Shown here: one piece after another, positions 1 through 26,527 of the stretch
Position numbering within the stretch: the stretch's first letter is position 1
How the letters are laid out: each line of letters opens with the position of its first letter
From: a virus
Direction: 5' to 3' (one strand)
IMG/VR virus record: IMGVR_UViG_3300003937_000301
Span: 1 to 26,527 of that record
DNA length: 26,527 nucleotides
Translations under genes and position numbers: made by a program
The notes under the pieces: model-generated
Seen by the model: the letters and a program-made list of their open reading frames with translations, nothing else
Databases searched by the model: none
What the model was told of the DNA's origin: nothing

Positions 1-1641
1 ACAGATTTACAAATTGTTGCAGCAGCAGATGTTTCAATAAATGCAGGTGGTGGTAATGTTAAACCTTCAGCAAACGATGGTTCAGCACTTGGTGTGAGTG
101 GAACAGCATTTAGTGATTTATTTTTAGCAAGTGGAGCAGTTGTTGACTTTAACGCAGGTGATGTAACTTTAACTCATTCAGCAAACGCACTTACTGTCGG
201 TGGTGGTGATGTATTAATTGGTGGTAATTCTGTTTCAGGATCTTCAGCATCTACTGGATCATTTGGACACTTGAATGTGTCTGGAAATGGTGTTTTTGGT
301 GGTAATCTAACATTTGGAGATGCAAATACTGATTCTGTTAGTTTTGGAGCAGATATTGATTCAAATCTTATTCCAAATGCAGATGATACATATGACTTAG
401 GTTCAGCTTCACAAGCATGGCAAGATTTATTTTTAGAAGGTGATATAACCTTAACAGACGCTGGAACTTTACAGACATCGGCAGGTGGTTTGACAATAAC
501 ATCAGCCGCGGCAGCCACATGGTCTACTTCAGCAGGAAATTTAACTCTTGATTCAGTCGCTGGTACTTTGGTATTAGACGGACATACAGGAGTAGATATA
601 GACGCATCAAATAGTGGTAAAGTCGCTATTGATGGTGCAGGTGGTATTGATATTGGTGTTGCAGCAGATGTCGCGATAGATGTAGATGCATCTACATTTG
701 ATTTAGATGCAAGTGGAGCATTAACAATGACATCTACTACGATGGCATTTGACCCATCGAGTACATTTGATATAGATGCGGCTGGAGCAGTTACTATTGA
801 TGGTTCTGCAATTACTATTGGTGGAGATTCAGATGTCGCAGTAGATATTGATTCTTCTACTCTTGATATTGATGCAAGTGGAGCAATTACTATAGATAGT
901 ACTTCTACAATTTTAATTAGTGGAGATGGTGGAGCAACCTTTAGTGATGATACTGAAGCTATTATTTATGATGGTTCTGGTAATCTTGATATTGACTCTG
1001 TAGCACTGGATTTAGATGCAAGTGGAGCAATTACAATTGACTCTACTGCGGGTGTTTCGGTTCAAGGTGGTGCAGCGTCTGATGTTACTACAGGTGCTGG
1101 AGCATTAACATTAGATGGTGCAGGTGGTGTTAATATCGCTGGTAATGCAGCTGAAATAGATATTACTACATCAGCAGCTCTTGATTTAAATTCAGGGGCA
1201 TTTACACTTAATGGTTCAACTGTAGGTATTGATGGAAGTGGAGCACTTACATTAGGTGCTTCTGAAATGGACATTGATGCAGATGGTGGAGTCATTAATA
1301 TGGACGCAACATCTACAATCACTATTGGTGGAACAAATGCAACAGGAGTAACGGCAAGTGGTTCTTCAAGTGGAGATGGTGGTATTGTAGTTGAAACAGA
1401 TGGAGCAGGTGCTGGTACATCATTAGGATATGATGATAGTGCTTCAAGATGGGCTTTATCAAAAGCTGATGATACTTCACATAGTTCCACAACAATAACA
1501 CCAAGACAATATGTTGTTAGTGTTAGTGGTTCAGCAGCAGATGCTAGTGGAAATCCAAGTGATTTCGGTTCAGCAGCTGGTGATAGAATTGGAATGATGC
1601 ATGTAAATACATCCACAGGAGATATATTTATATTTAGTTAA
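1..1641 (+). CDS. Aspartate-rich repetitive tail fibre/structural protein, 5'-truncated
   Basis: The frame is open from base 1, so the gene starts left of the window and 546 residues are visible; the GTG at 94 is not a convincing start. The protein is made of short beta-type repeats rich in Asp, Gly, Ser, Thr and Ala. The unit DxDASGA(I/L)TIDS recurs, with DNA copies near 706, 871 and 1015. At about residues 124-146 there is an ADDTYDLGSASQAWQDLFLEG module, a type also present in the large fibre gene downstream. Only three Lys and three Arg are visible and there is no Cys, so it is strongly acidic, which would suit a beta-solenoid shaft that binds divalent cations (inference). The C-terminus has no S74 domain. 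Its place just before another fibre gene supports a fibre or adhesin role. The exact role is unknown. Confidence 0.75.
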   Translation, partial: TDLQIVAAADVSINAGGGNVKPSANDGSALGVSGTAFSDLFLASGAVVDFNAGDVTLTHSANALTVGGGDVLIGGNSVSGSSASTGSFGHLNVSGNGVFGGNLTFGDANTDSVSFGADIDSNLIPNADDTYDLGSASQAWQDLFLEGDITLTDAGTLQTSAGGLTITSAAAATWSTSAGNLTLDSVAGTLVLDGHTGVDIDASNSGKVAIDGAGGIDIGVAADVAIDVDASTFDLDASGALTMTSTTMAFDPSSTFDIDAAGAVTIDGSAITIGGDSDVAVDIDSSTLDIDASGAITIDSTSTILISGDGGATFSDDTEAIIYDGSGNLDIDSVALDLDASGAITIDSTAGVSVQGGAASDVTTGAGALTLDGAGGVNIAGNAAEIDITTSAALDLNSGAFTLNGSTVGIDGSGALTLGASEMDIDADGGVINMDATSTITIGGTNATGVTASGSSSGDGGIVVETDGAGAGTSLGYDDSASRWALSKADDTSHSSTTITPRQYVVSVSGSAADASGNPSDFGSAAGDRIGMMHVNTSTGDIFIFS

Positions 1642-1662
1642 ACTTAAAATAAAGGTTGATAT

Positions 1663-1965
1663 ATGGCAGTAACTGCAAATAAAGTAAGAACTATAGTGGA
1701 TGAAGTCGCTAAGTTCAAAAAAGAAGAAATTGAATTCTTATTTGAAACAATTAAGAATGGAATGATTCCAGGTAAACATTTGGGTATTGCGATGGAAGTT
1801 GTTAATAAACTGAAATCTCAATATCAATTGTTGAATAGAAAAGAAGCTATGATTACGGAAACTAAATCTAAAAAAGATGTAGTTAAAGAACAAATAGAAG
1901 AAATTCAACAAAAAGAAACACAAAGACTTAAAGAACAAGATGGAGAACTTTGGGTTGAAGATTAA
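1663..1965 (+). CDS. Small coiled-coil protein of unknown function
   Basis: This encodes 100 residues. The ATG is preceded by AAAGG and follows the upstream fibre stop by 21 bases, so the two genes are probably co-transcribed. The sequence is mostly helical. Residues about 50-92 are rich in Lys, Glu and Gln (KEQIEEIQQKETQRLKEQD) and look like a coiled coil. There is no signal peptide or membrane segment. It lies between two fibre-type genes, so a role in fibre assembly or attachment is possible, but no family was recognised. After the UAA the same frame continues only nine codons (LYWPDVWRH), so readthrough would add little. Confidence 0.6.
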   Translation: MAVTANKVRTIVDEVAKFKKEEIEFLFETIKNGMIPGKHLGIAMEVVNKLKSQYQLLNRKEAMITETKSKKDVVKEQIEEIQQKETQRLKEQDGELWVED

Positions 1966-1974
1966 CTTTATTGG

Positions 1975-1996
1975 CCTGATGTTTGGCGACATTAGG
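1975..1996 (+). other. RNA hairpin in the gap before the short fibre gene
   Basis: The arms 1975-1982 (CCTGATGT) and 1989-1996 (ACATTAGG) can pair over eight positions, one of them G-U, around a six-base loop. No T-run follows, so it is not a classical terminator. It may be a processing or mRNA-stability hairpin within a polycistronic message. Confidence 0.35.
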
Positions 1997-2039
1997 AAGT
2001 GGGCTTGAAAGAGTAACCAACCGTAGGGAGATAACATAA

Positions 2040-2486
2040 ATGCCAAATTGGAAAAAAGTAGTAGTTTCGGGCTCTAACGCCCAACTGAATCAAGTAACGG
2101 CAAGTTATTTCAAAGGTGATGGCTCCGCAATAACAGGTGTAGCAGCCGACACTGCAAATATCGCAGTAAGTGAAGAGGGTTCTTCTTTAACATCTCAAGT
2201 ATCAAGTATAGATTTTGTAGGTAGTTCATTAACTGCCACAACAAGTGGTAATGCTGTAACAGTAACATCAACATCGTCATCACCATTTAAAGCAACAGGT
2301 TCATATTATGCAGCAAATGCTGATGTTTATGTAACAGGGTCATTAGCAGTTGATGGTGTTATAAGTGAACAAGGATATTCGATACCTGAATTGATGGAAA
2401 AAATGGTAGTTGATGCTAGTAGTTCAACATTTTTAAATTTTACAACAGTAACAGATAATTCAGGTGAAGTGTTAGTAACCGATTAG
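2040..2486 (+). CDS. Short tail-fibre-like structural protein
   Basis: This encodes 148 residues with a good ribosome binding site (AGGGAG) ahead of the ATG. The N-terminus, MPNWKKVVVSGSNAQLNQVT followed by ASYFKGDGSAITGV, resembles the start of repetitive tail fibre proteins of marine T4-like phages (from family knowledge; not searched). The middle is low-complexity Ser/Thr/Val sequence. A second small module (YVTGSLAVDGVISEQGY) lies near residues 99-118, before a short C-terminal segment. There is no enzymatic motif. It sits 10 bases before the large fibre gene and is probably co-translated with it. It may be a fibre adaptor, a short fibre, or a remnant of a longer fibre that was split. Confidence 0.6.
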   Translation: MPNWKKVVVSGSNAQLNQVTASYFKGDGSAITGVAADTANIAVSEEGSSLTSQVSSIDFVGSSLTATTSGNAVTVTSTSSSPFKATGSYYAANADVYVTGSLAVDGVISEQGYSIPELMEKMVVDASSSTFLNFTTVTDNSGEVLVTD

Positions 2487-2496
2487 GAGTATATAA

Positions 2497-5400
2497 ATGA
2501 ATAATAGAGCAGTCGTTTGGGCATCCAATAGACGAGTACAAATGGCAAAAAAACATAGTGAATTAACAGGAGCAGACCTTCATGATCCAAAAGGTATTGA
2601 TGCTTTAAATACTTCAACCGCTTTAGTAATGAGTCAATCGGCTCAGACTATATCAATTAGTGGTTCTACTTTACCAAATGCAGATGATACCTATGATTTA
2701 GGAGCATCAGGAACTCAATGGAAAGATTTATACATAGATGGTACTGCCAATATAGATAGTTTAACCTTGACTTCAGGGGCAACTGTAACTGCAGTTCTCG
2801 ATGAAGATGCAATGGGTTCAGATAGTGCAACAGCACTTGCGACCCAACAAAGTATTAAAGCTTATGTAGCAGCTCAAATAACCGCAGAAGATTTAGATGT
2901 CAGTTCAGATAGTGGTACAATTGCAATTGATTTAAATAGTGAGACATTTACTATCGCAGGTGGTACAGGTATAACAACTTCAGCAACAAGTAATACACTT
3001 ACAATTGCAAGTGCAGTTACAGCAGGTGATGGTTTAACTTTAACTTCCGCAGATATAGATATAGATGCGGCACAAACAACAATTACAAGTATTTATAATT
3101 CAAGTCTTGCTATAGGATATGGTTCATCACACGCAAATATAGATTTCGGTACAGATAATGCAATTATATTTGACATTGATGGTACACAACAACTTAAATT
3201 AACAGATGGAGTACTTGCTCCAATTACAGATAATGACATTGACTTGGGAACATCTACATTAGAATTTAAAGATGCTTTCTTTGATGGTACGGTTACTTCA
3301 GATGCGTTCGCAGGGCCATTGACAGGTGCTGTAACTGGTAATGCCGATACAGCAACTAAAATTTCATCTATCACGAATAGTAATATTGTACAATTAACAG
3401 ATTCACAAACATTAACAAATAAAGTATTAACAAGTCCTGATATTAATACACCAGATATTGATGGTGGTACAGTAGATGCAATTACTTCATTAACTGTAGC
3501 AAATAATGTTGATATAGGTGCTTATGATTTAAGAGCAGCTACAATTACACCTGATGGATTAACAAGTGGAAGAGTTGTTTTTGCAGGAACAAATGGAGTA
3601 TTAAGTGATGACTCTGATTTAACATTTAGTGGAGCTACACTAACTGCAACAAGTGCATCATTTAGTTATGTAACTGCAAGTGTAGTTGAGGTTGATGCCA
3701 CTACTTTAACAATTGGTGGGGTAGAACTTAATTCAACAATTGCAACAAATATTCAAAACACAAGTGGTACAAATACTGGTGACCAAGATTTATGGGATGT
3801 AGTTGCAGGTGATAGTGGAACTACAACTTCAAATTCTGCAACTGATACACTTACAATTGCTGGTGGAACAGGAATTACTACGGCAGTAAGTGGTGATACA
3901 CTTACAGTTACAAGTGCAATTACAGCAGGAGATGGTTTAACTTTAAACACCGCGGATATTGATATAGATGCAGCACAAACTACTATTACTTCATTATTAG
4001 CAACAGATATAAAAATTGGTGAAGATGACCAAACGAAAATAGATTTTGAAACAGCGGATGAAATACATTTCTATGCAAATAATACTGAACAAGTTTATGT
4101 AGGTGATAATATATTAGGGCCACAATCAGATAGTGATGTAGACTTGGGTTCTACAGGAGTTCGTTGGAAAGACGCTTATGTTGATAGTATAACTGTAACA
4201 GGTGAAGTGGATGGTGCGTCATTAGATATAGAAGGTGATGCAGATATTAATGGTACACTTGAGGCAGATGCAATTACTGTTAATGGTACTGCTTTAAATA
4301 CTGTTATAGCAGGAGTTACCGTATCAAATGCAACATTAGCAGCAACTACAACCGTTACGGATAGTACTGCAAATACAAATTTCCCAATTGTTCTACACAA
4401 TGAATCGAATGCTTTATTAGACGATACAGGAACATTTACTTATAATCCAAGTACTTCAACATTAGTAGTACCTAATATAAATGTTTCAGGTACACAAACT
4501 TTTGTAAATACTGCATCTCTTGTGGTAACGAGCTCAATTGTTTTTGAGGGAGCTACAGATGATGGACATGAAACAACTTTAACCGTTGTAGACCCAACTA
4601 ATGATAGAACATGGACTTTACCGAATGCGACAGATACCGTAGTTGGAAAGGCAACGACAGATACTTTAACAAACAAAACTTTAACAAGTCCTGTCTTAGT
4701 AACACCAGCATTAGGTACACCAGCAAGTGGTGTGATGACAAATGTAACAGGAACAGCAGCAGGTTTGACAGTTGGTGCTACTACAGGAGTTGAAGCAGGT
4801 GCAGATGTAACCGATACAGCAAATGTAACTGCAGCAGGTGCGTTAATGGATAGTGAATGTACTGACTTAGCGGCAGTAAAGGCCACCGAAGACCCATTTA
4901 CAGCGGCTCTCTTGTCAAAATTAAATGCTATCGAGGCAAGTGCAGATGTAACCGATACAGCAAATGTAACAAGTGCAGGTGCGTTAATGGATAGTGAATT
5001 AGCGTCTATTGGTTCTGTTAAAGCATTAGACCAATCAGTTGTTAGTGGAGCAACACCTACATTTACAACTACTAATTTTACAGATGCATCAAACAAAAGA
5101 TTAATGACAGATGCTCAAGAAACTAAATTAGATAGTGTTGAATCAAGTGCCGATGTAACAGATACAACAAATGTAACAAGTGCAGGTGCTTTAATGGATT
5201 CGGAAGTAACAAATCTCGCATTTGTAAAAGCCTTAGCTAAAGGTATTTCAGATGGAAATGTTTTAACGGCTAATGATGTAGTAGCAGATAATGATTTTCT
5301 TAGAATCAATGGAACAGAAGTAGAAGGTTTAACCGTAGCTGAAGTCCTATCTGCATTAAGTGTAGAATCAGGAGCTACAGCAGACCAAAGTAATGCAGAG

Positions 5401-6159
5401 ATAGTTGCAGCAGTTGAAGCAGGTTCTGACTCAAACACTTTTACAGATGCAGACCATTCTAAATTAAATGCTATTGAAGCTTCAGCAACAGCCGACCAAT
5501 CAAATGCAGAGATAGTTGCAGCAGTTGAAGCAGGTTCTGACTCAAACACTTTTACAGATGCAGACCATTCTAAATTAAATGCTATTGAAGCGTCAGCTAC
5601 CGCAGACCAAACAATTACTTCTGGAACTGGTATGACAGGTGGTGGAAGTGGAGATATTACTCTTAATGTAGTTGGTGGAACTGGTGTTACAGCAAATGCA
5701 AATGATATAGCAATTGGACAGGCAGTAGGAACTGGTGATGATGTAACATTCGGAACAGTTCGTGTAGATGACGCAACAACTTCAACAAGTAAAACAACAG
5801 GAGCACTTATAGTTGATGGTGGTCTTGGTGTAAATGAAAATATTCACGCTGGTGGTGATGTTGTAGCATTTGCCTCATCAGATAAGAGATTAAAAGATAA
5901 TCTAATATCAATTTCTAATCCATTAGATAAATTAGAAAAAATTGGTGGGTATGAATTTGATTGGAATGATAAACAAGCTATTCATACTGGACATGATGTT
6001 GGTGTTGTTGCACAAGAAATACAAGAAGTATTACCTGAAGTCGTTGAAGAAAGAGAAAGTGGATATCTTGCAGTTAAATATGAAAAAATTGTACCATTAT
6101 TGATAGAAGCAATAAAAGAATTAAAACAAGAAATTGATGAATTAAAGAAAAAAAATTAA
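2497..6159 (+). CDS. Large tail fibre protein with C-terminal peptidase S74 chaperone domain
   Basis: The gene encodes 1220 residues. GGAG eight bases upstream supports this ATG over the in-frame ATG at 2542. The N-terminus (about residues 1-35, including KKHSELTGADLHDPKGI) is likely the virion-attachment part. The shaft is modular: (Y/I/V)DLG...(W/F)KDxxxD modules near residues 59-85, 243-266 and 544-568; a roughly 120-residue module present twice; three ADVTDTxNVTxAGALMDSE repeats; and a 37-residue tandem duplication near 966-1032. At the C-terminus, Ser1128 in SDKRLKDN, Lys1133, HDVGVVAQEIQEVLPEVV and a final helix match the S74 intramolecular chaperone. In that family the domain trimerises the fibre and then cuts itself off before the Ser, which here would release about 93 residues. 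It is the likely host-recognition fibre. Confidence 0.88.
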   Translation: MNNRAVVWASNRRVQMAKKHSELTGADLHDPKGIDALNTSTALVMSQSAQTISISGSTLPNADDTYDLGASGTQWKDLYIDGTANIDSLTLTSGATVTAVLDEDAMGSDSATALATQQSIKAYVAAQITAEDLDVSSDSGTIAIDLNSETFTIAGGTGITTSATSNTLTIASAVTAGDGLTLTSADIDIDAAQTTITSIYNSSLAIGYGSSHANIDFGTDNAIIFDIDGTQQLKLTDGVLAPITDNDIDLGTSTLEFKDAFFDGTVTSDAFAGPLTGAVTGNADTATKISSITNSNIVQLTDSQTLTNKVLTSPDINTPDIDGGTVDAITSLTVANNVDIGAYDLRAATITPDGLTSGRVVFAGTNGVLSDDSDLTFSGATLTATSASFSYVTASVVEVDATTLTIGGVELNSTIATNIQNTSGTNTGDQDLWDVVAGDSGTTTSNSATDTLTIAGGTGITTAVSGDTLTVTSAITAGDGLTLNTADIDIDAAQTTITSLLATDIKIGEDDQTKIDFETADEIHFYANNTEQVYVGDNILGPQSDSDVDLGSTGVRWKDAYVDSITVTGEVDGASLDIEGDADINGTLEADAITVNGTALNTVIAGVTVSNATLAATTTVTDSTANTNFPIVLHNESNALLDDTGTFTYNPSTSTLVVPNINVSGTQTFVNTASLVVTSSIVFEGATDDGHETTLTVVDPTNDRTWTLPNATDTVVGKATTDTLTNKTLTSPVLVTPALGTPASGVMTNVTGTAAGLTVGATTGVEAGADVTDTANVTAAGALMDSECTDLAAVKATEDPFTAALLSKLNAIEASADVTDTANVTSAGALMDSELASIGSVKALDQSVVSGATPTFTTTNFTDASNKRLMTDAQETKLDSVESSADVTDTTNVTSAGALMDSEVTNLAFVKALAKGISDGNVLTANDVVADNDFLRINGTEVEGLTVAEVLSALSVESGATADQSNAEIVAAVEAGSDSNTFTDADHSKLNAIEASATADQSNAEIVAAVEAGSDSNTFTDADHSKLNAIEASATADQTITSGTGMTGGGSGDITLNVVGGTGVTANANDIAIGQAVGTGDDVTFGTVRVDDATTSTSKTTGALIVDGGLGVNENIHAGGDVVAFASSDKRLKDNLISISNPLDKLEKIGGYEFDWNDKQAIHTGHDVGVVAQEIQEVLPEVVEERESGYLAVKYEKIVPLLIEAIKELKQEIDELKKKN
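2938..4206 (+). repeat. Duplicated ~120-residue fibre module, copies about 903 bp apart
   Basis: Module 1 (about 2938-3303) and module 2 (about 3841-4206) share, in order, TIAGGTGITT, S-A-(V/I)-TAGDGLTL, ADIDIDAAQTTITS, a variable stretch, and D(I/V)DLG...KDA. The offset is 903 bp at the TAGDGLTL part and 900 bp at the DLG part, so a single codon has been gained or lost. The copies have diverged at DNA level, which indicates an old duplication. Confidence 0.7.
4801..5205 (+). repeat. Three dispersed 57-bp ADVTDTxNVTxAGALMDSE repeats
   Basis: Copies lie at 4801-4857, 4942-4998 and 5149-5205 within the large fibre gene. Copies 1 and 2 are nearly identical in DNA, with a 141-bp offset. Copy 3 is more diverged. 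Two copies are preceded by KL(N/D)xxE(A/S)SADV, linking them to the tandem repeat further downstream. Confidence 0.75.
5392..5591 (+). repeat. Tandem repeat, 111-bp period, with identical 89-bp core
   Basis: Bases 5392-5480 and 5503-5591 appear identical by direct reading, with a 111-bp (37-codon) offset that keeps the frame. The encoded unit contains NAEIVAAVEAGSDSN and TFTDADHSKLNAIEASATADQ. The identity suggests a recent duplication or gene conversion in the fibre shaft. Confidence 0.9.
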
Positions 6160-6177
6160 GTTTTTGGATAAAAACTT
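6158..6177 (+). other. AT-rich hairpin at the end of the fibre gene
   Basis: AAGTTTTT (6158-6165) and AAAAACTT (6170-6177) form a perfect eight-pair stem with a GGAT loop, overlapping the fibre stop codon and touching the GATATTTATA motif. It could be a weak terminator or a processing site; there is no T-run after the stem. Confidence 0.35.
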
Positions 6178-6187
6178 GATATTTATA
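6178..6187 (+). promoter_or_regulatory. Candidate late promoter motif GATATTTATA
   Basis: The motif lies 36 bases before the ATG at 6224. Nearly the same ten bases occur before three other tail genes. It resembles an AT-rich late-promoter -10 element, but it is not the exact T4 TATAAATA. Confidence 0.4.
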
Positions 6188-6223
6188 TATAGTTAATAAA
6201 GTTATAACATAAGGAGTTATATA

Positions 6224-6562
6224 ATGGCAAAATCAAAAGAAGTAAAGTTCACAACTGAAGAGTTAAGTTCACTTTCAGGATTGAGAGATTCTTATGCAGC
6301 TATCCAAAACGATTTTGGAGCAGTTAAAGTAAGAAAGGTTCTTTTAGTTCAACAACTTAATTCATTAGAAGAAACTGAAGTTCAGTTAGAAGCAAAGTAT
6401 ACTGAAACTCAATCTACAGAACAAGAACTTGTGAAATCTTTGAATGAAAAGTATGGTCCAGGTAATCTCGACCCACAAACAGGAGTATTTACACCAGTAG
6501 AAACACCTGCTCCAGTAGAATCATCTACTGATACAGCTTCCAGTCAAGAAAAAGCTTCCTAA
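6224..6562 (+). CDS. Small coiled-coil protein of unknown function
   Basis: This encodes 112 residues with a strong AAGGAG site. Residues about 8-77 are helical and coiled-coil-like (RKVLLVQQLNSLEETEVQLE). A KYGPGNLDPQTGVF segment follows at about 76-89, then a Pro/Ser/Thr-rich tail. Small proteins ending in a similar GPGxxDPxTG segment are common in marine T4-like phages (recollection, not searched). It has its own candidate promoter and lies just before the sheath gene, so it may be a minor virion or assembly protein. Function unknown. Confidence 0.65.
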   Translation: MAKSKEVKFTTEELSSLSGLRDSYAAIQNDFGAVKVRKVLLVQQLNSLEETEVQLEAKYTETQSTEQELVKSLNEKYGPGNLDPQTGVFTPVETPAPVESSTDTASSQEKAS

Positions 6563-6607
6563 TAGTTTAAAAAAGTATCAGGTTGGCCCCTTTTGGGATC
6601 ATTGCGT

Positions 6608-6617
6608 GATATTTATT
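6608..6617 (+). promoter_or_regulatory. Candidate late promoter motif GATATTTATT ahead of the sheath gene
   Basis: Same ten-base motif as at 9247 and 11084. It lies 56 bases before the sheath ATG in a 111-base gap, followed by a perfect inverted repeat at 6625-6643. Confidence 0.42.
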
Positions 6618-6624
6618 AACCGAA

Positions 6625-6643
6625 ATATATCGTTCCGATATAT
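6625..6643 (+). other. Perfect inverted repeat ATATATCG-TTC-CGATATAT
   Basis: Eight-base arms flank a three-base loop between the candidate promoter and the sheath ribosome binding site (TAGGAG). It would form a 5'-leader hairpin in the sheath mRNA, or could bind a dimeric protein. Role unknown. Confidence 0.4.
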
Positions 6644-6673
6644 AATAATTTATAACATTTTAGGAGAATAAAA

Positions 6674-9040
6674 ATGGCTGAAAGAATAGTAAGTCCTGGT
6701 GTATTTACACGAGAAAAAGACTTATCCTTTCTACCACAAGGTATTGCTGAAATAGGTGCTGCAGTTATCGGTCCAACCGTTAAAGGCCCCGCATTTACAC
6801 CGACTCGTGTATCGAGTTTTTCAGAATTTAAAAATATCTTTGGTGATTTGGATAGTCGATTCTATGTACCAATGACAGCCCAGGAATATTTAAAACACGC
6901 ACCTTCTGTTACGATAGTTCGTATCTTAGGATTGGGTGGTTATCAACCAAGTACATTAAGATTAAGTTTAACACCAATATTAGCACAAACAGGATCCGCT
7001 GGATCAACTGCTAAAGTTGTTGCAGTATTACACCCATCAAGAGCAAACTCATCTTTAGATTTGGGAGCAGCTGCTATGGTTACTGTTGATGCAAGTGCTG
7101 ATTGGAATGCAACTACATTAACAATTAATAGTGTTGCAAAAACAATCTCATTTGATACTGGTTCAGATAACTATGTAACAAAAGTTTTTGGTTCAGACCC
7201 ACAAACTACAAATACAAATGTATATGTGTATAAAGAATACAAGGAATTTTCATCTCAACATGGATTTGATGCAACTACACTATTGAGTGCAGCATCAGCA
7301 TCATCAGGTGAAGATTTTACTCATGATTATAGTGTGGCAACTTCACCTTACTTCATTTCACAATTAAGTGGTGGAGCTAGAAAAAATCTATTTAAGATTA
7401 AATCTAAATCACATGGAAATTCTGTTAATGGTGATTTCAAAATTGCTATTGCAGATTTAATTGCAGCAGGTGGAAAAGCTGGTAGTGATTGGGCTCACTT
7501 TACACTTCGTGTATTGAGAAACAATCCTGGTGAAACTAATGATAAAGAAGTATTAGAATCATTTGTAGACCTCAATTTTGATCCAGATTCACCAAACTAT
7601 GCACCAAGACGAATCGGTGATAGATATGTAACAAGTGATTCGGTAGGTAAATTAACCTTTAATGGTGATTGGCCTGGAACAGATGGTTCAGTTCATATTC
7701 GTATTAGTGATTATGAAACAGAACTTGAAGGTATTAATGAAGCATTAGTACCACATGGTTTTGCAGCAGTATCTAATCCAACTCTTGGAACTTCAACAGT
7801 ACCAAGTGGTAGTTTTGTGATAAATCAGACTAATTCATCTACATCTAAATTTGATAAAAATCAATATTATGGATGGGATTTTGACGCTGACAATAACAAA
7901 CAATACTTAGCACCTTTACCAGCAAGTGGTGGTACAGGTGGAAATGCAGCATTTAGTTTAGAAAATATGTATGGGCATGTAAATGCAGCTACAGATTTAA
8001 GTGTAGATACTGCAGCTAATGGTTCTACATTACTAACATTAAGTGTAGCTGATAAAGCACAGTTAAAGTTTGTTGCACCACTTCAAGGTGGATATGATGG
8101 AGATAATCCAACTACATTAAAAGCAACTGGTACTGATATTTCTACATCAAATACACAAGGATTTGATTGTAGTGGTACTTTAGCAAGTGGTTCAAAATCA
8201 TATGAGAGAGCAATTAATGCAATTAGTAACCCTGATGAGTATGATATTAATTTATTGGTAACACCTGGTGTTGTCCATGAATATCACTCAGCAGTAACCA
8301 AACATGCAATTAGTAAAGTTGAAGCTCGTGCTGATGCTTTCTATGTAATGGATGGTTCAAGATGGGGTCGTTCAGTATCAAATGCAGTTAGTGATATAAA
8401 CGCTCTTGATACTAACTATGCAGCAACTTATTATCCTTGGGTCAAAGTGATTGATACCACTAAATCTAAACCAGTTTGGGTTCCGCCATCAGTTGTACTA
8501 CCTGGAGTAATCGCATTTACAGATAGTGTAGCACACGAATGGTTCGCACCTGCAGGTTTAAACAGAGGTGGATTAGGAAGTGTAGTGGAAGCAAAAACAA
8601 GACTAACACATACAGAGAGAGATACTCTTTATGAAGGTCGTGTTAATCCAATTGCATCTTTTCCTGGACAAGGAGTTGTAGTGTTTGGACAAAAAACATT
8701 ACAGGGAAAACCATCAGCTCTTGATAGAATCAATGTTCGAAGACTATTAATTAGACTTCGTAAATTCATTGCTTCATCTTCAAGATACTTGGTGTTCGAA
8801 CAAAACACAGCATCAACAAGAAACAGATTCTTAGGAATAGTTAATCCATTCTTAGAATCAGTTCAAGCTAATAGTGGTTTGTCAGCATTTAAAGTAGTGA
8901 TGGATGACTCTAACAACACACCAGATGTTGTTGATAGAAATGAGTTGAGAGGACAAATCTTTATTCAACCTACGAGAACTGCAGAGTTCATTGTGTTGGA
9001 TTTTGTTGTTCAACCAACTGGGGCAGCATTCCCTGAGTAA
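6674..9040 (+). CDS. 18: Contractile tail sheath protein (T4 gp18-like)
   Basis: This is the sheath subunit, 788 residues, which polymerises around the tail tube and contracts at injection. TAGGAG precedes the ATG. The N-terminus (SPGVFTREKDLSFLPQG, then IGAAVIGPTVKGPAF) is the typical gp18 start. The C-terminus has the conserved sheath core: RINVRRLLIRLRKFIASSSR, NRFLGIVNPFLESVQANSGL, about residue 745 VVMDDSNNTPDVVDRNELRG, and a final FIVLDFVVQPTGA. T4 gp18 has 659 residues, so this one has roughly 130 more. Ser/Gly/Ala-rich segments near residues 90-230 and 370-500 are the likely extra surface domains. A terminator follows and the tube gene comes next, as in T4. Confidence 0.93.
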   Translation: MAERIVSPGVFTREKDLSFLPQGIAEIGAAVIGPTVKGPAFTPTRVSSFSEFKNIFGDLDSRFYVPMTAQEYLKHAPSVTIVRILGLGGYQPSTLRLSLTPILAQTGSAGSTAKVVAVLHPSRANSSLDLGAAAMVTVDASADWNATTLTINSVAKTISFDTGSDNYVTKVFGSDPQTTNTNVYVYKEYKEFSSQHGFDATTLLSAASASSGEDFTHDYSVATSPYFISQLSGGARKNLFKIKSKSHGNSVNGDFKIAIADLIAAGGKAGSDWAHFTLRVLRNNPGETNDKEVLESFVDLNFDPDSPNYAPRRIGDRYVTSDSVGKLTFNGDWPGTDGSVHIRISDYETELEGINEALVPHGFAAVSNPTLGTSTVPSGSFVINQTNSSTSKFDKNQYYGWDFDADNNKQYLAPLPASGGTGGNAAFSLENMYGHVNAATDLSVDTAANGSTLLTLSVADKAQLKFVAPLQGGYDGDNPTTLKATGTDISTSNTQGFDCSGTLASGSKSYERAINAISNPDEYDINLLVTPGVVHEYHSAVTKHAISKVEARADAFYVMDGSRWGRSVSNAVSDINALDTNYAATYYPWVKVIDTTKSKPVWVPPSVVLPGVIAFTDSVAHEWFAPAGLNRGGLGSVVEAKTRLTHTERDTLYEGRVNPIASFPGQGVVVFGQKTLQGKPSALDRINVRRLLIRLRKFIASSSRYLVFEQNTASTRNRFLGIVNPFLESVQANSGLSAFKVVMDDSNNTPDVVDRNELRGQIFIQPTRTAEFIVLDFVVQPTGAAFPE

Positions 9041-9074
9041 GTTTAACTTATAAAAATACTGTCTTATAACGAAG

Positions 9075-9106
9075 AGCCCACATTCAATTTAGAGTGTGGG
9101 TTTTTC
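9075..9106 (+). terminator. Rho-independent terminator after the sheath gene
   Basis: The stem arms 9075-9085 (AGCCCACATTC) and 9092-9102 (GAGTGTGGGTT) pair over 11 positions, two of them G-U, around an AATTTA loop. The T-run TTTTT follows at 9101-9105. The stem is GC-rich against an AT-rich background and sits 34 bases after the sheath stop, so sheath and tube are probably separate transcription units. Confidence 0.85.
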
Positions 9107-9246
9107 ATTTCTACGAAAAAAGTCAAAAAGTCGGGGTGTCTCATTTTCTTTTAAGGGAAAATTTTGACTCTATAGAAAAAACTTCTAAAAAACTTCTAAT
9201 AATGATATATAATTATAGTGTGTAGATTCATTTTTTTTAGATTTCT
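9107..9246 (+). other. Non-coding gap with inverted repeats and phased A-tracts
   Basis: No gene is seen between the sheath and the tube. Contents: an AGTCAAAA (9121-9128) / TTTTGACT (9162-9169) inverted repeat; an inner hairpin ATTTTCTT (9143-9150) / GGGAAAAT (9155-9162); and a perfect 11-bp tandem repeat AAAAAACTTCT at 9176-9186 and 9187-9197. The repeat puts two A6 tracts one helical turn apart, which would curve the DNA. TGATATATAATTATAG at 9203-9218 has an extended -10 look, but no matching -35 is seen. Confidence 0.5.
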
Positions 9247-9256
9247 GATATTTATT
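9247..9256 (+). promoter_or_regulatory. Candidate late promoter motif GATATTTATT ahead of the tube gene
   Basis: The motif lies 43 bases before the tube ATG at 9300, downstream of the terminator and the phased A-tracts. The terminator implies that the tube gene needs its own promoter, which strengthens this assignment. Confidence 0.5.
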
Positions 9257-9299
9257 ATCGAAGAAAAATTAACGGCAAATAATTAAAATGGAGAACAAA

Positions 9300-9791
9300 A
9301 TGGCCGACATATTAGCAGCAGACGAAATCTTTTTTACACCGTTTGAACCGAAAACGAAAAATCGTTTCGTCATGTATATTGACGGAATACCTTCTTATTT
9401 TGTAAAGACAATGAATCGACCACAAATTACCTTTGAAGAAGTTGAACTTAATCATATCAATATTAAAAGATATATTAAAGGTAAAGGTACATGGGAGCCT
9501 TTAGAAATAACTCTATATGATCCAATCGTTCCAAGTGGAGCACAGGCAGTTATGGAGTGGGTAAGATTACACCACGAATCAGTAACAGGTCGTGATGGAT
9601 ATTCAGATTTTTATAAGAAAGAGATTAAATTTAATCTTTTAGGTCCAGTAGGTGATAAAGTTGAGGAGTGGGTATTGAAAGGTGCTTTCATACAAACCGC
9701 TAACTTCAATGACTTAGATTTTGCTAATGGAGCAGATGTCGCTGATATATCGTTAACACTTCGTTACGACTACGCAGTACTTTCGTTCTAA
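9300..9791 (+). CDS. 19: Tail tube protein (T4 gp19-like)
   Basis: The tube monomer builds the inner channel for DNA under the sheath. I chose ATG 9300 over the in-frame ATG 9288: GGAGA at 9291-9295 is well placed for 9300, and nothing similar precedes 9288. The product is then 163 residues, the same length as T4 gp19. Supporting sequence: NRFVMYIDGIPSYFVKTMNR near residues 21-40, PLEITLYDPIVPSGAQAVMEW near 68-88, and a C-terminal GAFIQTANFNDLDFANGADV followed by a LTLRYDYAVLSF strand. Its position after the sheath and before the assembly chaperone is the standard tail order. Confidence 0.92.
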   Translation: MADILAADEIFFTPFEPKTKNRFVMYIDGIPSYFVKTMNRPQITFEEVELNHINIKRYIKGKGTWEPLEITLYDPIVPSGAQAVMEWVRLHHESVTGRDGYSDFYKKEIKFNLLGPVGDKVEEWVLKGAFIQTANFNDLDFANGADVADISLTLRYDYAVLSF

Positions 9792-9809
9792 AACTATAAG
9801 GAAAACAAC

Positions 9810-10040
9810 ATGGCCTTTAAAGATATTTTTAAAGATGATAACTCATATAACGAGAAATCTATTATAGGGTTTGGTGCGTTTGCAGTGATGGTAATATTTG
9901 CAACTGCAGATATTGTAACAGGTGCTATTGGTAAGGATTTAGTAATTAACGAAGTTGTTTATAATTCTTTTCTATTAACTACATTAGGTAGTTTCGGTAT
10001 AGCAGGAGCTGAAAAGATTTTTTCACAACAAAAAAAATAA
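9810..10040 (+). CDS. Small membrane protein with two predicted helices
   Basis: This encodes 76 residues with AAGGA before the ATG, 18 bases after the tube gene. A charged N-terminus (MAFKDIFKDDNSYNEK) precedes a hydrophobic segment at about residues 18-41 (IIGFGAFAVMVIFATADIVT). A second, weaker one lies at about 50-69 (YNSFLLTTLGSFGIAGAEKI), before a Lys-rich end. The size and two-helix layout would fit a holin-like or minor tail or membrane protein, but no family signature was recognised and no lysin lies beside it. An AT-rich gap containing TATAAATA follows. Confidence 0.65.
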   Translation: MAFKDIFKDDNSYNEKSIIGFGAFAVMVIFATADIVTGAIGKDLVINEVVYNSFLLTTLGSFGIAGAEKIFSQQKK

Positions 10041-10072
10041 ATTTGATTATTTTAAATTAAAATAATAGTTAT

Positions 10073-10080
10073 TATAAATA
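10073..10080 (+). promoter_or_regulatory. T4-type late promoter TATAAATA
   Basis: An exact match to the T4 late promoter -10 octamer, in a 74-base gap and 34 bases before the gp26-like start at 10115. T4 late promoters are read by the gp55-type sigma factor (family knowledge). Confidence 0.55.
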
Positions 10081-10114
10081 AACGGTTTTAAACACATTTC
10101 ATAGGAGAAAAAAA

Positions 10115-10894
10115 ATGGCTGAAAATCAGTACGATTTTCCGACCGAAGTTCTGGCTCTACCTTCAAAAGGTTCACTCTATCCAGAGGATAGTCCACTTCA
10201 TTCAGGAACAATCGATGTCAAATATATGACAGCAAGAGAAGAAGATATATTAACTTCAACAAACTTAATTGAAAAGGGAGTAGTAATAGATAAACTTTTA
10301 GAAAGTGTTATCGCAGACCCTAAAGTTAGTATAGATGACTTACTAATTGGTGATAAAAATGCACTAATGGTAGGCACAAGAGTATTGGGATATGGTAAAG
10401 ACTATACAGTAGTGATAGAAGATCCAGATACGGGATTAGAAGTAGAACATACTTTTAATTTAACAGAGTTAAAGAATAAGGAAATAGATGAAAAAGTTTT
10501 TAATAGTGCAAAAGAAAACAAATTTTCATTTACTTTACCTAACACTAAGAAGAAACTTGAATTTAAATTACTCACACATAAAGACGAGAAAGAAATTGAT
10601 AAAGAAGTTAAAGCATATGATAAGTTATCAAAGGTAACTGGAGTATCAAATGAATTAACAACTCGTCTAAAAAAACAAATTATTTCGGTTGATGGTGAAA
10701 CTGAACGAAAAACTATTAATAATTTTGTTGATAATCAGTTCTTATCATTAGACACAAAAGCATTTCGTAAAAAATATAATTCAGTATCACCTGATATAAA
10801 TTTTGATTGTGAATACGAAAGTCAAATAGGAGAACTCCATACGGTAAATATACCAATAGGAGTACGATTTTTTTGGCCTGAGTCCGAATTATAA
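10115..10894 (+). CDS. 26: gp26-like tail assembly chaperone / baseplate hub protein, short form
   Basis: This encodes 259 residues; AGGAG precedes the ATG. The sequence LALPSKGSLYPEDSPLHSG, then KYMTAREEDILTSTNLIEKG, VIDKLLESVI and DDLLIGDKNALMVGTRVLGYG (within about residues 13-91) is the conserved core of the T4 gp26 baseplate family. T4 gp26 has 208 residues. A Lys/Glu-rich helical middle leads to IPIGVRFFWPESEL at the end. The gene lies between the tail tube and the tape measure, exactly where long-tailed phages keep tail assembly chaperones. These usually come in a short form and a frameshifted long form. Codons 252-253 are the UUU UUU of a seven-T run, and the short form ends seven codons later. 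The product probably coats or helps fold the tape measure during tail assembly and is not necessarily in the virion. Confidence 0.88.
   Translation: MAENQYDFPTEVLALPSKGSLYPEDSPLHSGTIDVKYMTAREEDILTSTNLIEKGVVIDKLLESVIADPKVSIDDLLIGDKNALMVGTRVLGYGKDYTVVIEDPDTGLEVEHTFNLTELKNKEIDEKVFNSAKENKFSFTLPNTKKKLEFKLLTHKDEKEIDKEVKAYDKLSKVTGVSNELTTRLKKQIISVDGETERKTINNFVDNQFLSLDTKAFRKKYNSVSPDINFDCEYESQIGELHTVNIPIGVRFFWPESEL
10858..10874 (+). promoter_or_regulatory. Probable programmed frameshift site (AGGAG ... T7)
   Basis: AGGAG at 10858-10862 is followed after five bases (TACGA) by TTTTTTT at 10868-10874. In the gp26 frame this reads CGA UUU UUU UGG. A P-site UUU tRNA can re-pair perfectly on the overlapping UUU one base downstream, entering the frame that begins GGC at 10875. 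A Shine-Dalgarno-like sequence a few bases before the slip codon stimulates +1 shifting in bacterial prfB (RF2). A -2 slip on the same run would reach the same frame with one extra Phe. Confidence 0.6.
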
Positions 10895-11078
10895 AAAAGA
10901 ACTTCACGAAGAAATTTACAATATAATTTATCATGGAAAGGGATTCACCTTTTCCGAAATTTACACTATGCCAGTATATTTAAGGAGATTTTATCTTAAA
11001 TTGTTAATTGATACTCGGCAAAAAGAAAACGCAGAAATAGAAAAACAACAACCTAAGCAAAGATTTCAAAAATCTTAA
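10875..11078 (+). CDS. C-terminal extension of the tail assembly chaperone (long form, by frameshift)
   Basis: This frame is open from 10860 to the stop at 11076-11078, but it has no ATG, GTG or TTG until the ATG at 10968, which would leave only 36 residues. Translated from 10875 it begins GLSPNYKKELHEEIYNIIYH, then GKGFTFSEIYTMPVYLRRFY, then LKLLIDTRQKENAEIEKQQ. The FTxxEIYxMPVxxRRFYxxKL-type segment followed by a charged helix is typical of the second part of phage tail assembly chaperones and gp51-like proteins. Its conserved part lies upstream of any usable start, which implies fusion to the preceding gene. A +1 shift gives 253 + 67 = 320 residues. The tape measure gene follows after one small gene. 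Separate initiation at a rare codon (CTG 10878) is the alternative. Confidence 0.75.
   Translation, partial: GLSPNYKKELHEEIYNIIYHGKGFTFSEIYTMPVYLRRFYLKLLIDTRQKENAEIEKQQPKQRFQKS
11060..11076 (+). other. AT-rich hairpin at the end of the chaperone extension
   Basis: AAGATTT (11060-11066) and AAATCTT (11070-11076) pair perfectly around CAA, overlapping the stop codon. The GATATTTATT motif follows seven bases later. This repeats the hairpin-then-motif layout seen at 6158-6187. Confidence 0.35.
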
Positions 11079-11083
11079 AGTTT

Positions 11084-11093
11084 GATATTTATT
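11084..11093 (+). promoter_or_regulatory. Candidate late promoter motif GATATTTATT
   Basis: Identical ten-base motif to those at 6608 and 9247, 29 bases before the ATG at 11123. It would drive the small gene and the tape measure/baseplate set after it. Confidence 0.45.
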
Positions 11094-11122
11094 ACTGAAT
11101 AAAATCATATAGGGAAAATTCC

Positions 11123-11335
11123 ATGAAAATTAAAGAATCACAACTAAGAAAATTACACGAAGCAGGTTTGTTAGAGGGTTTCTTTGCACGCCTGAAGAGA
11201 GATATTCAAAAACTTAGTGATAAGAAAATTCAATCAATTATAGATAAAGGGAATGAAGAGGTTGCAGATTTCATAAAGGATTTTAAAAAGAATCCAAATA
11301 AATATATGAAGTATGATAGAGAATTAGGATTTTAA
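11123..11335 (+). CDS. Small charged protein of unknown function
   Basis: This encodes 70 residues with AGGGA before the ATG. The N-terminus MKIKESQLRKLHEAGLLEG is an amphipathic helix ending in LHE-A and LLE-G. These resemble both the MKITESQLRR-type starts common in marine T4-like phage proteins and the (L/I)xE cleavage motif of T4 prohead protease. The rest is a basic and acidic helical protein (KKIQSIIDKGNEEVADFIKD). It lies between the assembly chaperone and the tape measure and has its own promoter-like motif. Function unknown; the cleavage idea is inference. Confidence 0.6.
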   Translation: MKIKESQLRKLHEAGLLEGFFARLKRDIQKLSDKKIQSIIDKGNEEVADFIKDFKKNPNKYMKYDRELGF

Positions 11336-11361
11336 TTCTAATTTTAAATAGGAAAAAATAA

Positions 11362-13500
11362 ATGGCCGACTCAGATAGAGCACTCGAAAATGCTGAACAA
11401 ATTATCAAGCTTACGGAAGAACAAGCAGCTCAGCAAGAAAAAATCAAAGGATTATTAAAAGGTATTGATGGGTTAAATAAGACACAAAGAGCTGAACGAG
11501 AGAAAGATATTAAATCAGCAAAGCTTATTTTAACAATTAAGAAGAAAGAACTAAAAATTACACAAGGACTTTCAGATGTCCAAGATGAACTTCGTGATCT
11601 TACCGATAAAGAATCTGCATTAGCTTTCGATATGGTAGCACATAAAAAGAAAATTTTAAAAGCAGCTGCTGAAGTTAGAAAGTTAGAAAAGATTGGTACT
11701 GTTGAGGCTAAAGAAAAAGTAAAAGAACTTAAAAAACAAACAAAGTTTACTAAACAACTTTATGATAAAAATAAAGATATGGTTGCAAAAGTTCAAGTAC
11801 AACATCAACTTACTGACAAATTACTTGGTACTATAGGATCAAGTGTTTCGGGCATGAAAGGTATGGTTGCACAGGCTGAGTTATTTTCAATGGCATTATT
11901 AAAAAATCCATTTGTTTTAATGTTGGCTGCATTAGTAGCAGTTGTTAAAATGCTTAGTATGGGAGTTAAACAAGCTTTTGATTTCCAAGACGAATTGGGA
12001 ACTTCCGCTAATCAATCTATACAGTTGGCTTCAAAGTTAACTTTGGTTAATTCATCACTTTCAGTATTGGGAATCGATGGTACAAAAATTGCAGGAGAAT
12101 TAGCAAATAATTTGGGTGGAATAGGTGCCGTTACAAAAGAAAATGTAAATTATTTTGGTTTGATGTCAAAATCACTTGGTGTCTCTTCAGAAACAGGTAT
12201 TCAAGTTTTTAAAGCAATGGAATCAATTTCGTCAGCTGGTGAAGCGGGTGCAAAAGCAACCTTAGAATTTACAGCTGCGTTAGCAGAATCAAATAATGTC
12301 GCTCCTGGAGCCATTATGAATGATATTGCAGCAAATACAGAAATGTTTGCTGAGTTTGGTTTAGATGGTGGAAAAAATATAGCTAAGGCTGCAGTTCAGG
12401 CAAGAAAGTTAGGATTAAATTTAGCAACTACAGCTAAAATAGCCAATTCCCTATTAGACTTTGAATCTTCCATAGAGAAAGAAATGGAAGCCTCAATGTT
12501 AATTGGTAAACAATTAAATTATAATAAGGCAAGAGCATTAGCACTTGAGGGTGATTTAGCAGGAGCAGCCGCAGATGTAGTAAAACAAATTGGTGGTAAG
12601 GCAGAATTAGAAAAGATGAATGTTCTTCAAAGAAGAGCATTGGCAGATTCAATTGGAGTTTCAGTAGATGAATTGAGTAAGTTGGCAGGTGGAAAAATGG
12701 AAGTAAAAGATGCCGACAAAGATATTAAAAAACAACAAGCGAATATGACCAAAAATTTAAATAAAGGGATTGAGGGCCTACAAAAAGTAATGAGTTTTTT
12801 AATAAAGGCAACCCTTGGCCTTACGGCCGTAACTCTTCTTCTTACTGCAGCGCGGAGCATGGGTATGCTTAAAGGTTTTGGAAAAGGTGGAATGCTGAAA
12901 TCTATGAAAAGTGGTGGTACTAAGTTAATGGGTAAGGCTGCTTTAGGAGTTGCAGGTAAAAAAGCATTAACCAAAAAAGGTGGTGGTGCTATAATGAAAT
13001 CAACTGGTAAAAAAGTTTATGGTGCGGCAGCCAAAGCAGCGGTTACAAAAGGAACTGCAAAAATAGCAGGTAAGACTTTAGCGAAAAGTGCTTTAAAGAA
13101 AATACCTGGTGTAGGACTTATAGCTGGACTTGGATTTGGACTCAGTAGATTGATGAAAGGTGATTTGGCAGGTGCAGTAGGAGAAATTGCAAGTGGAGCT
13201 GCTTCAATAATTCCTGGACTTGGAACGGCAGCATCTCTCGCAATAGATGCAGGATTAGCTGCAAGAGATATAAGTAAGGCGAATAAAGATAGTGCAGAAG
13301 TTATAGGAGAACAATCAACCGCAATAGAACAAAAAGTATCTGCAGAAGAACCAGATACAATGAAAAAAATGGCAGAACATCAAGTAACGGATTCAGAGAC
13401 AACAAAGGTGTATCAAGAGAAATCTCTGATAATGTTACAACAAATTATAGAAGCAAACAACCAAACAGGTACTAAAGTAGAGGGATTAACTAAGGAATAA
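11362..13500 (+). CDS. Tape measure protein
   Basis: This encodes 712 residues; AGGA precedes the ATG. Residues about 1-160 are a Lys/Glu-rich coiled coil. A hydrophobic segment follows at about 176-200 (ALLKNPFVLMLAALVAVVKM). A long Ala/Gly/Ser-rich helical region leads to a second hydrophobic segment at about 478-495 (LIKATLGLTAVTLLLTAA), a Lys/Gly/Ala-rich stretch, and a third hydrophobic region at about 583-640 (IPGVGLIAGLGFGLSR and nearby). This pattern of long helices with inner hydrophobic segments, placed between the assembly chaperone and the baseplate genes, identifies the tape measure that sets tail length (T4 gp29 role; gp29 has 590 residues). It is probably injected and may form the membrane pore. 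No peptidoglycan hydrolase domain was noticed. Confidence 0.85.
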   Translation: MADSDRALENAEQIIKLTEEQAAQQEKIKGLLKGIDGLNKTQRAEREKDIKSAKLILTIKKKELKITQGLSDVQDELRDLTDKESALAFDMVAHKKKILKAAAEVRKLEKIGTVEAKEKVKELKKQTKFTKQLYDKNKDMVAKVQVQHQLTDKLLGTIGSSVSGMKGMVAQAELFSMALLKNPFVLMLAALVAVVKMLSMGVKQAFDFQDELGTSANQSIQLASKLTLVNSSLSVLGIDGTKIAGELANNLGGIGAVTKENVNYFGLMSKSLGVSSETGIQVFKAMESISSAGEAGAKATLEFTAALAESNNVAPGAIMNDIAANTEMFAEFGLDGGKNIAKAAVQARKLGLNLATTAKIANSLLDFESSIEKEMEASMLIGKQLNYNKARALALEGDLAGAAADVVKQIGGKAELEKMNVLQRRALADSIGVSVDELSKLAGGKMEVKDADKDIKKQQANMTKNLNKGIEGLQKVMSFLIKATLGLTAVTLLLTAARSMGMLKGFGKGGMLKSMKSGGTKLMGKAALGVAGKKALTKKGGGAIMKSTGKKVYGAAAKAAVTKGTAKIAGKTLAKSALKKIPGVGLIAGLGFGLSRLMKGDLAGAVGEIASGAASIIPGLGTAASLAIDAGLAARDISKANKDSAEVIGEQSTAIEQKVSAEEPDTMKKMAEHQVTDSETTKVYQEKSLIMLQQIIEANNQTGTKVEGLTKE

Positions 13501-13502
13501 TA

Positions 13503-15872
13503 ATGGCACTTATAGATATGTTAACAGATATTACAAGTTTCAACTACTCAAAGGTAGGAGTGAAACAAGGTGAATATTTTGGTGAGGATAAGGCTACTGG
13601 ATTTACACCCAATAGACAAACTAATAATCCAACCGAGTATGTTGAGAATGCTATTACAGGATTGGGAACAACTGATTATTTCATACCTAATTATAATCCA
13701 TTATCAGATGCAGAAAGTATACATATAATGAATCCCGATGGTACGGATTATTTCACACCTGATTATAATCCATTAGAAGATTCAAGTATTTTTGAAAGTT
13801 CATTTGTTAATTATTTCGATGATACACATCAAACAGGTTTACATTTACATCCAGAACATAAAGTAAGTAATTTTGTAAATCAAGATGGTTTTACACCAAC
13901 CGCGGTAAACTATTTTGGTGATGAAAACCATCCAGGATTTAATCTTAATATTTCACATGGTGAAGATGTAGAATCACATTATATAATTGGTAGTGGAAAT
14001 GATTGGAATTTTTCTGAAGGTTCATTTACTGATATGTTTGATATAAATGCCAGATTCACAAGTGGACAATTTGTATCAGAAATGGTTGATACAGATTTTG
14101 ATATTGAAGATTTTGGTAGTAATTTAATTACTATAAGTTATGACAGAGTGGTTAATGCAAGAGTTGGTTATGGAACAAATAAACCAAATCTTGGAGATTT
14201 TGGTGAAAGTGCAGAAAATACTATTGATGGTGAAGAGGGTAAACTTCATTCAGAACTTAGGTTAAGAGATATAGATAAACTTTATGAATTTAAAGGTGGT
14301 ATGGCAAAAGCATTACGAGAACCAAATAACTTTGGTTTTGATGAACCATTTATAGTTCACGATATTGGTGATGGTTATGATAGTATTGGTTTAGATGAGG
14401 GAATTTTCAGAGGTGGTTTGGCCTTAAATGTTGTTAGAACTGCAGAAGATGCAATTAGATTTGCAAAATGGACATTAACACCAAGAGGTATCATTTGGAA
14501 TTTGAAACAATTTGTTTTACAGGCTCAAAACCCAATTATAGAAAATAGAATATTTAATCCACTTGGTGTAATAGGTTCAATTGTACCTGGACTACATTTA
14601 CCACGACATACTAATGGAACATTTTTAGATGTTAATGATCCACCTTCATATGATACATCACTTGATGGTGTAAATATAACAACTCCAGAAGAAGAGGAAC
14701 AGGGTTTACTTGGTAGTTTATTTAGTTCAGCACTTGGTGCATTAGGAGTTTCTGGAGCAGGTAGAAAAGATAATAGATTAGTTGGTTTACATAAGACAAG
14801 AATTGAAACCCCAGTAGTAGCTAGTCCAGTTGGGGGATTATTAGGTGCTCTTGGTTTAGGAAATAATGCATTTGAAGACCCAGTACATTCGGTAAAAAGT
14901 ACTATGGGCCCATTTAGTGAGAAAAAATATGACTATAAAGATGTGATAAAGAAAGAAGCACCAAAAGAATCATCTACTATGGAAGCTGGAAATGTTTTTA
15001 TAAATGCAACTGGAACAGAATTAGATGATACTGGACTATGGGCTTTACATAGGGATACAGAAGAAGGTAAAGTATCAGGAGAAAAATATAATTTAGGAAA
15101 GAGTCTTATAAAAAGTTCAGATGGAAGTGATACTGGTAAACTTTATAGTGTTGGTGTAAGTAATACTTTACAAGTTCCTTATGGTGGTAAGTTTGATAAG
15201 TTAAATTGGGCTCCAACTGCAGATACTACATTACCAAAAGATTTTATAAAATTTAGAATAAGAGATGCGGTAAATGGTAAGTGGTTAGTATTTCCTGCAC
15301 ATATCGGTACAATAACCGATACCGTTACACCAAGTTGGACTACTGAAAAATATATTGGTAGACCAGATTCTATTCATTTATATGGTGGGGCAGATAGAAG
15401 TGTATCGTTTGATTTTAAAGTAGCAGCATTTACTAAACAAGAAATACCAATCATTCAAGAGAAGATGAATTATTTAATGGGATTGGGTTATCCTACATTT
15501 AAAAAGATTTTAGATACTGATGATGAAGAGAGACCAGTAGCACCATACATTTATTTAACCATTGGAGATTTATTCAATAATACTCCAGGATATTTTAGTT
15601 CTATTGCAATCACAATGGAAGAGAATGCTACTTGGGAATTGGATGAAGGACACCAAATACCACAAGTGTTTAGTGTGAGTGTTGAGTTTGTTCATGTTGG
15701 TAAGTATTTACCACACACATTAGGTAAACATTATGAAGTGCCTTGGTTGAACGATATGGGTGTTGGAAAAAACAAATTTGGAACATTTGAAACAGACCCA
15801 CGAAATGGAAAAACAGCAAGACCTATGATGGATGGAAACCCAAAATGGAGTGCAGGTATACCTGTAAAATAA
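13503..15872 (+). CDS. Baseplate/tail-tube initiator-like structural protein (gp48/gp54-like C-terminus)
   Basis: This encodes 789 residues. The ATG is two bases after the tape measure stop, using AAGGA inside that gene's end. Residues about 1-200 are acidic and aromatic, with repeats: DYFIPNYNPL (about 59) and DYFTPDYNPL (about 83), then several NYF/NYFGDE units. The C-terminal part (about 600-770) has IHLYGGADRSVSFDFKVAAF, PYIYLTIGDLFNNTPGYFSS, ITMEENATWELDE and QVFSVSVEFVHVGKYLPHT. That order recalls gp48/gp54-type tail-tube initiators of T4-like phages (pattern recognition, no search). Its place after the tape measure and before a LysM gp53-like gene fits a baseplate/tube junction. The N-terminal repeat region is unassigned. 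Confidence 0.65.
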   Translation: MALIDMLTDITSFNYSKVGVKQGEYFGEDKATGFTPNRQTNNPTEYVENAITGLGTTDYFIPNYNPLSDAESIHIMNPDGTDYFTPDYNPLEDSSIFESSFVNYFDDTHQTGLHLHPEHKVSNFVNQDGFTPTAVNYFGDENHPGFNLNISHGEDVESHYIIGSGNDWNFSEGSFTDMFDINARFTSGQFVSEMVDTDFDIEDFGSNLITISYDRVVNARVGYGTNKPNLGDFGESAENTIDGEEGKLHSELRLRDIDKLYEFKGGMAKALREPNNFGFDEPFIVHDIGDGYDSIGLDEGIFRGGLALNVVRTAEDAIRFAKWTLTPRGIIWNLKQFVLQAQNPIIENRIFNPLGVIGSIVPGLHLPRHTNGTFLDVNDPPSYDTSLDGVNITTPEEEEQGLLGSLFSSALGALGVSGAGRKDNRLVGLHKTRIETPVVASPVGGLLGALGLGNNAFEDPVHSVKSTMGPFSEKKYDYKDVIKKEAPKESSTMEAGNVFINATGTELDDTGLWALHRDTEEGKVSGEKYNLGKSLIKSSDGSDTGKLYSVGVSNTLQVPYGGKFDKLNWAPTADTTLPKDFIKFRIRDAVNGKWLVFPAHIGTITDTVTPSWTTEKYIGRPDSIHLYGGADRSVSFDFKVAAFTKQEIPIIQEKMNYLMGLGYPTFKKILDTDDEERPVAPYIYLTIGDLFNNTPGYFSSIAITMEENATWELDEGHQIPQVFSVSVEFVHVGKYLPHTLGKHYEVPWLNDMGVGKNKFGTFETDPRNGKTARPMMDGNPKWSAGIPVK
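13671..13775 (+). repeat. Direct repeat, two 33-bp copies 72 bp apart
   Basis: Copies at 13671-13703 and 13743-13775 encode TDYFIPNYNPL and TDYFTPDYNPL and differ at only a few bases. The 24-codon period keeps the frame, pointing to a local duplication in the N-terminal region of the structural protein. Confidence 0.7.
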
Positions 15873-15875
15873 ACT

Positions 15876-16178
15876 ATGAGTAGATATAGAACCACTAAAA
15901 TACTTAAAGATAGAGTAACAAAGAATAAGGTTTTTGCAACTACAGAATACCCTATTATAGTACGAAAAGATTCAGATATAACTTATTATGTTAGATTTGA
16001 TGATACTTATATGTCTCTTGCTCATAGATTTTATAATGACCAAACTTTATGGTGGGTTATTGCAAGAGCAAATAATAATTTTGTAGGTAATATTAAAATG
16101 GAAGTTGGAGAAAAGTTAATCATACCAACAGAAATAGGTGAAATATTAAAACAACACACTAAAATAAATCGTATATAA
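15876..16178 (+). CDS. 53: LysM-like baseplate wedge protein (gp53-like)
   Basis: This encodes 100 residues, starting three bases after the previous stop with no clear ribosome binding site, so translation is probably coupled. Residues about 28-88 contain DSDITYYVRFDDTYMSLAHR, FYNDQTLWWVIARANN and then MEVGEKLIIPTEI. That is a LysM-type fold pattern (ordered start, a WWVIAxAN helix and a GxxLxIP strand) as found in T4 gp53 and in the LysM proteins of contractile systems. T4 gp53 has 196 residues, so this is a short version. It probably joins the hub or tube to the wedges. The stop overlaps the next ATG by one base (TAATG). Confidence 0.75.
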   Translation: MSRYRTTKILKDRVTKNKVFATTEYPIIVRKDSDITYYVRFDDTYMSLAHRFYNDQTLWWVIARANNNFVGNIKMEVGEKLIIPTEIGEILKQHTKINRI

Positions 16179-18778
16179 TGTTTCAATTTGATCAAATAGA
16201 TAAAAATATTCAACAAACACTATTCAATCGAATAGATGCTTTAAATAGAGATAAATCTTATTCACCACTTCAACCAAGAAATGTTGACTCTTCAAATGCA
16301 ATGGATGAAATGTTAACAAAATCAGTTTGGGCTAGAGTTACATCTGCCGTTTATGATTATGATGAAGATGGAAAAGTGGATGAGAAGAAATTATTTAGAT
16401 TGTCGAGTGCTTTTGAAGGTGGTGAAGAAGTTGCAAAAACACCAATGAATAAACCATTAACATCAAAAGAAAGTTTACGCACAAGTAAAGCAAATTCCGT
16501 TTTTAGACCACATAGTGGAATTACATCTATCAGTACAACATTTAAAAATCATTCAATTCAAAATGTAACTATTAATTGGAAATTTTGGGATATACGAGAT
16601 TTTGATAAATATAAAAATTCTTTATTAACACATGGTAGATTAGTATTGGTTGAATTTGGATGGGGTAAAAATAATGGAATTTCACATAGTGGAACACCTG
16701 ATCCAGATAAAAAAGCACCACCAGTAACAGATGCAAATGATATGGTTCAAATATTTAGAGCAACAAATGAAAGAATAAAACTGGCAGGTGGAGATTATTA
16801 TTGTGCAATAGGTAAAATAAAATCATTTAGTTATAAAATTAATGATCAAGGTGGATTCGATTGTACTACAGAATTAACTTCAATGGGGAGTACACTATTT
16901 AAAGGACAAATAGACCCTGCACCAGAAGAAGCAGTTAATGAAATTACAGTAGAAAATAATTCTAAAGTAAGAGAAGAAGCTTATAATAATTCAAACTTAT
17001 TTTTTGAAAAGTTTATGGAGAATTTTGATAATAATTTAAAAGAAGCCTATAAGAAAAAAGAACAAGGAGTTTATCATGATGGAGAAAAAGGATGGTGTAA
17101 TTGGGCGTATTTCGAAGATATAGTATTGAATACATTTTTTGCATTTACTACAGAGGGTGAAAATTTACCACAACCAGATGGTACTAAAGATTATGGAAAT
17201 CCAAATACAAAATTAATGACTTCAGTACGAAGTATGGGTATTACATTTAATATGGATAAGAAGGGGAATAAAGAACCTGAAGTTATAACTGGACCTACTA
17301 CATGCAGAAGTGGTAAAAATTTATTTACAATTTCAAAACATATTATTTTACCAGGAAAGACTGCTGGTATAATTCCAACACAAGGTAAAGAAGGATTAAA
17401 AAATAGTGGAATTGGTGCATTAATGAATAAGAAATTTGAAGGAAGTGAAACTTTAAAGGATTATACTGATTTTTTTCATACTTTACAAGCAATTAAAGAT
17501 GATCCGGAAAGAATTCCAAAATTTGAACTGACTGCTGAAGAGATGAAAACTGTAAATGACCCAGATACAGATAAAGATGAATCTCTTACACCTTCAGTCG
17601 AAGGAAAGGGAATTATAAGAAATTTTTTATTTAGTAGTGAGTTTTTAAAATCACAATTTTCAGGTGGTGTTCGAGATTTAGAAAGTGCTTTGAATAGTTT
17701 TTGGTCAACTGTAAATGCTCAATATGGTAGTTATTGGGATTTTAAAGTTGTGTGCCAAACAAATAATACTGGACAAATTGGAGTTGTTGATTTATATTCT
17801 ACAAGATATAGAGTAGGAGATGTTAATCCAGAATTAGATATGACACATACAGAATCTAAAGCAAGAGATTGTAATCGTACATTTGTTTTTAGAAATTTTG
17901 GTAAAGATTCGTTACTGAAAAGTTTTGATATGGATGTTAAGTTGAGTTCAGCACAGGCAACAATGGCAATGTTTCATACTAATAAAAATACAAAGAAAAA
18001 AGGAGATTCAGGTACACAAAAACCAGAAGATTTTGGACTTAGAGCTTTAGCTGAATTACAAAATATTGATTTATCAGGTGCAGGTGGAGATGATAAAGAT
18101 AAACATAAAGATGTAGTACTTAAAAATATCACTTATCCATCAGCTGAAGGTAAAATAGCAAAGAGATCAATAAATACAAAACAAGATTCTGCAGTTGAAT
18201 TTAAACCTGCAAGCGATTCTTTTACACAGCCAATGGGAGATAAATCACCAAATGAAATTATTAAAGAATTAGAATCAAATAGATTAACTGAAGAAGAAAT
18301 TGATAAATTTGATGAAGCATATAATTGGTTTAATGTAGATACACCACAAAATGTTGGTTTAATTTGGAATCCAGATGGTACAATGATACCAAGTTATGAA
18401 AAAACTATGATATACTTATTAACTATGTCTCCAGAAGCTCAATATGAAATTGATCCACTTGTACCATTAGGTGTTACTTTTACTATGGCTGGTATCGGCG
18501 GAATAGATTTGTATGATATGTTTGCAGTAGATTATTTACCCGAAGTTTATAGGAAGTATGCATTATTTCAAGTATCTTCACAAGACCATCAATTAGACGC
18601 ATCTGGATGGACAACTTCAATTACAGGACAAATGAGAATTGATATGAAAGGTTTAAAGAAAGATACAGGTAAATTAATAGAAGAAGAAACTAAAGAAGTA
18701 ATAGGGGATGGAACGGAATCGATTAGTTTTGTAGATTTTCATGTTAAAGCAAGAGAAAACCAAACACCACAGGAATAA
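16178..18778 (+). CDS. Large baseplate/virion structural protein
   Basis: This encodes 866 residues, with its start overlapping the gp53-like stop. Conserved-looking blocks: FRPHSGITSISTTFKNHSIQ, then WKFWDIRDFDKYKNSLLTHG and RLVLVEFGWG (about 107-166); FVFRNFGKDSLLKSFDMDVK and LSSAQATMAMFHTN (about 567-600); and a C-terminal GVTFTMAGIGGIDLYDMFAV leading to QVSSQDHQLDASGWTTSITG (about 765-825). Together with the tail context these suggest a baseplate hub or wedge component, but I cannot assign a T4 number. A DxDxDGxxD segment at residues 60-68 looks like a calcium loop. It is the last gene of the tail unit; a 53-base promoter-like gap follows. Confidence 0.65.
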   Translation: MFQFDQIDKNIQQTLFNRIDALNRDKSYSPLQPRNVDSSNAMDEMLTKSVWARVTSAVYDYDEDGKVDEKKLFRLSSAFEGGEEVAKTPMNKPLTSKESLRTSKANSVFRPHSGITSISTTFKNHSIQNVTINWKFWDIRDFDKYKNSLLTHGRLVLVEFGWGKNNGISHSGTPDPDKKAPPVTDANDMVQIFRATNERIKLAGGDYYCAIGKIKSFSYKINDQGGFDCTTELTSMGSTLFKGQIDPAPEEAVNEITVENNSKVREEAYNNSNLFFEKFMENFDNNLKEAYKKKEQGVYHDGEKGWCNWAYFEDIVLNTFFAFTTEGENLPQPDGTKDYGNPNTKLMTSVRSMGITFNMDKKGNKEPEVITGPTTCRSGKNLFTISKHIILPGKTAGIIPTQGKEGLKNSGIGALMNKKFEGSETLKDYTDFFHTLQAIKDDPERIPKFELTAEEMKTVNDPDTDKDESLTPSVEGKGIIRNFLFSSEFLKSQFSGGVRDLESALNSFWSTVNAQYGSYWDFKVVCQTNNTGQIGVVDLYSTRYRVGDVNPELDMTHTESKARDCNRTFVFRNFGKDSLLKSFDMDVKLSSAQATMAMFHTNKNTKKKGDSGTQKPEDFGLRALAELQNIDLSGAGGDDKDKHKDVVLKNITYPSAEGKIAKRSINTKQDSAVEFKPASDSFTQPMGDKSPNEIIKELESNRLTEEEIDKFDEAYNWFNVDTPQNVGLIWNPDGTMIPSYEKTMIYLLTMSPEAQYEIDPLVPLGVTFTMAGIGGIDLYDMFAVDYLPEVYRKYALFQVSSQDHQLDASGWTTSITGQMRIDMKGLKKDTGKLIEEETKEVIGDGTESISFVDFHVKARENQTPQE

Positions 18779-18800
18779 ATATGTATTTGGGATTTGGAAT

Positions 18801-18813
18801 GTATATTTATAAT
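18801..18813 (+). promoter_or_regulatory. Candidate promoter motif GTATATTTATAAT
   Basis: Located in the 53-base gap before the accessory gene set, 18 bases before its first ATG. It is related to the GATATTTAT motif of the tail units, and AAAGG follows as the ribosome binding site. Confidence 0.35.
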
Positions 18814-18831
18814 TAGTAAAGGTTATAGTAA

Positions 18832-19287
18832 ATGGTTATATGGTTCACAGGTCAGCCAGGTTCTGGTAAAACTACATTAGCAACAGAATTTTACAATAGA
18901 TTAATTTCTTATACATCTGAAGCAGTTGTGCATTTAGATGGAGATGATTTAAGAGATGTATTGGATAATAAAGATTACTCAGAAAAAGGTCGTAGAAAGA
19001 ATATCCAATTTGCAATAAATATGACGAGAGTTTTAGATGATAAAGGTTTTATAGTTATTGTATCTATGGTATCACCATACAGAGATCAACGAGAAAAATT
19101 AAAATCGAATAGAAATATTGCAGAGTTTTATCTTCACACAACGGAGATACGAGGTAAGGAAGATTATTTCGTAGACGGTTATGAACCACCACTTCACAAT
19201 TTTACAGATATAAATACAGACAAAACAATAGAGGAGAGTGTAGATGAAATATTCGATGTTTATCGGCAGATGGCAACCTTGGCATAA
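18832..19287 (+). CDS. cysC: Adenylylsulfate (APS) kinase-like P-loop kinase
   Basis: This encodes 151 residues. APS kinase phosphorylates APS to PAPS, the sulfate donor. Seen here: the Walker A GQPGSGKTT (7-15), HLDGDDLR (34-41), YSEKGRRKNI (49-58), VIVSMVSPYRDQRE (75-88) and DGYEPPLHNFTDIN (115-128). All are in CysC order, though the protein is shorter than the usual 170-200 residues. The lid that normally reads like GEIKxFTGIDxPYExP is shortened and altered, so another substrate is possible. AAAGG precedes the ATG. The end overlaps the next gene by 44 bases. No ATP sulfurylase or sulfotransferase is visible in the window. Confidence 0.8.
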   Translation: MVIWFTGQPGSGKTTLATEFYNRLISYTSEAVVHLDGDDLRDVLDNKDYSEKGRRKNIQFAINMTRVLDDKGFIVIVSMVSPYRDQREKLKSNRNIAEFYLHTTEIRGKEDYFVDGYEPPLHNFTDINTDKTIEESVDEIFDVYRQMATLA

Positions 19288-19630
19288 AGGACATCAATGG
19301 TTAATAGAACAACGATTGAAAGAGGGTAAGAATGTTTTGATTTGTATTCGAGATATGATGCCAGATAAAAACAATCCATTCACTTCTGAAGAAGTATTTG
19401 ATATGTTATCAAGAGAGTTATCAGATTATATTAGAGTTGAACAAGTTAAACTTATGATAATACCTGATATAGAATCTGTAAATTATGGTAGAGGAGTGGG
19501 ATATGATGTTATAGAACACACACCACCTACAGAAATTGGTGAGATATCAGCAACAAAAATTCGTGAAAAATATAAAAAAGAAAGAAGTGATGAATTAATA
19601 GAAATGATTAAATTAAAAGGAAGTGCATAG
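19244..19630 (+). CDS. HxGH nucleotidyltransferase (adenylyl/cytidylyltransferase fold)
   Basis: This encodes 128 residues. GAGGAGAG lies just upstream of the ATG, inside the kinase gene. FIGRWQPWHKGHQWLI (6-21) holds the HxGH nucleotide-binding motif. NPFT (44-47) and EISATKIREKY (100-110), an ISxTxIR signature, complete the family pattern. The motifs fit NMN adenylyltransferases of the archaeal/NadR type as well as small cytidylyltransferases such as TagD (129 residues). The family joins NMP to a phosphorylated substrate and releases pyrophosphate. The substrate here is unknown; the overlapping kinase may supply it, either for a nucleotide-activated metabolite or for NAD salvage. The stop overlaps the next start (TAGTG). 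Confidence 0.75.
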   Translation: MKYSMFIGRWQPWHKGHQWLIEQRLKEGKNVLICIRDMMPDKNNPFTSEEVFDMLSRELSDYIRVEQVKLMIIPDIESVNYGRGVGYDVIEHTPPTEIGEISATKIREKYKKERSDELIEMIKLKGSA

Positions 19631-20325
19631 TGAAAATTGATGTATTGGATAAAGGTTATATTGAATTAATAGATACACTTGGAGATGATTTAACTCCAGT
19701 AAATGCAGCTCGTGTATCATTTGGTAGTCGTAGTAAAGAATTTACAGACAAAGATAAGAAATTATCAAAGTTTTTAATCAAACACAAACACTTCTCACCA
19801 TTTAGACATCAACATATTCAAGTTATTATTAAAGCACCTGAATTTGTAATGAGACAATGGTATAAGCATGTAGTTGGTATAGAAACCACATCAAACCATC
19901 CAACGAAAGACCATGCATGGAATGAGATAAGTGGAAGATATGTTCCTTATGATGAGTTCTATCAACCAACAGAGTTTCGTAAACAATCGGATGATAATAA
20001 ACAAGCAAGTGATGGTTTGGTAGATAAACAAGCGTATGCAAAAAGAACTTGGGAAATTGGTCAACGAGAAGCTATATCAGCATATGAAGATTTATTAGAG
20101 ATGGGTGTTGCAAGAGAACAGGCAAGAAGTATTTTACCATTGACGGTTTATACAAAGGTGTGGTGGACTGCATCATTTCAAAGTGTGATGAACTTCATAG
20201 AATTGAGAGATGAACCAACAGCTCAAGTAGAGATACAAGAATATGCGAAAGCATTAAAGAAAATAATGTTAGAAGTATTTCCAGAAACAACTAAATTGTG
20301 GAGTGAGGAATATTTGAATGAATAA
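19630..20325 (+). CDS. thyX: Flavin-dependent thymidylate synthase ThyX
   Basis: This encodes 231 residues from a GTG start with AAAGGAAG upstream. ThyX makes dTMP from dUMP using FAD and methylene-tetrahydrofolate. Seen: TPVNAARVSFG (22-32), LIKHKHFSPFRHQH (49-62), MRQWYKH (74-80), WNEISGRYV (97-105), and AREQARSILPLTVYTKVWWT near 153-172. The classical RHRxxSxNExSxR signature is split: K79-H80-V81 stands for RHR, and about 13 extra residues precede N98-E99-I-S101. The rest of the enzyme looks complete. Its likely job is thymidylate supply for AT-rich phage DNA synthesis. It overlaps NagB by eight bases. Confidence 0.92.
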   Translation: MKIDVLDKGYIELIDTLGDDLTPVNAARVSFGSRSKEFTDKDKKLSKFLIKHKHFSPFRHQHIQVIIKAPEFVMRQWYKHVVGIETTSNHPTKDHAWNEISGRYVPYDEFYQPTEFRKQSDDNKQASDGLVDKQAYAKRTWEIGQREAISAYEDLLEMGVAREQARSILPLTVYTKVWWTASFQSVMNFIELRDEPTAQVEIQEYAKALKKIMLEVFPETTKLWSEEYLNE

Positions 20326-20983
20326 AATTAAAGAGTTAAGTAGTTATTTGGAATTAGGTAGTCATGTAGCAGATATAGTTGAACATACATTAACATTACC
20401 AGAACCTAAATTAATATTACCTACAGGTTCAACACCACTTAGTTTATATAAAGAACTTGTAAGTAGACAATTAGATTGGAGTACCACAACTACATATAAT
20501 TTAGATGAATATGTTGATAATACAATTCAGGACCAAAGTTATAGATATTTTATGATGGAAAATTTATTTAAACATATTAATATGAATGATGATAATATAT
20601 ATTTTCCAGGTGATACTGCAGTGTGGCCAGATTTGAGTTATGGAACTGAAGTTGATTTATGTTTATTGGGTATTGGTGGTAATGGACATATAGCTTTTAA
20701 TGAACCTGGTTCTTCATTTGATTCAGAAACAAGAATGGTAGATTTAAACGAAGAAACAATTAAAGATAATTCAAGATTTTTTCCAACTATAGATGAAGTA
20801 CCAACACAAGCAGTTACTATGGGATTGAAACCAATTATGAGTTCAAAGAAAATAGTATTAATGGCAAATGGAAAACATAAAAAAGATATTTTAGAACAAG
20901 CGATGTATGGTAATATTACTGAAGATATACCAGCATCCATTTTACAAAACCATAAAAATGTAAAGGTATATTATAGTGATTAA
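20318..20983 (+). CDS. nagB: Glucosamine-6-phosphate deaminase-like protein (NagB family)
   Basis: This encodes 221 residues with GAGG before the ATG. NagB interconverts glucosamine-6-phosphate and fructose-6-phosphate plus ammonia. Seen: ILPTGSTPLSLYKEL (33-47), YNLDEYV (60-66) followed by DQSYRYFM (72-79), LGIGGNGHIAFNEPGSSF (117-134), AVTMGLKPIM (165-174), MANGKHKKD (182-190) and IPASILQNH (204-212). By alignment of these motifs, D63, H124 and E129 match E. coli Asp72, His143 and Glu148. Asp141 is replaced by N122, as in other NGH-type members. It is shorter than E. coli NagB (266), mainly before the GNGH motif. It is rare cargo for a phage; the neighbouring PIG-L gene hints at amino-sugar metabolism. 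Confidence 0.88.
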   Translation: MNKIKELSSYLELGSHVADIVEHTLTLPEPKLILPTGSTPLSLYKELVSRQLDWSTTTTYNLDEYVDNTIQDQSYRYFMMENLFKHINMNDDNIYFPGDTAVWPDLSYGTEVDLCLLGIGGNGHIAFNEPGSSFDSETRMVDLNEETIKDNSRFFPTIDEVPTQAVTMGLKPIMSSKKIVLMANGKHKKDILEQAMYGNITEDIPASILQNHKNVKVYYSD

Positions 20984-21071
20984 TTGGAAAGAGTTATTAC
21001 CTAAACCAAGTAGTATAGTTGTTTGGATGATATGTTTACTAATGTATTTAATTATAAACAAATGTATTTAA
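20976..21071 (+). CDS. Possible 31-residue single-span membrane peptide
   Basis: A GTG-started frame overlaps the nagB stop by eight bases, the same overlap as thyX/nagB, and stops one base before the next ATG. AAAGG lies about nine bases upstream. The product is a charged N-terminus (INWKELLPKPSS) followed by VVWMICLLMYLIINK, a plausible membrane helix. It fills the only gap in an otherwise contiguous gene set. With such a short frame, chance cannot be excluded. Confidence 0.4.
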   Translation: MINWKELLPKPSSIVVWMICLLMYLIINKCI

Positions 21072-21072
21072 T

Positions 21073-21579
21073 ATGATTGATAAGATAATGATTGTAGCAC
21101 ACCCTGATGACGAAGCACTATTCGGTGGAGCTGAATTATTAACACATTCAGACGAATATAAAGTTGTAGTAGTGGATGAATGTCATAATGAAGTTAGAAA
21201 AAAAGAACTTATAGCCTCTATGAAGTTTATAGGGATAAAAGAATTTGAACATTGGACAGGGTATAAAGGTGGGGAAGATTATCATAGAGAAAAACTTATC
21301 TATGAATTGTTAAGAGTATTGAGAGAAAGAAAATATAAAAAAATAGTAACACATAATAAACAAGGTGAATATGGTCATCCAAGACATAGAGCATTACACG
21401 ATATATTAAATCATTTAAGACCAGAGTTGTTATGGTGTTTTGATAAAAATCATGATGTTAGATTACCTAATGATTTATTAATGAAGAAAAGAGATTTATT
21501 AAAAGTGTATGGAAGTCAAACCGATGTATTAAATTGGTTTAGTCCCTGGTACGAAAAAATAACAAAGGTTAATAAATGA
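21073..21579 (+). CDS. PIG-L/LmbE-family deacetylase
   Basis: This encodes 168 residues. The family removes N-acetyl groups, classically from N-acetylglucosamine units (GlcNAc-PI, mycothiol and bacillithiol precursors), using zinc. Seen: MIVAHPDDEALFGGAE (6-21), containing the AHPDDE motif with likely zinc ligands H10 and D13 and catalytic base D12, and GEYGHPRHRALH (98-109), supplying the third metal His. It is shorter than most members (about 220-300 residues), although the core motifs are intact. No strong ribosome binding site is seen; an in-frame ATG at 21088 is an alternative but would cut into the first strand. It overlaps the ATP-grasp gene by ATGA, so the two products are probably made together. 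Confidence 0.85.
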   Translation: MIDKIMIVAHPDDEALFGGAELLTHSDEYKVVVVDECHNEVRKKELIASMKFIGIKEFEHWTGYKGGEDYHREKLIYELLRVLRERKYKKIVTHNKQGEYGHPRHRALHDILNHLRPELLWCFDKNHDVRLPNDLLMKKRDLLKVYGSQTDVLNWFSPWYEKITKVNK

Positions 21580-22466
21580 ACGGTTGGATATTATATAAAA
21601 ATCCTATAGAAGAGTCTTGGGAAACTCAAAAACTTATAGAAGAATTTGAGAAACAAGAAATTAAGGTTCGAGTAGTGCACCCAGACGCTGTAGATATTTT
21701 TGTAGATAGAGATGATAGGAAAAGTATTTTGGTTGATGGTAAGGCGAGAACACTTCCAGATTTTGTAATACCACGAACAGGTAGTGGAACAACTTACTTT
21801 ATTAAAGCAATTATTCGACATTTAGAGCGGTTGGGAGTGATACTTATTAATGGTAGTGATTCGATAGATAATGTTAAAGATAAGTTATACACACAACAAG
21901 TATTAGGACAATCAAATCTACCAGTACCAAAAACACTATTGGTTAAACACCCAATTAATGTAGAATTTGTAGAAAAGAACATAGGATATCCTGCAATTAT
22001 AAAAACTCTTAGTGGTTCTTTTGGAGCAGGTGTATTTCTGTGTGAGAATAGAAACCAATTACAACAATTATTGAAAATGGCAGAGATAACGAAACCAAGT
22101 TACAATATTATCATTCAAGAATTTATTAAAGATTCTCATGGTAAAGATTTGAGAGTGCTTGTTGTCAATGGTAAAGTTGTTGGTTGTATGATGAGACAAT
22201 CAGTAGATGGTGATTTCAGAGCTAATATCACAAGAGGTGGTGAAGGTATTCCATATCAAATTGATGCAGATATAGAATGGTTGGGTGGTGAATCTGCAAG
22301 ATTACTTGGTTTGGATATAGCAGGAGTGGACTTGTTATTTGATGGGGAATCGTATAGTATATGTGAGGTTAACTCTTCACCAGGATTTGAAGGAATGGAT
22401 AAATATTGTAAAACAAATATTGCAGAACAAATAGTTACTTATGTTAAACATAAGATAGGTCAATGA
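21576..22466 (+). CDS. RimK-like ATP-grasp ligase
   Basis: This encodes 296 residues, close to E. coli RimK (300). These enzymes join a carboxylate to an amine through an acyl phosphate, for example adding glutamate to a protein C-terminus. Seen: YPAIIKTLSGSFGAGVFLCE (138-157) as the ATP-binding Lys and glycine loop, IIQEFIKDSHGKDLRVLVVN (179-198), MMRQSVDGDFRANITRGGEG (205-224) and ICEVNSSPGFEGM (262-274) with the metal-binding Glu and Asn. AAAGG precedes the ATG. Linked by ATGA overlaps on both sides to the PIG-L and polymerase genes. Possible roles are glutamylation of a host or phage protein, or amide ligation to the amine exposed by the deacetylase. The substrate is unknown. Confidence 0.88.
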   Translation: MNGWILYKNPIEESWETQKLIEEFEKQEIKVRVVHPDAVDIFVDRDDRKSILVDGKARTLPDFVIPRTGSGTTYFIKAIIRHLERLGVILINGSDSIDNVKDKLYTQQVLGQSNLPVPKTLLVKHPINVEFVEKNIGYPAIIKTLSGSFGAGVFLCENRNQLQQLLKMAEITKPSYNIIIQEFIKDSHGKDLRVLVVNGKVVGCMMRQSVDGDFRANITRGGEGIPYQIDADIEWLGGESARLLGLDIAGVDLLFDGESYSICEVNSSPGFEGMDKYCKTNIAEQIVTYVKHKIGQ

Positions 22467-23731
22467 TAATAATTAATACAATGGAAAAGTTGTCCGATGC
22501 TTTAAAGAAGATTCGGAAACACCCACTTATATATTTACAAATGTATTCCGATGTGAATAAACATCCAAAAGAGAATCGTGTATCTTGTTATTATATTAGA
22601 ACTTTACAGAATGAATATATTATACCAGTTCATCATAATGAAAGGTTTTCAGAAGATACAGTACAATGGGATACTAATTCAACAATACTTGTATCTGATT
22701 TAAAATCTTATAAACATTGTTCAATGATAAATTCAACAGAAGTATATGATTTGAATTGGTGTCATTATATGAAAACAAATGAACCATATGATTTTGATAA
22801 ACATTTAACAAATGCACATCATCATAATTATAGATTACATTATGAGAAAGAAAATGTAAATGATGTTATTCCATTAGTAAAACATGCCGAATACTTTAGT
22901 AATTTATCAGAAGACTTAATTAGAAATTTTGAAAAAGATTATGACCAAACTATCTTGGAAGTTTTATTAAAAATAGAAGATAAAGGATTATACACTACAG
23001 ATGAAAAAGTGGTATATTCAGAGTATAATCCATACACATCAACAGGTCGTCCAAGTAATAGATTTGGTGGTATGAACTTTGCAGCTCTCAATAAAAAAGA
23101 TGGTAGTAGAAAACAATTTATCAGTAGACATAAAGGTGGTGTATTGGTTGAGTTTGATTTTGATGCGTATCACCCACGATTAATAGGTGATTTAATTGGT
23201 TATGAATTCCCGAATGGTTCGGCACACGAACACTTAGCAAAAACATATGGATTGAGTTATGATGAAGGAAAATCATTAACTTTCAAGTATTTATATGGTG
23301 GTATAACTACTGAAATGAAAGAAAACCCGTTCTTTGGTATGGTAGACGAGTATATAAAGGACTTGTGGGGGGTATATAAAAGACAGGATTTCATAGAATC
23401 AGATATTTATTATCGGAAAATATACAGGAAAAATATGCAATCTATGAATCCGAATAAAGTATTTAATTATAAAGTACAATTGTTAGAAACAGAAAATAAC
23501 ATTAGGATTTTAAATACTCTATTACCAGAGATAGAGAATGGAGAGTATGCTAGTAGATTAGTGTTGTATAATTACGATTCTTTTTTGCTTGACTTTGATA
23601 AGGAAGATGGGTTAGATTATCTAAAGAAAGTAAAGGGTATATTAGAACAAGATGGTAAATATCCAACTAAAGTATCAATGGGAGATAACTATCATGAGAT
23701 GCGAGACATAACAGAGAAATTTAATGTATAG
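22463..23731 (+). CDS. Stand-alone family A DNA polymerase-like palm/fingers protein
   Basis: This encodes 422 residues. Motifs of DNA polymerase I occur in order. YTSTGRPSNRFGGMNFAALN (191-210) matches TGRLSS...NLQN. Motif A is VEFDFDAYHPRLI (229-241), with D232 at the catalytic position. Motif B is K270-SLTFKYLY-GG, with the Lys-to-Tyr spacing of eight seen in the O helix. Motif C is LVLYNYDSFLLDF (367-379), with YDS where HDE is usual but catalytic D372 kept. The N-terminal 180 residues show no obvious 3'-5' or 5'-3' exonuclease motifs. T4-like phages replicate with a family B enzyme (gp43), so this is an additional enzyme, perhaps for gap filling, translesion or special synthesis (inference). 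It overlaps both neighbours. Confidence 0.75.
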   Translation: MIIINTMEKLSDALKKIRKHPLIYLQMYSDVNKHPKENRVSCYYIRTLQNEYIIPVHHNERFSEDTVQWDTNSTILVSDLKSYKHCSMINSTEVYDLNWCHYMKTNEPYDFDKHLTNAHHHNYRLHYEKENVNDVIPLVKHAEYFSNLSEDLIRNFEKDYDQTILEVLLKIEDKGLYTTDEKVVYSEYNPYTSTGRPSNRFGGMNFAALNKKDGSRKQFISRHKGGVLVEFDFDAYHPRLIGDLIGYEFPNGSAHEHLAKTYGLSYDEGKSLTFKYLYGGITTEMKENPFFGMVDEYIKDLWGVYKRQDFIESDIYYRKIYRKNMQSMNPNKVFNYKVQLLETENNIRILNTLLPEIENGEYASRLVLYNYDSFLLDFDKEDGLDYLKKVKGILEQDGKYPTKVSMGDNYHEMRDITEKFNV

Positions 23732-24209
23732 TTTAAAAGACATATTAATTGAATCATTAAAAAATTACAAATATTTTCGTCCATATAAACATGATGAAAT
23801 TGAAGAGGAAATAGATGAGTATTTTAGAAATGATTATACTCAATCCAAATTGCCAAAAATGTGGAAAGATAGAGATGATGGTAGGAGCAGTATAAAAACT
23901 GCACCATACGAATTTTTTGATGAAACAGAATTAAGGGCTATAAGTAATACTGATGTAGGTGAAATATTGGATACTCATCCTGATGATAGATTGGAAAAGG
24001 CCATTGAAATGGCTAAAAAATATAAAAAAAATTATAAAAGAATTATAGATGGTATTAAAAAGAAAGTTCCATTTGCACCACCTATCGTGATTAAAGATAA
24101 TAAAGGAACTTTATATTTATTAGGTGGAAATACACGATTGATGTTAGGTGTGGCATTGGGTTATAATCTTCCAGTAAAAGTATCGCCGTGGAGTAAGGAA
24201 ATTAAATGA
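23724..24209 (+). CDS. ParB-like fold protein of unknown function
   Basis: This encodes 161 residues, overlapping the polymerase end by eight bases. The C-terminal part (about 114-157) reads PFAPPIVIKDNKGTLYLLGG then NTRLMLGVALGYNLPVKV. This is the ParB/Srx-type pattern: a PPIxV strand, a G-x-L turn, G(N/H)xRL and a helix. The N-terminus MYSLKDILIES is a short amphipathic helix ending in LIE-S, similar to the starts of some phage proteins cut by prohead protease. The middle is acidic and helical. It could bind or nick DNA, or use nucleotides like ParB CTPases, but no catalytic assignment is possible. It overlaps the next gene by ATGA. Confidence 0.6.
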   Translation: MYSLKDILIESLKNYKYFRPYKHDEIEEEIDEYFRNDYTQSKLPKMWKDRDDGRSSIKTAPYEFFDETELRAISNTDVGEILDTHPDDRLEKAIEMAKKYKKNYKRIIDGIKKKVPFAPPIVIKDNKGTLYLLGGNTRLMLGVALGYNLPVKVSPWSKEIK

Positions 24210-25909
24210 TAACAGACATTAAAAAAATATTAAATGAGTTAAGTTATAGAGTTCATGAAGGAAGTCCTGATTTTGAAAACGAACAACATTTAATTAAATT
24301 ATATGATGTATTGAAAGAATTCAAATGGCCTGCTGATGCTCGTATCGAGTTAATAAAAACACTTACAGAGGCTAAATTTGATAGTGGTGGGTTTGGTGAA
24401 GTTTATGGTGATAAACGAGGTGATAATCCACACGATGCTATTAAAAAATATGTAGATGATTTTGTTAAAAGATTAGCTAAAGATTCAAGTACAGGTGGAA
24501 AAGTAAGTATTAGAAGTATGGAAGTGGTTAACTTAAAAAAAGGAAAAGAACCATCGGTACAAGTAGTTTTAGATTTAAAAGAAATTGGTAGAGATAGTAG
24601 AGGTCCTGTTGTTGATGCTGCACAAAAAATATTTATTAATAAAGTTAGATTGCAAAAAGGTGGATGGAAAAAACATACACAATCAGTAAGTGGTAAATTG
24701 CCATGGAGACCAAAGTATGTTAATATTCTTATAGCATTTAAGGGATTGAAAACAGGTAAAGCTGCAGGTGCAACTACTACTGATATGAAAGAGGGAATGG
24801 TAGGTTTAATGTTTCAGAGTGATGTTAAATCTCCAGTTACACCACAAAATATAAAGAAAATTCTTTCTATATTAATAAAGAATATAAGTGGAATACAAGG
24901 TGAAAGTTCTAAAACAAAAAGTGATATAAAGAAATGGTTAAGTGGATTACCAACAGAAAAACCTAAAAAAGATATTTTAAATCAATTAAATGACCCATTA
25001 TCTATTGCATTAAAATGTAAATCAAGTTATGGTTCTTGGAAGTGGGATAGAGATAAATTACATTCTTCTGCTAGAAGTACTGCAAAAGGTATTACAGGTT
25101 TACATCCTGATAAATGGAATCCAGCAGATGCTTTTCTTGTAAAAGGTTCACCTACAATAAGTGCTGGTACGGGTGATTCTGAAGTAGAACGAATTGCTCC
25201 ATTAAATAATTTATTCGTATCCGATTGGGGAGCTACGGATGGTAATATTGTCGGTGTATCTTTAAAACAGGCAAAAGCACAAGCTGGTAAAGGAAAAGGA
25301 TATTTAAAGAGTTGGGATTCTTTAACAACAAAATTTGATTATAATTTAACTAAAGGTGAACAAGAATTACCTGATGAAGAACCAAGTGGGTGGGCAGTTT
25401 CAGTATCAGACCAAATAAGTGAGTGGAGAAAAGAAATATCTGGTAAATTAGATAGTAGTAGATATTCTTATAAATATGGTTCAGATTTTAACATCGGAAT
25501 AGATGATAAGGGTAAACTAACTGGTGTTAAAAGTGCTGAGTTCTTATATCAAAAATATGCATCACTAAAGATGTTTAAGTTTATGGCTGATTTATTAAAA
25601 CAAAGTAAATCAACATTTGTAGATACTGCAGCATTTGCTCTTGGAATTACTGATTATAGTCCTACCTTTTTTAAGGTAGTAGGGAGTACTTCGGGTAAAG
25701 GAGCTAAAGTTCAAAAGTATCAATCAAGTGGTGGATTAGAATTAAAAGGAAAGATTAATATTACTGATACTAATACTGCAGCAGGTGTTGTATTTGAGTT
25801 TAAGGTTTTCAATAAAGCATATGGTACTGGTACTTTAAAAATGAATATTCGATTTAATGGTTCAACACAGGCAACACTTGAAATGTTAAGTGCGAAATGG
25901 GGTGGATAA
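24206..25909 (+). CDS. 567-residue protein of unknown function
   Basis: AAGGA precedes the ATG, which overlaps the ParB-like stop by four bases. The N-terminus MITDIKKILNELSYRVHEGS and following helices (to about residue 55, ending IELIKTLTEAK) look like a separate small helical domain. A later core contains DKWNPADAFLVKG (about 302-314) and NIVGVSLKQAKA (about 347-358). The spacing of PAD...(S)LK is compatible with a divergent PD-(D/E)xK nuclease-like fold, but key acidic residues are not obvious, so this is only a suggestion. The C-terminus is Ser/Gly/Thr-rich beta sequence (GGLELKGKINITDTNTAAGV). No membrane segment. It is the largest accessory protein in the window. Confidence 0.6.
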   Translation: MITDIKKILNELSYRVHEGSPDFENEQHLIKLYDVLKEFKWPADARIELIKTLTEAKFDSGGFGEVYGDKRGDNPHDAIKKYVDDFVKRLAKDSSTGGKVSIRSMEVVNLKKGKEPSVQVVLDLKEIGRDSRGPVVDAAQKIFINKVRLQKGGWKKHTQSVSGKLPWRPKYVNILIAFKGLKTGKAAGATTTDMKEGMVGLMFQSDVKSPVTPQNIKKILSILIKNISGIQGESSKTKSDIKKWLSGLPTEKPKKDILNQLNDPLSIALKCKSSYGSWKWDRDKLHSSARSTAKGITGLHPDKWNPADAFLVKGSPTISAGTGDSEVERIAPLNNLFVSDWGATDGNIVGVSLKQAKAQAGKGKGYLKSWDSLTTKFDYNLTKGEQELPDEEPSGWAVSVSDQISEWRKEISGKLDSSRYSYKYGSDFNIGIDDKGKLTGVKSAEFLYQKYASLKMFKFMADLLKQSKSTFVDTAAFALGITDYSPTFFKVVGSTSGKGAKVQKYQSSGGLELKGKINITDTNTAAGVVFEFKVFNKAYGTGTLKMNIRFNGSTQATLEMLSAKWGG

Positions 25910-25910
25910 T

Positions 25911-26318
25911 ATGAAAACTCAACTACTATGTACATTCACTCGCCAAACCGACTTAGAAGATGTTGTTAATATTATCATTGAGTGTAATGATATTTTATAT
26001 GATAAGATTTATGTATTTTCAAATCAAAATGATCCATCACAATTAATCTGTACTTATAATGTAGAGTTTGATGATGGATTTCAAGAAGGTATAATAGATA
26101 CAATCTCACTGCATAGAAAGAAACAAACCAATACATTATATACAATTAATGCATTAAATGAAGTGATTCGTTCTAAGAATAATGGGATATTGGATAAAAA
26201 GTTTATGGTTGATTGGACAGAATTTCAGAATTCATTGATACTTACTAATGAGACAGGACTGAATATAATACCGACAAAGATTTTTCAAATTATAAATGTG
26301 AAAGAACATGGAAAATGA
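25911..26318 (+). CDS. Conserved-type small phage protein, function unknown
   Basis: This encodes 135 residues. I chose ATG 25911 over the in-frame ATG 25890, which lies inside the previous gene and lacks a ribosome binding site; GGGGTGG lies a few bases before 25911. The start is MKTQLLCTFTRQTDLEDVVN. TISLHRKKQTNTLYTINALN (about residues 65-84) and the later VDWTEFQNSLILTNETGLNI form a pattern I associate with an uncharacterised protein recurring in marine T4-like phages (recollection, not searched). The sequence alternates strands and helices, with no catalytic motif and no membrane segment. The stop overlaps the next gene by ATGA. Confidence 0.65.
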   Translation: MKTQLLCTFTRQTDLEDVVNIIIECNDILYDKIYVFSNQNDPSQLICTYNVEFDDGFQEGIIDTISLHRKKQTNTLYTINALNEVIRSKNNGILDKKFMVDWTEFQNSLILTNETGLNIIPTKIFQIINVKEHGK

Positions 26319-26503
26319 TTACACACATAACTTTTGTATATTTCGCTTTAGGGTTCATTTCAGCACTTATAGTTGTTGAATTAACCGATGGTCAACCAGC
26401 TAAAAAGGTTGACTACTCAAATATAGAATATACAATATCTAATCCATATCCAATACAAGATACACCACAACAAGATACCTTTAATAGTCAGAGGAATAAT
26501 TAA
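26315..26503 (+). CDS. Small membrane-anchored protein
   Basis: This encodes 62 residues, overlapping the previous stop by ATGA. Residues about 4-22 (HITFVYFALGFISALIVVE) form one membrane helix or uncleaved signal anchor. A polar, Pro/Gln/Asn-rich tail follows (YPIQDTPQQDTFNSQ). There is no lipobox Cys. The role is unknown; it could be a spanin-like or other small membrane protein, but nothing specific supports that. Confidence 0.55.
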   Translation: MITHITFVYFALGFISALIVVELTDGQPAKKVDYSNIEYTISNPYPIQDTPQQDTFNSQRNN

Positions 26504-26527
26504 TGAAACCTACAAACATATTAATCA
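26503..26527 (+). CDS. Start of a further gene, cut by the window end
   Basis: An ATG overlaps the previous stop (TAATG) with GAGG upstream; eight codons (MKPTNILI) are visible. It continues the overlapping gene set. Nothing can be said about its product. Confidence 0.45.

Follow-up and report, generated by a model that had tools for sequence, protein, structure and literature searches.

Does the gp26-like gene of this phage encode one protein, ending at its in-frame stop codon, or also a longer one, made when ribosomes change frame shortly before that stop? The DNA analyzed here (the window; 26,527 nt or 26.5 kb, positions 1 to 26,527 of the IMG/VR virus record IMGVR_UViG_3300003937_000301) carries a contractile-tail module, in which a sheath gene was identified by a match to Phage_sheath_1 (1e-13). 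On the plus strand, a tail tube gene is located at 9288..9791 (phrog_4542 tail tube, 3.7e-29), the gp26-like open reading frame (ORF) of 259 aa at 10115..10894, and a tape measure gene at 11362..13500, the latter recognized by its similarity to the protein annotated as tape measure in Flavobacterium phage immuto (27% identity, 477 aligned columns, E 1e-14). The gp26-like gene lies between the tube and tape measure genes, which is the place expected for a gp26/gp51-type pair and the one proposed in the initial annotation. Two small ORFs at 9810-10040 and 11123-11335, without a convincing family match, flank it. Elsewhere the window encodes a 1220-aa fibre-like protein with repeated segments and a Peptidase_S74 chaperone domain at its end (2497-6159), and a metabolic run (18832-22466) of APS kinase-like, cytidylyltransferase-like, ThyX, glucosamine-6-phosphate isomerase-like, PIG-L deacetylase and RimK ATP-grasp proteins, which may form a module for modifying small molecules, sugars or peptides.

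The 3' end of the gp26-like ORF reads ATA CCA ATA GGA GTA CGA TTT TTT TGG CCT GAG TCC GAA TTA TAA, and the 0-frame stop follows only a few codons downstream of TTT TTT TGG CC. The overlapping +1 frame is preceded by a TAG at 10857-10859, is open from 10860 to 11078 with its stop codon at 11076-11078, and reads FFGLSPNYKKELHEEIYNIIYHGKGFTFSEIYTMPVYLRRFYLKLLIDTRQKENAEIEKQQPKQRFQKS across the site; judged from base composition, the chance of a 60-codon open frame is about 0.5%. The earliest ATG in this frame, at 10968, already falls midway through the conserved part, and before that position the frame contains no ATG, GTG or TTG and a single CTG at 10878. Upstream of the site, the Shine-Dalgarno-like AGGAG at 10858..10862, 5 nt ahead of the first TTT, is followed by TACGA and then by seven T's at 10868-10874; TTT TTT T occurs in frame nowhere else in the ORFs of the window. 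The putative frameshift site, TTTTTTTGGCC at 10868..10878 (0-frame TTT TTT TGG CC.), is invariant in 32/32 aligned close relatives. The +1-frame extension, a candidate TAC-C domain of 68 codons plus stop at 10872..11078, is supported by the frame relation, by dN/dS and by phrog_634, and joining 10115-10870 to 10872-11075 gives a predicted long form (TAC-NC) of 320 aa, composed of 252 + 68 residues. The initial annotation had described this arrangement correctly: the stop at 10894, the overlapping frame to 11078 without a usable start, the AGGAG, five-base spacer and seven T's ahead of the overlap, and a long form of about 320 residues. The best explanation, to which we assign a probability of about 0.88, is that a programmed +1 frameshift yields the short (259 aa) and the long (320 aa) version of a T4 gp26/gp51-type tail assembly chaperone; the family assignment of both parts, the lack of starts, the frame relation, the purifying selection and the conservation of the site can be read from the sequence, from which we infer the shifting by ribosomes, its frequency, the Phe codon in the P site and the chaperone function.

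The conservation of the overlap was compared among relatives. A tblastn search with the short form matched 12 phage records, and in all those inspected (immuto, Microcystis phage Mel-JY01, LR756508, SP-15, GXN1, RM378 and LIS04) a +1 extension was located behind the stop, in the same place. Two IMG/VR scans with duplicates removed, together with the phage records immuto, Mel-JY01 and LR756508, gave 118 distinct homologous loci with an identifiable site, about 37-100% identical, and the extension was in the +1 frame in all of them. A seven-T site, TTTTTTT(GG/AC/AT)CC, was present in 108 of the 118, while TTTCTTTGGCC was found in nine and TTTCTATTCCC in one. When split more finely, the sites were TTTTTTTGGCC(T/A/C) in 79 loci, TTTTTTTACCCT in 27, TTTTTTTATCCT in 2, TTTCTTTGGCCT in 9 and TTTCTATTCCCT in 1. 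The T-run is interrupted as TTTCTTT in nine loci, immuto among them, and as TTTCTAT in one (L004). Hence, a conserved frame overlap coincides with a conserved shift-prone site, as in programmed +1 frameshifting, while a -1 shift on a tandem slippery heptamer would place the extension in the -1 frame, contrary to what was observed at all 118 loci. Further afield, 22 loci were looked at in a scan starting from SP-15, one of which (L190) ends at a contig edge; in the distant SP-15-like loci that read past the stop (about 20) the extension was again in +1, mostly with the sites TTY TTT CGT/CAT CCN or TTA TTT AAT CCC. Genome assemblies provided nine more loci with a +1 extension, several of them in Bacteroidota bins and one with TTT TTT TTC CCT. 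The lone exception was L157 (around 3240-3300), which has TTC TTC TGG and an extension in the -1 frame; its overlap contains a short insertion of about 7 extra bases, and neither the T-run nor the frame relation is retained, which could reflect an error, decay or a different mechanism. As a separate observation, contig JABHXC010000041.1 (L218), placed in a Woesearchaeota MAG, carries a gp26-like gene whose product is 100% identical to that of the window; it is a phage sequence inside a genome bin and no evidence of an archaeal host.

The conserved frame relation is the decisive evidence that the overlap is real. Homopolymers are generally error-prone; no result points to a sequencing or assembly error in the T-run here, and such an error has a negligible probability, because the relation is common to 118 distinct loci from many metagenomes and to the isolate genomes of immuto and Mel-JY01, and because the non-homopolymer variants show it as well. 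Neither a chance overlap nor a sequencing error is compatible with this conservation, and both were rejected. One unbroken frame, which the initial annotation had named as a sign of such an error, was found in 0/118 loci.

The identity of the two protein parts was examined with family profiles. The N-terminal part belongs to the gp26/gp51 family, as indicated by its matches to PF12322 (T4_baseplate, 1.7e-9, above the cutoff) and phrog_150 (7.8e-12). PF12322 and phrog_150 are matched by both T4 proteins, gp26 (208 aa) and gp51 (249 aa), but only the gp51 match extends over the C-terminal part of phrog_150, and only gp51 matches phrog_634; T4 therefore has the short and the long version as two genes. 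The extension matched phrog_634, the baseplate hub assembly catalyst, with an E-value of 0.013. In hhalign runs, where E-values apply to single comparisons, the fused window-type profile matched the cyanophage gp26+gp51 fusion (E 7e-11), the extension profile alone matched the cyanophage gp51 tail (E 2.9e-5), the cyanophage fusion profile matched the gp51 family (E 1.2e-18), and the direct match of the fused profile to T4 gp51 was weak (E 0.13). Through these profile comparisons the C-terminal domain is homologous to the gp51-specific tail, and, the direct gp51 comparison being weak, the connection with T4 is made through PF12322 and the cyanophage bridge. The proposal of a gp26-like body fused to a gp51-like tail is upheld by these data, while the notion of gp51 as a mere tail is not, because gp51 is a full-length gp26 paralogue that carries the tail. 

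The short form and the extension were modelled as separate chains. The AlphaFold2 model of the short form was confident, with a pLDDT of 88, and so was that of the extension, a three-helix domain with a pLDDT of 87. When the short form was compared with 434 solved chains using VIA-align, the top match was the HK97 tail assembly chaperone 2ob9, with a weak Z of 4.3 (next 2.4) and an alignment of 95/104 residues, a faint signal in line with the family matches; Foldseek gave an E of 5. A sequence search of solved structures returned nothing relevant; for the extension alone, the best matches to PDB structures (Z 2-2.7) were uninformative, and no viral structure model matched with E <= 0.001.

The selection tests were based on 54 close relatives. 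The dN/dS of the extension (0.275) was similar to that of the gene body (0.253), and in ungapped pairs of equal length pN/pS was 0.45 in the proposed frame, versus 0.97 and 1.38 in the other two, which indicates that the extension is under purifying selection in the close clade. Among 110 conserved degenerate codon columns, the only three without synonymous variation were those of the shift-site residues F, F and G. The glycine codon GGC is used 1.3 times per 1000 codons in the genome, compared with 42.9 for GGT, and is nevertheless invariant at this position. A lack of synonymous-site constraint at the overlap, which the initial annotation had listed as an argument against a frameshift, is thus not what was found. 

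These results also bear on the view, taken by the annotators of Mel-JY01 and of the cyanophages, that the extension forms a small gene by itself, which would be translated by reinitiation or from a start codon of its own. In-frame starts close to the overlap do occur in some relatives, and TAATG overlaps are found in distant KVP40-like and Ackermann-type phages; on the other hand, the window and 58/118 loci contain no ATG, GTG or TTG before the conserved part (up to extension codon 12), the codons of the shift site are frozen, and T4 gp51 is the fused form. A separate gene is therefore highly improbable, and separate genes with normal starts, which the initial annotation had considered as a counter-argument, are not a feature of the group, such separate genes with starts that can be used being confined to more distant phages. 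The annotations of immuto (L002, 6851-6961) and Mel-JY01 (L003, 5740-5976) give the extension as a hypothetical protein that is either truncated or has a start of its own.

In the proposed mechanism, most ribosomes would stay in the 0-frame up to the stop at 10894 and produce the short TAC-N, while a fraction would pause within TTT TTT TGG CC, where the P-site tRNA-Phe could move one base forward, from UUU to UUU or UUC. The shifted ribosomes would then read GGC CTG AGT... to 11078 and make the 320-aa TAC-NC with its C-terminal helical domain. By analogy to lambda gpG/gpGT, the tape measure protein may be covered by numerous short and few long copies, and tail tube subunits may be recruited by the C-terminal domain. 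The occurrence of TGG, TAC or CGT after the second TTT suggests that the second Phe codon would be in the P site, while CTA in L004 suggests the first. TTT CTT TGG and TTT CTA TTC still let the tRNA move one base forward, from UUU to UUC, with cognate pairing, and TTC TTT CGT allows a cognate +1 move at its second codon. 

The same variants help to distinguish the +1 shift from a -2 shift at the T-run, which would give a product one residue longer (FFFG versus FFG). A -2 shift is known from phage Mu. Where the site has seven T's, as in the window, UUU can pair just as well after a move of two bases upstream, so that the sequence of these sites cannot separate the two. However, TTT CTT TGG (nine loci, including immuto), TTT CTA TTC (L004) and TTC TTT CGT (SP-15-like) would require mismatched re-pairing for -2, while they keep cognate +1 pairing at one of the two codons. 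Because +1 re-pairing is good at the variant sites and -2 re-pairing is poor, the +1 shift is clearly preferred and a -2 shift appears unlikely; of the "+1 (or -2)" given in the initial annotation, the first option is the better supported one. Slippage of RNA polymerase on the seven T's, by which some of a mixed population of mRNAs would carry the long-form frame, is less probable still. T homopolymers can cause it, and seven T's are present in 108/118 loci, but the loci with TTTCTTT and TTTCTAT retain the frame relation without a homopolymer, and slippage does not need the TGG/TAC CC after the run, which is nearly invariant. The core of the initial annotation, a chaperone C-terminus hidden behind a +1 shift at the T-run, is strongly supported by the relatives. 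The published predictor PRFect accepts a +1 site only if the A-site codon of the +1 frame is more frequent than that of the 0-frame (PMC10885494), and since GGC is rarer than TGG in the codon counts of the window, this program would probably miss the site.

Candidate stimulators of the putative shift were less well conserved than the site. A strong Shine-Dalgarno-like sequence was found upstream of it in 20/118 loci and none in 38/118. From this comparison, AGGAG is not a conserved element, although it may be a local enhancer in the window. The initial annotation had proposed to see whether relatives share the T-run, the frame relation and the AGGAG; the first two were retained (108/118 and 118/118) and the third was not, so that the prfB-like Shine-Dalgarno part of the site is not upheld. 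RNAalifold applied to 32 close relatives showed essentially no conserved stimulatory RNA structure, and the 66 nt downstream of the site in the window folded no better than shuffled sequences (z 0.17). In the L063-L087 subclade only, a GC-rich hairpin, GCCGCC...GGCGGC, directly follows the GGCC of the site, with a compensatory change over two pairs in L082; this hairpin is a possible stimulator for that subclade only. The pattern-breaking locus L157, the missing clade-wide RNA structure, the lack of a universal Shine-Dalgarno sequence and the weak direct match to T4 gp51 were all counted against the proposed explanation.

The site resembles several known systems and differs from each. In prfB, a +1 shift occurs at CUU UGA with a Shine-Dalgarno sequence. 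The site described here would share with it the forward P-site slip, and the immuto-type CTT TGG resembles CUU UGA; in contrast to prfB, it has a sense codon, TGG or TAC, in the A site, a spacing of 5-8 nt, no conserved upstream Shine-Dalgarno sequence at short spacing, and it is not autoregulatory. Lambda gpG/gpGT is alike in that one gene adjoining the tape measure gene gives a short and a long chaperone by frameshifting, but the shift is -1 (PMC5009743), and the likeness is one of description, with a weak fold resemblance of the short form to the HK97 chaperone. The tail chaperone of the haloarchaeal myovirus HSTV-2, which is reported as a very likely +1 case (PMC5009743) and belongs to an unrelated phage group, is likewise comparable by description.

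The G/GT frameshift was described as widely conserved in long-tailed phages "except T4" (PMC5009743), and this exception was settled by Vladimirov, Gautam and Davidson (2022), judging from the title as cited in PMC10885494 and PMC12846349; the two citing papers refer to -1 signals of the poly-T type and to short and long forms encoded by separate genes. The unification of gp26 and gp51, which the initial annotation had foreseen as a useful outcome, therefore holds but was already published in 2022, as far as that cited title indicates. The locus is like the T4-like TAC-N/TAC-NC pair in family (PF12322, phrog_150/phrog_634), in its two-length logic and in the place of the junction at the C-terminal FF; it differs in having one gene with a predicted shift, while T4 has two paralogous genes, 26 and 51. 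Poly-T -1 sites are reported for other T4-like groups, as cited in PMC12846349, as opposed to the +1 at TTT YTT T(GG/AC) CC proposed here. In cyanophage and KVP40-like gp26-gp51, the N-terminal part and the extension are homologous to those of the window and the shift is located at the same Phe-Phe, but the site is the -1 tandem slippery heptamer T_TTT_TTC, and the product is annotated as two genes. The short genes of S-SSM7, S-RIM8 and PC-Liy1 end in ..T TTT TTC.., with the gp51 extension in -1 directly behind. The annotated gp51 of S-SSM7 (L091, 3178-3384), S-RIM8 (L092, 3169-3369) and the KVP40-like Vibrio phage PC-Liy1 (L093, 3262-3441) is this -1 extension of gp26, and the annotated gp51 starts look mechanical.

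No report of a +1 T4-like chaperone was found in the literature searched, in which the 2022 paper figured by title and citations. With the caution that this paper is represented by its citations, the frameshifted chaperone is of a kind already published, while the +1 direction and the site are a new variant. More broadly, it stands at about even odds that a large gp26-type branch, from phages of Flavobacterium, Microcystis and Rhodothermus through Bacillus SP-15, relies on a so far undescribed class of +1 sites (TTT YTT T(GG/AC) CC, having sense codons and lacking a Shine-Dalgarno sequence), and that within the wider family the shift at these Phe-Phe codons has changed direction between +1 and -1, the fused product remaining unchanged. 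With the putative +1 shift, one protein pair would be made in at least three ways, by a +1 shift, a -1 shift or duplicated genes. Most of the sites studied in this field are -1; the one described here would add a deeply conserved forward frameshift, whose natural variants allow testing what makes a sense-codon +1 site work. The annotation of isolate and metagenomic phages would be corrected as well, where this C-terminal domain has been missed or called a separate gene.
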